Assembly: GCA_016235345.1 (NCBI GenBank)
Contig: JACRLG010000024.1
Coordinates: 1 to 64,000 of the forward strand
Direction: 5' to 3'
From: Deltaproteobacteria bacterium
GTDB taxonomy: Bacteria > Desulfobacterota > Desulfobacteria > Desulfobacterales > Desulfatibacillaceae
Length of the DNA: 64,000 nt
Below, one piece after another: positions 1 through 64,000 of the stretch; position 1 is the stretch's first letter; the number at the start of each line of letters is the position of its first letter. The notes under the pieces were generated by a model that was given only the letters and a program-made list of their open reading frames with translations, made no database searches and was not told where the DNA came from. The position numbers and the translations under genes were made by a program.

Positions 1-56
1 CTCCTTCTCGGGTTGATGTTTTTCGCAAACTCATTTTACCCGAGAGGAAGACCGCG

Positions 57-96
57 CGCCATCCCCCGGCTTCATCCTACGGGCCGGGGATGGCGC
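57..96. terminator. Inverted repeat, possible terminator
   Basis: A GC-rich stem pairs CGCCATCCCC(C)GGC with GCCGGGGATGGCG around a short loop. A second 8-bp inverted repeat (TCTCGGGT / ACCCGAGA) lies at 6-45. No clear T-run follows, so termination is inferred only from the stem. The rest of 1-279 contains no gene that I can see; any gene these hairpins serve lies left of the window. Confidence 0.4.
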
Positions 97-220
97 TTAC
101 TGCGGGGTGCTGACTGTCCGGGAAGATCTTAACTTTTTCACTCAAACGCGCCCATCCGCCTGCCCGATCCTTCTCGCAGCTACAAAAATAACACCTATGG
201 TCACATGCGTTGAAATTAAT

Positions 221-256
221 TGGCTACCGATTTAAAAATAGGCTATTATTAGGCTA
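221..256 (+). promoter_or_regulatory. GGCTA repeats upstream of fic gene
   Basis: Three copies of GGCTA, each in an AT-rich setting, start at 222, 241 and 252, just before the Fic start codon. The last two are 11 bp apart, about one helical turn. They could be an operator for self-regulation, since Fic proteins with a C-terminal winged helix often bind DNA, but this is inference from position and spacing only. Confidence 0.3.
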
Positions 257-279
257 CTAATGAAAGGTGAAGTCTGCCC

Positions 280-1320
280 ATGCTGTCTCTTAACCCCAAA
301 AAATTGGCTGCAATGTCCCTTCCGGTGAGCACGGGCTGGCTTCTCGGCTCCTGCATGGAGGCGCGGGGAAAGCAGGACCTCTGGATCAGGCAAAAGCCGG
401 AAGTCCTTGAAATCCTGCGCGAGCAGGCGATTGTGCAGAGCGTCGAATCATCCAACAGAATCGAAGGGGTGACCATAGCGCCCAATCGCATCCGGCCCGT
501 GGTTCTGGAAAAAGCCAAGCCAATGGACCGCCCGGAAGAAGAGCTATCCGGTTACCGTCAGGCACTGGACTGGATATTTTCGCGCAAGCGTCCGGTTTCG
601 GTAACACCTGCGCTCATTGCCCGGCTGCACGCCATGGCCCAGGGCGGATTTACGGGAGACGCCGGGCAATGGAAAACGCGGGACAACGAAATCATCGAAA
701 TTCTGCCAAACGGTGAAAGGCGCATACGCTTTATTCCTACCGCAGCCAGGAACGTTCCTTACGCAATGGAAGAGCTTTGTGGGAATTACCGTGAAGCCTG
801 CCAAAACGAGCACCTGCCGTCGCTCTTGGTGATATCAACCTTTGTTTTCGATTTGTTGTGCATCCATCCGTTCCGGGATGGAAACGGGCGGGTTTCAAGG
901 CTCACCACCACCCTTTTGCTCCAATCCCACGGCTTCCAGGTGGCGCGCTATATAAGCCTGGAACGCCTTATCGAGGAGAGCAAGGAGAGCTACTACACCG
1001 TGCTGGCGGATTGTTCCAACGGGTGGCACGAGGGCAGAAACGAAATTCTGCCCTGGCTGAACTATTTTTTAAGCATATTGCGCCAGGCCTACAAGGAATT
1101 CGAGCGCAGGATGGAGTCCGCCGAGGCCCGCCCGGCCAAGAGCGATCTGGTGCGACAAACCATACTCTCCCAAGTGGAGCAATTCACCCTGGGCGATCTG
1201 GCGGCCCAACTCCCAGCGGCCAGCCCGCAACTCATCAAGAAGGTATTGGCCGAACTGAAAAATGAGGGCAAGGTTTCCCTTGTTGGCCGTGGCCGGGGGG
1301 CAATATGGTCAATTGCATAA
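280..1320 (+). CDS. Fic family protein, inhibitory motif plus C-terminal winged helix
   Basis: Predicted Fic-fold enzyme that would transfer AMP (or a related group) from a nucleotide to a hydroxyl of a target protein. The catalytic motif HPFRDGNGR is at residues 196-204 and is complete. An N-terminal SSNRIEG stretch (57-63) fits the (S/T)xxxE(G/N) inhibitory motif, placing it among self-inhibited Fic proteins with an N-terminal inhibitory helix. The last ~60 residues resemble a winged helix (DLAAQLPAASPQLIKKVLAE), usual in this family. The ATG at 280 is preceded by AAAGGTGA as a weak ribosome site. No antitoxin-like gene is adjacent; the neighbour is an insertion element. The target protein is unknown. 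Confidence 0.88.
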   Translation: MLSLNPKKLAAMSLPVSTGWLLGSCMEARGKQDLWIRQKPEVLEILREQAIVQSVESSNRIEGVTIAPNRIRPVVLEKAKPMDRPEEELSGYRQALDWIFSRKRPVSVTPALIARLHAMAQGGFTGDAGQWKTRDNEIIEILPNGERRIRFIPTAARNVPYAMEELCGNYREACQNEHLPSLLVISTFVFDLLCIHPFRDGNGRVSRLTTTLLLQSHGFQVARYISLERLIEESKESYYTVLADCSNGWHEGRNEILPWLNYFLSILRQAYKEFERRMESAEARPAKSDLVRQTILSQVEQFTLGDLAAQLPAASPQLIKKVLAELKNEGKVSLVGRGRGAIWSIA

Positions 1321-1466
1321 TACATAATAATCAAACTTAGAATGGACAAAGATCCGACTCTGCTGGGGGGAGCTTCCAATTCTGAACCGTTCATCATTAA
1401 TAATGAGAGGCTATGCGCCTTTATGTCTACTATGTAAAAATAAATAAATTTATTATAACATAAATA

Positions 1467-2292
1467 GATTCTGTCGACATTCATATTCAGGTGTGCTATC
1501 GTTGCAGAAATAGATGGGAGTGCAACGATGGAGCGACATACTCTGCGTGACGATCAGTGGGAAAAATCAAGGATGCTTTGCCCGGAAAGGAAGGCGATCC
1601 AGGCCGTTCCGCCAGGGATAACCGCAAATTTATTGATGCGGTCATGTGGATTGGCCGAACAGGTTCGCCATGGCGCGACTTGCCGTCGGAACGCGGAAAA
1701 TGGTCAAGTGTCCATAAAAGATTTATCCGGTGGGCCAAAAAAGGGATTTGGCAGATGATTTTCAACACCATTGCTGTGGACGCCGACACCGAATGGCTAA
1801 TGATTGACAGCACCATAGTAAGGGCTCACCAACATGCCGCAGGGGCAAAAGGGGGCAAGAAAATCAAGCATTAAAGCGTTCAAGGGGCGGATTCAGCACG
1901 AAAATCCATTCGGCCACCGACTCATTGGGCAATCCGGTCCGCTTTATTTTGACGGGTGGAGAGCGTGCCGACTGCAAGGAAGCCCTTGATCTTCTGAAAG
2001 ATCAAACGGCTGAGGCGGTTCTGGCTGACAAAGGGTACGATGTGGGGTACATCATAGAAGCTGTCATGGCTATCGGTGCGGAGGTGGTTATCCCACCAAA
2101 ATCGAACCGGAAAGAGCAGCGCGAGTATGATAAGGTCCTGTATGAAGAACGTAATAATATCGAGAGGATGTTCGGGAAACTGAAGCACTTTAGGCGGGTC
2201 GCTACACGTTATGATAAGCTGGCTGTGTCGTACATGGCTTTCGTACTTTTAGCAGGTACTTGCCTTTGGCTAAAATGAATGTCGACAGAACC
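1467..2292. mobile_element. IS5-family insertion sequence (IS427-like group)
   Basis: An 826-bp element. Its ends carry a perfect 16-bp inverted repeat (TTCTGTCGACATTCAT at 1469-1484; complement at 2275-2290) that extends to the outer edges with one mismatch. The flanking dinucleotide is TA on both sides (1465-1466 and 2293-2294), matching the 2-bp TA duplication typical of the IS427 group of IS5. The encoded transposase belongs to the same family. The right end abuts the broken pstC remnant. Autonomous activity is doubtful because the transposase reading frame is split. Confidence 0.85.
1528..2278 (+). pseudogene. IS5-family transposase, split over three frames
   Basis: One DDE transposase can be read only by changing frame twice. 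Codons from ATG 1528 give MERHTLRDDQWEK. The frame is then lost at a run of five A (1562-1566), where a sixth would restore it. The second part (to 1874) contains the first catalytic Asp in MIDSTIVRAHQHAAGAKGG. The third part, in the -1 frame from about 1862, carries ADKGYD (second Asp) and NNIERMFGKLKHFRR (catalytic Glu region). A -1 shift near the AAGAAAA stretch at 1857-1863 may be programmed, as in IS427-type elements. The first break is more likely a mutation or a homopolymer assembly error. Confidence 0.8.
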
Positions 2293-2563
2293 TAATCCGC
2301 GCCACCTGGAGTGCATGATTTCGCTGGTGTAGACCGCAGCCAGGAGCGCCAGGGGCCCGCCGAAAAGCATGGCGTAAAGGGTGGCCTTGATGGTGCCGAA
2401 GATGAGCGGCAAAAGCCCGTACTTAGGCTCGAAATCGTCGGTGCCGCTGGAGGATTGCCAGACGTTGGCGGGCTTGTCGTCGCCCTCGTACCAGACCGGC
2501 CCGAAGATGGCGGAAACGGTGGCTTCCGGGTGAGGCGCGTCGACGCGCCACAAAGACAGCGAG
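2293..2563 (-). pseudogene. pstC remnant (phosphate ABC permease fragment)
   Basis: The minus strand translates to a stretch typical of the periplasmic loop and following membrane segment of long PstC permeases: SLWRVDAPHPEATVSAIFG, WQSSSGTDDFEPKYGLLPL and a hydrophobic helix ending in YTSEIMHSRWR. It lacks its own start, begins at a deletion junction with pstS around 2564 in a different frame, and stops where the IS ends. It cannot encode a working permease. No pstA or pstB is nearby. Confidence 0.7.
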
Positions 2564-2954
2564 CCCGATGCCGCTGTAGCCGATTGCATACCTGTCCCTG
2601 GCCACTCCCTGGACCACCGAGGAGGAACCAGGCTGTTCCTTGACCTGGTCCTTGTAGTCTCCCTTGAAAAGCGCGTGTTCCTTGAAATATCCGTAGGTCC
2701 CGGAGGCCGAGTTGCGGCCGTAGAGGCTTATGGGACGGCTGGACCATTCACCGGCCAGTCCGAGCTGTCCCCAAAGGGCGATTTCCTGCCCGAATCCCCC
2801 CTTGCGGTTCTTGGAAAAAAACGCGTCCTCCTGCGCAAGGCTCGTGCCCTTTACGGGGTTGTCCTTGTGGCCGTAGACCGCCAGCATGTCTATGGAAGTG
2901 GGCAGCGCCACGGGCTTGTAGCCGAAGATCAATGGAAAAGGAAAGGGGAGGGGG
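2564..2954 (-). pseudogene. pstS remnant (phosphate-binding protein fragment)
   Basis: The minus strand reads about 123 residues of a PstS-type periplasmic phosphate-binding protein (FGYKPVALPTSIDMLAVYG, PISLYGRNSASGTYGYFK, VARDRYAIGYSGIG). A stop codon lies just upstream near 2955 in the same frame, so the N-terminal half with its signal peptide is missing. The C-terminal part is replaced at ~2564 by the out-of-frame pstC fragment. This is a two-sided truncation left by deletion. Confidence 0.7.
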
Positions 2955-2987
2955 CTTATGGATCAATCACGATTTTCGAGGGGAAGG

Positions 2988-3596
2988 TCAGCCGGATTTC
3001 TTAGGGCCGAAAAGGAACATTCCATGCGTTGCCCGGAGATTGGTCAAACATTTGACGCGGCGTCCGACTCCACCCGCTGCCGGAACGCTGGCCGCCGTCT
3101 CGCCAAGGATTGCAAGGCTCTCCTTTTTCAGGAACCGCTTGAAGTCCCTTATGGTTATGACCCGGATGTTGGGCGTGTCGTACCACTCATAGGGAAGGGC
3201 GCTGGTGATCGGCGCATTGCCCGTCGCGAAAAGCGAAAGCCTTACCTTCCAATGGCTGAAGTTCGGAAAGCTCACGATACACTTTTCACCCACCCTGAGC
3301 GCCTCATGAATCAGTTCCTGCGGGTTCGCCGTCTGCTGGAGGGTCTGACTGATGACCACGTAATCGTAGGAATCGTCCGCGTAATCCCTTATCTCTTCGT
3401 TGATGTCCCCCTGAAGGACCGCAAGTCCCTTTTCGATGCAGGAGGCGACCTTGGCCCCATCCTTTTCGATCCCGACGCCTTCGATGTTTTTTTCCCGAAT
3501 GAGGTATTGCAGCAGGTCCCCGCTGCCGCATCCAAGGTCCAGAACCCTTGCCTTCGGCAGTATCCACCCGCTTATGACCTCAAGATCAAGACGCAT
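2988..3596 (-). CDS. metW: Methionine biosynthesis protein MetW
   Basis: Class I SAM-dependent methyltransferase fold of the MetW family, 202 residues. The SAM loop VLDLGCGSGD is at residues 18-27, and FPNFSHWKVRLSLFATGNAP and ALPYEWYDTPNIRVITIRDF are family hallmarks. MetW pairs with MetX and is needed for normal homoserine acetylation in several bacteria; its exact chemistry is unsettled. It overlaps the end of metX by 11 bases, indicating translational coupling, and is the last gene of the sulfur run before the pst scar. Confidence 0.93.
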   Translation of the reverse strand: MRLDLEVISGWILPKARVLDLGCGSGDLLQYLIREKNIEGVGIEKDGAKVASCIEKGLAVLQGDINEEIRDYADDSYDYVVISQTLQQTANPQELIHEALRVGEKCIVSFPNFSHWKVRLSLFATGNAPITSALPYEWYDTPNIRVITIRDFKRFLKKESLAILGETAASVPAAGGVGRRVKCLTNLRATHGMFLFGPKKSG

Positions 3597-4773
3597 GAGG
3601 CTTTCCTCCCGCCGCCGTCCCGGCCTTTGTCAAAAATCCTCCTATAACTGCGCTCAGGCGCGCGTCGGGGAGCAAAAAGGCGTCGTGGCCCCATTTTGCA
3701 TCCAGTTCCACAAAACTCGGGGCCGCGTTGTTTTTCTTCAGGGCCCTTACAATTTCGCGGGACTGGTAGGACGGATAAAGCCAGTCAGAGGCAAAGGAGA
3801 TAACGAGAAAACGGGCGCGGGCTCTGGAAAAGGCCTTGACCAAAGATCCGTTTCCCCATTCCCTGGCCAGGTCGAAGTAATCGGCGGCGCGGGTCAGGAA
3901 CAGAAACGAGTTCGGATCAAACCGCTCGACGAATTTTTTCCCCTGATAGTGGAGATAGCTTTCGATCTCGAATTCGGCATCGAAGGAGAAGGAAAAATCC
4001 GATTTGTCCTTCAGGCGGCGTCCGAATTTTTCCCGCATCGCTTCGTCGGAAAGATAGGTTATATGGCCGATCATGCGGGCCACGGCAAGTCCGGTCACGG
4101 GTTTGCCCGTTCCGTAATAATCGCCTAGAAGCCAGGCGGGGTCGGCCATGATGGCTTGGCGGGCCGTCTCGTTGAAGGCGATGGCAAGGGCCGAATGCCT
4201 TGAGGTCGCGGCGATGGGAATTGCCAGCGCCGTCATGTCGGGGTAGCGCAGAGCCCAGTCCAGGGCTTGCATCCCTCCCATCGAGCCTCCGATGACGCAC
4301 AGGAGCCGTTCTATTCCAAGAGAATGCACCAGCCGACGCTGCGCCCGGACCATGTCCCCAATGGTTACCATGGGAAAATCGAGGCCGTACGGCCTGCCGG
4401 TTTCCGGGTTGACGGAAGACGGGCCGGTGGAGCCCATGCAGCCGCCCAGAACGTTTGAACAGATCACGAAATACTTATCGGTGTCTATCCCCTTGCCCGG
4501 CCCTATCATTATATCCCACCATCCGGGCCTGGCGTCGGTTTCCGAATATGCGCCCGCAGCGTGACTGTCCCCTGACAATGCGTGCAGCACAAGGATCGCG
4601 TTGGTTTTACCGGAATTGAGATTCCCGAAGGTTTCGTAGGCAAGGGTTATGGGGCCGAGACCAGCCCCGCTTTCGAGCCTGAAATCTTCCGGGGCCGAAG
4701 CGAAGGAAAACCTGCGCTTGACAGCCGGGCCGACGGATGCCCCATCAGGATTGATTTCAGCGTATTCGCTCAT
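3586..4773 (-). CDS. metXA: Homoserine O-acetyltransferase MetX
   Basis: Alpha/beta hydrolase-fold acyltransferase converting L-homoserine and acetyl-CoA to O-acetylhomoserine. GGCMGSTGPSSVNP (from ~110) and the nucleophile elbow GGSMGGMQALDWA (Ser ~164) are typical. The acid and base lie in SDWLYPSYQSREIV and KWGHDAFL near the C-terminus. Length 395 aa is usual. Succinyl-specific relatives exist and specificity cannot be read with certainty, but the neighbouring acetylhomoserine sulfhydrylase supports acetyl. The start lies 9 bases after the metY stop and has only a weak ribosome site. Confidence 0.93.
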   Translation of the reverse strand: MSEYAEINPDGASVGPAVKRRFSFASAPEDFRLESGAGLGPITLAYETFGNLNSGKTNAILVLHALSGDSHAAGAYSETDARPGWWDIMIGPGKGIDTDKYFVICSNVLGGCMGSTGPSSVNPETGRPYGLDFPMVTIGDMVRAQRRLVHSLGIERLLCVIGGSMGGMQALDWALRYPDMTALAIPIAATSRHSALAIAFNETARQAIMADPAWLLGDYYGTGKPVTGLAVARMIGHITYLSDEAMREKFGRRLKDKSDFSFSFDAEFEIESYLHYQGKKFVERFDPNSFLFLTRAADYFDLAREWGNGSLVKAFSRARARFLVISFASDWLYPSYQSREIVRALKKNNAAPSFVELDAKWGHDAFLLPDARLSAVIGGFLTKAGTAAGGKPHAS

Positions 4774-4782
4774 GGGGCATTC

Positions 4783-6039
4783 TCAAACATGGTCAAGCGC
4801 CTGGCCAAGATCGAACAAAATATCGTCGATATGTTCGATACCCACCGAAAGGCGGATCATGTCCGGGGTTATGGATAGCATCTGCCTTATCGTTTCGTCA
4901 AAGGATACGTACTGTGTGGAATAAGGATGTATGGCCAGGGTCTTGCAGTCTCCGAGGTTGGCCAGGTTAGAGATCATGCGCAGGTTGTTGATGAAGGCAA
5001 AGCAGGCATTCCGGTCCGTAAGGCCGAAGGAGATCATAGCGCCGAAGCCTTTTCCCCCGAACTGGCGACTCGCGGTTTCATGCTGGGGATGGTCTTCTAG
5101 GCCGGGATACCTCACCCACGCCACGTCCGGCCTTTCGCGAAGAAAGCGGGCCACGGCCAGGGCGTTTGCCGTCTGCCTTTCCATGCGAATGGCCAGGGTG
5201 TAGAGTCCTATCATGGTCAGGTAAGAATGAAGCGGGGCCTGGGTGGTGCCGAAATTGATGTGGTGCTCCCGCCATACCCTGTCGAGGTATGCCATCTCCC
5301 CCTTCTTCTTGATGAAGGGCTCCATGTCCGGAAACCTTTCCGGCGGCCACGAAAAGGTCCCGGCGTCTATCACCGCCCCGCCGGTGGCGCTTCCGTGCCC
5401 GGAAAGATACTTGGTGGTGGAGTGGATCACCACGTCGGCCCCAAGCTCGATCGGGCGGCACAGATACGGCGTGGCCAGCGTGTTGTCCACCACCAGCGGC
5501 AACCCGTTCCCGTGGGCGATTTCCGCGACCCTCGCCAGGTCTGGAACATCCATCTTGGGGTTGCCGATGGTCTCCAGGTAAACGAAGCGGGTTTTTTCGT
5601 TTATGGCCTGCCGGATGGCCTCGGAGTCGGTGGGATCCGCCATCCGGGCGCTTATCCCGTATTTCCTGAAAACCGTCTGGAAAAGAACGTAGGTGGACAT
5701 GAAAAGCGAGTTGCCGGTCACGAACTCGTCGCCCGAACGCAAAAGAGCCATGCAGGAATTGGATATGGCCGCCATGCCCGATGACATGACAATCGCGCCT
5801 TTTCCGCCCTCCAGGTCCTTCAGCTTTTCCTCCAGGGCCCTATTGGTGGGGTTGGAAAGCCGCATGTAGACGTGGTCGGCCCGTTTTCCGGCGAAGGTGT
5901 CGGAGAGGCTCTCGGCGGTCTCGTGGAGGTGCGCCACGTTCTGGAATATGGGCGGCAGGGTGGCCCCTTCCCAGGATTCCGGCGTAAGGCCCGCGTGGAC
6001 GACCCTGGTTTCCATCTTTCGGGGCTTTTCGGACGACAT
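4783..6039 (-). CDS. metY: O-acetylhomoserine sulfhydrylase (MetY-type PLP enzyme)
   Basis: Cys/Met-metabolism PLP enzyme, 418 aa. It would replace the acetate of O-acetylhomoserine with sulfide to give homocysteine in the cytoplasm. The PLP lysine is in VIHSTTKYLSGHGSATGG, and the substrate phosphate loop region is VMSSGMAAISNSCMALL. The open frame extends further upstream, but ATG at 6039 has a strong AAGGAGG about 8 bases before it and matches family N-termini (METRVVHAGLTPESWEGATL). It sits between cysK and metX. Cystathionine gamma-synthase or methionine gamma-lyase are less likely given the metX partner. Confidence 0.9.
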   Translation of the reverse strand: MSSEKPRKMETRVVHAGLTPESWEGATLPPIFQNVAHLHETAESLSDTFAGKRADHVYMRLSNPTNRALEEKLKDLEGGKGAIVMSSGMAAISNSCMALLRSGDEFVTGNSLFMSTYVLFQTVFRKYGISARMADPTDSEAIRQAINEKTRFVYLETIGNPKMDVPDLARVAEIAHGNGLPLVVDNTLATPYLCRPIELGADVVIHSTTKYLSGHGSATGGAVIDAGTFSWPPERFPDMEPFIKKKGEMAYLDRVWREHHINFGTTQAPLHSYLTMIGLYTLAIRMERQTANALAVARFLRERPDVAWVRYPGLEDHPQHETASRQFGGKGFGAMISFGLTDRNACFAFINNLRMISNLANLGDCKTLAIHPYSTQYVSFDETIRQMLSITPDMIRLSVGIEHIDDILFDLGQALDHV

Positions 6040-6056
6040 GAAGAATTCCTCCTTAT

Positions 6057-6989
6057 TCAAGACTTCTCCTTTTGAAACAGGGCGGTGCTCAGGTAGCGCT
6101 CGCCGGTGGAAGGCAGCACCGTCACGATGAGTCTGTTTTCGAACTCGGGTCTTTCCGCAAGCGAAAGCGCAGCCCACACGGCGGCTCCGGACGAGATGCC
6201 GCAGAGGATGCCTTCTTTTCGGGCCAGAGCCCTGGCAGTTTCAATGGCCTGCCCGTCCTCCACGGTAATGATTTCGTCGATGACCGAGCGGTCCAATATT
6301 TCCGGGATGAAGCCGGCCCCGATGCCCTGAATCTGGTGGGGGCCTTTTTTGCCTCCGGAAAGGACCGGCGAGGCTGCGGGCTCCACCGCCACCACCTGGA
6401 GGGAGGGCTTCCTCTCCTTCAGGAACCTGCCTGCGCCCGTGATGGTTCCGCCCGTGCCCACGCCGCACACAAGGGCGTCCACCCGTCCTTGTGTGTCGTC
6501 CCAGATTTCGGGGCCAGTCCCTTCATAATGGGCGAGGGGATTGGCGGGATTCCCGAACTGCTCGGGCATGAGTGCGTCGCCCGACTTTTCCGCGATTTCC
6601 CGCGCCTTGTCCACGGCCCCGGCCATGCCAAGGGCGGCGGGCGTGAGCACGAGCGCAGCTCCCAGGTGCCTCAAAAGCATCTGCCTCTCCACGCTCATGG
6701 AGTCGGGCATGGTGAGGAGCAGTCGATACCCCCGGCGGCCGCAGAGGGCGGCCAGGGCGATGCCTGTGTTGCCGCTGGTGGGTTCCACTATCAGCGTTTC
6801 CGGGCCGATGAGCCCCTTGGTTTCCGCGTCGGCGAGCATGGATGCGGCGATCCGGTCCTTGACGCTTCCCAGGGGATTGAAAAACTCCAGCTTGGCGGCA
6901 ACGACGGCTTTCCGGCCAACGCCTGCCTTGTCAAGCCTCACCAGGGGCGTGCGCCCGATCGTCAAAGCGACGGACTCAAGAATTCCCAT
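6057..6989 (-). CDS. cysK: Cysteine synthase (O-acetylserine sulfhydrylase)
   Basis: Fold-type II PLP enzyme, 310 aa, condensing O-acetylserine with sulfide to cysteine. The PLP lysine is in [17 protein letters not shown] near residue 45. The substrate loop [12 protein letters not shown] and the glycine-rich [12 protein letters not shown] phosphate pocket are intact. The start overlaps the last 14 bases of cysE, as expected for the CysE/CysK pair, which form the cysteine synthase complex. The CysM paralogue is an alternative name; context favours CysK. Confidence 0.93.
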
Positions 6990-7974
6990 GGCCGTCTTCC
7001 TCCTGCCCGGCCTTTTTCCGGGCGTCGCGCGGCAGAATTTTCAATTGAAAGGGCTCCATCATGACCACGCTGTCAGGGCGCACCGACCGGGTGATCCAGA
7101 CGTTGCCGCCTATTACGGAGCGCGCCCCGATAAATGTCTTGCCGCCCAGGATGGTCGCTCCCGAATAGATGATGACGTCGTCTCCTATGGTGGGATGGCG
7201 TTTTTTCCCCCTTAGCGAGTCGCATTGGTCCTTGGGAACGGAAAGCGCGCCGATGGTCACGCCCTGGTAAATGCGCACGTTTTTCCCTATCCTGGTGGTT
7301 TCTCCGATGACCACGCCCGTGCCGTGGTCTATGACGAAACCCTCCCCGATGCGCGCGCCGGGGTGAATGTCTATTCCGGTTATGCCGTGGGCGTATTCGG
7401 TCATTATGCGGGGAAGAAGCGGTACGCCCATTCCGTGGAGCCTGTGGGCGAACCTGTATACGAAAATGGCGTGAAAGCCCGGATAACAGAATATGATCTC
7501 GTCATGGCTCTTGGCCGCAGGGTCTCCCTCGTAAAAGGCCTGCACGTCGCTTTGAAGAACCCGCCGGACCCTTGGAATGGAATTCAACAATTTACCCGCC
7601 CCGGTATAGGCCGTTTGTCGGCAGGCATCGCAGGGTGAGCCTGCCGACAGGCAGTCGTGCCGCATGGTGCGGACGATCTGATCTGCAAGCATATCCAAAA
7701 GGGACCTTAAAAGAGAGCCGATGCGGCGCTCGAGGCTCATGCAGGCTTCATGGGGCGAAGCGAAATGGCCCGGGAAAACGATTTCCTTCAAAGTGTCAAC
7801 CAGGCGCGCCACGGACGCAGCATCAGGAATGGAGGCGTTCGCAAAGAAGGCGCTTGCATTAAGTTCATTGAAATAATTGAGTATGTTGTCATGGAGGCCC
7901 AACATTCTTTTCCCGTTTTGGAAAGTATTGTCAAAAACCCCTTTGGGAATGCCTGTTTTGGACCTGTCATCCAT
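6976..7974 (-). CDS. cysE: Serine O-acetyltransferase, long N-terminal form
   Basis: Left-handed beta-helix acetyltransferase making O-acetylserine from serine and acetyl-CoA. Hexapeptide repeats run from ~residue 205, with [20 protein letters not shown] and [20 protein letters not shown] typical of serine acetyltransferases. The ~190-residue N-terminal region is longer than in enterobacterial CysE and contains a CDACRQTA Cys pair. The protein ends in a charged tail rather than the classical terminal Ile that inserts into CysK, so complex formation is open. First gene of the cysE-cysK-metY-metX-metW run; 109 bases separate it from mobB. Confidence 0.9.
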
Positions 7975-8083
7975 TTTCGATTTCCGATTTTACCGTGAGC
8001 TGTTGGCGCATTACAGTCAAGAAGCCCGTAACGTGACTGGTTTGGGGGCAAGATCAGGAAAGGGAATGGCCGAAGCGGAAAAT

Positions 8084-8692
8084 TTAAGAGGGCATGTCGC
8101 TTTTACCCGAATTTCGCCGGGCATTTTCCGGCCTTCCCATTCCGAAAAGCTCCAGAATGAAATCCGCCAGGCCGTCAACCGGGGAATGCGGAAAGCACGG
8201 TACGCCCCAGTCAAGATGGGTGTCGCACGCCACCGCCACAAGGCATTCGTCGAAACGGCAGGCGGGCGGCTTGCCGTTTTCAGGGCGGAAGATTTCGATC
8301 TTGGGAAGCTTGGCCCTTTTGAAACCTTCGGCAATGACTATGTCATGGCCTTTAAAGAGATGCAGGAGTTCATGGGGCTGGTGGTCGTGATCCGCCTCCG
8401 CCGCCATGCCGATGCCCCATGGCGAGGTCACCACCGAGGTTCTCGCCCCCGCCTCCTTGTGGCGGAAGCTGTCCTTGCCGGGGGTGTCCATCGAGAAACC
8501 ATGAACGTCGTGCTTTATGGTTCCTACGGAAAATCCCCTTTGGTTCAGGGCGGAGACCACGGCTGTTACGACGGTGGTTTTTCCGGAACCGGAGAACCCC
8601 ACGAAGCAGATTATGGGGGGGGATATCCCTTCATGGGGTTTCTCCAGCCCGGCATCCTTCCGGCAGCCATGACATTCGTCAATTTTTTTCAT
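8084..8692 (-). CDS. mobB: MobB, molybdopterin-guanine dinucleotide adaptor GTPase
   Basis: P-loop protein of the MobB family (about 200 aa): ICFVGFSGSGKTTVVTAV is the Walker A, followed by GTIKHDVHGFSMDTPGKDSF and IVIAEGFKRAKLPKIEIF, both typical. MobB assists attachment of GMP to molybdopterin. An N-terminal extension with CHGC is unusual. ATG 8692 is chosen; the GTG one codon earlier (8695) is equally possible, both behind AGGGA. It follows the molybdopterin-binding gene by ~20 bases, so its product probably matures the cofactor of the upstream oxidoreductase. Confidence 0.9.
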   Translation of the reverse strand: MKKIDECHGCRKDAGLEKPHEGISPPIICFVGFSGSGKTTVVTAVVSALNQRGFSVGTIKHDVHGFSMDTPGKDSFRHKEAGARTSVVTSPWGIGMAAEADHDHQPHELLHLFKGHDIVIAEGFKRAKLPKIEIFRPENGKPPACRFDECLVAVACDTHLDWGVPCFPHSPVDGLADFILELFGMGRPENARRNSGKSDMPS

Positions 8693-8713
8693 CACTGAAA
8701 TTTTCCCTACCGG

Positions 8714-9745
8714 TCAGCTTCCCTTGCCGAAGGGGCAGTGCGGATACGCGCATTCTGGGCAATCCATGCACAATCCTCCGTGGCCGATGAAGGCCAGGTC
8801 TTTCTTTCCGATCCTCTCCCCTGCGAGAATGCGGGGCAGGATGAGGTCCAGAACCGTGGTGCGGTGATGCAGCCCGCAGGCTGGCACGCCCAGGAGCGGC
8901 ACGTCACCGATATAGGCCACAAGGAACATGGCCCCCGGAAGGGCCGCAGCGCCGTAGTGGATTTCACCCGCCCCCGCGCCTTTTATGGCGGCCCTGGTAA
9001 CGTCGTCCGGGTCCACGCTCATTCCGCCGCTCAAAAGAATAAGGTCGCAGCCTTTTCCGAGAAAGTCTTCGATGGCCCGGCAGATTTGGGCTTCATCGTC
9101 GGGCGCAAACGTCGTTCCCACGATATCCGAGCCGAGTGTTCGGATTTTTTCCGAAAGAACCGGCTCGAACTTGTCCTGGATCAGGCCGTGATAAACTTCG
9201 TTGCCGGTAATTACGAGGCCGACTTTGGCCTTCCGCAGAGGGATGACGCTGACCACTCCGCAGGAGCCATGGGCTATGGCCGCGGCCCTTTCCACGGGCG
9301 CTTTTTTCATGACAAGGGGAATGGCGCGGGTGGCCGCGACAAGAGCGCCCTTTTTCACCAGGGTATGTTCGTGCAGGGTGGCGCACATGACTTCGTCAAC
9401 CATGTTGAAGGCGGCAAGGGCCGCACGGTTGACCCGCAACATGCCGTCCAGGTCGGCGTGCAGCGAAATTTTCCCCTCCCTGGGATTGTCCTCCCAGGTG
9501 ACGCCAGGACCGGCCAGGCTTCTGGCGAGAATGGCGGCGGCCTGGTTTTCGTGAATTTCCCCTTCAGCCAGGTCAATGAGGAACAGGTGATTTTTCCCCA
9601 GTTTCTGCAAATGGCAGAGATCCTCCTGGCAGACAACGTGACCCTTGCGAAAGGCCGGTCCCTTGAACTCCCCGGGCCGGATTTCCGTGATGTCGTGGGC
9701 CAGTTCGGTTCCCACGGCTTCTTCCGCCTTGATTTTTCTCAGCAA
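8714..9745 (-). CDS. Molybdopterin-binding protein with C-terminal cysteine cluster
   Basis: A MoeA/MogA-like molybdopterin-binding domain occupies the middle and end (GLVITGNEVYHGLIQDKFEP, LILLSGGMSVDPDDVTRAAI, VPLLGVPACGLHHRTTVLDL). The N-terminal half (AEEAVGTELAHDITEIRPGE) resembles the early part of MoeA-type proteins. The C-terminus carries CMDCPECAYPHC, a likely metal site that canonical MoeA lacks. The frame is open further upstream, but that part overlaps fmdE. The TTG at 9745, six bases after AAGGAGG and overlapping the fmdE stop by 7 bases, is the better start (343 aa). A role in cofactor insertion for the neighbouring oxidoreductase is inferred. Confidence 0.8.
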   Translation of the reverse strand: MLRKIKAEEAVGTELAHDITEIRPGEFKGPAFRKGHVVCQEDLCHLQKLGKNHLFLIDLAEGEIHENQAAAILARSLAGPGVTWEDNPREGKISLHADLDGMLRVNRAALAAFNMVDEVMCATLHEHTLVKKGALVAATRAIPLVMKKAPVERAAAIAHGSCGVVSVIPLRKAKVGLVITGNEVYHGLIQDKFEPVLSEKIRTLGSDIVGTTFAPDDEAQICRAIEDFLGKGCDLILLSGGMSVDPDDVTRAAIKGAGAGEIHYGAAALPGAMFLVAYIGDVPLLGVPACGLHHRTTVLDLILPRILAGERIGKKDLAFIGHGGLCMDCPECAYPHCPFGKGS

Positions 9746-10395
9746 GGGAGGCCTCCTTGGTTTTCCGTAACCATTTCCGACGCCTGCTCCATCCCATCCC
9801 AGGATATTTCGACGGGATGTGAAAAGTAACATCCGTCTGCGCAAACCTTGCAATAAGGAGCCTCCCCGGAAAAGACTTCGCGCCCGTCCCGGATGACCTG
9901 GCCGCAATTGCAGCAGACTGCTTTCCGCCTGGTCGGACCCGGCAGGTCTGAGGGCGAAATGTCGACCATGACCTTCTGAACCCGGAAGAGGACGCATTCC
10001 GGCATCCGCCGGTACGCCGCAAGTTGCCGGGCGTGGCCGCTTTCGACGCCGGGTGCGTATACTTCGGCGAGGTCCCGGGACTCCTCTGTGGAAAGAACCC
10101 GGAACGCGCAGCCTTTTTCAAGATTTACGAAGGTGGCTGCCATGATCCCGTAATCCATGAATTTCAGGCTGCGCCTGCCGAGCCTGACGCCGGTCACGTG
10201 GGCGACGGCGTCTGCGGTGCAGCGGTCCATCTCCACGTAGACGAGAATTTTTTTGACCTGTTCCCGGCTTGAGGGATCGTTCAAGCCGATGAGCCGACAT
10301 CCCAGCATGGCCATGCGCACCCCTACAACCTGGCCGGGGCACAGGTGGCCGTGCGCTGCGGCTGAACTTTCCAGGAGTTGTTCAAAGGGTTTCAT
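9739..10395 (-). CDS. FmdE family protein
   Basis: 218-aa protein of the FmdE family (named after formylmethanofuran dehydrogenase subunit E). HGHLCPGQVVGVRMAMLGC near the N-terminus is the conserved His/Cys signature. The C-terminus has two CxxC pairs (CCNCGQVIRDGREV, YCKVCADGCYF) forming a zinc-ribbon-like end. No formylmethanofuran dehydrogenase is nearby. FmdE proteins occur beside molybdo/tungsto-enzyme genes in many deltaproteobacteria, suggesting a role in cofactor or metal handling, but the reaction is not established. It starts 15 bases after the ttrA-like stop. Confidence 0.85.
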   Translation of the reverse strand: MKPFEQLLESSAAAHGHLCPGQVVGVRMAMLGCRLIGLNDPSSREQVKKILVYVEMDRCTADAVAHVTGVRLGRRSLKFMDYGIMAATFVNLEKGCAFRVLSTEESRDLAEVYAPGVESGHARQLAAYRRMPECVLFRVQKVMVDISPSDLPGPTRRKAVCCNCGQVIRDGREVFSGEAPYCKVCADGCYFSHPVEISWDGMEQASEMVTENQGGLPC

Positions 10396-10410
10396 GGCCC
10401 GCCTTTATGG

Positions 10411-13400
10411 TCACATGACTTTTATGAGCCTCACCTTGCTCTGGTAAAAAACCGCGCTTCCGCCTGCGGTGTCCACAAGTCCCGTGTTCTTTAAAAACGG
10501 GTCAACCCGCATGGCTGCATTGGCGTGAATTCCGGTGCCGCGCCGACTGTCTCCCGGTATTCTTTCGCCGTCTATCGTCACATCAGAGACCCCGTAGGCC
10601 CAATGCCCGTGACCCAGTGAGAAGGCAGCCACCCCGGGGCGTATCCCTTCACGTATCAGAACCTTGCCGATCATGTCTTTTTGCCTGTTCGGACCCAGGT
10701 TCCAGACCCCGCTTTCATTGGTGGCGGATGAGACCCTCACGCGATCCCCCTTGCCCAAGCCCAGGCGGAGGGCGTCGCCGGGAGAGATTTCCACGAAATT
10801 TTCAGGATACAGGGCCTGGAGCCAATAGTTACCTGATGTGCGGCTCTTGGTCTGGGTGATGGTGCGGTAGGTGATGAGGGTCATGTCATAACCCTTGGGC
10901 CCGTCGTCCACAAGGTTGCCCAGGCAGTCGGTGGGGCCTTCCAAATAGCGGGCGTAAGCCAGGTAGGGCTTGCCAGTCATGGAATGTTTGGTGGCGGCGA
11001 ATTTTTCCAGGTAGATGCCCACCAGCTTGCCGTACTTGTTTGCCATCTGCCCGTCCTTGTACGCCTTCTGGTATGCCTGGAAGCGTCCGCCCCGGTTCAG
11101 GACGTAAACCACGCTTGGCCACAGCGCCGGGCCGACAACCTTCTTCCAGCGTCCCGCATCGTAAACCGTGGGAGGCAGATGCTTGCGGGCCTGTTCAAAG
11201 AGCGCCAGCTCCTGGGCGTTGGCCGCAGGAACCATTTCCGATCCGTCAGGCTTGTCGCCCATGGCTATATTGGCCACCATGCGCAGGTAGAAGTCTTCCT
11301 CCCGCTTGAGCGGCATGCCCTGGCCCAGGCCGTTTTCACCGAAACCGGAGAGCTTCATTTTTTCGGCGATGCCTAGCACCAGCGACTCCAGGGACAAGGG
11401 CATTTTCTCTCCGAACACCGTCACCGTTTCCGTGAGCGGGGCGCATACGGGCTGCCGGAAAGGAGCCACCTTGGGGGTGACCGACGGATGGGAGCCCGAA
11501 AATTCCCAGCGTTCCAGGTAGGTGAGGTCCGGAAAGATGTAATCCGCATACATGGTGGTTTCGCCGATAACGATGTCAGAGGCGATGACGAGCGGTATTT
11601 TCTTGGGATCGGAAAGAATCTCGATAAGTTTGTGCCCCGCCGGAAGCGCATAGACGGGCGAGGCCATGTAGAGCATGAGGGCCTTTATAGGGTAAGGATA
11701 AGCGTCGCCCATGCTGGGTATCACTTCCTGGTAGACGTCGCTTGAAAAGGGATACCAGACCCTTTGGGACGGGTAGCCGTCGAAGATCGTGGTCTTGTCG
11801 TAGGCTATTTCGTGGCGGATGATGGATACGCCCCAGGGCTTTATTTTTCCAGAATGCTTGCCAAGGTCGAAGGGCTTGCCTTCCTTTTCCCCCGCGATGT
11901 CGAAGGTTGTGGCCTTGGAGAGCCCGCCCATCCAGTCGTGATTTCCTATGAGCGTGTTCAAAACCATGTAGGCCAAAACATTGTAGAAACCGGAAGTGTG
12001 CTGGGAAACGCCCCGGTGGATGTCGGCCACAGCCTTTTTTCCGTGGCTGGTGAACTCGTCGGCCAATTCAGTCAGGTCCGCTTCCTTGCAGCCCGCGATT
12101 TTAGCCCATTGCGAAAGGCTATTTTCCGCCGCTGCCTCCCGATATATCTGGAGCACGCTTTTCACCCGGATGCCTTTCGCATCCGTATCGACCAAAAGGT
12201 CTCCTTCTACCGGCCTGGTTTCGTCGTCCGGGTCGAAGAAGACAAGGCCGCCTCCGTACTGAACCACGAAGGGATCGAAATCCCAAAATTCTCCCGGCTT
12301 GTCCTTATCCTTGACAGGCCTTTTTTCGGGCGCGACACCCATGTCGGACCCGCGAAGGTATGCCCCTGTGGACCCGTCCGGGTTGATTTTCACAAGCCAC
12401 GCAGCCTGGGTCCAGGTGGGCTCGTTGTCGGCTGCGGCTGCGGCCTTGTTGGCGTTGGCGAGATACCTGGCGTCGTAACGCTGGTTTTCTATAATCCAAT
12501 GAATCATACCCATGGCCACTGCGGCCACGCCGTTCGGGCTTACCGGAATCCATTTCCAGGCCCGGGACGCCACCTTGGAGCAGCGGGGGTCCACCACGGC
12601 GATCTTCAACCGCTTATCCGTCATCCCATTGGTCAGCTTCTGAATTCGGAGCGGGGGGCCATAGTTGGCGTCATAGATGTTGGCCCCCACGAACAGGATG
12701 AATTCCGCATTGCCCGTATCAGCCTGCCAGTAAAACTTCTTGCCGTCGGCCCACTTGCCCTCGGTGAACTGGTCGCTCATGGCCTTGCAGGTGAAGTAGA
12801 GGGAGCCCTGGCAGACGGTGGTGTGGCCGTGCATGTTCGCCGAGCCCAAGGCGCTTCCCGTGAACCGTTTCAAAAGCTCACTGCGCCCTCCCTTGAGCCT
12901 TCCGGTGTTCAGGCAGAACTGGTTGTTTTTCGGACCCAGGTCAGGATGGTTCGGATCGATGAGATAATGAAGATTTGCGGCATGTTTCAGCTTATATTCA
13001 TCCAGGGTCATCTTCTTCTTCGCCACCAGGGAGGCGTCCTCAGCCAGGGCCTTGGCGATTTCAGGGTCTTTAAGGACCGCTATGTCCCGAAGTCCCTCCA
13101 CGCGCCCCTCCCCGAAAAGATTGCCGCCCTCGACGACTTCCCTCACGGCCTGATCGAAGGAAATGGTCGTCCACTTGTTTTCACCGCGTTTTCCCGCCCT
13201 TTTCAGAACCTTCACGAGCCGGTAGGGATCATAAAGCGCCTGGATGCCCGCGTGCCCCTTGGGACAGATGGCGCCGTCCACCGAGGCGGCCTCCGAAAGG
13301 GGCGTCTCGTAAGGCAACTGGGGGGTCATGGTCCACGGGCTGTAGGGGTTACCGTCTATTTTAACCACCCGCCCGTCGATTATTTTTACCTTGATGCCGC

Positions 13401-13644
13401 AGTTGGTGTTGCACTGCTGGCACACGCTGTGAATCTGGTTTTCCGGCATGTGGAGCCGGTAAGCGCTTCCTGTTCCGTCTTCGCTGTCCCAGGATAATTC
13501 CCCCTCCGCGTTCAGGCCGAAGGGATCGATCCAGGAGGAGACGGCAAGACAGCCGCCCAGAAGGGCGGAGGTTCTGATGAAATCACGCCTCGTCACTTTT
13601 TTTTCCATGAGGCTCGTTTTGGCATTGGCGTCATTTTCGCCCAT
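10411..13644 (-). CDS. ttrA: TtrA-like molybdopterin oxidoreductase, catalytic subunit
   Basis: Large DMSO-reductase-family catalytic subunit (1077 aa). The N-terminus has a twin-arginine signal (RRDFIRTSALLGG), so it is exported folded. A [4Fe-4S] site CQQCNTNC...CPKG follows at ~70-125. Recalled Salmonella TtrA shares many blocks with it: KRAGKRGENKW, REVVEGGNLFGEG, GYPYPIKA-type and KREEDFYLRMVANIAM. HTTVCQGS supplies a plausible Mo-ligating Cys. ATG 13644 has AGGAGA upstream; the frame is open 47 codons further. With the FeS and NrfD subunits it forms a quinol-linked periplasmic reductase. Tetrathionate is the family substrate; other sulfur or oxyanion substrates remain possible. Confidence 0.82.
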   Translation of the reverse strand: MGENDANAKTSLMEKKVTRRDFIRTSALLGGCLAVSSWIDPFGLNAEGELSWDSEDGTGSAYRLHMPENQIHSVCQQCNTNCGIKVKIIDGRVVKIDGNPYSPWTMTPQLPYETPLSEAASVDGAICPKGHAGIQALYDPYRLVKVLKRAGKRGENKWTTISFDQAVREVVEGGNLFGEGRVEGLRDIAVLKDPEIAKALAEDASLVAKKKMTLDEYKLKHAANLHYLIDPNHPDLGPKNNQFCLNTGRLKGGRSELLKRFTGSALGSANMHGHTTVCQGSLYFTCKAMSDQFTEGKWADGKKFYWQADTGNAEFILFVGANIYDANYGPPLRIQKLTNGMTDKRLKIAVVDPRCSKVASRAWKWIPVSPNGVAAVAMGMIHWIIENQRYDARYLANANKAAAAADNEPTWTQAAWLVKINPDGSTGAYLRGSDMGVAPEKRPVKDKDKPGEFWDFDPFVVQYGGGLVFFDPDDETRPVEGDLLVDTDAKGIRVKSVLQIYREAAAENSLSQWAKIAGCKEADLTELADEFTSHGKKAVADIHRGVSQHTSGFYNVLAYMVLNTLIGNHDWMGGLSKATTFDIAGEKEGKPFDLGKHSGKIKPWGVSIIRHEIAYDKTTIFDGYPSQRVWYPFSSDVYQEVIPSMGDAYPYPIKALMLYMASPVYALPAGHKLIEILSDPKKIPLVIASDIVIGETTMYADYIFPDLTYLERWEFSGSHPSVTPKVAPFRQPVCAPLTETVTVFGEKMPLSLESLVLGIAEKMKLSGFGENGLGQGMPLKREEDFYLRMVANIAMGDKPDGSEMVPAANAQELALFEQARKHLPPTVYDAGRWKKVVGPALWPSVVYVLNRGGRFQAYQKAYKDGQMANKYGKLVGIYLEKFAATKHSMTGKPYLAYARYLEGPTDCLGNLVDDGPKGYDMTLITYRTITQTKSRTSGNYWLQALYPENFVEISPGDALRLGLGKGDRVRVSSATNESGVWNLGPNRQKDMIGKVLIREGIRPGVAAFSLGHGHWAYGVSDVTIDGERIPGDSRRGTGIHANAAMRVDPFLKNTGLVDTAGGSAVFYQSKVRLIKVM

Positions 13645-13691
13645 GATGTCTTTTCTCCTTGTCTGTTCCGCCCGGTCTGAATGAAGCCCTT

Positions 13692-14855
13692 TCAGGAGGT
13701 CCGGCTTTCTTCGAGTTTCAGCGTGTCCCTGCCGACCAGAAAAGCCATGACCGCGAAACCGGTTATACCTATGGAGACGGCCCATTCCATGAGGCTCGGA
13801 AAATAATCGTATGAAAGCCGGTTGCTTACAAAGGCGCTCTTAAGGGCGTCCAGTTCAGGAACCGCCATTGCGGGGAAAATGATGTTGGCCCTGGCGACCC
13901 CGTAGCCAAGCAGCACCAGGATGCCCACGACGCCCGCCCAATATCCCTTTTCTGCGGAGCGTGGTTGAGCCAGGAACGCTATGGGAACGAGCGTGCCCAA
14001 TAGAATTTGGAGTATCCAGAAAGCCCACCAGTAAGGGCCGAAAAGGACCAGATTGACCGCGTCTATGTTCTGCGGAATATTCCCATAGTAGCTTTGGGAA
14101 AAATCAGCCCACAGGAAGAAAAGCTTCACCAGCGCTATCACGATGGTCATAATGCCAAGAATATGAATCAACTGCTGAAGGGAAGGGTTTTTCCTGTCGC
14201 CCAACAGCCCCTGCACAGCGAGCATGGCCGCCGCCCCCGACCCCAGGGAGAACACCGGGAACTGGGCGGGCAAAAGGCCCACGTGCCAGAACATGCGGCT
14301 GACGTTGACCCCGAGAAGCGCCCCCACCGCGCCGCTCACGAAAAGGGAAAGAAACAGGCCAAGAACGCACAGAATTTTCAACAGCCTGGTTTCGGGCCTG
14401 AAAATTGCGCACCAGAGGGTGCATAGAATGAGCAACCCGAACAGGTTGTAGCCCCACACCATTTGAGCCATGACGGAGCCCGGGTTTGCCTGGAAGACCG
14501 CCCGCCAGGCCCGGCCCATGTGCCCGAGATCGAACAGGATGGAGATCATGGCCGCAGCCAGGCTCACCAACGCTATCCACAGCGACAGCTTGCCGGTGTT
14601 CCTGAAGGCCCTGACCTTGAAAAGAAGGTCGAGACTGGAGATCATGTAAGCGCCGGCTGCGGTGCCCGCGAAAAACAGGTACGCAGCCACCCAGAGCCCC
14701 CACACCACGTATGAGCCGTAATTGGCGTTTAGATGGCCGTGGGCCAGGCGGTCGTAGACGCCCCAGAGGCCGAAAAGCATGGCCGCCGCGCTGACCGCAT
14801 AGGCAATCCGTTTTACTTTCATGCGCGAAATCCCCCTGCCATTCGTGTTATTCAT
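13692..14855 (-). CDS. ttrC: NrfD/PsrC-type membrane quinol subunit (TtrC-like)
   Basis: Polytopic membrane protein of 387 aa with about 9-10 hydrophobic segments, of the NrfD/PsrC/TtrC family. YVVWGLWVAAYLFFAGTAAGAYM is a typical first-helix pair. It would anchor the FeS and catalytic subunits and exchange electrons with the quinone pool. An internal ATG at 14822 is preceded by AGGGGG and is an alternative start that shortens the protein by 11 residues. It lies between ttrB and ttrA with short gaps, as in Ttr/Psr operons. Confidence 0.85.
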   Translation of the reverse strand: MNNTNGRGISRMKVKRIAYAVSAAAMLFGLWGVYDRLAHGHLNANYGSYVVWGLWVAAYLFFAGTAAGAYMISSLDLLFKVRAFRNTGKLSLWIALVSLAAAMISILFDLGHMGRAWRAVFQANPGSVMAQMVWGYNLFGLLILCTLWCAIFRPETRLLKILCVLGLFLSLFVSGAVGALLGVNVSRMFWHVGLLPAQFPVFSLGSGAAAMLAVQGLLGDRKNPSLQQLIHILGIMTIVIALVKLFFLWADFSQSYYGNIPQNIDAVNLVLFGPYWWAFWILQILLGTLVPIAFLAQPRSAEKGYWAGVVGILVLLGYGVARANIIFPAMAVPELDALKSAFVSNRLSYDYFPSLMEWAVSIGITGFAVMAFLVGRDTLKLEESRTS

Positions 14856-14871
14856 TTTTCCAGGAACAAGG

Positions 14872-15624
14872 TCACGACAGGTAATAGACGGACGGCTTGG
14901 TCCCCAGTTCGGGTTTCAGGGTGTAGATGCGAGGCGATGCCAGAAGTTCTGCGATGAGCGAATTCGGGTCGTTGCGGTTGCCGAAATAGGTGGCGCGCCC
15001 GATGCAGGTGGTGACGCAGACGGGCAGTTGGCCTACCGCGATCCGGTGAAGGCAGAAGTGGCACTTGCGAGCGTTGCCCACCGGCGATTTTTTTCCCCGG
15101 GCGGGCCAGTCCTTGCCGTATTCCTTGGCCGGCGTAAGCTCATATCCCGCACGCGCCTCCTTTCGGCCAAGAATCCGGTCTGCGGCTTCGGGGGTTTTAT
15201 CCGTATAGAACTCTCCGAAATCGGCAGTGCGGGCCGCGTAGGGGCAGGCCACCAGGCAGGCCCGGCAGCCGATGCAGCGTTTGTAATCGATGACAGTCAC
15301 TCCCTGTTTGTTCTTGAAGGTGGCCTTCACCGGGCACACCTTGACGCAGGGAGGATTCATGCAGTGCATGCAGGGTCTCGGAAGAAACCGGCGCCTGACG
15401 TTGGGGTATCTGCCGATTTCCTCCTCCATGACCGGCCGGTAGACCACCCCCGGGGGCAGCTTGTTTTCCGCCACGCAACCGATGGTGCATGCATGGCATC
15501 CGGCGCATTTGGCCACGTCAATGACCATGGCCCATTGAACGGCGTCCGGCTTTTTGCCTTTCGCAGCTCTCAATTCCCGCTGCATTCGGACCACGTAATC
15601 TTCGGAGAGCAAGGTGTTGCTCAT
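14872..15624 (-). CDS. ttrB: Four-cluster ferredoxin subunit (TtrB-like)
   Basis: 250-aa electron-transfer subunit with four Cys groups for four [4Fe-4S] clusters: [37 protein letters not shown] and [16 protein letters not shown]...C. This matches TtrB/PsrB/DmsB. It has no obvious twin-arginine signal, so it probably travels with the signal-bearing catalytic subunit. Its start overlaps the preceding receiver-like gene by 4 bases (ATGA type), implying coupled translation. Confidence 0.9.
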
Positions 15625-15998
15625 TTTTGATCCTCCCCCTTCTTTTCACGCAAGGACTTAAGCCAGAATCTCAGTTCCTCAGGGTTGACGGGCTTGGCGA
15701 TGCATGCGTGGATATCAGTGCTGATTGCGTCCGCCAGCTCCGGGTGGTAGCGTGACCGGGAGACGCAAAGTATCATAAGGCCCGGACTCGGCGATACAAG
15801 CTGCTTGATGTGACGGCTCCGCAAAGGCACGGAGTCCAGGTCAATGAGGGCGGCCAGGCAGGGCGTACGCCCGATGGCCTCCGCCATCTTCTCTTTTTTG
15901 GAAAAGGCCAGGGAAGGCGCTCCCAGGCCTTTTAAAAGGGACTGGAGATTCCTTGTTTCTCGGGCGTCAGCGCAAAGGATCAGGATTGTATTCTCCAT
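15621..15998 (-). CDS. Stand-alone receiver-like protein, first gene of ttr-like operon
   Basis: 125 aa with a CheY-like pattern: an N-terminal [10 protein letters not shown] strand and acidic turn, [11 protein letters not shown] with a candidate phosphoryl Asp near residue 55, a Ser-containing [10 protein letters not shown] strand, and the conserved Lys in [15 protein letters not shown]. There is no output domain. It lies right behind the sigma-54 promoter and overlaps ttrB. No histidine kinase is adjacent, so its role could be a phospho-switch or a purely structural partner. The receiver call is from pattern alone. Confidence 0.65.
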
Positions 15999-16040
15999 GC
16001 CACGCCTGGTATACCTCCGCCATTGTTTGAGAACTTATAA

Positions 16041-16057
16041 AGCATTACCTGTGCCAA
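16041..16057 (-). promoter_or_regulatory. Sigma-54 promoter for the ttr-like operon
   Basis: Read on the minus strand: TTGGCAC, five bases, ATGC, T. This gives TGGCAC at -24, ATGC at -12 and the invariant GG-N10-GC spacing, differing from the consensus -12 (TTGC) at one base. It lies about 45 bases before the first gene and directly behind the gene for a sigma-54 activator. Confidence 0.8.
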
Positions 16058-16121
16058 ACATTGTAACACATTGAAATACAAATTAAAAAATCCGGCGATA
16101 AAATTCGGTATGGTTCGGCGA

Positions 16122-16140
16122 TTGTACGGAAATCGTACAA
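16122..16140. promoter_or_regulatory. Palindrome, candidate activator (UAS) site
   Basis: TTGTACG-GAAAT-CGTACAA is a perfect 7-bp inverted repeat with a 5-base spacer, about 65-85 bp upstream of the -24 element, a normal distance for an enhancer of a sigma-54 activator. A related half-site with core CGTACG followed by GATTT is at 16218-16223, roughly 160 bp upstream. Binding by the Fis-type HTH of the adjacent activator is inferred. Confidence 0.55.
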
Positions 16141-16244
16141 AAAAAGTTAGCTACTCTATTTTTGCAATGATATCGGAATGTAATGAGTGTATTAAAGCCG
16201 GACGGCAATTATTGAAACGTACGGATTTAAGACGGCGGGGCAAG

Positions 16245-18476
16245 TCACTGCAGAAGAGGTTTGGATATCCGGTGTTTTTTCATTTTTTCGTAGAGGGTGC
16301 TTCTGCTTATCCCCAAACGATCTGCGGCCCGGGTTTTATTCCAGTCCGATTCCACAAGAGTTTCCCGGATGATCCGGGCCTCATTTTCCACCAGGGAATT
16401 CTGAATCCCCGGCTGGGCTTCTTCAACGGATTTCTCCATCACCATCTGGGGCAGGTCGGCCGCGCCTATCATCTCGCCTCTCGCCAGCACCACCGAGTGC
16501 TCCACGCAGTTCTCCAACTCACGGACGTTGCCTGGCCAGTGGTACTTCAAAAGCCTCCTCATGGCTTCGGAACTGAAACCCGTAATGGACTTTCCCTGCT
16601 CCTGCGAAAACTGCTGCAGAAAATATCTCGCCAGAAAGGGAATGTCATTGCGGCGTTCCCTCAAGGGGGGCATGAGAACGGGAATGACGTTGAGCCGGAA
16701 AAAGAGGTCCTCGCGAAAGGCCCCGTTTTTGACCGACTCGATGAGATTCCGGTTGGTGGCGGCCAGAATGCGTATGTTGACCTCGACGGAGTCCGATCCG
16801 CCGAGCCGCTCGAACTTCCGGGTCTGAATCACTCTCAACAGCTTGGCCTGCGCCTCCGGGGCGATTTCCGCTATTTCATCCAGAAAGACGGTTCCCCCGT
16901 CCGCGAGTTCGAATCTTCCCGGTTTCCTCTTGACGGCTCCCGTGAATGCCCCCTTCTCATAACCGAAGAGTTCGCTCTCCAGAAGGGTGCTGGGGTAGGC
17001 CGGGCAGTTGATAACGACAAATGGCCGGTCACGGCGGAGGCTCAGGTCATGGATGGCGCGCGCCACCAACTCCTTGCCCGTCCCGCTTTCGCCCTGAATC
17101 AAAACGCTTGCGTCCGTGGGAGCCACGTCTTCGATCAGCCTGTAAATCACCTGCATTTTCGGGTCCTTGCCTAAAATTCCGCAATACCCGGAAAGGCTGT
17201 CCACCCTGGCATGAAGTTCCCGTATCTCCTCTTCGTGGCGCAAGGCCCTGTAAATGACACTCGATGCCTGGCTCATCACCAGTTCGATTATGTCTATCTC
17301 CTTTTGAACACAGGTGCATTTGTCCGGGCATGCTATGAGAAGCGCGCCGAAGACCTCGCGTTCCATGTTTTTCAGCGGGAAGGCCAGGGCCTTTTCAACT
17401 GCCTGGCCAGGCGCGGATATGAGCGGGCCGACGAAAACCCCGGGGTCGAGAAGGCCTGGCGAGTCCATCCCGGCGAGAGCCTCGAAAAGAGGCTCGCAAT
17501 CATCTTCGGTTAAAGGTTCCGCTCCTTCCCGTTGATAGATGCAGAGCGTTTTACTGTCGCATGAAAAAATCAGAATGGACAGGTTCGTACAGGACACGAT
17601 CTCAGAAAGCCTGTCTATCAAGACCGCGCAGACATCTTTCAGGTTGGGAAGGGCTGCAATCTGCCGGTTTATGTTGAGTGACATGGCCAGTTGGCCGGAA
17701 GTCCTGTCCAATTGACGGTTTTTCGCCTCAAGGTCCTCCTTGGCCAGGACCAGTTTTCGGGTATGGTCTTTCAGTCGTTCCAGGAGGCCGCCGAAGGCTG
17801 ACGCCAAAATACTTACCTCCGTGAACCCCCCGGGGTTTTGGACGGATACGCTTTCGAGGGCTTTTTCGTCAATGGCCTCCACCTGCCTCACGAAATTCTT
17901 AAGAGGCCGCAGGAGCCTCAGCAAAAGAAAGTGCCCAAGAGTAAGAGCCGCCGCCAGGATGACAAGGGTGAGCAGGCTGACCCGCCACCATAGCCCCGCC
18001 ACCTTTGCCCGGTAAGGCTCTTCCGAAAATCCGAGTCGCAGTATTCCAGCCTTGCCCACGTAGATGGGCCATGCCACGTCCATAAAATGAACGCCTTTTT
18101 CCGAGACGATTTTTTTCACCCTGCCGGTGGAAATGTCCACGGGAGCGTTCAGGAGGGCCAAGCCATCGGGAACGCCTTTGGAAAAAGTATGGGCCAGTAT
18201 CTGGCCGTCTTTTTCCACAAACAAATATGAAACGGCCTCGTGGCTTCTATTCTGGCCGTCGAGAATTTTCTGAAGTGCCACCATGTCGTTAGTGAGTACC
18301 TTGTCGGCGGCATCCAGAGCAAGGTTGCGGGCCAGGCCAAGAGCCTCCGTAATCGCCGATTGGCGCAGGATATCCGCATACCTGATGGAAACGATTTGGG
18401 ATATGGTCATGCCGCTTGCGAGGACCAGCAGGGCCACAAGGATCAGCACAGTGTTTTTAAGGCTTTTCGGAGCCAC
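16245..18476 (-). CDS. Membrane-anchored sigma-54-dependent activator
   Basis: Bacterial enhancer-binding protein with its own sensor. In order: a transmembrane helix, ~120-residue extracytoplasmic region, second transmembrane helix ([19 protein letters not shown]), HAMP-like linker, GAF-like region, AAA+ domain and C-terminal Fis-type HTH ([20 protein letters not shown]). The AAA+ domain has Walker A GESGTGKE, the sigma-54 contact loop GAFTGA and Walker [10 protein letters not shown]. There is no receiver domain, so activation should come from the membrane sensor. The frame is open to 18566, but that overlaps the upstream gene by 110 bases; GTG 18476 is chosen. It probably activates the promoter immediately downstream. 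Confidence 0.87.
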
Positions 18477-19428
18477 GGGAATCGCCCTTGCCGGTGTTTT
18501 CGACGGATTTGTACATGCTGCTGACTGGTTCATACCATTTTTCATCTGGCTCAACAAACCGGTCAATCATGAGTTTTGCAAGGATTTCACGGCCCTCTGG
18601 ATTTTCATGCATGGTAAGGAGCCCCAGCCTGATTTTTTCCTTGATCTCCGGGGAAAGAGAAGAGGAAACCACCGCCGGGGGGCTGCCGAAAGGTTCCGAT
18701 TTCATCAATATTCTGGTCAGTCGGGTGAACCGGGGCTTGGTTCGTTCAAAATATTCCCACTTGTGCCCGTCCACGGCGGCGGCGTCCACAAGGCCCCTGG
18801 CGACTGCGAAAATGGAGTTGTCGTGGCTGTAGGTATAGATCAGCTTTCCAAAAAAGTTTTCCGGTTTCAGGCCGACTTTGGCCAGCCAGAACCGGGGGGC
18901 GAGCGCCCCTGTCAGGGAATCCGGGTCCGTCATGGCGAAGGATTTGCCCTTGAGATCGGAAAGGCTAAGGAAGAGGCTGTTTTTTCCTACTATTAGGTAG
19001 GACTGATAAAGAGGCTGCCCCCGGATGACCGGAGTCGCAAGGGCCTCGAAACCGTATTTCTTCCGGCCCAGCACATAAGGACCGGTGCAGATGAAAGCCA
19101 TGTCCGCCTGGCCTGCGGAAAAAAGCTCGTTGATTTCCTGATAGGTCTTGCGCTGGATGACGGATATTCCGGTTCCGGCGCGCTTCCCCAGGTAAGCCAT
19201 CATGTCGTCGTAGTAATTTATGGTTTCCTGGGGCGAAATCATTGCGCCTATGGCCACGCGCAGAACCTTGCCTTGCGCCGAAGGAGTCTGGCTATTCGCC
19301 TTGGTTTGGGTCTGGGAAAAATCAAGGCGGCTGTAATCCTCGTCCCGGTCGCACCCCAAGGCCGCCAAAACGACCAGGGCCACAATAAACAAAGGGCGCG
19401 GGACAATGGCAGGGCCGGAAAATTTCAT
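18457..19428 (-). CDS. PhnD-like periplasmic binding lipoprotein, candidate sensor
   Basis: 323-aa binding protein of the PhnD/phosphonate-type family (VLRVAIGAMISPQETINYYD, FICTGPYVLGRKKYGFEALA, KSFAMTDPDSLTGALAPRFW). The signal peptide ends in LAALGC, a lipobox, so it is membrane-tethered. ATG 19428 follows GGTGGGA; an earlier start would spoil the signal. No ABC permease or ATPase is near. In enterobacteria the tetrathionate kinase TtrS carries a PhnD-like sensor domain; here the same fold is a separate gene just before the membrane activator, so ligand sensing for the ttr-like operon is the likely job. Confidence 0.8.
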   Translation of the reverse strand: MKFSGPAIVPRPLFIVALVVLAALGCDRDEDYSRLDFSQTQTKANSQTPSAQGKVLRVAIGAMISPQETINYYDDMMAYLGKRAGTGISVIQRKTYQEINELFSAGQADMAFICTGPYVLGRKKYGFEALATPVIRGQPLYQSYLIVGKNSLFLSLSDLKGKSFAMTDPDSLTGALAPRFWLAKVGLKPENFFGKLIYTYSHDNSIFAVARGLVDAAAVDGHKWEYFERTKPRFTRLTRILMKSEPFGSPPAVVSSSLSPEIKEKIRLGLLTMHENPEGREILAKLMIDRFVEPDEKWYEPVSSMYKSVENTGKGDSRGSEKP

Positions 19429-19564
19429 GGTGATCCCACCTTGAAAGTAAGCCTTCAAATCATCGTGTTTTCAACACTTACCACAATAAAGTATTGGTAG
19501 CAATAAAGCTCGATTTCCCGCCTTTAAAGGTTTCCGCCGGACGTTTCCTTTCTCCGCTTTCACG

Positions 19565-20305
19565 ATGAAATATTCTTTGAATCGTGGTACATATAACAAA
19601 TCAAAAGCAGAAGGGTCTTCTGGATCAGGCGCCACGATCCGGAAAAATTATTCGATAAAACTTTGCCCCCATGGCTCAACGGGAAAACTGAAATTGCACA
19701 CGGATGGAAACCTGCATAGGCTTTACGCATGGAAACAGACGAGGATTTATTCCTGCGGCCCGGCTGCTCTCATGACGGCGCTGGCCGAGTACGGCAAAGC
19801 GGAATTGTCGGAAAAAAGTGAAATTGCGATATGGAAAAAGGTCCGCAACATGCTTTTTATGGGCTCCACCCCCGCCTACCTTGCCCGGTTCGCCAAAAGT
19901 CGCGGCGTTTCAGCCCGGCTGTGGATAAGATCGGGGAACGGACCGGAAAAACGTTACGGTAAAACCCTTTTTCATCGACTGCTGCACAGCCACCTTCTCC
20001 GCGTTTATCGAAAAACCGCCGTCGCCTACCGCAAACAGGGCAACGAAGTTTCCGATTACCGCGAAGAATCCGAGATTACAGGGGTTTTGCGATCCAGCCC
20101 GGAAGCGAAGGCGATTTACCTTATCGCTGATGATGATGAAATTTTCCATTTCATCCTGGCAAGGCAACAAGGCGGCAGGCTCGTTGTCATGGACCCTGCC
20201 AACGGAGCCAACACACACTTCACGGAAGCGGGATTCCTTGCCAGGTATGAACCGAAAATGCTGGGCTATTGCGTTCTCCTGGGTAAAGTTCAACCTGTTC
20301 AATAA
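19565..20305 (+). CDS. C39-like cysteine peptidase fold protein
   Basis: 246 aa. A papain-like C39 pattern is visible: catalytic Cys in YSCGPAALMTALAEYG (~60), His in EIFHFILARQ (~195) and the Asp/Asn-containing VVMDPANGANTHF strand after it. C39 peptidases process leader peptides, but this protein lacks the ABC exporter usually fused to them and no small peptide gene is evident. There is no signal peptide. It is divergent from the PhnD-like gene across ~136 bases. Ribosome site before ATG 19565 is poor, so a later start is possible. Confidence 0.6.
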   Translation: MKYSLNRGTYNKSKAEGSSGSGATIRKNYSIKLCPHGSTGKLKLHTDGNLHRLYAWKQTRIYSCGPAALMTALAEYGKAELSEKSEIAIWKKVRNMLFMGSTPAYLARFAKSRGVSARLWIRSGNGPEKRYGKTLFHRLLHSHLLRVYRKTAVAYRKQGNEVSDYREESEITGVLRSSPEAKAIYLIADDDEIFHFILARQQGGRLVVMDPANGANTHFTEAGFLARYEPKMLGYCVLLGKVQPVQ

Positions 20306-20660
20306 AGGCAATTTGAAGCCGAATTAAAATTTAGCGTGTACTTGTGGATCATCGTAAAATACTTGAGGGCAAAGGCCAAAAACCTTCAAAAATCCCAAGC
20401 GGGCTAATGATGTAGGGGAGGGAGTCCCATCGTTCCCCGGTTTTCGGTTTTGACATTCGATCGCGCCTTTTTTATGCGCTCAATAATTACGCTCAAAATA
20501 AAAAGATCGTAAAAAGCAGCATAAAATAGTGATATGATGATCTGCTTGTCTGCGCTGACAGCATACATGACACCGCAAAGCAATCCCAAGTCCGGGTAAT
20601 CATAATCTGACTGACAGCCGAGGCTATCCAGATCGAACCGGGCTGTGCCGGAATCAATCC

Positions 20661-20716
20661 AGCGAACTTGCCAACTAATGCACAAAAGTTGGCAAGTTCG
20701 CTAACACCTTTTTTCA
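20661..20716 (+). terminator. Perfect 16-bp hairpin followed by T-run
   Basis: AGCGAACTTGCCAACT (20661-20676) pairs perfectly with AGTTGGCAAGTTCGCT (20687-20702) around a 10-base loop, followed by AACACC and six T. It has the shape of a plus-strand intrinsic terminator but lies ~360 bases past the last plus-strand gene, so it may instead be a repeat or remnant of a mobile element. Confidence 0.5.
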
Positions 20717-21300
20717 TATAAGTTCAGACTTTTAAGCATATTTTGAAAGCTATCGGCATTTCTGGCTCCAGCTAACCCGCCAAGTTTTGCGGAAATATGG
20801 GCAAAACCCCTCCAGTTTTGTTCGCTGGAGCAAGGAGGCTTTCGGCTGGTCAGGCTAAATATTTAACCCCCTTCCCGTTGCCGCTCAAAGCTCAAAACAA
20901 ACAGGAGATACCCTCAAGACCCATAAAAATTACCAAGCATATTCAGCGTGTTCCTTCCCCGATTCCCCCTCTCCCAAATAGCGCACCCGGTGGATGGGCA
21001 GGCAATAGAAGCTGTGGACGTTTTCCGGGGCCAAAACCAGCATCGAAACCTTTTCAAACTCTCACCCCCGCATGTTTTTAGGACATGTATGGGCATTGAA
21101 GGCCTTCAGGGATTTTCAGGATGAAAAAATCGAGGCTCAGATGTTGGATCCATTGAAACCGGGCCGATACAGGCTTATAAAGGCCGGGCCGGGAGGCTGC
21201 CCAACTCCGTCCAGGATCAAACCAACCAGCGTCAAAGATAATACTCTGTAATATTTGAGTTATCCTCTCAATCCCATCGGGATACCCCCTATTCTTTTTC

Positions 21301-21459
21301 TTATTCTTTCTTTTTCGAATATCCGAAAACCAGATCGTTATACTCAACTGCCAGTTCACAAATCCTTGTCTTTGTAGCACTGCCTTTTTTCACCATACGC
21401 GATAGATACAGAAATTCCTGGGATGGCTGGGCAAGCCTTAGCCTTTGTTGAATCAGCAT
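21301..21459 (-). CDS. Possible small protein (52 aa), unrecognised
   Basis: ATG 21459 to TAA 21301 encodes a basic, amphipathic peptide: LRLAQPSQEFLYLSRMVKKG then KTRICELAVEYNDLVFGY and a KKKE end. It reads like real protein sequence (helical heptads, few rare residues) in an otherwise gene-poor stretch, but it has no strong ribosome site and could be the tail of a decayed gene. Function unknown. Confidence 0.25.
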   Translation of the reverse strand: MLIQQRLRLAQPSQEFLYLSRMVKKGSATKTRICELAVEYNDLVFGYSKKKE

Positions 21460-21847
21460 GGGACTGCAACCGGACTATTCTTGGGCAACGTTGGACAAAA
21501 TTTTCCGGCCAATCCCTATACTCCGGGGCTTGCTTGCAAGCATGATGTGGGAGATGGAGGGATGCGGGAGAGAGAAACAAAGGCAGACAGAGGATGGAAG
21601 CACAAAGCGGACGACAGCGGGCGTCAACAGGTTAGAAGACAGCAACGAGGCCGTGGGAGATGAGGTCCGGGGCAGGCTGTTTGGGCGGTCTGTGGGGCAT
21701 TATGGAGAGGGATGGGAGAGGTTATAGAGGAGTGCGTCCACTTGAAAAACGGCGATAGCCGCCAGGCATAATAGCTGGTTACATGAACGGCCTAAAAATG
21801 AATGAATGGGATCCGAGTCCGGGAGAGCTTGCGACTTGGTCTCCAGG

Positions 21848-22038
21848 TGGGTGCATGGGCTGGGTGCAGGCAGTGGGTGCAGATAGACGAAAAAGGTTTT
21901 TACAGCAGTGCTGACAACCAGAATGCTAAAGATCCGGCAAAAGCCTGAAAATGGGTGCCTGGAGTCTTTTTCAAAGGCCCTGATTCCTTCAATGGATGGG
22001 CGTAAAATCGGCACCCAGGTGGGTGCATTTTGGGTGCA
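21848..22038 (+). repeat. TGGGTGCA direct repeats, possible recombinase arm sites
   Basis: TGGGTGCA starts at 21848, 21861 and 21874, exactly 13 bp apart, and again at 22020 and 22031. An inverted TGGGTGC lies at 22011-22017. The cluster ends ~85 bp from the 3' end of tRNA-Leu. Arm-type sites of tRNA-targeting tyrosine integrases look like this, which is the basis for the suggestion; no integrase other than XerD is present. Confidence 0.5.
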
Positions 22039-22121
22039 AAACGGGTCCAATTCGGGCACTTTTGACGGGATTTATAGAACGAACGCTCTGTTCTATTTCG
22101 ATGGTAACTTGCTGATTTTAT

Positions 22122-22210
22122 TGGTGCCCGGAGCCGGAATCGAACCGGCACGATTGCAAGAATCGAGGGATTTTAAGTCCCTTGCGTCTACCTGTTTCGC
22201 CATCCGGGCA
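22122..22210 (-). tRNA. tRNA-Leu (anticodon UAA)
   Basis: Minus strand. The 7-bp acceptor stem TGCCCGG / CCGGGCA is perfect and followed by encoded CCA. The anticodon arm GGGACTTAAAATCCC gives UAA. A variable arm of class II length and the T-arm GCCGGTTCGATTCCGGC complete the structure. Length is 89 with CCA. Confidence 0.95.
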
Positions 22211-22370
22211 AAGAGGCGTGGGGTCGGGGGGAATTTGATACTGCAAAACGGCGGAAAAGGCAAGAAACGTCTTGCCGGTTTTTGTGCGGACCTGAATTCC
22301 TGTATAAACAAGGCATCCCTGAACCGGTATTTTTCCGCAAGGCAGAGGCATGGGGAGAAACAGCCCCTAT

Positions 22371-22470
22371 GATATTAAGCGGAGCATGGTTCTTTTCCAT
22401 TTTTAAGGAATCCGGCAAAGGGAAGAAAGGCGCAGGTCTTCTTCCCCCGTCTTTTTCGGGAAAACGAAAA
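22371..22470 (+). repeat. Dispersed repeat family 1, copy A
   Basis: Begins GATATTAAGCGGAGCATGG and continues through TTTTTAAGGAATCCGGC, AAAGGGAAGAAAGG and CTTCCCCCGTCTTTTTCGGG to a hairpin TTTTCG-GGAAAA-CGAAAA. Related copies are at 36373-36440, 36711-36810 (opposite strand) and 51674-51740. It lies between xerD and tRNA-Leu. Function unknown. Confidence 0.75.
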
Positions 22471-22508
22471 GCTGTTGTTGCTTTGTTCGATTCGCCAGCC
22501 GCCCCTTG

Positions 22509-23405
22509 TCAGGGCCTTGGATGGAACTTTTTGTGGGCGTTTTTGAGGTGCTCGCGGGCTACGTGGGTGTAAATCTGGGTGGTTGAGATGTCCACGTGGC
22601 CGAGCATCTCCTGCACCACCCGGATGTCGGCCCCGCCCTCCAGCATGTGGCTTGCGAAGGAGTGGCGAAGGGTGTGGGGCGTGAGCTTCTTTTCGATTTC
22701 CGCCTTTTTTGCCCATATCTTGAGGCGCTTCCAGAAGGCCTGCCGTGTGAGTTTCCGCCCGCCCTGGCCGATGAAAAGATTGGGGCTCATTCGGCCCAAC
22801 GCAAGGCGGGGGCGGCTGAATTCCAGGTAATCCCCGATCTTGTCGATGGCCATTTGGCCAATGGGCACAAGGCGCTCCTTGTCGCCTTTTCCCAGAACCC
22901 TCACGAATCCGGCCTCAAGGCTGATGTCCGCCAGAAGCACCCCCACCAGCTCCGAGACTCGCAGGCCAGCGCCGTAGCCCACTTCCAGCATGGTGCGGTC
23001 ACGGACTCCCAAAGGGGTCCTGTCGTCCGGCGCGTCCAGGAGGCGCTCCATCTCGGAAAGCGTGATGGTGTCAGGCAGCCGCAGGCCCGACTTGGGAAGG
23101 TCCACCAGCCTGGCCGGGTCTTTTTCGAGGAGCTTGTCGGCTATAAGGAACCGGAAAAAGCCCCTTACCGCCACAAGGTGACGGGCGCGGCTTCTTGCGG
23201 AAAGGCCCTGGTCCCGAAGGGACAGGAGGTGTTTCAGGACGTGGCCTGTGTCGATTTCCTTTACGCCGGTAAGCCCAAGCCCTGCCATGAAGGTCGAAAA
23301 GACCGCAAGATCGCGGGTGTAGGCCGAAAGGGAGTTTTCCGAAAGGCCCTTTTCCACTACGAGGTAGTCGCGGTAGCGGTCGAGGGCTTCATCGAGGGAT
23401 AGCAT
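22509..23405 (-). CDS. xerD: Site-specific tyrosine recombinase XerD
   Basis: 298-aa Xer recombinase, the usual length. The N-terminal SAM-like core-binding domain (residues 1-100) is followed by a catalytic domain with Arg in GYGAGLRVSELVGV, Lys in VLGKGDKERLVP, HTLRHSFASHML and LGHVDISTTQIYTHV (His and nucleophile Tyr). It resolves chromosome dimers at dif with a XerC partner, not seen here. XerC is a close paralogue; LGHVDISTTQIYTHV favours XerD. Standing next to tRNA-Leu and putative arm-type repeats is probably coincidence for a housekeeping recombinase. Confidence 0.88.
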   Translation of the reverse strand: MLSLDEALDRYRDYLVVEKGLSENSLSAYTRDLAVFSTFMAGLGLTGVKEIDTGHVLKHLLSLRDQGLSARSRARHLVAVRGFFRFLIADKLLEKDPARLVDLPKSGLRLPDTITLSEMERLLDAPDDRTPLGVRDRTMLEVGYGAGLRVSELVGVLLADISLEAGFVRVLGKGDKERLVPIGQMAIDKIGDYLEFSRPRLALGRMSPNLFIGQGGRKLTRQAFWKRLKIWAKKAEIEKKLTPHTLRHSFASHMLEGGADIRVVQEMLGHVDISTTQIYTHVAREHLKNAHKKFHPRP

Positions 23406-23426
23406 GCTATTCCTTTTGATTTATAA

Positions 23427-23572
23427 GCCCGTCTAAAAACGCGAACTGCTGTGTTGCGCTTCAAAGCCAATTTCGATCACGTACGAACATCCTGATTTAG
23501 CCCAAGAACTCTGCGATTTCTTGGGCGGGTACGCTCCCTCATTGGCTTCTCGCGCTCCTTGCATTTCATCGC
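23427..23572 (-). repeat. Dispersed repeat family 2, copy 3 (nested palindrome)
   Basis: Read on the minus strand it contains GCGATGAAATGCAAGGAGCG, GGGAGCGTACC, ACGTGATCG and AACACAGCAGTTCGCG, the order seen in the copies at 25684-25807 and 38087-38213. Nested inverted repeats are present: GCCAAT/ATTGGC, CGTAC/GTACG and an inner GCCCAAGAA/TTCTTGGGC. It fills the gap between xerD and the M24 peptidase. Confidence 0.7.
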
Positions 23573-23627
23573 CCAAGTTCAAATTGGTATCCAGGCTTTT
23601 CGTACCTATTTGTTTTAACCAAATTTT

Positions 23628-24731
23628 TTACATGATTGCTGATAGTCTGTTCAGCACCTCAACTCCGCTGTCGGTTACCAGCACCATGTTTTCCAGGCGC
23701 ACCCCGCCCAAGCCCGGAACGTAGATGCCGGGCTCCACGGTAAAAACCATGCCAGGGGCGAGGATGGCGTCGGAAAGCGGGCTTATGCGCGGAGCCTCGT
23801 GAACGGCGAGGCCCACCCCGTGCCCAAGGCCGTGGCCGAAAAGCGCCCCATAGCCGTGGGCGCTTATGTGATCCCTTGCTGCAGCGTCTACGCTTTTGGC
23901 CGAAACTCCGGGTCTAATGGCCGAAATGGCCAGTTCCTGGGCTTCCTTCACGATTTTGAAGATGTTTCCGAGTTCCTTTTCGTGGCTTCCGGCAAAGAGG
24001 GTGCGGGTGATGTCCGAACAGTAGCCGTTCACCCTTGCCCCGAAGTCGAAAAGAAGGATTTCGCCTTCTTGGCAGACATGATCGGACGGGATGGCGTGGG
24101 GCAGGGCGCTGGACGGGCCGGAAGCCGCGATTATGGGAAAGCTCATCTCGTCCGCCCCAAGCTCGCGCAGAAGCCGCTCCAGCTTCCAGGCAAGCTCCTT
24201 TTCGGTGGCAGGGAGTTGAAGGGTTTTCAGAAAGCGCGAAAAGGCGTCCTCTGCGATTTTCAGGGCAAAGCGGATGGACTCGATTTCCGAGCTGTCCTTT
24301 ATCACACGCTGGTCTTCCACGAGGTTCCCGCACGGGAGCAAATCCACCGAAACCCTTGCGGATTCCAGGTGCTCAAGAATTTTAGCGTGGTCTTTCACCG
24401 ACATCCGGCGCTCTTCAAAACCAAGGCGGCGGATTTGAAGCTCCTCCGCCAGCCCAGGAAGCAGCTTGGCAAAGCCCTCCTTATAGGTCTCCACCCGCCA
24501 GCCCTCACACTCGTTTTCGGCCTGGGTGGTGAAGCGGGAGTCCGTGGCCAAAACCAGATGACCGCCCGTTACGATGGCGCATCCCGAAGATTCGTCCATC
24601 TGGCTGTCAAAGGCCGTGAAGCCAGAAACATAGCGGCGGTTTTCGGATGCCTGGATCAGGATGCCGTCCAGGTTTTCAACGGCGAGCCTTGCGCGCAGGG
24701 CATATATTCTTCGGGCGAGCCTTTCGGTCAT
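23628..24731 (-). CDS. M24 family Xaa-Pro aminopeptidase
   Basis: 367-aa metallopeptidase with a creatinase-like N-terminal domain (to ~130) and a pita-bread M24 domain. Metal ligands are visible: Asp in LLFDFGARVNGYCSDITRT, His in GHGLGHGVGLAVHEAP, Glu in FTVEPGIYVPG and Glu in VRLENMVLV. It would remove N-terminal residues preceding proline in cytosolic peptides. Its start overlaps the stop of the ParA-like gene by 4 bases, so the two are translationally coupled. PepP and PepQ cannot be separated from sequence alone. Confidence 0.88.
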   Translation of the reverse strand: MTERLARRIYALRARLAVENLDGILIQASENRRYVSGFTAFDSQMDESSGCAIVTGGHLVLATDSRFTTQAENECEGWRVETYKEGFAKLLPGLAEELQIRRLGFEERRMSVKDHAKILEHLESARVSVDLLPCGNLVEDQRVIKDSSEIESIRFALKIAEDAFSRFLKTLQLPATEKELAWKLERLLRELGADEMSFPIIAASGPSSALPHAIPSDHVCQEGEILLFDFGARVNGYCSDITRTLFAGSHEKELGNIFKIVKEAQELAISAIRPGVSAKSVDAAARDHISAHGYGALFGHGLGHGVGLAVHEAPRISPLSDAILAPGMVFTVEPGIYVPGLGGVRLENMVLVTDSGVEVLNRLSAIM

Positions 24732-25525
24732 TTCGCCTCCGCCCCGCCGTTCCTTCCAAGCTCCTCCGCGAGCGCCCTGTAGTCTGCGGCCCCGCTGGAA
24801 CCCGGCCTGAAAAACACCACGGGCGTTCCGTGAAGGGAGCTTTCCGCTATGGTGGCGTTGGTGCGCACTGCCGTGTTGAAGACCTTGCCGGTAAAGCGTT
24901 CGTCGGTCTTTATCTGCTCCATGACCGCGCGGGAAACCCGTGTGCGCGGCTCGTAAAAGGTGGCCGCGACGCCGGTTAAAGAAAGAGCCGGGTTGATCTC
25001 CTCCCTTATGAGATCGACGGTGTCTAAAAGATCGTCAATGGCGGCGTAGGCGTGGGGCTGGGTCTGGCAGGGGATGAGGAACTCCTGCGCAAAGGCGAAC
25101 ACGTTTACGGTTAAAAGAGACAGGCTTGGAGGCGTGTCCAGGAGGATGAAGTCGTAAAGGCCCAGAAGGGGCTCCAGGCGCTTCAGGCGCTTTTCCCGGG
25201 CCATCTTGTTCACAAGCTCCACCTCTGCGGCGGCGAGGTCCACGTGGGACGGAATGAGGAAAAGCCCCTCCCACCGGGTGGCGGTGACGGCCTTTGCGGG
25301 GTCGGGCGGCTTGTTGGCCGTGAGAATGTGATAGGTGGTGAGGCCGCTGTCCGGCGCATCCACCCCAAGGGCGCGGGTGGCGCTGTGCTGGGGGTCCATG
25401 TCCACCACGAGCACGGAATTTCCCGAAGCCGTCAGGGCCGCTGCCAGGTTCACCACGGTGGAGGTTTTTCCGACCCCGCCCTTTTCGTTGGCGATGGCGA
25501 TCACGCGCGTGGATTTTTCGCTCAC
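24728..25525 (-). CDS. ParA/Soj-type ATPase
   Basis: 265-aa deviant-Walker ATPase: ANEKGGVGKTSTVVNLAAAL (signature Lys plus P-loop), VLVVDMDPQHSATRALG and LLDTPPSLSLLTVNVFAFA are typical of chromosomal ParA/Soj. It should dimerise on ATP and bind DNA non-specifically. GTG 25525 follows GAGGGGGG and fits family N-termini; the longer open frame runs into a repeat. No ParB follows it; instead an M24 peptidase is coupled. The ParB-like protein at 41.1 kb is not linked to it. Confidence 0.88.
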   Translation of the reverse strand: MSEKSTRVIAIANEKGGVGKTSTVVNLAAALTASGNSVLVVDMDPQHSATRALGVDAPDSGLTTYHILTANKPPDPAKAVTATRWEGLFLIPSHVDLAAAEVELVNKMAREKRLKRLEPLLGLYDFILLDTPPSLSLLTVNVFAFAQEFLIPCQTQPHAYAAIDDLLDTVDLIREEINPALSLTGVAATFYEPRTRVSRAVMEQIKTDERFTGKVFNTAVRTNATIAESSLHGTPVVFFRPGSSGAADYRALAEELGRNGGAEAK

Positions 25526-25683
25526 GATTCCCCCCTCAATAAAAAGATGAATGAGACGATTCAGAATCCGCCGTAAACACTCTGTCTCAAAAGCCCGGAT
25601 AAAAACGCCCGGATGCGAAGCCTGGATAACTGCGATGGAGCAATGCACAGCAATCCACAAAATTTCCCTGCCTGCCGCCCAGG

Positions 25684-25807
25684 CTGGAGGGCCTGAAAGC
25701 GATGATATGCAAGGAAGGCAAGCGGGCGGCGGCGGAGCGTGCTTCATGCACGTGAGCACGACGCCCGCGCAGCGTGACACCGCAGATCGCGCTTTCAGGC
25801 CCTCCAG
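25684..25807. repeat. Dispersed repeat family 2, copy 1 (terminal inverted repeats)
   Basis: A perfect 18-bp inverted repeat, CTGGAGGGCCTGAAAGCG at 25684-25701 and its complement at 25790-25807, encloses GCGGGCG/CGCCCGC and CGTGCT/AGCACG inner stems. Shared blocks with the other copies include ATGCAAGGAAGGC and TGACACCGCAG. It sits in the 286-base gap between the ParA-like and dynamin-like genes. Confidence 0.75.
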
Positions 25808-25811
25808 CGGC

Positions 25812-28061
25812 TTATAGGCTTCTTAAGACCATCGCTACTTGCTGATCCACCGCAGCAAGCTTCTGGGCCATGGCTTCCAGGTCGCGGGCCGCCTGATCCT
25901 TTATTGCCTGGGTTTCGCCCAAAAGCCCCTGGGTCGTGGACATGCCTTCCGCAAAGAACCTGAAGCCATCCGACAGATCGTTGAAAAGCGCGTCAGAGGC
26001 GGCTTCCATGATGGCGAAAAAATACTGGAACTTGAGATTCTCCCGGAAATCCAGGAACCTGTCCGATAGGCCCTTTTTGGTGTCCTTTTTCATGCGGGCC
26101 ACGGCTTTCGCCAGAATCTTTACGGTCATGCGCCCGTCTTCCGGCTCCTCGATGCCGAAGGCCCGCTTGATGGCCAGAAGCATCCGCCCGAATCCGTGGA
26201 CGGCCACGGCGGTGGCCCTTATTGATGCCGCGTACTGCATGGCAGCGGAAAGAGGCGGAAGGGCGAGGGAGCGGCCCTGCTTGATCCGGGCCACGTCAAC
26301 GAGCGATTCCGGCATGGGATTCTCCACCGTGGCGGAAATTCCAAGGTTGTCGAAAACGGCGTTAGTGCGGCCCACGGTCCGGCTCACCAGGGATTGGTAG
26401 GACTGGCCGATGCGCCCCAGAACTGCGGCTATCTTTTCCTCCTCCTCCCTCACAAAGCCCACCAAAGACGGGTTGACGTTTTCCGCCATGTGCCGGTCGA
26501 CCGCGTTTTTAAGGTCCGCGAAGGCCGCGTAGAGAATCGGCGAGATGGAGCCCGGTCGGCTGTCCGCCGGGTCTTCCTCCCTGGGAAGCCCCTGTTTCAG
26601 CACCTCCGGGACGTGATTGTCCACAAAGGCCCAGGTATCGGTCATAACCCTGCTGTAACGGGGATCGAAAAAGCGGTCCACGTCGTTCGCCACCTCGTTT
26701 CTTGCTCCGGCCACCGCGCCGCTTATGGTCTGGCGGATCATGGACCCGGCCTTTTCCATCAGGACCCCTTCCTGCTGAATCTGGGCCAGGTAGTCGGCGG
26801 CTGAGGCCTTGTCCCTTGATAGAAGGTCGCGGTGGATTTTCACCCACTGGCTGGCGTTGGCAACGTTGAAGGAAAGCCTCTGGGCGTGGCTTTTAAGCAG
26901 AAGGGCCGCCCGGTCGCGGGTGAGGCGGTCCCTGAAGGCGGTCTCAAAGCGGCTGGCCTCTTCCTCCGAAAAAGCCGAAAGCTCGGCGTCCGCCCGCCAC
27001 TGGAGAAGCCTCGCCCGATCCTTTTCCGAAAGGTTTTCCTCCACCAGCCCGAAGAGTCTGTAAAGGGCGGAAAAGGCGAACACTGCGGGAGCGGGCTTGA
27101 TAAGGGCTATTTCTCCAGCGGCCTTGTTTAAAAGCGCATAGAGCGAATCCAGGCTTTCGTGCTCGGAAAAATCCACGTTGATCACGAAAAAGATGTTGTC
27201 GCAAAGGCCCATGCGGGACAAGAGCGTAAGAAACCTTATGTCGGCGCGCCGAAGGCCAGTACGGCTTGAAACCACGTAAACAATGACCTGGGTCTTTAAA
27301 AGGTAGTCCTCGATCATGGTTAGATGGAGCGGGTTGGGCGAGTCGCTGCCCTGGCAGTCGGCCATTTCGACCTGGTCCTCCAGAAAGGGGGAGGGCAGGG
27401 TGACGCACACGTCCTTAAGGAACACGGCCAGGTTTTCATCACCCACGAAGAGCTTGTGGGCCGCGAAATTATCCCCCTCGAAAACATGGGTGGAGGCGTT
27501 TTCGCCCATGAAGTTTTGAACCCGGTCCCAGCCGGCCACGAAGGAGGATATCAGAACCGCCTCGGTGCTCCTGGTTCCGCCGGTTATGAGCGAGTCCTGG
27601 TCCAGGCGGGCCAGGGCCTTTTTCAGCTCCGCCCGGTCGCGTTCGCGCCTTATGTCGGGCTGCCCGCCTTCGGGCTGCCAGCCGCCCACCGGAAAGAGGT
27701 TCATGGCCAGCGAAAGCTCTTCGTTCACCTCGCCCGTCGACTTGAAATAAAGAACCGCCGAGAGCGCGTCGCCCTTTCGTATACGGGTGACTATTGAAGT
27801 CACCACCCCGGCTCCCCGGCGGAGAAAGTCCGCGCCGAAAAAGGCGTTGACGAAGGTGCTCTTGCCGCTTTTGATGGAGCCCACCACGGCCACCCGAAGG
27901 ACCTCTTCGGACATCTGCCTGCGCATGACTTTAAGATCGGCCATGCTCTTTTCAAAGGGCTTCCCGGAAACCGACGGAATGGCCGAAACACCGCTGAATA
28001 CCTCGGAAAGTCCGTCAAGGGCGTCAATCAGGCGCTGCCTGGTTATGCTGAAACCTTGCAT
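25812..28061 (-). CDS. Dynamin-like GTPase
   Basis: 749-aa large GTPase. The G1 loop is VAVVGSIKSGKSTFVNAFFG near residue 60, a switch Thr lies in VVTSIVTRIRKGD, G3 is MADCQGSDSPN, and G4 is weak (FVINVDFSE). Long helical stretches follow, suited to self-assembly, with a mildly hydrophobic region near 600 (AMQYAASIRATAVAVHGFG) that may contact membrane. Bacterial dynamin-like proteins act in membrane fusion, repair or stress protection. ATG 28061 is picked because earlier residues look non-coding, though the ribosome site is weak. It is a single gene, not the tandem pair seen in some bacteria. Confidence 0.8.
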   Translation of the reverse strand: MQGFSITRQRLIDALDGLSEVFSGVSAIPSVSGKPFEKSMADLKVMRRQMSEEVLRVAVVGSIKSGKSTFVNAFFGADFLRRGAGVVTSIVTRIRKGDALSAVLYFKSTGEVNEELSLAMNLFPVGGWQPEGGQPDIRRERDRAELKKALARLDQDSLITGGTRSTEAVLISSFVAGWDRVQNFMGENASTHVFEGDNFAAHKLFVGDENLAVFLKDVCVTLPSPFLEDQVEMADCQGSDSPNPLHLTMIEDYLLKTQVIVYVVSSRTGLRRADIRFLTLLSRMGLCDNIFFVINVDFSEHESLDSLYALLNKAAGEIALIKPAPAVFAFSALYRLFGLVEENLSEKDRARLLQWRADAELSAFSEEEASRFETAFRDRLTRDRAALLLKSHAQRLSFNVANASQWVKIHRDLLSRDKASAADYLAQIQQEGVLMEKAGSMIRQTISGAVAGARNEVANDVDRFFDPRYSRVMTDTWAFVDNHVPEVLKQGLPREEDPADSRPGSISPILYAAFADLKNAVDRHMAENVNPSLVGFVREEEEKIAAVLGRIGQSYQSLVSRTVGRTNAVFDNLGISATVENPMPESLVDVARIKQGRSLALPPLSAAMQYAASIRATAVAVHGFGRMLLAIKRAFGIEEPEDGRMTVKILAKAVARMKKDTKKGLSDRFLDFRENLKFQYFFAIMEAASDALFNDLSDGFRFFAEGMSTTQGLLGETQAIKDQAARDLEAMAQKLAAVDQQVAMVLRSL

Positions 28062-28187
28062 CGTTTGTATTTGCTCGCTTCCATTAAAAAATAGAGTCGT
28101 GAAAACGTCATGTCGCAGACCTTGCGGCCCGGCACTTAATCGCACTTTTCATGCATGAAGTTCAAGCGCAATATGATCTGATCGGCC

Positions 28188-30287
28188 CTACTTTCCCTCC
28201 ATGATCATCCTGAGGTTGGAATAAACTCCGCCCCTGTCCATAAGTTCCTGGTGGGTGCCGGTTTCTGCCACCCTTCCCCGCCTCATGACCACTATGAGGT
28301 CGGCGTTTTCTATGGTGGAAAGCCGGTGGGCCACAACAAGCATGGATCGCTTATGGGCCATGCGTGCAACGGCCTGCTGGATTTTCGCCTCTGTGGCCGG
28401 GTCCACGCTCGATGTGGCCTCGTCCAGGATCAGGATTTTCGGGTCTTGGAACAGGGCCCTTGCGAAGGACAGCAACTGGCGCTCGCCGCCCGATAGGTTC
28501 ACCCCCCGCTCGGCTATGGGGGTGTCGGCCCCAAGGGGGAAGCGTCCCACGAAGTCCGCCCCTGAAAGGGCAAGGGCCTGGTCGAGGCCCGGCCCCCCTT
28601 CCTCGTCGCGCCCAAGGGTCACGTTCTCCCTTATGGTTCCCGAAAAAAGGAAAACGTCCTGGGACACCAGGGCCATGCTACGCCTCAAATGTTCCTGGTC
28701 CCAGTCTCTTAAGTCGATCCCGTCCACCATCACCCGGCCTTGCGCCGGATCGTAGAAGCGCTCCAGAAGATGGGCGCAGGTGGTCTTGCCGCTGCCCGTG
28801 CGTCCCACCAGGGCCGTCATGGTCCCCCTGGGGAGGGTGAACGACACGTCTTCGAGAACCTGCTTTCCCGGCGAGTAGGAAAACGAGACCTTGCGGAACT
28901 CCACCCCGCCCTCGACCTTTTCGGGCCTGGCCGGAACCAGGGCGTCGGGCAGGCGCTCGTTTGCGTCCATGAACTCGAAGATGCGCTCGGTGGAGGCCAT
29001 TGCAAGCTGCATGATGTTGTATTTTTCGGACAGGTCCCGCAAGGGCGCGAAAAACATGCGAAGATAGGTGATGAAGGCCACCAGGGTTCCCAGGGAAAGC
29101 CGGGACTCCATCACCAGAAGGCCGCCGCGCCACACCAGAAGAGCCACGCCTGCCGAGGCCAGAAGCTCCATCACCGGCATGAAAAGGGCGAACACCTTTA
29201 TCTGGCGCATGCCGGCCCGGTAGTTATCATCGTTGGCCTTGCCGAAGCGCTCCATCTGGGTTTTCTGGGCCGAGAAAAGCTGCACCGTGCGCATGGAGGA
29301 AAAGCGCTCCTGGCAAAAGGAGTTGATGCGGGAAACCGAGGAGCGAAGGTCCCGGAAAGCGTCGCGGGACATGGCCCCGAAGCCCAGGGCCAGGAAAAAC
29401 ACCAGGGGAATGAGGATGAAGCACAGAAGGGCGAGCCGCAGATCGAGCGCCAAAAGAACAGCCATGATGCCAAAAAGGATGAAGACGTCCTTGAATACCG
29501 TGACGATGACGCTCTTGAACATCTCGTTTAAGTTTTCCACGTCGTTGGTGACCCTGGTGGTGAGGCGGCCCACCGGGTGGCGGTCGAAGAACGAGGGGCT
29601 TTGGGCCTCCATTTTGTCGAAAAGCGCCATGCGCACGTCGGCCATTATGTTCTGGCCCGCGCGTTCCAGGAAATTGTATTCCAGATACCCAAGGCCGAAC
29701 GACAGGGCCACGGCCAGAAGGACGAGGAGGGCCGTCAGGGCCGCGCCACGGGCGTCCGCGCTCCGCAAAATCCTGCGGTCCGCCTCCGTGAGGGCCGCCA
29801 CAGCATCCTTTTGAACGCACACCGACCCGTCGGAAAGAACCAGGCCGCGCTTTAATAGCCTTTCCAGGATGTGCCGGTTTTCGGTTGTGCGCCTCACCCT
29901 GTGGAAGGACCGGCCCCCCTTGCCGAAGGCCCCGCCGGGCTTGGCCGCCAGCTCCGGCGCGGCCTTTGAGGCGTCGGATTTGAGCACTGCGGCGAATCGC
30001 CCGTCCGCCGAGCCGGTGCAGATTTTGGGGTGGTCCGCGAAAAATCTTTTGCCCGCCGGGGTGGCGAGGTCAAGGGCCAGCCAGTCTGCGGTTATGTAGC
30101 GGTCGATGGCGTAACGGGTGACATAGGGTACGGCAAGGGAAAGAAGGGTGCCCAAAACGCTCACCGTAAGGGCCAACGCGATGAAATTTTTATAGGGCCG
30201 GGCATAGGGCGCAAGCCGGGCCAGGAGTTTCAAGTTATAAGGCTTGCCAAGCCTGCCTTCTTCGCTGTATCCATAATCGTCGTGCAT
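28188..30287 (-). CDS. ABC exporter (fused permease-ATPase) with large loop insertion
   Basis: 699-aa half-transporter of the MsbA/multidrug type. A six-helix membrane domain is followed by an ATPase with Walker A LVGRTGSGKTTCAHLLERF, signature LSGGERQLLSFARAL, Walker B ILILDEATSSVD and H-loop VVAHRLSTIE. Between the first and second membrane helices there is an extra soluble segment of about 115 residues (~75-190), longer than in normal half-exporters. It would act as a dimer exporting lipids or drugs. It is divergent from moaA. Substrate unknown. Confidence 0.88.
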   Translation of the reverse strand: MHDDYGYSEEGRLGKPYNLKLLARLAPYARPYKNFIALALTVSVLGTLLSLAVPYVTRYAIDRYITADWLALDLATPAGKRFFADHPKICTGSADGRFAAVLKSDASKAAPELAAKPGGAFGKGGRSFHRVRRTTENRHILERLLKRGLVLSDGSVCVQKDAVAALTEADRRILRSADARGAALTALLVLLAVALSFGLGYLEYNFLERAGQNIMADVRMALFDKMEAQSPSFFDRHPVGRLTTRVTNDVENLNEMFKSVIVTVFKDVFILFGIMAVLLALDLRLALLCFILIPLVFFLALGFGAMSRDAFRDLRSSVSRINSFCQERFSSMRTVQLFSAQKTQMERFGKANDDNYRAGMRQIKVFALFMPVMELLASAGVALLVWRGGLLVMESRLSLGTLVAFITYLRMFFAPLRDLSEKYNIMQLAMASTERIFEFMDANERLPDALVPARPEKVEGGVEFRKVSFSYSPGKQVLEDVSFTLPRGTMTALVGRTGSGKTTCAHLLERFYDPAQGRVMVDGIDLRDWDQEHLRRSMALVSQDVFLFSGTIRENVTLGRDEEGGPGLDQALALSGADFVGRFPLGADTPIAERGVNLSGGERQLLSFARALFQDPKILILDEATSSVDPATEAKIQQAVARMAHKRSMLVVAHRLSTIENADLIVVMRRGRVAETGTHQELMDRGGVYSNLRMIMEGK

Positions 30288-30388
30288 GGCGGCCCCAGGA
30301 TATTCATGGAAAAAAAATCAACCGGACTTCCGTATCACATTTTTATCGCATCAAGACAGCTTAAAAGGACAGGTGAAAAGGACAACCG

Positions 30389-31384
30389 GTGGACGAGAAT
30401 CCCCAATCCCCCAAAAAAGCCACAAGGGCCGTGACCTACCTTCGGGTTTCGGTCACCGACCGGTGCAACCTGCGCTGTTTTTACTGTCTGCCCGTGACCG
30501 GGCTTTCACACATGGATCACGGCGAAATACTCACCTACGAGGAAATTCTGCGGGTGATCCGGGTGGGCGTGGAAGCGGGCGTGGCCAAGGTGCGCATTAC
30601 GGGCGGCGAGCCTTTGGTGCGCCGGGACGTGGTGGGGCTCGTTGACCGGGCCGCGAAAATTTCCGGCATAAGGGAGCTCTGCCTCACCACCAACGGCACC
30701 CGGCTCGATGAATTGGCCGCCCCCCTTTTCCGGGCGGGCTTAAACCGCCTCAACGTGAGCCTGGACAGCCTGGACCCGGAGACTTTCAAAACCATTACCC
30801 GTGGGGATTTTTTTGAAAGCGTGGTCTCCGGCATGAGGCAGGCGGAAGCGGCGGGCTTTTCACCCATCAAGATCAACACCGTGGTGATGGCTGGAATAAA
30901 CGATCACGAGATAGGTGATCTTGCGGAGCTTTCCATGAAAGGCCCCTTCTGGGTGAGGTTCATCGAGTTCATGCCCATAATGGGCCAGGTTCCCTGGACC
31001 CCCCAGCGGGTGGTCACGGCGGCTGAAATGAAAAAGCGCCTGGAAGAGCGCTTCGGGCCGCTTTCCCCGTCTCCGGCAACCGGCATGGACAGCGGTCCCG
31101 CCGTCATGTACTCGCTTCCGGGAGCCATCGGGAAGGTGGGATTCATAGGGGCGGTTTCCGGGCATTTCTGCGATACCTGCAACAGGATGCGGCTCACCGC
31201 AGACGGCAAACTGAAGCCCTGCCTCTTCTCTAACCTTGAAGTGGACGTAAAGACCGCCCTCCGAAAAGGCTGCGACGATGCCGAACTCGCCGCGCTATTT
31301 GTCCACGCTGTTTCCATCAAGCCCGGCGGTCGCACCGAAAATCCGGACAGCAACCTACGACCCATGAGTGCAATAGGGGGATAG
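30389..31384 (+). CDS. moaA: GTP 3',8-cyclase MoaA
   Basis: Radical SAM enzyme for the first step of molybdenum-cofactor synthesis, converting GTP to 3',8-cyclo-dihydro-GTP. The SAM cluster motif CNLRCFYC is at ~26-33, the GGEP-type motif is in VRITGGEPLVRRDV, and the C-terminal second cluster uses FCDTCNRMRLTADGKLKPC. Length 331 aa is normal. GTG 30389 is preceded by AAGGACA. The C-terminus NPDSNLRPMSAIGG retains the terminal GG needed in MoaA. A stem (ATAGGGGG/CCCCCTAT, 31373-31396) overlaps the stop but lacks a T-run. Confidence 0.95.
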   Translation: MDENPQSPKKATRAVTYLRVSVTDRCNLRCFYCLPVTGLSHMDHGEILTYEEILRVIRVGVEAGVAKVRITGGEPLVRRDVVGLVDRAAKISGIRELCLTTNGTRLDELAAPLFRAGLNRLNVSLDSLDPETFKTITRGDFFESVVSGMRQAEAAGFSPIKINTVVMAGINDHEIGDLAELSMKGPFWVRFIEFMPIMGQVPWTPQRVVTAAEMKKRLEERFGPLSPSPATGMDSGPAVMYSLPGAIGKVGFIGAVSGHFCDTCNRMRLTADGKLKPCLFSNLEVDVKTALRKGCDDAELAALFVHAVSIKPGGRTENPDSNLRPMSAIGG

Positions 31385-31475
31385 GACGCCCCCTATCCGC
31401 AGGGCGCGTGATTGGGGACGGCAGGTGGCTGATGTATGGCAGGACTTAAGATAACCAAGGGCAATTTTTAGGAGA

Positions 31476-31500
31476 CGGCTCACTGGCCTGAGCCGGGAGG
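31476..31500 (+). promoter_or_regulatory. Hairpin directly preceding ribosome site of 31510 gene
   Basis: CGGCTCA (31476-31482) pairs with TGAGCCG (31489-31495), and the Shine-Dalgarno GGGAGG starts at the last base of the stem. Such a stem could limit access of ribosomes to the downstream gene. The effect is inferred from position only. Confidence 0.35.
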
Positions 31501-31509
31501 TTATCTACC

Positions 31510-32628
31510 ATGAAGGCAGTATACTGTAAGAAGGACAACTTTTTGTCGGAAGAGGAAAAAAGTGTATTCGCAGCCCATCTTGATCAACAAAAACTATCCG
31601 ATAATATATGGGATATCTTTGGCGAATGGGTTCTGTGGTCCACTCCCGGCACAAATTTTTTTTATTTGAAAGTATACGGGGATAGCGAGTTGATCGGGCT
31701 TGGCCTTTTTCTTAGGATAAAGCCGTTTGACCTCAGGGCTTCCTATTCCAAACTAAGAAAAAATGCCCTTTTGAATAATTTTGCATGGTGCCTTTCCAAG
31801 CTTACCAGAAACTGCGTTTATATATCTTTCCGCAACTTGATAACATCCAATCTCACCCGCCCGTTTTTTTTCAGGGAACCCGGCTTGGAAGACACGGTCA
31901 TGAAGGCCATTTTAAATGAGCTTAAAAGCGAAAAAGACGCCGACATGGTCACGATAATCGACACGGCGGCAAACGACGCAATTTATGAAACGATGGGTTT
32001 TGAAAAATACGATTGTTCTTCCGAAGCCTACTTCGACGTGAGCAGATATAACGACATATCCGACTATCTTAGAGAGCATCGGAGCCTAAAAAAGAACCTG
32101 GCGCGCGGAACAAATCCGGCAACCACCGAAATCAAGCCCGGCCCGCTTACTCCGCTTGAGAAAGAGCAAATGTTGGCCTGCGTTGAATGCTCCGTCGACC
32201 ATAGCAAGGTCAGCAGTCCATGCCAGAAATTCTTCGAGGAAAACATTTTTAAAACCCTTGTCTTCGATTCCAGCGAATACGTTCATATTTTGATACGCAT
32301 GGACTGCATAATTATCGGGTTCCATACTTTCCAGGTCTGCGGATCTCATTTGGGCGGAGTCCTGGGAGGGTTCAACCGGAAATATTCCCAAAAAAGCTTT
32401 GCCTATGAAAAAGTGATTGTAGGTTCTCTCGATTACGCCATTAAAAATGGAATCAGCCAAGTTCACTACAGCATCATCGACAATTATACAAAGCTGCGCC
32501 TTGTCGAGTCCCGCGAGCCGTGTGGCCTTTATTTTTTTTCGGGTAATCCTTTGAATCGAATGGTTTTTAAGCACACCTACAAATTCAATGATATCAATGA
32601 ACTTTCCATGTTGGAAAAGGGAACCTGA
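31510..32628 (+). CDS. GNAT/FemAB-like acyltransferase, unassigned
   Basis: 372 aa. The arrangement suggests two GNAT-like halves: a first with FFYLKVYGDSELIGLGLFL, a central ISDYLREHRSLKKNLARG resembling the helix before the catalytic fold in FemAB/BioF2-like transferases, and a second with YVHILIRMDCIIIGFHTFQV and SFAYEKVIVGSLDYAIKNGI. No exact match comes to mind, so the substrate is not assigned. No signal peptide or membrane segment. AT-rich codon use differs from the neighbouring GC-rich genes, hinting at horizontal transfer. Flanked by moaA and the HD-GYP regulator on the other strand. Confidence 0.5.
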   Translation: MKAVYCKKDNFLSEEEKSVFAAHLDQQKLSDNIWDIFGEWVLWSTPGTNFFYLKVYGDSELIGLGLFLRIKPFDLRASYSKLRKNALLNNFAWCLSKLTRNCVYISFRNLITSNLTRPFFFREPGLEDTVMKAILNELKSEKDADMVTIIDTAANDAIYETMGFEKYDCSSEAYFDVSRYNDISDYLREHRSLKKNLARGTNPATTEIKPGPLTPLEKEQMLACVECSVDHSKVSSPCQKFFEENIFKTLVFDSSEYVHILIRMDCIIIGFHTFQVCGSHLGGVLGGFNRKYSQKSFAYEKVIVGSLDYAIKNGISQVHYSIIDNYTKLRLVESREPCGLYFFSGNPLNRMVFKHTYKFNDINELSMLEKGT

Positions 32629-32740
32629 TTTCCCGCGATTATGGGTCAACGCTTTTCACGGTCGGCCCAGGCAAAGACTTCCATTGCGCAAATCATATAG
32701 GGGAGTTTTTTCATGAGACCCATGCCAACAGCCCGCGCTA

Positions 32741-34354
32741 TCAGACCTCCTGGCTCCACTCCGGGGGAAGATCGGGCTGCTCGATTACCTGATCGGGATA
32801 TTTATGATTTATGGCCAGGAAATCATCCAGGTTTTCCAGGAATACGTCCACCAGGGCCGGGTCGAAATACTTACCCCGTTCTTCCTTTATTCTTTCAACC
32901 ACCCGGTCTGTTTCCCAGGCGCTTTTGTATATGCGGTTGTGGGTTAAGGCGTCGAACACGTCCGCAAGGGCGGTGATGCGACCGAAGATGTGGATTTCCT
33001 CGCCCGCAAGGCCGCGCGGGTAGCCGCGCCCGTCCCAGTGTTCGTGGTGTTCCAGGGCCACCAGGGCGGCGGTTTTGCCTATTTCCCTTGTTGATTTTGA
33101 AAGTATGCCGTGGCCGATGCTGGTGTGGGCCTTTATGATCTCGAATTCCTCTTTCGAGAGGTTGCCGGGCTTTAAAAGGATGGAGTCGGCCACACCAACC
33201 TTGCCCAGGTCGTGCATGGGGGAGGCCATGCGCAAAAGCGAGGCCTGTTGTTCGGAAAGCCCGGCCTTGCAGGCCAGGAGGTAGGACGCCTCTGCCACGC
33301 GCCTTACGTGGTTGCCGGCCTCCTGGCTCCGGTTTTCCAGAACCTCGCCCAGGGTCATTATCATTTCTTTTTGGGTGTCCACCAACTCCCTTTGAAGGTA
33401 GATGTTTTCAAAGGCTATGCCCACGTTGGTGGAGAAAATCCGTACAAGGTCGCGGTCCAGGTCGGTCAAATGGCGGCAGCCCCTTACGTACAGCAGGTTC
33501 CTGGCACCTGAGGATGTGGGGAAATAGCCGACGTAGGCGTCGTCGATGTAGAGGCTTTTCTCTTCGTTCAAGGCGTGGGACAGGTGGGTCATGACGTCAG
33601 GGGGCAGGACCCCTTCTATCTGCTTGTCTATTGCGTGCTCGAAACGCCCGGTGGCGGCCAGTATCCGAAACTCGCCCTTGTGCTGGCTGGCGGTGAAGCC
33701 CGACGCCTCTATGTAAACCGAGCTTTCGTCCATGCGAAGTATCGACAGAAGCTGGGTGAGCGCGCCCTTGGCGAATTTTCTGAGGGACTGGGCCTCGAAA
33801 AGGCAGGCCGAGGAGGCGATGATCTGTTCCAGGCCCCGGCGGTTCTTTTCGATTATGCGAAGGTCTCGGTAGGCGCGAAGGGCGGCGGTGACGGTGGTGA
33901 AGAGCTTCTGGGCCGTGAGCTCGGTTTTTTCCTTGTAGTCGTTTATGTCGTAGCGGGCTATGACCTCCCGTTCCGGGGCCTTTCCGGGCTGGCCTGTTCG
34001 AAGGACTATGCGCACGAAGTCGTTTTTGAGCTCGGTGCGGATTTGCCTCGCCAGCGCAAGGCCCGAATCGTCGGTTTCCATCACCACGTCCAGAAGTATT
34101 ATGGCGGTGTCCGGGTTGTCGATGAGAAGCTTTTTCGCCTCCGCTCCGCTGTAAGCCGAGAGGAATTCCAGGGACGCGCCCTCGAAGGAGTAGTCGGCCA
34201 GCACCATGCGGGTGATGTTGTGCACGTCCGGCTCGTCATCGGCGATGATGATTTTCCACTGCCACCCTGCGGTGTCGTGAACCGGTTCCGCGCATGTTTC
34301 CTCCGCAAAGAGGAGCCTGTCTTCTGTGTGTGCGGGCTTGATGGTCTCGGTCAT
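32741..34354 (-). CDS. Response regulator with DUF3369 and HD-GYP domains
   Basis: 537 aa: receiver domain at ~30-155 (acidic IIIADDEPD, phosphoryl Asp in IILLDVVM, Lys in YKEKTE), DUF3369 middle region, then HD-GYP phosphodiesterase with MHDLGKVGVADS, HHEHWDGRGYPRGLAGEE and ALADVFDALTHNR. All HD-GYP metal and signature residues appear intact, so c-di-GMP hydrolysis is expected. The start overlaps the stop of the upstream sensor kinase by 4 bases, making them a cognate pair. Confidence 0.92.
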   Translation of the reverse strand: MTETIKPAHTEDRLLFAEETCAEPVHDTAGWQWKIIIADDEPDVHNITRMVLADYSFEGASLEFLSAYSGAEAKKLLIDNPDTAIILLDVVMETDDSGLALARQIRTELKNDFVRIVLRTGQPGKAPEREVIARYDINDYKEKTELTAQKLFTTVTAALRAYRDLRIIEKNRRGLEQIIASSACLFEAQSLRKFAKGALTQLLSILRMDESSVYIEASGFTASQHKGEFRILAATGRFEHAIDKQIEGVLPPDVMTHLSHALNEEKSLYIDDAYVGYFPTSSGARNLLYVRGCRHLTDLDRDLVRIFSTNVGIAFENIYLQRELVDTQKEMIMTLGEVLENRSQEAGNHVRRVAEASYLLACKAGLSEQQASLLRMASPMHDLGKVGVADSILLKPGNLSKEEFEIIKAHTSIGHGILSKSTREIGKTAALVALEHHEHWDGRGYPRGLAGEEIHIFGRITALADVFDALTHNRIYKSAWETDRVVERIKEERGKYFDPALVDVFLENLDDFLAINHKYPDQVIEQPDLPPEWSQEV

Positions 34355-36387
34355 GATCCTCCCCCCTGCTGCATCGGGATCAAAATGGAAAAAACCACGC
34401 CGTTTCCGGGGGTGGATGCGGCGGCGATTTTTCCCCCAAGTTTCTGTGTGACGAGGTTGTAGACTATGTGCATTCCAAGGCCGGTGCCGCCCTGGGCCCG
34501 GCGGGTGGTGTAGAAGGGCACGAACAGGTTTTTCAGGGTTTCCTTGTCCATGCCCTTTCCGTTATCCATGTAACGGAGCATGAGGTTGTTCCGGTAAACC
34601 GTGACATCCATGCGGATATTCCCCTTTGCCACGCCCTCGAAGCCGTGGATGAGGCTGTTTACCACGAGATTCGTGATTATCTGGGACACCGCTCCGGGAT
34701 AGGAGTCGATTTCCAGGTTCTCCGGGCAGTTCACCGTTATGGTGTGGCCGGTGCGTTTGTACTTGGGCCGCAGCGACAAAAGCACCTCCTCCATGTATTT
34801 TTTGAGGAAGAACCGGCGGCGCTCCTCGGTGGACTGGTCAACGGCCACCTGCTTGAAGCTCTTTATAAGGTCTGCGGCCCGCTTCAGGTTGGTGAGTATT
34901 GTGGCCGTGGCCTCCCCGGCGGTGGCCAGGTATTTTTCCAGGTCCGACTGGCGAACCGACTTTTCTTCCATTTTTTTTGTAATATGGGCGGTGCGCTCCT
35001 CCAGAAAGGAGGCCGCCGTCACGCCTATTCCCACGGGGGTGTTGATTTCGTGGGCGACGCCGGCCACCAGGTCTCCGAGGGCGGCCATTTTTTCGGATTG
35101 AACCAGCTGGACCTGTGCCCGCCTCAAGGTTCCAAGGGATTCCTGGAGCGCGGAGTTGGCCTGCTGAAGCTGGCGGGTCCGTTCAAGGACCCGGTGCTCC
35201 AACTGGGCGTTCAAACGCCTGATTTTCTCTTCCGAGAGCTTCCGTTCGGTGATGTCGGAAACCATGGAGAAGGAGCCGGACACGCCCTGGATGTCGAACA
35301 GGGGCGCGCTTTTCACCAGGCAGTCCACCTCGGAGCTGTCGGGCCGCAAAAAGGCGAGTTCAAAGGAGTTTTTCTCGCCCTTGTTGATCCACTCCATCTC
35401 CTTCATGAGCACGTTGGCGTTTTCGCCGTCCAGGAAATCGAACAGGCTTTTTCCCAGGACCGTTTCCTTGGGCCTTCCCAGGATGTTGCACATTTCGGGG
35501 TTCACATCGTTTATTTGGGCAGAAACGTCAAGCTCGAAAAAACCCTCGTTGGCGGTTTCCAGGAGCATGTGGACCCGCTGCTCGTTTTCCAGGGACTTTT
35601 TTTCCACCGCCCGGTGGCGCTCGATCTCCTCCTCCATGCGGCGGTTGATTTCGGAGAGGTACTCCTCACGGTCCCTAACCTGCCTCACCATGTGGCGGAA
35701 CCGGTCGATTATGGTGACGAACTCCTTCTGGCCGGTCTCTCCGAAATTATAATCGTAGTCGCCCCGCGCTATGCGCTCTATACCCCAGACAAAGGCGGCT
35801 ATGGGGCGCTTGACGTAGGATTTCAGCATCAGCCTGCTCATTCCCAAAAGGGCCAGGACGATGACGGTCATGGAAAAGAGGCTGGTGTACAGAAGACGCC
35901 GGTTGTGCTCCTTGGCCGGCCTGCGGGTGAGCCCTATTTCCAGGAATCCGATGGGGCGGCCCTGGCGCAGGATGGTCTTTTTTTTTAGTATGAGGTCCTT
36001 TTCATCCGGGTTGTCCCTGGAAAAGAGGACCCGCCCGCTTTCCTCCACCACCCTCAAAAGCGCCACCACCTCGTTTCCCGAATAGGCCTGGGCGATCATG
36101 GTTATGGTGGTTTCGTCCAGGTTCCACAGAGGCAGTTCAAGGCTTTTCGAAAGGTAGGAGAGATATTCCCCGGCCTGTTTTTCCATCTCCTCGTCGGAGC
36201 GCTGGAGAAGGAAGAAATAATTGAACAGCATGGCCACCATGGACACGCCCACCACCAGCATCACAAGGCCTGCGGTGAGGTCCCGGACTATGGAGCGGCC
36301 CTGCCTCTTGGGCGAGGGCTTGGGGGACTCTGAGACTGACGGTCCTTTTTGCTCCATTGGCGGCCAATTCGTTGTTAAGCGGCGCAT
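34351..36387 (-). CDS. Membrane sensor histidine kinase with PAS domain
   Basis: 678 aa: N-terminal membrane helix (LTAGLVMLVVGVSMVAMLFN), extracytoplasmic region to ~180, second helix (MTVIVLALLGMSRL), HAMP, PAS (MLLETANEGFFELDVSAQIN...), coiled coil, DHp box GVAHEINTPVGIGV and an ATPase domain with MDNGKGMDKE and GTGLGMHIVYN. It should phosphorylate the coupled HD-GYP regulator. ATG 36387 is kept because AAGGAAAAGAACC precedes it; the internal Met 11 has no ribosome site. The ribosome site falls inside a copy of dispersed repeat 1. Confidence 0.92.
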   Translation of the reverse strand: MRRLTTNWPPMEQKGPSVSESPKPSPKRQGRSIVRDLTAGLVMLVVGVSMVAMLFNYFFLLQRSDEEMEKQAGEYLSYLSKSLELPLWNLDETTITMIAQAYSGNEVVALLRVVEESGRVLFSRDNPDEKDLILKKKTILRQGRPIGFLEIGLTRRPAKEHNRRLLYTSLFSMTVIVLALLGMSRLMLKSYVKRPIAAFVWGIERIARGDYDYNFGETGQKEFVTIIDRFRHMVRQVRDREEYLSEINRRMEEEIERHRAVEKKSLENEQRVHMLLETANEGFFELDVSAQINDVNPEMCNILGRPKETVLGKSLFDFLDGENANVLMKEMEWINKGEKNSFELAFLRPDSSEVDCLVKSAPLFDIQGVSGSFSMVSDITERKLSEEKIRRLNAQLEHRVLERTRQLQQANSALQESLGTLRRAQVQLVQSEKMAALGDLVAGVAHEINTPVGIGVTAASFLEERTAHITKKMEEKSVRQSDLEKYLATAGEATATILTNLKRAADLIKSFKQVAVDQSTEERRRFFLKKYMEEVLLSLRPKYKRTGHTITVNCPENLEIDSYPGAVSQIITNLVVNSLIHGFEGVAKGNIRMDVTVYRNNLMLRYMDNGKGMDKETLKNLFVPFYTTRRAQGGTGLGMHIVYNLVTQKLGGKIAAASTPGNGVVFSILIPMQQGGGS

Positions 36388-36440
36388 GGTTCTTTTCCTT
36401 TTTCAAGGAAAGCCCGATGCGGGAAGAAGCGCCCCGATTA
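36373..36440 (+). repeat. Dispersed repeat family 1, copy C
   Basis: TTGTTAAGCGGCGCATGGTT and the following TCTTTTCC, AAGGAA and GGGAAGAAGCGC blocks align with copy A in the same order, with more divergence. On the minus strand it supplies the ribosome site and first codons of the sensor kinase gene. Confidence 0.65.
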
Positions 36441-36710
36441 TCCTCCGCCATTTTTTTCCTAAAGCGGAGAATGGAAATGAATAGCGCTCCTCGTAATAAA
36501 TTATGAGGATCCAAATCGTCCTGGCCCGGCAGGCGCGGGCGGCTGCCGAAAGGGCGGGTTGGCGTGCGGCTGAAAGGCCGTTTGCCCGGCCGCCCGGAAC
36601 AGATGGAAAGAAGTCTCAATGCACCCTATTATATTGGATTGAGAAGAAAAAGTAAATCTACATTACGTCTCCGCCGGAGCCGCTTTCAATATTACCGGGA
36701 GTGCAATTAA

Positions 36711-36810
36711 TTTTCATTTTTCGTTTTCCCGAAAATGGCGGGGGAAAAAGACAGGAGTATTTCTTCCCTTTGCCGGATTCCTTAAAAAATGGAAACAGCC
36801 CCTAATATCC
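36711..36810 (-). repeat. Dispersed repeat family 1, copy B
   Basis: On the minus strand: GATATTAGGGGCTG, TTTCCATTTTTTAAGGAATC, CGGCAAAGGGAAGAAA, TTTTTCCCCCG and the hairpin CATTTTCG-GGAAAA-CGAAAAATG. This is nearly identical to copy A in the central 45 bases. It lies between the sensor kinase and the solute-binding protein gene. Confidence 0.75.
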
Positions 36811-36922
36811 CTGGCCTCCGGTTGAAACGGGCCGGGTTCATTTTCCCTATGCGAATTCCGTTGCACAGATCGGAAGCTGCGGATAAAATGAGCCCACAGG
36901 CAAAATCGGAGGATATCATCCC

Positions 36923-37720
36923 ATGAAGAAACGACTCGCCGTCCTTTTTCTTGTCGCAATGTTTACGCTTCCGTTCGATTCGGTTTTCGCCGGGCAGGCA
37001 TCAATCACCCTCGCCTGCGAGGACCGGGAGAATTTCCCCTTTGTTCTTGGCGAGGGCTCCGACCTTAAAGCCGAAAATCCGGGCCTTTCGGTGGAGGTGC
37101 TGCGGCTGGCGGCGGCCCGGCTTAAGATTTCGGTGAATTTTACCCGCCTTCCCTGGAACCGGGGCAAAAACGCTCTGCGTTACGGAAAGGTGGACGGCCT
37201 TTTCAATACCGGCTACACCCCGGAGGACAGGAGCATCGGCGTTTTCCCCATGCGGGCCGGGTTGCCTGACGACAGCCGCCGCATGGCGACGGTCCCCTTT
37301 TCCATCTACACCCTGAAGGATTCGGGCCTTACCTGGGACGGGGGCTATTTCAACCGCAAAAACCTCCGGGTGAGCGTTCCCATGGGCTTTTGCGTGGTTT
37401 CCGAGCTTCGGCGCATGGGCCTTTCTGTGGAGGAAAGCCCCGGCGTTTCCAACTGTTTCAGGAAACTTGCGTACAAGCGGGTTGACGCCGTGGTGGCTCC
37501 CGGAACCACCGGGGATCACCTGACCGAATCCGGCAGGGCCGAGTTCTCCCAAGTTATCCGCCTGGAAAAACCCCTGAACGTCCAGCCCTTTTACCTTATC
37601 TTCTCCCACCAGTTCTACAGCCGGAACCGCGACCTCGCCGAACTGATCTGGGACACGGTGGCCGAGCTGCGCGAGTCGGTGGCCATGAAGGACCTGGAAA
37701 AAAAGTACGCCGGGCTGTAA
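36923..37720 (+). CDS. Periplasmic solute-binding protein (family 3-like)
   Basis: 265 aa with a clear signal peptide (KKRLAVLFLVAMFTLPFDS, cleavage after VFA). The fold resembles bacterial extracellular solute-binding proteins of family 3 (LSVEVLRLAAARLKISVNFT, LPWNRGKNALRYGKVDGLFN, CFRKLAYKRVDAVVAPG). These bind amino acids or act as sensors. No ABC transporter subunits are adjacent, so ligand and partner are unknown; similar orphan proteins often accompany sensor kinases, and a kinase lies ~550 bases away on the other strand. ATG 36923 has GGAGGA upstream. Confidence 0.75.
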   Translation: MKKRLAVLFLVAMFTLPFDSVFAGQASITLACEDRENFPFVLGEGSDLKAENPGLSVEVLRLAAARLKISVNFTRLPWNRGKNALRYGKVDGLFNTGYTPEDRSIGVFPMRAGLPDDSRRMATVPFSIYTLKDSGLTWDGGYFNRKNLRVSVPMGFCVVSELRRMGLSVEESPGVSNCFRKLAYKRVDAVVAPGTTGDHLTESGRAEFSQVIRLEKPLNVQPFYLIFSHQFYSRNRDLAELIWDTVAELRESVAMKDLEKKYAGL

Positions 37721-37817
37721 ATGACGGGATGCCCGCACTCGCCGGAAAACCTGTCCTTCCTCAACCGGGCGGGAGATACGATCCCTGCTTCCTATCGTTC
37801 CTGTTATGGCGCTAACT

Positions 37818-37965
37818 ATTCGCAGCTTTTTGATGCAGGCAAAACGTAGCCAGAAAAGCCTCGCACTCCGTCATTCAGGCGTTTCGCCGGAATCCAGTTT
37901 TTGCCTTGAGCCCCGTTTTTCTGGACCCCGGCGTAACGCCTGCGTGACGACTCGAAGCTGCGAAT
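37818..37965. repeat. 148-bp element with terminal and internal inverted repeats
   Basis: Outer ends ATTCGCAGCTT (37818-37828) and AAGCTGCGAAT (37955-37965) are exact complements. An inner imperfect 29-bp inverted repeat spans 37869-37897 and 37921-37949 (GTCATTCAGGCG...CCGGAATCCAG against CTGGACCCCGGCG...GCCTGCGTGAC). The architecture resembles REPIN or MITE elements. No coding capacity. Confidence 0.65.
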
Positions 37966-38086
37966 TATTAAGAGCCATGTTTCCCGTAGATATGGCAACG
38001 TACAGCATGATATCCATTGTAGGTTGGGAATCCGCGCCACGATTTGCCTTGTTCCGTCTTTTCCCGCCCGTAAACCGAAGGCTTGT

Positions 38087-38213
38087 CCAGGGGGTCTGAG
38101 ATCGATGGGATGCAAGGAAGGCTGGGGCGGGCGGGGAGGAATAGTACAAAAGGTACATGACGAGCCGCCCGCCCCGGTCTGACACAGCAGCCCGCGCTCT
38201 CAGGCCTCCTGGG
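38087..38213. repeat. Dispersed repeat family 2, copy 2
   Basis: Imperfect terminal inverted repeat (CCAGGGGGTCTGAGATCG against the complement of CGCGCTCTCAGGCCTCCTGG), a perfect inner stem GGGGCGGGCGG/CCGCCCGCCCC and a central GTAC-AAAAG-GTAC. Blocks ATGCAAGGAAGGC and TGACACAGCAG match the copies at 25.7 and 23.5 kb. Confidence 0.7.
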
Positions 38214-38279
38214 AAAAGCAAGACGGGGCGCTCCCGTTCGGAAGCGCCCCGCATTCTTACTTCTTGGCCATCCGGTCGA

Positions 38280-39173
38280 TTAGAGGCTGCGGGCCTTCAG
38301 ATCCTTGACTATGCTCACGTAGAAGGCCGGAGCGTTGAAGCCGGGGGTGAGGCCGAAGAGATGACCCACCATGCCCATGTGATCCACGCCGGGGCTGTAC
38401 CATGCCGCCGCCTGCTCGCCGCGATAGTTGCCCCACTTGGCGCTTTCCACACCCACGATTCCGTCGTTGGCGCCTTCGTAGGCCAGCATGATGAGCCAGA
38501 GGGGCTCAAGCACGATGCTGGGGGTGGACCACTTAACCTTGGCGGCCCAGCTCTGATAGTAGACGCCGGCCACGTTGGGGGTGTTGGGGTTGAAGGTCTT
38601 TGTCATGTAGTCGCGGGTTACGTCAAAGCAGTTCTGGGTGAAGTTGGGGTCGGTGTCGCCCATCACGAAGACGTAGAGCCAGTCGATGACGCTGCCTGCC
38701 AGGGCCTGGATGGGGCCGGGGATTCCGTATGCCAGGATGTCGCCCAGGGCGCTTCCCTTGTGGGGGCCGGAAAGGCTGGTGAGGCTGGCCACCTTGGTGC
38801 CAAGGCCTAAGTTGGTTATCGCGTAGCGGGTGTAAACCGTGCCGTGGGAGTGGCCGATTATGTTGGCCTTGGCCTTGCCGGTCACGGCCAGGATCTGCAG
38901 GAACTGGGTTTTGAAGGACTTGGCCTTGTTGACCGTTCCGTCCATTGCGTTCACCGAGGTGATGTAGACGCTTGCGCCTTCATCTTCCAGGGCGTCGGGG
39001 ATTCCCCACCAGTAATCCACAAGGCCGATTATCTTGGCGCTGGCGAACATGCCGTGAGCGAGCACTATCGGGTACTTGGTCTTGCAAGCCGTGGAAGCGC
39101 TGCCTCCGGCCAGGGCGAGTGCGGGAAGGACCAGGATGAGGACTGCGAGGCTTACGAGAACTTTCGCTTTCAT
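38280..39173 (-). CDS. Secreted family I triacylglycerol lipase
   Basis: 297 aa with a Sec signal peptide (KVLVSLAVLILVLPALALA). After it, TKYPIVLAHGMFASAKIIG and VDYWWGIPDALEDEGASVY closely follow the pattern of Pseudomonas-type lipases. The nucleophile elbow is NIIGHSHGTVYTRYA; Asp is in GANDGIVGVESAKWGNYRG and His in VDHMGMVGHLFGL. No lipase-specific foldase gene is adjacent. ATG 39173 follows AAGGAG. It would hydrolyse lipid esters outside the cytoplasm. The upstream region carries TTAATACC repeats. Confidence 0.88.
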   Translation of the reverse strand: MKAKVLVSLAVLILVLPALALAGGSASTACKTKYPIVLAHGMFASAKIIGLVDYWWGIPDALEDEGASVYITSVNAMDGTVNKAKSFKTQFLQILAVTGKAKANIIGHSHGTVYTRYAITNLGLGTKVASLTSLSGPHKGSALGDILAYGIPGPIQALAGSVIDWLYVFVMGDTDPNFTQNCFDVTRDYMTKTFNPNTPNVAGVYYQSWAAKVKWSTPSIVLEPLWLIMLAYEGANDGIVGVESAKWGNYRGEQAAAWYSPGVDHMGMVGHLFGLTPGFNAPAFYVSIVKDLKARSL

Positions 39174-39349
39174 GACTTTCTCCTTGGGGGTGGTTGGGTG
39201 GTGAAAAGTTCGTTCGCTATGTTGGGTAAACTTGTAACAAAATTTCCCGGTCCGTGCCAATCGGTGAACAGTTGGGTTTTGGCATGGTTTTATAGGCGTC
39301 CCCGCCCACCCCTTGGTACTACTGCCCGGAACGCCCCACGTCGGCCATA

Positions 39350-39453
39350 TTAATACCCAGGTATTAAATTACCTCGATGATCGGCCCGGAAACCCGCGTT
39401 TTACGGGCATGAGGCATTTTTACCCACGGCCATTCATTAATACCATTAATACC
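39350..39453. promoter_or_regulatory. TTAATACC repeats upstream of lipase gene
   Basis: TTAATACC-CA-GGTATTAA is a perfect palindrome at 39350-39367, and two further direct TTAATACC copies are at 39437-39444 and 39446-39453. They lie 177-280 bases upstream of the lipase start (minus strand) in an otherwise empty 540-base gap (39174-39714). An operator function is inferred. Confidence 0.4.
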
Positions 39454-39714
39454 CAAAAACGTGATTCCGGGTCTTGGGCAATCAGTCTCATGCCGAAAAT
39501 TTCCCGCCATACTTTTCGTCCTTTTGGAGACTTTGTTCGAGGATTGTTGACTTGGGGCCGGGGGCAGGCTAAAATTTGAATGGAATATGACGCAGCTCTT
39601 GTGGCCTATATTCCATTATAAATATTTTATCCAACAGTTTCGGCCAGTTCCGTCCTCAGCCCTTAAAATGGATTATGAGGATTTCTTCAGCCTCTGCTTC
39701 CGGGGGATTAGAAA

Positions 39715-40182
39715 ATGATAAAGATCGGAGTGGTTTCCGATACCCATATAATGGCCCCGACCCGCGATTTGGCCCGTCTCGTGGAGCAGGGAGGGGCTTT
39801 TCACGCCTGCGAAATGGTTCTGCACTGCGGCGACATCACAAGCCTTACAGTCCTGGAGGCCTTTTATCCCAAGCGCGTGATCGCGGTGAAAGGCAACATG
39901 GACGGGATAAACGCGCCCCTGAAGGCCAAGGAAATCGTAAGAGTGCTCGAATTTTCCATCGGCCTCATCCACGGCTGGGGTTCCAGGGTCGATCTTGAAT
40001 CGCGCCTCATACCTGAGTTTGAGGGGATTGACGTCCTGTGCTACGGCCACACCCATACCCCGGCCAATTACATTCGTGACGGAATCCTCATGTTCAATCC
40101 AGGCTCCTTCATGGACAGGAGCGTGGGCGTGCTTACCATAGGCGGGGAACACGGCGTGACGGGCCGGATAATCGCCGTTTGA
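39715..40182 (+). CDS. MJ0936/YfcE-type metallophosphodiesterase
   Basis: 155-aa calcineurin-like phosphoesterase. Metal ligands are [33 protein letters not shown] and CYGHTHTP, all present in order. The family hydrolyses phosphodiesters in vitro; the physiological substrate is unknown. The stop is ~30 bases before purC, so they may share a transcript. Confidence 0.88.
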
Positions 40183-40214
40183 TCTATAATTCCAACCAGA
40201 GGGACCGTGACCAC

Positions 40215-41114
40215 ATGCGCCAGGCTGTTTTTGAAACCGATTTTCCGGCTCTCCCGGCCCCCAAACGGGGCAAGGTGAGGGACATGTATGATTTGGGCGA
40301 TGCGTTCCTCATGGTGGCCACGGACAGGCTTTCGGCCTTCGACGTGGTGATGCCGGACCCCATAGCCGACAAGGGAAAGGTGCTGACCCAGATTTCCCTT
40401 TTCTGGTTTACGGTCATGGAGCCCATTATCGGCAACCACGTGATAACGGCGGATGTGGAAAAATACCCGGCGTCCTGCGCCCAGTACGCCGAAGTGCTCA
40501 AAGGCCGCAGCATCCTGGTGAAAAAGGTGAGGCCGCTTCCCATCGAGTGCGTGGTGAGGGGCTACCTTTCGGGATCGGGCTGGAGCTCATACCAAAAGAC
40601 CAGAAGCGTGTGCGGAATAAATCTGCCGGAAGGGCTCAAAGAGTCCGAAAAACTCCCACAAACGCTCTTTACGCCCACAACAAAGGCCGAGCAGGGCCTG
40701 CACGACGAAAATATCACCTTTGAGGCCGCCTGCGAGCTTCTGGGCCGGGAAAAGGCGCGGGCCGTGCGGGACCTGTCTTTGGCGGTCTACGAGCGCGGCG
40801 CTAAACTGGCCCTGGAAAAGGGAATCATAATCGCCGACACCAAGTTCGAGTTCGGCGAGACCGGTTCGGGCGAGATCATTCTTATTGACGAGGTCCTCAC
40901 CCCGGACTCCTCGCGGTTCTGGCCTCTTGAGAGCTACGAGCCGGGCAAATCACAGGATTCCTTCGACAAGCAGTACGCAAGGGACTACTTAACCGGCATA
41001 GGCTGGAACAAGAAGCCGCCGGCCCCCAAGCTTCCGGAAGAAGTCCTCGAAAAAACGCGGGAAAAGTACATCCAGGCCTTAACGCTTCTTTCGGGCAGGG
41101 GCTTGGCCGAGTGA
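40215..41114 (+). CDS. purC: SAICAR synthetase PurC
   Basis: 299 aa; ATP-dependent ligase joining CAIR and aspartate in purine synthesis. [20 protein letters not shown] near the N-terminus, [18 protein letters not shown] and [26 protein letters not shown] are family hallmarks. ATG 40215 gives the standard start; the upstream TTG in frame overlaps the preceding stop and is unlikely. The following ParB-like gene overlaps its stop. Confidence 0.95.
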
Positions 41115-42067
41115 CCGGCCTTGTTTCCAAGACCATCAGCCTTTCTGTAATTGACCCGGAGGACCTCTGCTTCCGGTTCAGCACCGAAAGGGACGACGCG
41201 GGCCTTCTCGAATCCATCAGAAGATCGGGCATTCTCTCGCCGGTGGTTTTGCAGGAAAGGGAGGACGGGCGCTTTCGGATCGTTTCGGGCTTTCGGCGGG
41301 TGTCCGCCTGTGCAAGGCTTGGAATGGACAGGGTTTCCGCCCTGGTGGCCGGGCCTGACGCGGATTTTGATGACCTCGCCTTTCTGGCCGCGAGTGAAAA
41401 CGCCTCACAGCGCCCCCTTAATATAATGGAGCAGGCCCGTTGTGTGGCTCTTCTGGGGCGCGGCCTACCCTTTACCGAGAGGGCGGGGCTCATAAAGGCC
41501 GCCATCGGCCTGACGGCAGGCCCGCGCCACCTTGAACAGCTCGAAAGCCTGTGCAATCTTCCGGGCTTCATTCGTGACGCCCTGGAAAAAGGAGCCCTTC
41601 CGCTGGCCACCGCCATTCAACTGGGCGATTTTGACCCAAAGTGCGCGTTTTCGCTCACCCGGCTTTTTTCGGAACTCAAGCTGTCCCTCTCCAAGCAGAG
41701 GGAAATCCTGGAAGCCCTTGGCGACATCGCGGGCAGGGACGGAATCACCGTGGCGGAAGTTCTGGCCCTGCCGGAAGTTGCCGGAACATGGGAGAACGAG
41801 CAGGATCGGGGCCTTGCGGCGGGGCGGCTTCGTGAAAAACTGAAGTCCATGCGCTTTCCGAATCTTACGGAAGCGGAAAACCGATTAAGGGAAGACATCC
41901 GCGCCCTGAAACTTCCCGAAGGAGTTTTCTGGGAGCCCCCGGCCTTTTTCGAGGCGGATACCCACACCCTGAGGATCGCCGTCAAGAGCGCCGCCGACCT
42001 CGAAAAATTGAGGGGCCTCGCGGACGCCATCCTTCAAAATCCAGCCATTACCGGGATTTTCCCCTGA
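41111..42067 (+). CDS. ParB-like nuclease-domain protein
   Basis: 318 aa. The N-terminus ([38 protein letters not shown]) is the ParB/Srx fold; GFRR in place of GxRR-type box II is near-canonical for the CTP-binding pocket. A middle region ([39 protein letters not shown]) resembles ParB's HTH part. The C-terminal part is unfamiliar. GTG 41111 overlaps the purC stop by 4 bases. It directly abuts a SPL-like radical SAM gene with no spacer. A partition role is doubtful as no ParA is adjacent. Confidence 0.75.
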
Positions 42068-43171
42068 ATGTTCGATAGAATCTACCTGTACCGGGAGGCC
42101 GCCGATTATCCCGCAGCCCGCGCCATCCTGGCCCGCCTTCCAAACGTGCCGGTGAGCGTGGTTGACGGCCCTGACGAGGCATTCCGCCGGGTTGAAGGCG
42201 CACCCGACCCTGTTTCCGAGGGGAAGAGAATTCTTTGCCTTGCCGTGAACCGGGGCCGTTTCGTGCGCCCCTGCCCCGGAACCCGAAACTACCACTGCTG
42301 CGGCTATCGCATAATCCACATCGGCGCGTTCTGCACCATGGACTGCGCCTACTGCATCCTGCAAGCCTATTTCCATCCTGCCGTACTCACCTTTTTCGTG
42401 AACCACGACGAGCTTTTCTCCCAACTGGACAGAGTTTTGACGGAAAAGGACCCGGAAGCAAGGCGCATGGGCACCGGCGAATTCACCGACAGCCTCATCT
42501 GGGAGGGCCTCACGGACCTCAACCAGCGGCTGGTCACGCGCTTCGGAGAGCAGGACCACGCCATCCTTGAGCTCAAATCCAAATCTGTAAACATCGATGG
42601 GCTATTGGACCTGCCCCACAACCGGAAAACCGTAATCGCCTTTTCGGTGAACACCAGGGCGGTGATGAGGGAAAACGAGCGGGGGACATCGTCATTGGAA
42701 GCGCGCCTCACGGCCGCCAGCCGTTGCGAAAAGGCCGGGTACCCTCTGGCCTTTCATTTCGACCCAATGGTGATCTATCCGGGCTGCGAGGCGGAATATA
42801 AAGAGGTGGTGCGGGAGATTTTTCGCCACGTGTCGCCCGAAAACGTGGTTTACATAAGCCTTGGGGCCTTCCGTTTCATGCCGGAGCTTAAAAACATCAT
42901 AAAGAGGCGCTTTCCGGGCTCAAAAATACCCTTCGGCGAGTTCATAACCGGGCTCGACAACAAGATGCGCTATTTCAAGCCCCTCAGAATGGCTCTTTTT
43001 TCGGAAGTGGCGGAGGAACTGTGCCGGACAGCCCCGTGCGTCACGGCCTACTTCTGCATGGAGGATGACGCGGTGTGGCGGGCCGCCTTCGGCTTCACCC
43101 CGGATGAAAGAGGGGGCCTCCCTGCCATGCTGGACGATGCGGCCAAAAGGGTGTGCGGGATAGTGGGTTGA
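42068..43171 (+). CDS. Spore-photoproduct-lyase-like radical SAM protein
   Basis: 367 aa. The radical SAM cluster motif is CTMDCAYC at ~92-99, followed by ILQAYFHPAVLTFFVNHDEL as in spore photoproduct lyase (CxxxCxxCxLQxYF). FADNs such as EFTDSLIWEGLTDLNQRLV and LELKSKSVNIDGLL also match the SPL family. SPL repairs UV thymine lesions in spores; deltaproteobacteria do not sporulate, so the substrate here is open. Its ATG follows the ParB-like stop immediately. A strong inverted repeat downstream separates it from the convergent acylase. Confidence 0.78.
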   Translation: MFDRIYLYREAADYPAARAILARLPNVPVSVVDGPDEAFRRVEGAPDPVSEGKRILCLAVNRGRFVRPCPGTRNYHCCGYRIIHIGAFCTMDCAYCILQAYFHPAVLTFFVNHDELFSQLDRVLTEKDPEARRMGTGEFTDSLIWEGLTDLNQRLVTRFGEQDHAILELKSKSVNIDGLLDLPHNRKTVIAFSVNTRAVMRENERGTSSLEARLTAASRCEKAGYPLAFHFDPMVIYPGCEAEYKEVVREIFRHVSPENVVYISLGAFRFMPELKNIIKRRFPGSKIPFGEFITGLDNKMRYFKPLRMALFSEVAEELCRTAPCVTAYFCMEDDAVWRAAFGFTPDERGGLPAMLDDAAKRVCGIVG

Positions 43172-43183
43172 ATGTATGCGGGC

Positions 43184-43254
43184 TTTCCTGGGCGCGCGGG
43201 CGTCGCCCGCTTTTGCCGTAAATAGCGGGCAAGATGCCCGCGCTCCCAGGAAAA
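43184..43254. terminator. Long inverted repeat between convergent genes
   Basis: TCCTGGG and GCGCGGGC (left) pair with GCCCGCGCTCCCAGGA (right), with inner GCGGGC/GCCCGC repeats. The complement of GCGGGCAAGATGCCCGCGCT is a sequence commonly seen as dispersed repeats in bacterial intergenes. Here it separates converging genes and probably works as a bidirectional terminator. Confidence 0.55.
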
Positions 43255-43293
43255 GATTCTTTATAGCGTGATTTTTGCCAAGATGCACACCAG

Positions 43294-45849
43294 CTAATAT
43301 TTGGGAACGAGGCGCAATATGCTTGTGTAGGCCGCGTCCTGGAGCTTCTTGTCAAAGGGCATGTTGGTGTACCGGCGGAAACGCCACGCCTTGACGCCGT
43401 CCTCGTAGTGGGGGCTCGCGGGGTTGCCGGACTGGCCCGTGCTGTTCATTATAAAGAGAGGCTCCGGCCTTGAAAAATCCACCACCATGCGCATTTCGGG
43501 TATGTAGAGGGTGTCGAAATCAAGGCCGACCCTGTAGCCCGAAACGTTCAAGGTGTTGCAGTCGCCGCCCGCAGGAAACGGACCCACGTTGAAGTAGCCC
43601 GAAAGCGCGCGCATCCCCATGCGCTTTCCCATATCCATGTTCCGGGCCATCTTGCTGCCCTCGGTCTCGAAATAATAGGTGTGGAGCCTTCCCCATTTCC
43701 ACTCGTTCCTGTCCGCCCCCAGCCTTTGCTCCAGAAACTCCACGGCTTCCGCAAGGCTTTTTGCCAGAACCTGCGCCTTGGTTTCCTTTTCCGGGGTGCC
43801 GATGTCGTCGAAAAAGGGGCTTTCGTCCCCGCGCACCAGAAGATGATCCTCCTGGGCGCTGTAACTGGCATCCCCAAGGGCCAGAAACGAGTGCCACATG
43901 GCCGAGTCCGCAGGCCCAAGCTCGTCCGAAAAGGTGTTTAGGGTGAAACAGTGGTAAAAGGCCCCGAAAAGCGCCGCATTCGCCTCGTCAGCCCCCATGT
44001 CGCCGGTGTGTACCCTGAATTTCGCAAGGGCCTCCCTGGCCCGGCTTTTCTGCTGGTTGTTGGACCATCCGCCTATTTCGCGCATTATCTCGTCTGTTTG
44101 GTCCGAGTTGAAAAGAACGCGCTGTAGCTTGGGAATGAGGTTCGATACCTGATCGTACTGAAGGTCGAAGGATTTTTCGGCGGTGTGGGCCCTGTCCTTC
44201 GCAAGGACCTTGCCTATCCTCTGGACCCGTTCGGGCGAAAACCAGGAGGAGGAGAGCAGGGGCCCCGGTCCGGGCTCAGCCGCGCGGGCGTTTGCTGTGG
44301 CCAGAAAGCCCGCATCGGGATTGATGGAATAGGGCAGGGCCTCGTTGGGCACGAACCCGGTCCAGTCGTATTCGCCGGTCCAGCCCGGAGAGGGCGCGAG
44401 CCCCTGGCCCTTTTTGCGCACCGGATAGATGCCCGTGACCTGCCAGGCTATGTTGTCGCGGTCCCCGTAAACCATGTTCAGGGCCATTGAGCTTACGTTG
44501 CTTATGGCGGTTTTCGCCTCCGCCATGGTCTTGGCCCGGCCAAGGCTGAAAAAACCGTCGAAGGTGGCGTCCGTGGGCGACTGGGCCCATGAAAGGGCCA
44601 CGGCGTAAGACGTGGTGAGCTGTTCGGGAACCAGGACCATCTTGGAAGGGCCTCTAAGGGCCTGGTTGAGTATCGGGCCGTGAAGGGTCTCGTGAATCAC
44701 GCGGGTTACCGTTTTTCCGCCCTTTACGTGGAAAACCTCGGTGCGCTCCTTTGCGGGGACCCACTGCCCCTTGTAAAGGTAGCAGGTCTTGCCGTCCACC
44801 ACGGACAGCTTTTCAAGGAAAAGGTCCTGGTTGTCGGCCATGACCATTGTCATGCCCCAGGCAAGATGCCCGTTGTAGCCCGCAACCACCCCCGGAAGCC
44901 CGGCGGCGGAAATTCCTGCAGCGTCGTAGAGACCTTTGCAGCGGATGTGGACCAGTTTCCACAGGCTTGGCAGAGACACGTTGAGATGGGTGTCGTTGGC
45001 CACGATGGAGGCCCCTGAGGCCGTGCGGTCCTTGTAAACCGCCCAGTTGTTGGATGCGGCGATTCCCAGGGATTTTATGGACGTGATGGCCCGGCGCATG
45101 GATTCGGCCTGTTCCGCAGCTTCGGCCAGGCCCGGCCCCATGAGCCCGGCCAGTTTTTCGGCCTCGGAAAAACGAAGGGGCTCGTCGGGATAGACCGGAA
45201 CCAGCCACGCTGCCTTTTGGGGGCCGATTTTCTGCGCCACGTTCAGAAAGGCGATTTCCTCGCCAAGGTTTGTGGCAAGGCCCAGATTCATGATGTAGAA
45301 CACGTAAAGGCAGTCGATGGGCCGCCAGGGATCGGGCTTGTAGCCGGAAAGGGAAAGATCGGGCGGAAGTTTTTTCGCGGTCCAGAGATAGGCGTTCACC
45401 CCACGGCTGTAGGCCGAAAGTATCTGCCGTAAATACGGGCTGGCGTTGTCCAGCGCCGTCTGCGCCCGCTCCTTGAGGTTTAAGGTCCTCATGAAAAGGT
45501 CGATTTCAAGGGTTTCCCTGCCTGCCATCTCGCTTAAGCGGCCCTGGGCGGTGAGGGAGTTTCCCACCATCTGGGCGAGCCTGTCCGAAGCATCTGCGTA
45601 ACCGTTGGCGAAAACGCAGTCGGTGATGGTGTCCGCCTCGATCAGGGGAATTCCCATTGAGTCGCGCTTTATGGTGGCGCCTTTTTCCATTCCGGGCAGG
45701 GTGACCTCACCCGTCTGGGGGCCAAGGCTCGGCTCGTAGGTGGCTGTAAGAAAGCCATGACAACCGGTGAGGGTGAAAAGGAAAAGCGATGCCGCAACGG
45801 CTATGAGCCCGGAACGGACGCGGGAAGGCCTGAGATTGTCTCGATTCAT
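43294..45849 (-). CDS. Penicillin acylase family lipoprotein
   Basis: 851-aa Ntn hydrolase precursor. The signal peptide ends in FLFTLTGC, a lipobox. The alpha region (IKRDSMGIPLIEADTITDCV, RLSEMAGRETLEIDLFMRTL) is followed by the beta-chain start SNNWAVYKDRTASGASIVAN at ~264, whose Ser becomes the N-terminal nucleophile after self-cleavage; ANDTHL and SLPGVVAGYNGHLAWGMT follow as usual. Natural substrates of such enzymes are often N-acyl-homoserine lactones or acyl amides; this one is not known. Monocistronic by position. Confidence 0.9.
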   Translation of the reverse strand: MNRDNLRPSRVRSGLIAVAASLFLFTLTGCHGFLTATYEPSLGPQTGEVTLPGMEKGATIKRDSMGIPLIEADTITDCVFANGYADASDRLAQMVGNSLTAQGRLSEMAGRETLEIDLFMRTLNLKERAQTALDNASPYLRQILSAYSRGVNAYLWTAKKLPPDLSLSGYKPDPWRPIDCLYVFYIMNLGLATNLGEEIAFLNVAQKIGPQKAAWLVPVYPDEPLRFSEAEKLAGLMGPGLAEAAEQAESMRRAITSIKSLGIAASNNWAVYKDRTASGASIVANDTHLNVSLPSLWKLVHIRCKGLYDAAGISAAGLPGVVAGYNGHLAWGMTMVMADNQDLFLEKLSVVDGKTCYLYKGQWVPAKERTEVFHVKGGKTVTRVIHETLHGPILNQALRGPSKMVLVPEQLTTSYAVALSWAQSPTDATFDGFFSLGRAKTMAEAKTAISNVSSMALNMVYGDRDNIAWQVTGIYPVRKKGQGLAPSPGWTGEYDWTGFVPNEALPYSINPDAGFLATANARAAEPGPGPLLSSSWFSPERVQRIGKVLAKDRAHTAEKSFDLQYDQVSNLIPKLQRVLFNSDQTDEIMREIGGWSNNQQKSRAREALAKFRVHTGDMGADEANAALFGAFYHCFTLNTFSDELGPADSAMWHSFLALGDASYSAQEDHLLVRGDESPFFDDIGTPEKETKAQVLAKSLAEAVEFLEQRLGADRNEWKWGRLHTYYFETEGSKMARNMDMGKRMGMRALSGYFNVGPFPAGGDCNTLNVSGYRVGLDFDTLYIPEMRMVVDFSRPEPLFIMNSTGQSGNPASPHYEDGVKAWRFRRYTNMPFDKKLQDAAYTSILRLVPKY

Positions 45850-45996
45850 GTGTGATAGCGCCCCTTTGATTTTGGCGGCATTATAAGGGCATGGAAGCCC
45901 TTACGTCAAGCAAGGGGGACTTTCGGCTCCCTTTGTCAGGCCCCTGCCATGAGAGAGGCTGGTATGGCGATTCGTTCCCAAGGTCCTGACAAGGCC

Positions 45997-47400
45997 CTAA
46001 GTTTTCGCCGGATGCCCGTCTTTCGAGCCACCGGACAGGTTTTTGGCGGACGGGGCAAAGACAAAGTAAAGGAGCCGGAAGACCTTCGCCCTGTACTCGT
46101 CGGAATTCGGGGCCACGCCAAGAAGGCCCGCAGTGTAATCCGGCGCGCCCGCCAGGCTGTAGCCCGCCGTGACCACCGAATAAAGCCAGCGGTTGAGGTC
46201 CGGGGTCGGCGCGTCCATGCCCTTTGGAACGTTCTTCACGGCCATGTCCAGCATCCCTGAATGGACCTTGGACATGTGAACGAAGCCGGAAAGATGCTCG
46301 TATATTTCGTAATTGGCGGTGTTGCGGGTAAGAAGGCCAATGGTGTCGCGGTTCTCGAAGCAGTATTCCAGCCCATTTTGAAGCAGGGTCCGAAATATCC
46401 CGTCCGGCGGCAGTCCTTTAAGGCCCGCCTGCCAGTTACCCAGGGCCTTAATGAAATCGCCGTAAGCCTGCCGCGCCACCGCCTCGAACAGGGCGTCCTT
46501 GCTGGGGTAGAGGTGGTGGATAAGGGAGTGGTCAAAGGAGCCCGCGCTTCCCACCATGCGGATGGTGGCCTCGTCGTAGGCGTGTGAAGAAAAGACCTTC
46601 TTGGCCGCCTTCAATATCCGCTGCCGGGCCTTTTCGCCGCGCGTCCTTTTTTGGGGCGGGCCTGGAAGAGGGCTTGCCGAAAGCGCGGAAAATTGGGGCA
46701 AGGCGGCCTGCCGTGCCCCGGCTTCGCGGGCTTTCCCGGAAGAGACCTCCCTTAAAAGCGGCTCGAACAGGAAGACCACCGTCTCCCTCGCCCACCTTTT
46801 GTAATCCTCGGCGGAAAGCCCCAGCACGTTCCGGTGAAAGGCCATCGCCCCCACGTACTGGGAAACGATGAGGGTGAAGGCCAGCATGAGCATTGACGCC
46901 TCATCCTCCAAAGCATCGCCCAGAAGGCTTTCGCGCGCCAGGGCTATGATCTTTTCCTGCACCTTTTTCATGCGGAAAAGGCCGGGGCCTGGCGTTTTTG
47001 GCGATTCGGCGTCAGCCGCGTTCAACAGAAGAAGCCTGTAGGGGGCGGGATGCAAAAAGCCCTGGAGCACGACTCCGTTCAGGTAGAAATTCGCGCGCAA
47101 CTCCGGCGGCAGGGCCCTCAAGGCCTCGAAAAATTCGGGGTGGCTTTCGAGGATTTCCTTTTCAAGCGCCTCGGAGACCTCGTCGAAAAGGGCGGTCTTG
47201 GAGCCGAAGTAATGCAGAAGCAGCGGGTGCCGGACTCCAGCCTCTTCCGCGATGATGCGCAGGCTCGCCGAGCGGAAGGGCATTCGGGTGAACACCGACC
47301 TGGCCGCGTCCAGTATCCGCTGCCGGGTTTCCCCGCCCTTGACTGCGTTTCTCTTTCTGGGATCAGGCAGAAGGTTTTCTTCGGTTCGGTCGATTTTCAA
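45997..47400 (-). CDS. Tandem TetR regulator (two fused TetR repressors)
   Basis: 467 aa containing two complete TetR-type units. The first HTH is TRQRILDAARSVFTRM...RIIAEEAGVRHPLLLHYFGSK (~25-70); the second is ARQRILKAAKKVFSSHAYDE...HSLIHHLYPSKDALFEAV (~255-305). Each is followed by its own helical ligand/dimer domain, joined by a Pro/Ala linker. TTG 47400 is chosen because GGAG lies 6 bases before; TTG 47427 is an alternative. It is divergent from an acyl-CoA dehydrogenase, suggesting acyl-CoA-responsive control of that operon. Single-unit TetR proteins are ~200 aa, so the fusion is unusual. Confidence 0.82.
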   Translation of the reverse strand: MKIDRTEENLLPDPRKRNAVKGGETRQRILDAARSVFTRMPFRSASLRIIAEEAGVRHPLLLHYFGSKTALFDEVSEALEKEILESHPEFFEALRALPPELRANFYLNGVVLQGFLHPAPYRLLLLNAADAESPKTPGPGLFRMKKVQEKIIALARESLLGDALEDEASMLMLAFTLIVSQYVGAMAFHRNVLGLSAEDYKRWARETVVFLFEPLLREVSSGKAREAGARQAALPQFSALSASPLPGPPQKRTRGEKARQRILKAAKKVFSSHAYDEATIRMVGSAGSFDHSLIHHLYPSKDALFEAVARQAYGDFIKALGNWQAGLKGLPPDGIFRTLLQNGLEYCFENRDTIGLLTRNTANYEIYEHLSGFVHMSKVHSGMLDMAVKNVPKGMDAPTPDLNRWLYSVVTAGYSLAGAPDYTAGLLGVAPNSDEYRAKVFRLLYFVFAPSAKNLSGGSKDGHPAKT

Positions 47401-47483
47401 AAGCCGCTCCACTGGAAAGATTTTCAAAAACCTGAAATCTTTGAGGGTTTCATATCACAGCCGGGGTTTTCGCGTAAAGAAAT

Positions 47484-47554
47484 TTTACCGTTTGTGGATT
47501 TTTCTTGACAGGGCGGGGGAGAATGGCGCATATAAAATTTACCGCTTGTGGATT
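47484..47554 (+). promoter_or_regulatory. Promoter flanked by two direct repeats (candidate TetR operators)
   Basis: TTTACCG-TTTGTGGATT at 47484-47500 and TTTACCG-CTTGTGGATT at 47538-47554 match at 16 of 17 bases and are 54 bp apart, about five helical turns. Between them are TTGACA (47505-47510) as -35 and CATATAAA (from 47529) as -10 of a plus-strand promoter for the acyl-CoA dehydrogenase gene. Repression by the divergent double-TetR protein is inferred. Confidence 0.6.
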
Positions 47555-47604
47555 ATGGCAAGGGGGATTCCCTGTCTTGAACAGCATAAGAAAGGAGAAA
47601 GCCC

Positions 47605-49200
47605 ATGTCCCTTCCTGATAGAAACAATCCTTACAGCTTCAACCCCTTTCTTGAATGGCGGAAAAAAGCCGATTACTACGAAGAGGACGCCTTCCTCAAA
47701 AAGATGATCCGCCTCTACGCCGGAGACGGGGCCGACAAGGTGGAGCGGGAGGCTCGGGAATTCTCCAAAAAGGCATCTTTCCGGTGGCGGGATTTTTCCG
47801 AAAGGATAGCAACCCCGGACAGGCGGCCAGCCATGATGCATTACGACGGCCACGGAAACCGCATCGACCGTATAGTGCGCCCGTATGAAACCGAGGTCAT
47901 GGAAAGGGAGGTCTTTTCCGAGGCATGGTTTTCGCATAAAACCTCGGCCTGGACCCGTTTCGTAAAGTTCTACCTTTTAAGCCAGAACGGCGAGGCCGGG
48001 GTATCCTGCCCTTTGACCTGCACCTGGGGCCTTGCCTCGGTTCTGGAAAAATTCGCCGACACCCCCGAAACCCGGCATATTCTTCGCCACATAAAAGACG
48101 GCATGGAAGGCGATTTCGCCATCGGCGCGCAGTTCGTCTCCGAAATCCAGGGCGGAAGCGACGTTCCGGCCAATCTCCTGGAAGCCGTGGAGGAAAACGG
48201 CCAGTGGCGTCTTTACGGCGCCAAGTTTTTCTGCTCCGCCGCACACGCCGACTACGCCGCCATAACCGCCAAGCCGAGGGGCTCCGAAACCGTGGCTCTT
48301 TTCGTTTTGCCCATGTGGCTTCCGGGCGACAAGGAAAGGGAAATCCGCAACTCCTGCACAATTGACCGCATCAAGTGGAAGATGGGCACGGCAGAGCTTC
48401 CCACAGCCGAGATGACCTTCAACGGCTCGCTGGCCTATCCCGTGGGGCCCTTGAACCGGGGAGTGGCCAGCGTGGTGGGCATCGTGCTCACCTATTCGCG
48501 CCTGGCCATCGCCATCGGTATGGCGGGCGGCATGGCCCGTGGCCTGCGGGAAATCAAAAAGTACGCGGAATTCCGCACCGTCTTCGGCATGGCCATCAAG
48601 GACTGGCCCATGGCCGCTGTCCAGCTCCGGAAAAACGAGCGCTACGCCCTTCGCACCATAGCGGGAAACTTCGCGGTCTATGAAAAGTTCATTGATCTGC
48701 CCGGCGGCCTTGCCCTGGGCCTTGCCACCGACGAGCCCTTGGCCCTCAAAAGGCGGCGCTTCGACGTCCGCCAGCTCGTGATGCTCCAGAAGATAACCGT
48801 GGCCCAAGACGCCTGCGACATGTCCCGCCTGGGGATCAGCGTTTTCGGCGGGCACGGGGTGATGGAGGACTTCTCCTCCTTTCCGCGCATGTTCCGGGAC
48901 GGGCTCGTGAACGAGTTGTGGGAGGGCCCGCGAAACGTGCTTCTCACCCAGCTTTTTTTGGATTTCCAGCGCGCGCGCTCCTGGTATCCGCCGGAGGAAT
49001 TCATCGGTTGCATCATGAAAGGCGCGGACGAAGCCCTTGTGGACGAATACGGAAAAGAGCTTTTGGATCTGATGCAGACCCCGCACTTTTTCGACATGGA
49101 CGAGAAAACCATGGACGTCTGCGAGAGGTGGGACGATTTCTGCGCAAGGCTCTTCCACGCCTACCAGGACCTTGCCCTGGCCAGGGCGGAGAGCGCCTGA
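47605..49200 (+). CDS. Acyl-CoA dehydrogenase family protein
   Basis: 531 aa, longer than ordinary ~380-aa acyl-CoA dehydrogenases and closer to AidB-like members. FAD-contact stretch SEIQGGSDVPANLLEAVEE, the middle beta domain (WRLYGAKFFCSAAHADYAAI), and the C-terminal helical domain with catalytic Glu in VNELWEGPRNVLLTQLF are present. AAGGAG precedes ATG 47605. First gene of a likely operon with two 2-hydroxyacyl-CoA dehydratase subunits, under the TTGACA promoter flanked by repeats. The substrate is probably an acyl-CoA of the same pathway. Confidence 0.87.
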   Translation: MSLPDRNNPYSFNPFLEWRKKADYYEEDAFLKKMIRLYAGDGADKVEREAREFSKKASFRWRDFSERIATPDRRPAMMHYDGHGNRIDRIVRPYETEVMEREVFSEAWFSHKTSAWTRFVKFYLLSQNGEAGVSCPLTCTWGLASVLEKFADTPETRHILRHIKDGMEGDFAIGAQFVSEIQGGSDVPANLLEAVEENGQWRLYGAKFFCSAAHADYAAITAKPRGSETVALFVLPMWLPGDKEREIRNSCTIDRIKWKMGTAELPTAEMTFNGSLAYPVGPLNRGVASVVGIVLTYSRLAIAIGMAGGMARGLREIKKYAEFRTVFGMAIKDWPMAAVQLRKNERYALRTIAGNFAVYEKFIDLPGGLALGLATDEPLALKRRRFDVRQLVMLQKITVAQDACDMSRLGISVFGGHGVMEDFSSFPRMFRDGLVNELWEGPRNVLLTQLFLDFQRARSWYPPEEFIGCIMKGADEALVDEYGKELLDLMQTPHFFDMDEKTMDVCERWDDFCARLFHAYQDLALARAESA

Positions 49201-49236
49201 ATTTTCGCACGCACCATAAACAGGAGACGAACCCTC

Positions 49237-50385
49237 ATGGAATCCGCCCGGAACACACTTTTGCGCCTCAAAAGCGAGGGGCGAAAGATAATCGGCTGCT
49301 TTCCCCTATATCCGCCCCTGGAGCTTTTGCACAGCATGGGCCTGGTCCCGGTGGTGCTGTGGGGGCTTTCGGACGGAGTCCGCGCAACCCCGGACGCGGA
49401 CGGGCGCATCCAGAACTACGCCTGCTCGGTGGCAAGAAGGCTCGCCCAGTTCGTGATGGCGGAGGGGAAAGACCTCCTGGACGGCCTTTTTTTCTACAAC
49501 GCCTGCGACACCCTGCGGAACCTGCCCGAAATCCTTCTTGAGGGCGTGGCCGAATCGGGAGCCGCGCCCCTTCCCATGTTTCGGATGCACGTCCCCATGA
49601 CGCCTCCTGCCCAGGCCGATTCTTCGGAGTATCTGCGAAACGAGGTGCGAAACCTCATCGCAAGCCTTGAAAAACACAGTGGATTGGAGTTTTCCGAAGA
49701 GCGCTTCGCCCGAAGCGCCGAGCTTTATTCGAGTATGCGAAATCTTTGCAGGCTGCTGGAGGCTGCGGTCGCGGAACGGCGCCTGGGCTTTGCGGATTTC
49801 TGCGAAACCCTTTCATCCGCCAATTTCCTGCCGGTGGAGGATCAGATCGCGCTCCTCAAATCAAGGCTCGCCTCGCTTCCGCCCGATCCCGCGCCCAAAA
49901 ACTTTGCGGGCCGGGTAATCGTAAGCGGAATCCTGCCGCCGCCTTTGGCTGTCTGCCGACTGATGGATCAGGCCGGACTGCTGGTTGCGGGAAATGACGT
50001 CGCATCCCTTTTCCGTTCCTACGCCGTGGCTCCCTCAGATTGGAAGGATGCGGCTGATTATTACGTGCGCTTTTACCAGGGCCATTTTCCCTGCACCACC
50101 CTCTTGAACCTTGCCGAAAGGCGCATGGAGGCGGTGATGGCCCTGGCCTTGGAAAAAGGAGCGGACGGATTCGTGTTCGTTGGCGAAAAATTCTGCGAAT
50201 ACGAGTACTTCGAGATTCCAGACATGGAAAATCTTTTAAGAAAAAATGGCCTTGCCACCCTGGCGATAGAAATTTCGCTGGATGACGAGGATAACGTCGA
50301 AGCATACAGAACTCGCATGGAGGCCTTTTCCGAAGTGCTTTTAGAGCGGAACAGGCCCAAAAAACCGGAAGGGGTGCGGTCATGA
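49237..50385 (+). CDS. 2-hydroxyacyl-CoA dehydratase family subunit (first)
   Basis: 382 aa of the HgdB/BcrC/FldBC superfamily. The three conserved cysteine positions for the [4Fe-4S] cluster are visible: IIGCFPLYPPLELLHSMG, NYACSVARRLAQF and FFYNACDTLRNLPE. The C-terminal half has GFVFVGEKFCEYEYFEIPD. With its partner it should form the heterodimer that dehydrates 2-hydroxyacyl-CoA or reduces an aromatic CoA ester by radical chemistry. The activator ATPase (HgdC type) is not in the window. It overlaps the next gene by 4 bases. Confidence 0.87.
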   Translation: MESARNTLLRLKSEGRKIIGCFPLYPPLELLHSMGLVPVVLWGLSDGVRATPDADGRIQNYACSVARRLAQFVMAEGKDLLDGLFFYNACDTLRNLPEILLEGVAESGAAPLPMFRMHVPMTPPAQADSSEYLRNEVRNLIASLEKHSGLEFSEERFARSAELYSSMRNLCRLLEAAVAERRLGFADFCETLSSANFLPVEDQIALLKSRLASLPPDPAPKNFAGRVIVSGILPPPLAVCRLMDQAGLLVAGNDVASLFRSYAVAPSDWKDAADYYVRFYQGHFPCTTLLNLAERRMEAVMALALEKGADGFVFVGEKFCEYEYFEIPDMENLLRKNGLATLAIEISLDDEDNVEAYRTRMEAFSEVLLERNRPKKPEGVRS

Positions 50386-51632
50386 CCAGGAAGAAAACGA
50401 ACGCCGGAAGGCATCTTTCGGAACTCCTCATGAACGCCTACATGGGGGCACACACAAGGGCGGCTGAAGGGGCCTTCGTGATCTGGGGGGCCATAGTGGT
50501 GCCTTCCGAAATATTCAGGGGTTTTGAAAACGTGGTGTACTGCGTGCCCGAAAGCCACGCGGCCCTGTGCGCGGCCAAGGGGGACGGCGCGAGACAGGGC
50601 GAAAAGGCCGAGGCCCTTGGTTATTCCATGGACCTTTGCTCCTACGCCCGCATAGACATCGGCTCGGTTTCGGACGGCGGAAAGGATTCCCCCACTTTCG
50701 GGCTGCCGAAACCGCATCTGCTGGTCTCCGACAACAACAACTGCTCGCTTCTGGTCAAGTGGTTCGACGTTCACAAAAGGTCCATGCAGATCCCCCACTT
50801 CATAATAGACGTGCCCTTCTGCTACGGCCCCCAAGCGGAAAAGGACACCGCCTACATCCTAAGCCAGTTCAAGGACCTGATCCGCACGGTGGAGAAGCTC
50901 TCCGGCCAGCCTTTCCGCGAGGAAAAATTTCACGAGGCCATGCTCTACACGGCGAGCGGGATTTTGGACTGGAAGCGCTTCATGGCCTGTGCGAAAAACA
51001 AGCCCTCCGGCATCACGGTCTTTGATTCATTCGTGCAGATGGCCCCGTTTTTCACCTCGCGGGGAACTTTGGAATTCGCCGAGCACTACAGGCTTTTGGC
51101 GGACGAGGCGGAAGATAACGTCAGAAACGGAATCTTCCCGGTTCCCGATGAAAAGTACCGGCTCATGTGGGACAACATCGCCCCCTGGCACCAGCTTGGG
51201 AAGATGAGCCGCCGCCTCACCGAGCTTGGCGCAAACATCGTGGCCGCCCCCTACACATCCTGCATCGGCGCAAAGGAGGGCTCCCACGCTCTCGTATCCT
51301 TTGACCAAAACCAGGACCCCCTGTGGTGCCTGGCCAGAACCCAGAACAACTCGGTCTGCCCCTATGGCTTAAATCTCCGCGCCTCGGCCATGAACTCCAC
51401 CATAAGGGAAATCGGCATAGACGGGGTGGTCTTCGCCAGCAACCGAAGCTGCAAGGTTTTCTCGGTGATGCAGATGGACCTTCAAAAGCGGGTGAGGAAG
51501 GAGCACGGCATCCCGACGGTGATGATAGACGTGGACCACGCCGACGTACGGCAGTTTTCCGAGGAGGGGGTTTACGTGCGCCTTTCAGCCCTTCTGGAAT
51601 CCATCGACGCCCGGCGGGCCGAGGGGCTTTGA
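50382..51632 (+). CDS. 2-hydroxyacyl-CoA dehydratase family subunit (second)
   Basis: 416-aa partner subunit of the same family. Cysteine positions are VVYCVPESHAALCAAK, MDLCSYARIDIGS and SDNNNCSLLVKWFD; DVPFCYGP and GIDGVVFASNRSCKVFSVMQ are further family stretches. Translational overlap with the preceding subunit implies equal production. Benzoyl-CoA reductase-type and hydroxyacyl dehydratase-type functions cannot be told apart here. Confidence 0.87.
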   Translation: MTRKKTNAGRHLSELLMNAYMGAHTRAAEGAFVIWGAIVVPSEIFRGFENVVYCVPESHAALCAAKGDGARQGEKAEALGYSMDLCSYARIDIGSVSDGGKDSPTFGLPKPHLLVSDNNNCSLLVKWFDVHKRSMQIPHFIIDVPFCYGPQAEKDTAYILSQFKDLIRTVEKLSGQPFREEKFHEAMLYTASGILDWKRFMACAKNKPSGITVFDSFVQMAPFFTSRGTLEFAEHYRLLADEAEDNVRNGIFPVPDEKYRLMWDNIAPWHQLGKMSRRLTELGANIVAAPYTSCIGAKEGSHALVSFDQNQDPLWCLARTQNNSVCPYGLNLRASAMNSTIREIGIDGVVFASNRSCKVFSVMQMDLQKRVRKEHGIPTVMIDVDHADVRQFSEEGVYVRLSALLESIDARRAEGL

Positions 51633-51673
51633 AACCTTGTAGGAATTGCCGGCAAAAAAAATGCGGCGCGGTC

Positions 51674-51740
51674 GATATTAAGCGGAGCATGATTCTTTTT
51701 CGTTTTTAAAGGAATCTATCCGAGGAGAGAAATACTACAA
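51674..51740 (+). repeat. Dispersed repeat family 1, copy D
   Basis: GATATTAAGCGGAGCATGAT then TCTTTTTCGTTTTTAAAGGA and GAGAGAAATACTAC align with copy A and B blocks; the distal hairpin is missing. It lies between the dehydratase operon and the convergent purine permease gene. Confidence 0.7.
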
Positions 51741-51824
51741 TCCACCACCTCCAACGTTTCTGGGAGTTCGAAAAATGGAACTAAACCCTGCTCCCCGTAA
51801 TACCATGCCTTTGTCGGCTTTCCG

Positions 51825-53252
51825 TCAGATACCGGAGCGGACGAAAAGGAAGTAAAGGATAAGGAGCGCCGCAGTTACGTACATGAGCAAACCCACCTCC
51901 CGGCGTTTTCCGGCGAAGAGCTTCACCACGGGATAGGTTATGAGCCCCAAGGCCAGCCCGTCTGCGATGGAGTAGGAAAGCGGAATGCCCAGAATGATCA
52001 GGAATCCCGGAATGGACTCGCTGTAATCCTTCCAGTCCATTCGGGCGGCGTTTCCCATCATCATCGCCCCCACCACCACCAGGGCCGCCGAGGTAATGCA
52101 CGGATAGCTCGCCACCATGTTGACCAGGGGCGCGAAAAAGAGCGCCAGAAGGAACATGGCCGACACCGTAAGGGCCGTAAGCCCGGTGCGCCCGCCCTGT
52201 TCGACCCCGGCGGCGCTTTCGATAAAGCTCGTCACCGTGCTCGTGCCCGTTATGCCGCCCAGCAAGGTGCCTATGGCGTCGGACATGAGGGCTCTGTCCG
52301 CGCGCGGCAGCTTGTTGTCCTTGATGAAGCCGGCCTGCTCGGAAACTCCGATAAGGGTTCCGATGGTGTCGAAAACATCCATGAACAGCAGAATGATGAT
52401 GAAGGGGACCATATGCCAGAAAATGGCCCAGGCCATCTTCATCTTGAAAAAGGTGGGGCCTATTGCAGGGGGCGTGGACACCACGCCCGCGCCCAAGGTG
52501 AACAGCCTTGCCAGCTTGGAGTCCGCGAAAACCGGGTGGGCGGCCAGATCGGGCACCGCAAGGATTACCAGCTTGACCGCCACCGACAGGGCCGTTGCGC
52601 CTGCTATGCCCCAGAGTATGGAGCCCCGCACCCGCCGCGCGTGGAGCACCGCAGTCAATATCAGCGCTGCGAAAAACACTATGAGATCGATGGAATAAAA
52701 TTTGGCGTTCAGTTGAACCAGGGTTCCCGCGCTTTTAACGATGAGGCCGGAGTTCTGCAGGCCGATGAAGGCGATGAAAAGCCCGATCCCCACTGCCATG
52801 GCGCTTTTGAGGCTTGGCGAAACAGCGTTTACGATCATCTCCCGCCAGCCCAGAAGGGTTATGAGGACGAAAAGGACGCCGGAGGCCACCACCACCCAGA
52901 GTCCAACCTCCCAGGGCGCGATTCCGGTAACCTCGGCGGTTTTCATGGCGGCTGCAGCGGCTGGCAGGATGGAGAACACAAAAAAAAAGTTCTCGCCCAT
53001 TCCGGGCGCCAGGGCTATGGGATAGCGGGCGTAGAAGCCCATCACCGCCGTGGCCAGGGCTGCGGAAAGGCAGGTGGCGGTCATCACCGAGCCGAAGTCC
53101 ATGCCCGTGTCGAATCCGAACATCTGTCCTGAAAGAACAAGGGGCTGGACCACTATTATGTAGGCCATGGTCAGAAAGGTGGTGACGCCAGCCAGAATTT
53201 CGGTCCGCACCGTGGTGCCGTTTTCTGAAAGACGGAAAATCCGCTCGAACAT
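51825..53252 (-). CDS. NCS2 purine permease (AzgA/GhxP-like)
   Basis: 475-aa membrane transporter with about 12-14 hydrophobic segments. ILAGVTTFLTMAYIIVVQP at the start and GITGTSTVTSFIESAAGVEQ, GGRTGLTALT in the second half are typical of hypoxanthine/guanine/adenine:H+ symporters of the AzgA-like subgroup. ATG 53252 has AAGGAGG upstream; earlier open frame is not family-like. Monocistronic, convergent with the dehydratase operon. Confidence 0.9.
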   Translation of the reverse strand: MFERIFRLSENGTTVRTEILAGVTTFLTMAYIIVVQPLVLSGQMFGFDTGMDFGSVMTATCLSAALATAVMGFYARYPIALAPGMGENFFFVFSILPAAAAAMKTAEVTGIAPWEVGLWVVVASGVLFVLITLLGWREMIVNAVSPSLKSAMAVGIGLFIAFIGLQNSGLIVKSAGTLVQLNAKFYSIDLIVFFAALILTAVLHARRVRGSILWGIAGATALSVAVKLVILAVPDLAAHPVFADSKLARLFTLGAGVVSTPPAIGPTFFKMKMAWAIFWHMVPFIIILLFMDVFDTIGTLIGVSEQAGFIKDNKLPRADRALMSDAIGTLLGGITGTSTVTSFIESAAGVEQGGRTGLTALTVSAMFLLALFFAPLVNMVASYPCITSAALVVVGAMMMGNAARMDWKDYSESIPGFLIILGIPLSYSIADGLALGLITYPVVKLFAGKRREVGLLMYVTAALLILYFLFVRSGI

Positions 53253-53497
53253 GCTGGCCTCCTTGCCGGTTATTTTTGAGCCTGGTTGACTGGCCGCACC
53301 CGAAGGGATTCCTGCCGGGAGCACGGGGCGCTCGTCCGCGAAAGCTCGGCTTTCCGGTGGACTTTGGAATTGATCACCTGTTTTTATACAATTGGCGTAA
53401 TAGGGAGTTTATTTTTTCTATATGCCATTAAGCCCGGAAAAAACCCAGAAATTTTTTATCCGTTATGCGCATCGCCGGAATATTAGGCTGTGCAAGG

Positions 53498-53911
53498 CTA
53501 CAACAGTGGCGGGCTGGCGACGCGCCGGTGGATGTAAAGGAAATAGAGCCCGAAAAAGACGTTTCCGAGCCCTGCGGCTGATAAGAGGACAAGGCCCGCG
53601 CCGCTGAGGTTTTCGCAGAAGATCATGCAGGATAAATCCGTGAAAACGTCCGAAAGCCGCACTCCGGCCACAACCGCCAGCCAGTGGGGGGCCTTTTCCC
53701 AGCGCAGAAAGGCCAGGGCCTGGAGAATGGCGAAGGCGGTCCAGTTCCCGGCGGCGCGGGGGAGATACCCTTGCGGGTCCACGTAGGCCGCGCCGTGAAA
53801 AACGGAGAACCAGAGTTCGGGGAACGCGAAGCCCCAAACCGCGAGCACCACGTCCAGAACCACGAGGGACGCAAGAATCGAGGCCACCAGCCGGTGGTTT
53901 TCGGGTTTCAT
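53498..53911 (-). CDS. Small four-helix membrane protein, unassigned
   Basis: 137 aa with four hydrophobic segments (LVASILASLVVLDVVLAVWG, NWTAFAILQALAFLRW, a short third, GLVLLSAAGLGNVFFGLYFL). No family is recognised with certainty. ATG 53911 overlaps the stop of the GT39-like gene by 4 bases behind GGGGAG, so it is probably co-translated and may help the same envelope process. Confidence 0.6.
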   Translation of the reverse strand: MKPENHRLVASILASLVVLDVVLAVWGFAFPELWFSVFHGAAYVDPQGYLPRAAGNWTAFAILQALAFLRWEKAPHWLAVVAGVRLSDVFTDLSCMIFCENLSGAGLVLLSAAGLGNVFFGLYFLYIHRRVASPPLL

Positions 53912-55479
53912 GGGGTACTCCCCGCCCGAATGTCGCGGGCGTCTTTCGGAATCCATTCAAGCCCCCCCAAAAATCCGTAGCACCGGTAGATATAAAGGGT
54001 GCGTATCTGTTCGGGGTTCCGCCCCGCCAGTTTTCTGAAGACGGGAAACTGGACCGGCCTGTCAACCCTTTCAAAAACCTGCCTCAAGGCTCCCGCGTCT
54101 TCGGGAAACCTCGTGACCCCCACAGCGTCAAAGCCCATCAGGTCGGAGTCCTTCCACCAGTAGTCGTAAACGTTGGGACGGGTCCAGCGGTTGATGGAAA
54201 CCGTGCGGGGCCTTCCGGGGGCGTAAAAGGCAAGCTGGCTGGCCTCCTGGTAGCGGAGGCCGAAAATAAAGGTCCTGCCGGGCCGGGGCATGTTGGCCGC
54301 CATGCCCCCTGCGGCCTCTCCAAGCTCCTTCCAGCCCGAAAGCTCCGTGGCGGCCCGGTCCATTTTGGCAGGGATCGGCAGGACGGGCCACGCCGTCTGC
54401 AGAAGGGCGAGGCAGGTTAAGCCGTAGGCCGTGGCAATGGCCGCCTTCCAGAGCCTTGGATGGGAGCCTGTCCCGAAATATCCCGCTGTAAGGGCGCAGG
54501 CGGTGAGATAGGCAGCTCCCGGCCAGTTGCCGTAAATCCTCGATTTGAACGAGAGGATCAGGAAAAGGCCGAACAGGGGAGCCGAGGTAAAGAAGCAGTA
54601 GGATTCGATCCATCTTTTTTCGTCGCGCAAGCCTCGAAAAGCCTTTAAAAGCGCCCAGATAACGAGGATGAAGACCAGGGGCGTCAGAAGCGCCGCCTGG
54701 GAGCCCAGAAAATCGCCGAAATATTTGAGATGAAGGCCGAAACCCTCGTCCGCGCCGCCGATGTGGGCAACGTGGCGGGCGGAATTCCAGCCGTGCCGAT
54801 GGTTCCACCATAGGACAGGAGAGAAAAGAAGGCAGCCCATCAAAAAGGACAGCCAGGGCTTTACGGATTGAAGGCGGCTTCGGAAAGCGGGGGAAAAAAG
54901 CCCGAAAAAGAGAATTCCAGGCGCGATCACCACCATGGTGAACTTGGCCAGCATCCCGACCCCGAACCATGCGCCTGTGGCGATCCACTGGGGCCATGTG
55001 TGGTCCTCGTAGGCCCTTGCGCCGTGATAAGCGCAGGCTGCCCATGCCATGGCTTGGAGGCCGTCCGGCGTGGCCAGAAGCCCGCCCGCCTGGTACTCCA
55101 GTATCGCCTGGGTGAGAATCGCCGCCGAAAGCGCAGCCCGTGGCGAGAACCAGCGCCATGCCAGGGCCGACACGTAGGCCGATGCCACGGAAACCGAAAT
55201 TATGGAAGGCAGGCGAACCGCGAGTTCGTTGTCCCCGAAAATCCGGGTGAAAAGCCCTATTGCCCAGCCGATGAGCGGGGCCTGATCGTGGTAGCCCCAG
55301 TCCAGGTAACGGCCCCACTGCCAGTAGTTGGACTCGTCAGGGGCCAGGGGGACCCTTGCCGCGATAATGGCCCGCACCAGGGTCCATGCCAGTATGACGG
55401 CCCCTGCCGAAATGGCCATTCGCCGGTTTTCCCTGCTTGTCGCTTCCATCATTTTCCCGCCTGGCCGGGTTGTTTCCAT
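53908..55479 (-). CDS. GT39-like membrane glycosyltransferase
   Basis: 523 aa of the ArnT/PMT-like GT-C fold. VPLAPDESNYWQWGRYLDWG near residue 45 holds the conserved acidic DE pair in the first periplasmic loop, then LDWGYHDQAPLIGWAIGLFT and about ten more hydrophobic segments. It would move a sugar from a polyprenyl-phosphate donor to a lipid or protein in the outer leaflet. The acceptor is unknown. It forms a coupled pair with the small membrane protein and is divergent from ppdK. Confidence 0.85.
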   Translation of the reverse strand: METTRPGGKMMEATSRENRRMAISAGAVILAWTLVRAIIAARVPLAPDESNYWQWGRYLDWGYHDQAPLIGWAIGLFTRIFGDNELAVRLPSIISVSVASAYVSALAWRWFSPRAALSAAILTQAILEYQAGGLLATPDGLQAMAWAACAYHGARAYEDHTWPQWIATGAWFGVGMLAKFTMVVIAPGILFFGLFSPAFRSRLQSVKPWLSFLMGCLLFSPVLWWNHRHGWNSARHVAHIGGADEGFGLHLKYFGDFLGSQAALLTPLVFILVIWALLKAFRGLRDEKRWIESYCFFTSAPLFGLFLILSFKSRIYGNWPGAAYLTACALTAGYFGTGSHPRLWKAAIATAYGLTCLALLQTAWPVLPIPAKMDRAATELSGWKELGEAAGGMAANMPRPGRTFIFGLRYQEASQLAFYAPGRPRTVSINRWTRPNVYDYWWKDSDLMGFDAVGVTRFPEDAGALRQVFERVDRPVQFPVFRKLAGRNPEQIRTLYIYRCYGFLGGLEWIPKDARDIRAGSTP

Positions 55480-55539
55480 CAGTCATGAATGCATGATTGC
55501 CCATCGATTTTTACATTACTCTTCAATTCCAAAGCAAAA

Positions 55540-55585
55540 GAAAACCGTCACACAAGGTCGCTTTCGGGCCACGCCGACGGTTTTC
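55540..55585. repeat. Perfect 10-bp inverted repeat in ppdK upstream region
   Basis: GAAAACCGTC (55540-55549) and GACGGTTTTC (55576-55585) are exact complements with a 26-base spacer, in the 356-base divergent region 55480-55835. Nothing else certain was found there; a TATTAT at 55765-55770 could be a -10 for ppdK but lacks a good -35. Confidence 0.4.
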
Positions 55586-55835
55586 TGGTATTTTGGACTG
55601 ATTTTTATAGTACTAAAGAATTAGTTTTACATATCACACGTCAGAAAATAGTTGCAGGGATCGATTTTGTTTGTTAAACGCTTGGCCCTGCCCGTAAAAA
55701 GGCATCAAAAAAACGTTTTCGAGAACCAGTTTTGTTTGTATTTCAACCCACTGAAAACATGTTGTATTATCTAAGCCAACCCGCCCTCCGAATCGTGTAA
55801 GAGGGCTTAATTTTTTTTCAGGAGACCCTTAAAAG

Positions 55836-58541
55836 ATGAAAAAATTCGTCTATTTTTTCGGTGACGGACGCGCTGAAGGCCGTGCGGACATGAAAAACCT
55901 GCTGGGCGGCAAGGGCGCGGGGGTCGCCGAGATGACAAACCTGAATCTTCCGGTGCCTCCCGGATTCACCATCACCACCGAAGTATGCACCGAATTCAAC
56001 AAGCGAAAGCGCAAGTATCCGCCCGGGCTCGAAAAAGAGGTGATGAAATATCTTGCAAGGCTTGAAAAACTCGCCAGGAAAAAATTCGGCGACCCCAAAA
56101 ATCCCCTCCTCGTTTCAGTCCGCTCAGGCGCCCGCGCCTCCATGCCCGGCATGATGGAAACCATCTTAAACGTCGGCCTCACCACCCAGACCATCCCCGG
56201 AATGATCGCCAAGACCAAAAATCCGCGTTTCGTGTGGGACGCCTATCGCAGGCTCATCGCCATGTACAGCGACGTGGTCATGGAAAAGGCCGAAGGGCTT
56301 GAGCCGGAAGAGGGCAGGGGCATTCGGGACCAGTTGGAAGACCTCCTTGAGGCCATGAAGAAGAAAAGGGGCGTTGAAAACGACACTGACCTTTCGGCGG
56401 CTGACCTTGAAGAACTGTGCGCCAGCTACCGGGAAAAGGTCGTCGAGGTATTGGGCGTGGCCTTTCCGGACGACCACCTTCAGCAGCTCTGGGGAAGCAT
56501 TTCGGCTGTCTTTCTTTCCTGGAACGGCAAACGGGCGATTTCCTACAGAAGAATAGAGAGCCTGCCCGATGACTGGGGCACGGCGGTCAACGTCATGGCC
56601 ATGGTTTTCGGCAACACCGGCGACCGTTCCGCAACGGGCGTGGCCTTTACCCGCAACCCGGCCACAGGCGAGAACAGGATGTTCGGCGAGTGGCTCAAAA
56701 ACGCCCAGGGCGAGGACGTGGTGGCCGGAATCCGCACCCCGGCGGCCATCAACGAGAATTCCAAGAACGACGCCAACAGGCACCTGCCCACCCTTCAGGA
56801 GGAAATGCCCAAGGCGTACCGCGAGCTTATGGCCATTCGCAACACCCTGGAAAAACACTATCGGGACATGCAGGACATCGAGTTCACCATTGAAGACGGC
56901 GTCCTTTACATGCTCCAGACCCGCTCCGGGAAAAGAAACGGCCCGGCTGCGATAAAGGTCGCGGTGGACATGGTGGCCCAGCGCTACATCGACCGCGACA
57001 CCGCCATTCTGCGGGTGCGCCCTGAACAGGTTGAAGAGCTTCTCCACCCCATGGTCGACCCGATAGCGGAGCGAACCGCCGTCAAGCTGGGCAAGGGCCT
57101 TCCCGCAGGGCCGGGCGGCGCGGTGGGCAAAATCGTTCTTACAGCCGATCTGGCCATGGAGCTTGGGGAAAAGGGCGAAGAGGTCATCCTGGTGCGCGAG
57201 GAAACCTCACCCGAAGACGTTCACGGCATGAAGCCCGCCAGAGCCATCCTCACCGCCAAGGGCGGCATGACAAGCCACGCCGCCCTGGTGGCAAGGGGCT
57301 GGGGCAAGTGCTGCATAGTGGGTTGCTCGGCCATGCATATAGACATGGCTGCCCGCACCATCCAGTTCGGCAGCAAGGTGCTGAAAGAGGGCGACATCAT
57401 AACCATGAACGGCACCAAGGGCGTGGTCTACCTTGGCGAGCTGCCCCTGGTACAGGAAGACCCCACCCAGCACGTCGAATTCAACAAGCTCATGGCCTGG
57501 GCCGACAAGGCCAAGCGCCTCAAGATCCGCGCCAACGCAGACACCCCCGAAGACGCCGGAATCGCAGTGCATTTCAACGCGCGCGGCATAGGCCTCACCC
57601 GCACCGAGCACATGTTTTTCGGCGACCGCATCTGGGCCGTGCGCGAAATGATCATGGCCGACTCCCAGAAAGGCCGCAAGTCCGCCCTGGACAAGCTCCT
57701 TCCCATGCAGCGCGAGGATTTCTACGGAATCTTCCAGGCAATGGGAAGCCGCCCGGTCACCATCAGGCTTCTGGATCCGCCTCTTCACGAATTTCTGCCC
57801 AAGGACGACAACGCCAACAAGGAAATGGCTGTGCGCCTCAAGTTGAGCGTCGATCAAATCATCAAAAAAGCCGAGACACTTTCCGAGTTCAACCCCATGC
57901 TGGGCCACCGGGGATGCCGCCTGGGAATCGCTTATCCTGAAATCACCGAGATGCAGGCCAGGGCCATTTTCGAGGCTGCGGCCCAGTGCTGGAAAGAGGA
58001 AATCAACATCCGCCCGGAAGTCATGGTCCCCCTTGTGGGCACCATCGGCGAATTCGAGCATCAGGCCAAAATCATCCGCCGGGTGGCCGCCGAGGTGATG
58101 GAGCAGAAAAACGTCAAGTTCAGCTACCTTGTGGGCACCATGATCGAGGTTCCCCGGGCCGCCCTCATAGCCGATCTCATCGCCCGCCAAGCCGAGTTCT
58201 TCAGCTTCGGCACCAACGACATGACCCAGATGACCTACGGCTACTCCCGCGACGACGCCGGAACCTTCCTGCCCACCTACCTGGAGCAGAAGATTCTGGA
58301 GTTCGATCCCTTCCAGTCCATAGACGAGATGGGCGTGGGCGAGCTCATGAAAATAGGCGTGGAGCGCGGACGCCGCACCCGGCCAGACCTCAAGATCGGC
58401 ATATGCGGCGAGCACGGAGGAGACCCGCGCTCCATACGCTTCTGCCACAAGATCGGCCTTGACTACGTATCCTGCTCGCCCTACCGGGTGCCGGTGGCCC
58501 GTCTGGCGGCCGCCCACGCGGCTTTGGAGGAGATAAGGTAA
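55836..58541 (+). CDS. ppdK: Pyruvate, phosphate dikinase
   Basis: 901 aa, normal length. It interconverts pyruvate, ATP and phosphate with PEP, AMP and pyrophosphate. The N-terminal ATP-grasp part starts KFVYFFGDGRAEGRADMKNL and LLGGKGAGVAEMTNLNLPVP; the phosphohistidine is in GGMTSHAALVARGWGKCCIV near residue 480; the C-terminal PEP/pyruvate barrel holds the catalytic Cys in IGICGEHGGDPRSIRF. In anaerobes it serves gluconeogenesis or glycolysis. Start chosen at ATG 55836 after CAGGAGAC. Confidence 0.96.
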   Translation: MKKFVYFFGDGRAEGRADMKNLLGGKGAGVAEMTNLNLPVPPGFTITTEVCTEFNKRKRKYPPGLEKEVMKYLARLEKLARKKFGDPKNPLLVSVRSGARASMPGMMETILNVGLTTQTIPGMIAKTKNPRFVWDAYRRLIAMYSDVVMEKAEGLEPEEGRGIRDQLEDLLEAMKKKRGVENDTDLSAADLEELCASYREKVVEVLGVAFPDDHLQQLWGSISAVFLSWNGKRAISYRRIESLPDDWGTAVNVMAMVFGNTGDRSATGVAFTRNPATGENRMFGEWLKNAQGEDVVAGIRTPAAINENSKNDANRHLPTLQEEMPKAYRELMAIRNTLEKHYRDMQDIEFTIEDGVLYMLQTRSGKRNGPAAIKVAVDMVAQRYIDRDTAILRVRPEQVEELLHPMVDPIAERTAVKLGKGLPAGPGGAVGKIVLTADLAMELGEKGEEVILVREETSPEDVHGMKPARAILTAKGGMTSHAALVARGWGKCCIVGCSAMHIDMAARTIQFGSKVLKEGDIITMNGTKGVVYLGELPLVQEDPTQHVEFNKLMAWADKAKRLKIRANADTPEDAGIAVHFNARGIGLTRTEHMFFGDRIWAVREMIMADSQKGRKSALDKLLPMQREDFYGIFQAMGSRPVTIRLLDPPLHEFLPKDDNANKEMAVRLKLSVDQIIKKAETLSEFNPMLGHRGCRLGIAYPEITEMQARAIFEAAAQCWKEEINIRPEVMVPLVGTIGEFEHQAKIIRRVAAEVMEQKNVKFSYLVGTMIEVPRAALIADLIARQAEFFSFGTNDMTQMTYGYSRDDAGTFLPTYLEQKILEFDPFQSIDEMGVGELMKIGVERGRRTRPDLKIGICGEHGGDPRSIRFCHKIGLDYVSCSPYRVPVARLAAAHAALEEIR

Positions 58542-58645
58542 GATTTACGGTTATGAGAAAGTTTGGTCTGTGATTCCAAATTGTTGTGGGCTCCAGTACT
58601 GGCTTTTCAGACTCGCAGCAATCGCGAGAGAGAGGAAAGGATACT

Positions 58646-58993
58646 ATGGAAGAGCCGAAACTCTGGAATGCGGCCACTGGGTTGCTGGCTTTGATACTAG
58701 GTGTGATCAAAAAAGCTCAAAGCCTGCCATCGCCACCCTTAAACCAGATACCACACAACGAACAAGTTGCACAACAAAGCCAGCTTGCCGTTTTAGAAAA
58801 GCGCGTTTCAAGCTTGGAATCCAAAGAAAAGGGCTTTGAAACCCATCGATTCAACAGACTCATCTCGAAGGTTACTACCTTAGAGAATAAAGTTGAATCT
58901 ATTGAGGATGAATTGGCAAGTCTCAAGGATACGGTTGCTCGGCTGGACCAACATACCGAGAACACTGGTAACCAAACTTACAAGGTCGTATGA
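58646..58993 (+). CDS. Small coiled-coil protein, unassigned
   Basis: 115 aa. A short hydrophobic N-terminus (LWNAATGLLALILGVIKKA) is followed by a coiled coil with regular heptads (LAVLEKRVSSLESKEKG, ISKVTTLENKVESIEDEL ASLKDTVARL). ATG 58646 follows AAAGGA; the open frame reaches further but lacks a better start. No family is recognised. Its AT-richer codons differ from ppdK and moeA on each side. Confidence 0.5.
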   Translation: MEEPKLWNAATGLLALILGVIKKAQSLPSPPLNQIPHNEQVAQQSQLAVLEKRVSSLESKEKGFETHRFNRLISKVTTLENKVESIEDELASLKDTVARLDQHTENTGNQTYKVV

Positions 58994-59003
58994 AGGTCTG
59001 AAG

Positions 59004-59065
59004 CAATGATGTAACTATCATTGTTTCAGAAGCGCCGGAGGCTGATGCTTCCGGCGCTTCTGTTT
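59004..59065 (+). terminator. Double hairpin terminator before moeA
   Basis: CAATGAT-GTAACT-ATCATTG (59004-59023) is followed by TTT. Next to it AGAAGCGCCGGAGGC (59028-59042) pairs with GCTTCCGGCGCTTCT (59047-59061) with one mismatch, followed by GTTT. The pair ends transcription of the small coiled-coil gene. Confidence 0.65.
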
Positions 59066-59088
59066 GAAGGCTTCGGGGAGGGCGAGGA

Positions 59089-60324
59089 GTGAAGGATTTC
59101 TTCCGGGTTGTTGACATAGAAGATGTGCTCAAACTTGGAGACGGCTTCGGCGTGGCGGGAATCGAGACCGTTCCGCTTGAAGACGCCCTGGGCCGGGTTC
59201 TGGCAGTTGACGCCACAAGCGCCGAGAACATCCCTCCTTTTTCCCGCACCACCGTTGACGGCTGGGCCGTTGCCGCCGCCTCCACCTTCGGGGCCACCGA
59301 GACCAACCCGTCCCTTCTGAAAATCGCGGGCGAAGTTATGATGGCCGAGGTTCCGGGCTTTTCGCTGGCGCGTGGGGAAGTTGCGCGGATTCCCACGGGC
59401 GGCTGCCTGCCGGAAGGGGCGGACGCCGCAGTTATGCTGGAACACGCAGAAGCCGTTGACGCCGAGTTCATCGAGGTTTTTCGAAGCATCGCGCCCGGAA
59501 CCAGCGTCATATTTGCTGGCGACGACGTGAAGGCCGGGGAAGTGGCGGTAAGTATTGGAACGAGGCTCCGGCCCCAGGAACTTGCGGTTCTGGCCGCCAT
59601 TGGGCAGGTTTCCGTTCCGGTTTTCAAGATGCCGGTGATCGGGATAATCTCGACGGGCGATGAGATCGTCGCGGCCAACGAAACTCCCGGCCCCGGACAG
59701 ATAAGGGATATGAACACACACGCCCTGTCCGGCCAGATAAGGGCAGCGCACGCGAAACCGAAAACCTACGGAATATTGCCGGACGACGGTGACGCGCTTT
59801 TCGGGGTGATGGAAAAGGCGCTCGGCGAATGCGACATGGTTCTCATTTCAGGGGGTAGCTCGGTGGGGGCGCGGGATTTTACGGTTGACACCATTCTGCG
59901 TTTTCCCGGCGCGGAAATTCTTGTGCACGGGGTCTCCATCAGCCCCGGAAAGCCCACCATACTTGCCCGCGTGGGGCAAAAGGCCGCCTGGGGCCTTCCG
60001 GGCCACGTGGTTTCGGCCATGGTGGTTTTCGACGTCCTGGTGCGCCCGTTCATCGAAAGCCTGTCCGGGCTTGCGGAAAAGGCGGGCGGGAAATTTCCGG
60101 TCCAGGCCCGCCTTGCGCTAAACGCGCCGTCTGTTTCGGGCCGCACGGATTTCGTGCGGGTGAGGCTTTCCGAAGGGGAGGGCGGGGAGCTTACGGCCTT
60201 ACCCATTTTCGGAAAATCCGGTGAAATCCGCACCATGACAAAGGCCGACGGCCTTATGCGCATAGAAAAGGACGACGAGGGAATCCAGGCGGGAACAACA
60301 GTCAACGTCTCTTTGATGGAGTAA
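59089..60324 (+). CDS. moeA: Molybdopterin molybdenumtransferase MoeA
   Basis: 411 aa. MoeA inserts molybdate into adenylated molybdopterin. GRVLAVDATSAENIPPFSRT and VDGWAVAA in the first domain, RIPTGGCLPEGADAAVMLEH, VIGIISTGDEIVAANETPGP and LISGGSSVGARDFTVD, then VSISPGKPTILARVG and WGLPGHVVSAMVVFDV are the family blocks. GTG 59089 follows GCGAGGA. It is followed after 5 bases by a second MoeA-type gene. Confidence 0.93.
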   Translation: MKDFFRVVDIEDVLKLGDGFGVAGIETVPLEDALGRVLAVDATSAENIPPFSRTTVDGWAVAAASTFGATETNPSLLKIAGEVMMAEVPGFSLARGEVARIPTGGCLPEGADAAVMLEHAEAVDAEFIEVFRSIAPGTSVIFAGDDVKAGEVAVSIGTRLRPQELAVLAAIGQVSVPVFKMPVIGIISTGDEIVAANETPGPGQIRDMNTHALSGQIRAAHAKPKTYGILPDDGDALFGVMEKALGECDMVLISGGSSVGARDFTVDTILRFPGAEILVHGVSISPGKPTILARVGQKAAWGLPGHVVSAMVVFDVLVRPFIESLSGLAEKAGGKFPVQARLALNAPSVSGRTDFVRVRLSEGEGGELTALPIFGKSGEIRTMTKADGLMRIEKDDEGIQAGTTVNVSLME

Positions 60325-60329
60325 GCCTG

Positions 60330-62261
60330 ATGAAGACGCGCCACGTGTACCTTAAAATGAAGGACCCCACCGAGGCCAGGAGGGTCTGGCTCGAACGCTT
60401 CAGGGACGGGCTTTTTCGCGGGGCCGAGGAAATCGCCTCCGTCAATGCCGTGGGCCGCGTGCTTGCGGAGCCCGCCTTTGCCCGGCTTTCGTCGCCCTCA
60501 ACGCCCCTTGCCGCAATGGACGGCGTGGCAGTGCACGCGGAGGCCACCTTCGGGGCAAGCGAAACAAGCCCCATGGGACTGGTGGAGGGCGCGGGCTTCC
60601 ATTTCGTGAACACAGGAAACCGCCTGCCTCCAGGCACTGACGCCGTGATCATGATCGAAAACGTGGACGTCAAAAACGACACCACCATCGAGATCAGGGC
60701 CGCCGCCTTTCCCTGGCAGAACGTACGCAAGGTGGGCGAAGACATGGTCTCCACCGAGATGCTCTTTCCCCGAAACCATTTGATCAGCCCGGTCTGCCTG
60801 GGCGCGCTTTTAACAGGCGGGGTTTTTTCAGTAAAGGTGCGAAAACGCCCATGCGTGTGCATACTTCCCACCGGCAACGAGCTTGTCGATCTTAAGGACG
60901 CCGAGGAAAACGGCCTCGCCCCCGGCAGGGTGATCGAAACCAATTCCTGGGTTCTGGGAAAGCTGGTGGAGGACGCAGGCGGAACCTTCACGCGAAGGCC
61001 CATACTGGAGGACGATTTTTCCGTCATAAGGGACGCCGTGGAAAAGGCCGTGGCCGACGGCTTCGATCTTGTTCTCGTACTTGCGGGCTCCTCAGCCGGA
61101 AGCGAGGACCACACCGCCAACGTGATAGCGGCTCTGGGCGAGGTGATGGTCCACGGAGTAACCATCATGCCGGGAAAACCCGCAGTGCTGGGGATTGCCG
61201 GGCATACGCCCGTGGCCGGAGTTCCGGGCTACCCGGTGAGCGCGGTTGTGGTCTTCGAGGAATTCATACGGCCCCTTCTGTGCGCCTTCCAGGGAACGCC
61301 CCTGCCCAAAAGGCCCGTGGTCATGGCGGAGCCCTCCCGGAAAATCCCATCCAAACTGGGCCTTACCGAGCTTTTGCGGGTGAAGCTGGGCAGGGTGGGG
61401 GATCGGGTTGTGGCAACGGCTCTTGCCAGGGGAGCGGGGAGCATAACCACCTTAACCCGCGCTGACGGGATACTTAGGATAGACGGCGATTCCGAGGGCG
61501 TGCCTGCCGGAAAGCCCGTGCCGGTGGAGCTTCTGGTTTCCGAGGAGGCACTTTCAAACACCATAGTTACGGTGGGAAGCCACGACAACACCTTGGACGT
61601 CCTGGCCGACGCCATAAGGGAAAAGTATCCGTACGTCAATTTTTCCTCGGCCCACGTGGGCTCCACGGGCGGACTTCTGGCCGTGAAAAACGGCGGCTGC
61701 CACGTGGCCGGAACCCATCTCCTGGACCCTGTGGACGGCTCGTACAACTATGCCTACATCAAAAAAATTCTTGCCGGAATTCCCGTCCATCTGGTGCACC
61801 TTGTTGGCCGTGACCAGGGCCTCATAGTGGCCAAGGGCAACCCCCTGGGCATCCAGTCGGTGAAAGACCTTGCCCGTGAAGGCGTGCGTTTCATCAACCG
61901 GCAGGCCGGAAGCGGCACCCGTGTTCTTCTGGATTACAGGCTGGAAAAGGAAGGCGTGGACCCGTCCGAAATCTACGGCTACCCGGTGGAGGAAAGCACC
62001 CACATGGCGGTGGCCGCAGCGGTTTCAAGCGGCGAGGTTGATTGCGGCATGGGGATATTCTCAGCCGCCAAGGCCCTTAACTGCGATTTCGTGCCGGTTA
62101 TAACCGAACAGTACGACCTTGTGATTCCGGCGGCTTTTTGGGAGACGGAAAAGATTGCCGCAATGATGGACGTTATACGGGACCCCGGCTTCAAAAAACG
62201 GGTGACGGAGCTTGGCGGCTATCACACCGAACGCACCGGAGATGTGGTTTTCATGGGCTGA
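60330..62261 (+). CDS. MoeA fused to a PBP-like domain
   Basis: 643 aa: a MoeA-like part (residues 1-~405: ARLSSPSTPLAAMDGVAVHA, VNTGNRLPPGTDAVIMIENV, CILPTGNELVDLKDAEENGL, VLAGSSAGSEDHTANVI) followed by a periplasmic-binding-protein-like domain (~415-640: VTVGSHDNTLDVLADAIREK, FINRQAGSGTRVLLDYRLEK, VDCGMGIFSAAKALNCDFVP). The second domain resembles ModE-linked oxyanion-binding proteins but has no signal peptide, so it would act in the cytoplasm, perhaps binding molybdate/tungstate or the cofactor. Paired with a plain MoeA, it may serve tungsten versus molybdenum sorting; that is inference. Confidence 0.9.
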   Translation: MKTRHVYLKMKDPTEARRVWLERFRDGLFRGAEEIASVNAVGRVLAEPAFARLSSPSTPLAAMDGVAVHAEATFGASETSPMGLVEGAGFHFVNTGNRLPPGTDAVIMIENVDVKNDTTIEIRAAAFPWQNVRKVGEDMVSTEMLFPRNHLISPVCLGALLTGGVFSVKVRKRPCVCILPTGNELVDLKDAEENGLAPGRVIETNSWVLGKLVEDAGGTFTRRPILEDDFSVIRDAVEKAVADGFDLVLVLAGSSAGSEDHTANVIAALGEVMVHGVTIMPGKPAVLGIAGHTPVAGVPGYPVSAVVVFEEFIRPLLCAFQGTPLPKRPVVMAEPSRKIPSKLGLTELLRVKLGRVGDRVVATALARGAGSITTLTRADGILRIDGDSEGVPAGKPVPVELLVSEEALSNTIVTVGSHDNTLDVLADAIREKYPYVNFSSAHVGSTGGLLAVKNGGCHVAGTHLLDPVDGSYNYAYIKKILAGIPVHLVHLVGRDQGLIVAKGNPLGIQSVKDLAREGVRFINRQAGSGTRVLLDYRLEKEGVDPSEIYGYPVEESTHMAVAAAVSSGEVDCGMGIFSAAKALNCDFVPVITEQYDLVIPAAFWETEKIAAMMDVIRDPGFKKRVTELGGYHTERTGDVVFMG

Positions 62262-62310
62262 AGGCGTGGTGGGCGGCGGGCCGGAATTGTCCGCCGCCCT
62301 TTCCTCCGAA

Positions 62311-63972
62311 CTAAACGCCGGATGAAAGGGGCAGCCTTACGGTGAAGCGCGCGCCTTCGCCCGGAAGACTTGCGGCGGAAAGCCTGCCCCCAAGGCCCTC
62401 CACGATTGAGAAGGCCACGGAAAGCCCAAGGCCCGTTCCCTTGCCCGGCGACTTGGTGGTGAAAAAAGGCTCGAAGATGTGGGCCAGGGTGTACTTGTCC
62501 ATTCCGGGGCCGTCGTCGCCCACCATAACCTCCACGAAATTTCCCCCCGAATAACGGCTCTCGATCCAGATGTGGCCGTTCTGCTCAACCGCGTCCATGG
62601 CGTTGTTCACCAGGGTCAGGAACACCTGCTGCACAAGCGCCCTGTCGGTCTGAATTTTCGGTTGGTCCGAATCGAGCCTGAAATCGATTTCTATGTTGCG
62701 GTAAAGGGCGTCCTTTTCAAGATAGGACACCGTTTCGCGCAAAAGGTCGTTTAGGTTTATGGTGTCGATTTTCGGCTCCATGCGCCGGGCGAAGCCAAGC
62801 ATCCTGCGGGTAATTTCGCCCGCCCGGTTGACCAGGGAGATGATCTTTCGGGTGTGTTCCCGGAACTGGTCCGCGTTGGGGGTATCCTCCGTGAAGGTCT
62901 CGTCCGCGAGGTCGTCCAGAATGCCCGCCGAGTTTCCTATGGCCGCAAGGGGATTGTTGATCTCATGCGCTATTCCCGCCGCCATCCGTCCCAGGGCTCC
63001 CAGCCTTGCGCTGTGGGCCGCCCGCTCATCGGCCTCCGCCTTGCGTTTTTCGATCGTTAGAAGGCTTGACGCCGCCCTGTAAATGAAAAACGCCATGAGC
63101 CCGGCGGACAGCATACCCGCCATTATAAGTACCAGCACCGCAATGCTCATCCGGGCCGGGGACGCGGAAGTCCCTTCTCCGGGGTCCTTTTCCACCACCA
63201 GAAGCCAGCCCTGGCCTGGAATCCGGGCGAAGGCCGAAATTACCGTGCGCCCGTCCCTGGTCAAGCGCTGGGATGATGTGACGCCGGGGGGGACGTTCCG
63301 GGGCCTTATGCCGGAATCGGCCATAAGTTCTCCGCCAAGGCGGGGCGATGTCTGAAAGAGCCCCTCCGAGTTCACGATGAAGGCGTCTCCGGTCTCGCCT
63401 GTGCGAAGGGGGGCCAGAAGGCGGTCCAGGGCCTCAGGGTTCATGGTGGCCCTTATCAGGTGGGAAGTTTTCCCCTCGTCCCGGCGCACGGCCAGTATGA
63501 AATGAGGGACCTTGCGGACCCCCATCAGAAGGTCGGAAAAAAGGCTGCCTCGAAACATGGCCTGGGCGAACCAGGATGCCTGGGAGTAGTTATGCCCGGA
63601 TAGCGCATACGGGCCGGAATAGGCGTATTGGTTCGCGTTTTCGTCCAAAAGGCCCAAGTCCGTGAAGTATTTTTCCCCGTGATTGAGAAGGGCCAGGCGG
63701 TCTTTCAGCATTTCCGGGGATGACAAGTCAGAACTTGTTGAAATGGATGCCAAAACAGCAAGGAGATTGATTCGCTCCATGAGGAAAAGAGTTACGGCGT
63801 CCGCGCGTTCGGCGGCCATTTCCTGAAGGTGTGCTTCCGCCAGGTTTTTTTCCGAACGCTCCTGGTGGGCGGTAAAAAGGATGGCCATGACGCACAAGGG
63901 CAAAATGGCGGAAGCCGCGCAAAGCATCATGAGGCGGATGAAGATTTTTTTATGCGGGATGTTGAGCTGCAT
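62311..63972 (-). CDS. Sensor histidine kinase with dCACHE-like sensor
   Basis: 553 aa. A first membrane helix (LMMLCAASAILPLCVMAILF), a periplasmic domain of about 230 residues with Cache-like features (YFTDLGLLDENANQYAYSGP, GDAFIVNSEGLFQTSPRLGG), a second helix (AVLVLIMAGMLSAGLMAFFI), then DHp box AAGIAHEINNPLAAIGNSAG and an ATPase domain with VGDDGPGMDKYTLAHIFEPF and GTGLGLSVAFSIVEGLGG. Like C4-dicarboxylate and similar NtrB-type kinases it likely signals to a separate response regulator, not in view; the window ends just beyond its start. Confidence 0.9.
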   Translation of the reverse strand: MQLNIPHKKIFIRLMMLCAASAILPLCVMAILFTAHQERSEKNLAEAHLQEMAAERADAVTLFLMERINLLAVLASISTSSDLSSPEMLKDRLALLNHGEKYFTDLGLLDENANQYAYSGPYALSGHNYSQASWFAQAMFRGSLFSDLLMGVRKVPHFILAVRRDEGKTSHLIRATMNPEALDRLLAPLRTGETGDAFIVNSEGLFQTSPRLGGELMADSGIRPRNVPPGVTSSQRLTRDGRTVISAFARIPGQGWLLVVEKDPGEGTSASPARMSIAVLVLIMAGMLSAGLMAFFIYRAASSLLTIEKRKAEADERAAHSARLGALGRMAAGIAHEINNPLAAIGNSAGILDDLADETFTEDTPNADQFREHTRKIISLVNRAGEITRRMLGFARRMEPKIDTINLNDLLRETVSYLEKDALYRNIEIDFRLDSDQPKIQTDRALVQQVFLTLVNNAMDAVEQNGHIWIESRYSGGNFVEVMVGDDGPGMDKYTLAHIFEPFFTTKSPGKGTGLGLSVAFSIVEGLGGRLSAASLPGEGARFTVRLPLSSGV

Positions 63973-64000
63973 GGCTTAGGGCAATCCTCGCATGAAAGGT

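Follow-up and report, generated by a model that had tools for sequence, protein, structure and literature searches.

In the window, that is, the whole stretch of 64,000 nucleotides that was analysed, a protein made of two TetR units lies divergent from an acyl-CoA dehydrogenase operon whose promoter is bracketed by two copies of one asymmetric sequence, and this protein is quite probably a single-chain pseudo-dimeric TetR repressor, one chain of which would cover each 17-bp site of a two-site promoter older than the fusion. Somewhat less firmly, but still on the likelier side, it would represent a second independent origin of a single-chain TetR, in which pairs of homodimer palindromes passed into asymmetric pairs for a fused heterodimer, with the ancestral state still visible, one helix-turn-helix (HTH) conserved and the other diverged into insulated paralogue codes (GTGGATT versus GTAGAAA).

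The double TetR protein and its divergent promoter

The presence of two full TetR units in one polypeptide, as proposed in the earlier note, was borne out by Pfam PF00440 (TetR_N), which matches two stretches of the ORF (80 bits, above the curated cut-off of 24), and by single-unit TetR structures, which match residues 30-238 and 261-466 of the structure model and thus indicate a TetR fold in each unit. A penicillin-acylase family protein (Pfam 658 bits, 43294-45849) adjoins the regulator on the same strand.

The regulator gene and the acyl-CoA dehydrogenase gene are separated by a divergent gap of 177 bp (47428-47604). In it, two direct repeats of the form TTTACCG(T/C)TTGTGGATT, 54 bp apart from start to start, flank the -35 and -10 elements (Table 1), as had been described from the sequence beforehand. 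The best 20-mer pair in the gap agrees at 18 of 20 positions, compared with at most 15 of 20 in 300 dinucleotide-preserving shuffles of the 177 bp, and the site pair is not a product of chance. The 17-bp core TTTACCGYTTGTGGATT differs by one base between the two sites (the extended 29-nt match is 83%), and exact copies of the core occur in the 4.0-Mb genome only at these two places. The spacer between -35 and -10 is 18, and the -10 lies directly 5' of site 2. This plus-strand promoter was not listed by a promoter scan of the window because its -10 is weak in this copy; better versions are found in relatives (TTGACA-17-TATATT at locus L061 and TTGACA-18-GATAAT at L060). Among the few neighbours examined, no activator ATPase for the HGD-D pair (49237-51632) was recognised.

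Table 1. Positions of the regulator, promoter and target operon features in the window
Feature	Position	Strand	Details
Double TetR regulator gene	45997..47427	-	476 aa, TTG start; ORF and Pfam, AF2 model, 16 homologues
C-terminal TetR_N/HTH, residues 267-317	46477..46629	-	T288, S301; proposed reader of right half-site
Inter-unit linker region, low-confidence, residues 231-262	46642..46737	-	pLDDT < 50 at 242-257
N-terminal TetR_N/HTH, residues 34-84	47176..47328	-	alpha3 VRHPLLLHYFGSK; proposed reader of left half-site TTTACCG
Putative operator site 1, AATTTTACCGTTTGTGGATT	47481..47500	+	core 47484-47500 TTTACCGTTTGTGGATT; directly upstream of -35
-35 TTGACA of divergent operon	47505..47510	+	position kept in 9 loci
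-10 CATATA, weak	47529..47534	+	placed by alignment with TATATT/GATAAT/TATAGA of relatives
Putative operator site 2, AAATTTACCGCTTGTGGATT	47535..47554	+	core 47538-47554 TTTACCGCTTGTGGATT; abuts -10 and start region
AidB-like acyl-CoA dehydrogenase	47605..49200	+	target operon gene 1
HGD-D (2-hydroxyacyl-CoA dehydratase/benzoyl-CoA reductase type subunit)	49237..50385	+	target operon gene 2
HGD-D, HadB-like	50382..51632	+	target operon gene 3

Fused relatives and their putative operator codes

A family search for TetR-TetR fusions and their repeats, which the earlier note had suggested, returned 16 different double-TetR genes, each one uninterrupted frame (456-561 codons), in nine of 389 genomes from the order, six of them from the same family, two from another and one from a third; 395 genomes from the phylum yielded no further double TetR beyond the order. 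One of these genes is a second double TetR in the window's own genome (contig C15, locus L062). Public genome contigs gave no related loci when the window protein alone was used as query and two true relatives, L071 (Desulfobacterales bacterium) and L072, both MAGs, when the alignment was used; viral contigs contained no relatives. Sixteen distinct unbroken frames in nine genomes refute the reading that two adjacent tetR genes were joined by a mistake in assembly or reading frame; the fusion is genuine. Both grounds on which the earlier note might have fallen, split genes with a sequencing error and repeats that are not conserved, have therefore failed, the frames being unbroken and the repeats conserved.

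Paired sites were detected at nine loci (the window, L060, L061, the own-genome paralogue L062, and L063 to L067), including L067, where the contig ends before the regulator so that the site pair is counted with no regulator on the contig. The 18 sites give the consensus TTTACCG-nnY-GTRGAWW. Their start-to-start spacing is 54, 55 or 56 bp, which is close to five helical turns and places both sites on the same face, TTGACA begins 21-24 bp from the first base of site 1, and site 2 lies close behind the -10. It might be supposed that the sites serve some other regulator and that the fused gene is merely adjacent, but this is very improbable, since the pair accompanies the double TetR at each of the eight loci whose contig includes the regulator, with target operons that are unrelated, and since the right half of the site changes along with the regulator clade.

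A check of upstream sequence found no clear site pair for the other eight of the 16 double TetRs: L190/L194 carry a single altered site, TTTATCCAnnCGnTGAAA, and L191/L195, L192/L193, L188 and L189 have no such site upstream. The paired layout is therefore confined to one clade of the fused proteins. Matches to the site motif in L068, L069 and L070 seem incidental. Upstream of the double TetR in L190 and L194, TTTCATCCGATAGATGAAA, a perfect 7-bp inverted repeat, overlaps TTTATCCAnnCGnTGAAA; these elements lie at the -10 of another operon, whose first gene encodes a thiolase or an SDR, and amount to a third operator code, in which a single site is clear. Similarly, a conserved GTGAAATnnTTCAC-like inverted repeat was observed upstream of the double TetRs in L192 (3150-3420) and L193 (4440-4780), whose two recognition helices are nearly alike; here a fused protein of greater symmetry may have an operator that is likewise more symmetric.

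Within the paired-site clade, the left half-site is identical throughout, whereas the right half exists in two forms. GTGGATT is found in the window, L060 and L061, each with an acyl-CoA dehydrogenase/HGD-D/HGD-D operon, which in L060 runs on with a thiolase, an NMO-family protein and a further acyl-CoA dehydrogenase. GTAGAAA occurs mainly with a glycyl-radical enzyme of ~840 aa (L062-L065 and L067, where L063-L065 and L067 were assigned by sequence likeness to L062 with no separate family search), and in L066 with an AMP ligase. Neither exact operator code was found in the window's own genome outside its own locus. In L062 the glycyl-radical enzyme gene (7415-9943 on contig C15; enzymes of like size in L064, L065 and L067) has ligase and thiolase genes after it, and a small cysteine-rich ORF precedes the enzyme in several loci. 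The enzyme scored below the curated NCBIfam cut-off for every family listed (best PFL2-3, 416.7 versus 678.2), and it possibly belongs to an unassigned subfamily, putatively controlled by the paralogous double TetR.

With regard to which HTH reads which half, the alpha2-alpha3 positions that separate the GTGGATT and GTAGAAA groups number 0 of 23 in the N-terminal HTH and 2 of 23 in the C-terminal HTH (T288/S and S301/T). In addition, the N-terminal HTH has an 'HPL' recognition-helix motif common to single-TetR cousins with TTTAACG palindromes, whereas the C-terminal HTH has FDxS or FDxT. Because the left half is constant, the separating positions are distributed in this way and the HPL motif is kept, TTTACCG, the conserved left half, is probably read by the N-terminal HTH and the diverged right half by the C-terminal HTH, an assignment that is statistically weak in that there is one split between two clades and shared ancestry could give the same pattern.

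Single-TetR cousins, the structure model and proposed promoter occupancy

Single-unit cousins of the double TetR (L169, L170, L176, L178, L180 and, in the window's own genome, L196) belong to the same TetR clade and have the same two-site promoter bracket; they differ in having one unit per chain, perfect or near palindromes, spacings of 51-52 or 54-55 bp, and other target genes. Cousins with a helix like.DHPL.NYYFPTK have paired perfect palindromes, TTTAACGnnCGTTAAA, 51-52 bp apart, between which lies the TTGACA of the divergent gene. A pattern search found exact TTTAACGnnCGTTAAA pairs in six of 291 genomes, all exactly 52 bp apart and all on contigs carrying a single-TetR cousin gene, and its reversed control gave zero matches in the 291 genomes. 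At the own-genome cousin (L196/L037) and a same-genus copy (L025), TTGACT lies between near-palindromes spaced 54-55 bp, the spacing in the own genome being 54 bp. In the cousin loci L206 and L207, the divergent genes that follow the paired palindromes are not the same (L206 has a DUF169 protein), and on the regulator's strand L206 carries an iron alcohol dehydrogenase and a protein that resembles, by eye, aldehyde ferredoxin oxidoreductase.

Each cousin site has the form expected of an operator for one ordinary dimer, suggesting that the simplest reading of each asymmetric site in the fused case is as the footprint of a single chain that acts as a dimer. Since single cousins have the same bracket, two sites need no double protein, and the two-site layout appears to predate the fusion, the cousin pairs being observed and the order of events reconstructed from them. 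The covalent tandem protein with its site pair, as pictured in the earlier note, is real and conserved, but one TetR unit per site is disfavoured, because the cousin sites are each a full dimer palindrome and the tandem sites have unlike half-sites.

The same evidence bears on an arrangement in which one chain spans both sites, so that N-N and C-C dimers between two chains, one dimer per site, would bridge the promoter with four HTHs. The two sites and two units agree in number, and 54-56 bp, about five turns, would keep them on one face of the helix. However, palindromes would be expected for N-N or C-C homodimers, and sites 1 and 2 should be unlike each other, whereas one asymmetric sequence is observed twice, with no change of orientation; paired sites are also used by single-TetR cousins, which have no tandem protein, and the AF2 model matches the pseudo-dimer of Mce3R. 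Such a bridge is therefore improbable.

This AF2 model, built from three sequences (the window protein, L071 and L072), has a pLDDT of 77.9 and a pTM of 0.79. The only end-to-end match among solved structures was Mce3R (Rv1963c) of Mycobacterium tuberculosis, PDB 9b7y (Foldseek E 2.6e-7, next 2.2e-3; VIA Z 21.8 over 374 residues, model residues 23-466), the other listed structures matching one half only (VIA, best Z 15.2). The structure prediction proposed earlier is thus compatible with a pseudo-dimer, but the rmsd to Mce3R is 6.2 A with three sequences as input, so that the relative placement of the halves is unsettled and the inter-half angle may differ.

Mce3R is a solved double TFR whose operator region has two asymmetric sites, with both HTHs of one chain on one nonpalindromic site; its chains form a C2 dimer via alpha15, for which the authors suggested looping (PMC11667970). 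Like the window protein, it has two TetR units per chain and two nonpalindromic sites in its target promoter region, and its divergent targets are in lipid metabolism (PMC11667970, PMC2277422). The layouts differ: the Mce3R sites are 25 bp long with a 53-bp gap, that is, ~78 from start to start (our own reading of the 104-bp region), and lie in an intergenic gap of 880-898 bp, whereas the window sites are 17 bp with a 37-bp gap in 177 bp of intergenic sequence, and start-to-start distances at fused-TetR loci are 54-56. FasR and FadR, TetR/AcrR acyl-CoA regulators with solved structures, have a fold that matches each half, and the neighbour genes here likewise act on acyl-CoA; unlike the double TetR, they are homodimers.

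By analogy with Mce3R and from the AF2 model, the two units of one chain are predicted to pack together as the subunits of a conventional TetR dimer do, so that a single Omega-shaped molecule with two different HTHs results. One chain would cover one 17-bp site, with the N-terminal HTH on TTTACCG and the C-terminal HTH on GTGGATT, and two chains would therefore occupy the two sites, upstream of -35 and downstream of -10, about five helical turns apart. So bound, they would silence the acyl-CoA dehydrogenase/HGD-D/HGD-D operon at its promoter, with release probably brought about by an acyl-CoA-type metabolite.

The pseudo-dimers on both sites might also pair with each other and bend or loop the promoter segment of ~54 bp, which is compatible with the single-chain pseudo-dimer model as an addition to it. 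The C2 dimer of Mce3R speaks for such contacts, as does a spacing held at 51-56 bp, near whole helical turns, in tandem and single cousins. Nevertheless, the fixed -35/-10 geometry flanked by both sites can explain the spacing, and proteins on two direct-repeat sites within a 54-bp segment could hardly be connected through a C2 interface; looping is thus conceivable but rather doubtful.

Origin of the fusion and its significance

In a tree that covered the N halves, the C halves, the single cousins and other TetRs, but not Mce3R, the first three groups cluster together, separately from the other TetRs (99/97), and within the paired-site clade N and C halves branch in matching order. The N and C halves alike are closer to single TetRs from their own order than to Mce3R, whose sequence kinship to the window protein extends no further than one HTH (E 0.0033) and which was absent from profile matches at 1e-8; a fusion independent of Mce3R is therefore tentatively favoured. 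The fusion would have locked two unlike HTHs into one molecule, after which the sites would have lost their symmetry; it seems, from these comparisons, that fusion permitted operator asymmetry.

Mce3R was the only natural double TetR found in the open-access papers searched, and as its architecture is already known (a solved double TFR on two asymmetric sites, PMC11667970), the suggestion that the present protein is a new arrangement for the family does not hold. The idea that a double site needed a double protein is likewise removed.

The point of lasting value is the transition, still visible here, from palindrome pairs to asymmetric pairs, with two separate codes in one genome. Homodimeric regulators are confined to symmetric operators. 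As fused and unfused relatives, together with their operators, share one order and even one genome, the step from fusion to asymmetry is readable and testable here. For synthetic circuits, the proteins could also supply single-chain TetR components of natural origin whose operators are asymmetric, and the route by which paralogues gain separate operator codes is likewise readable in this group.
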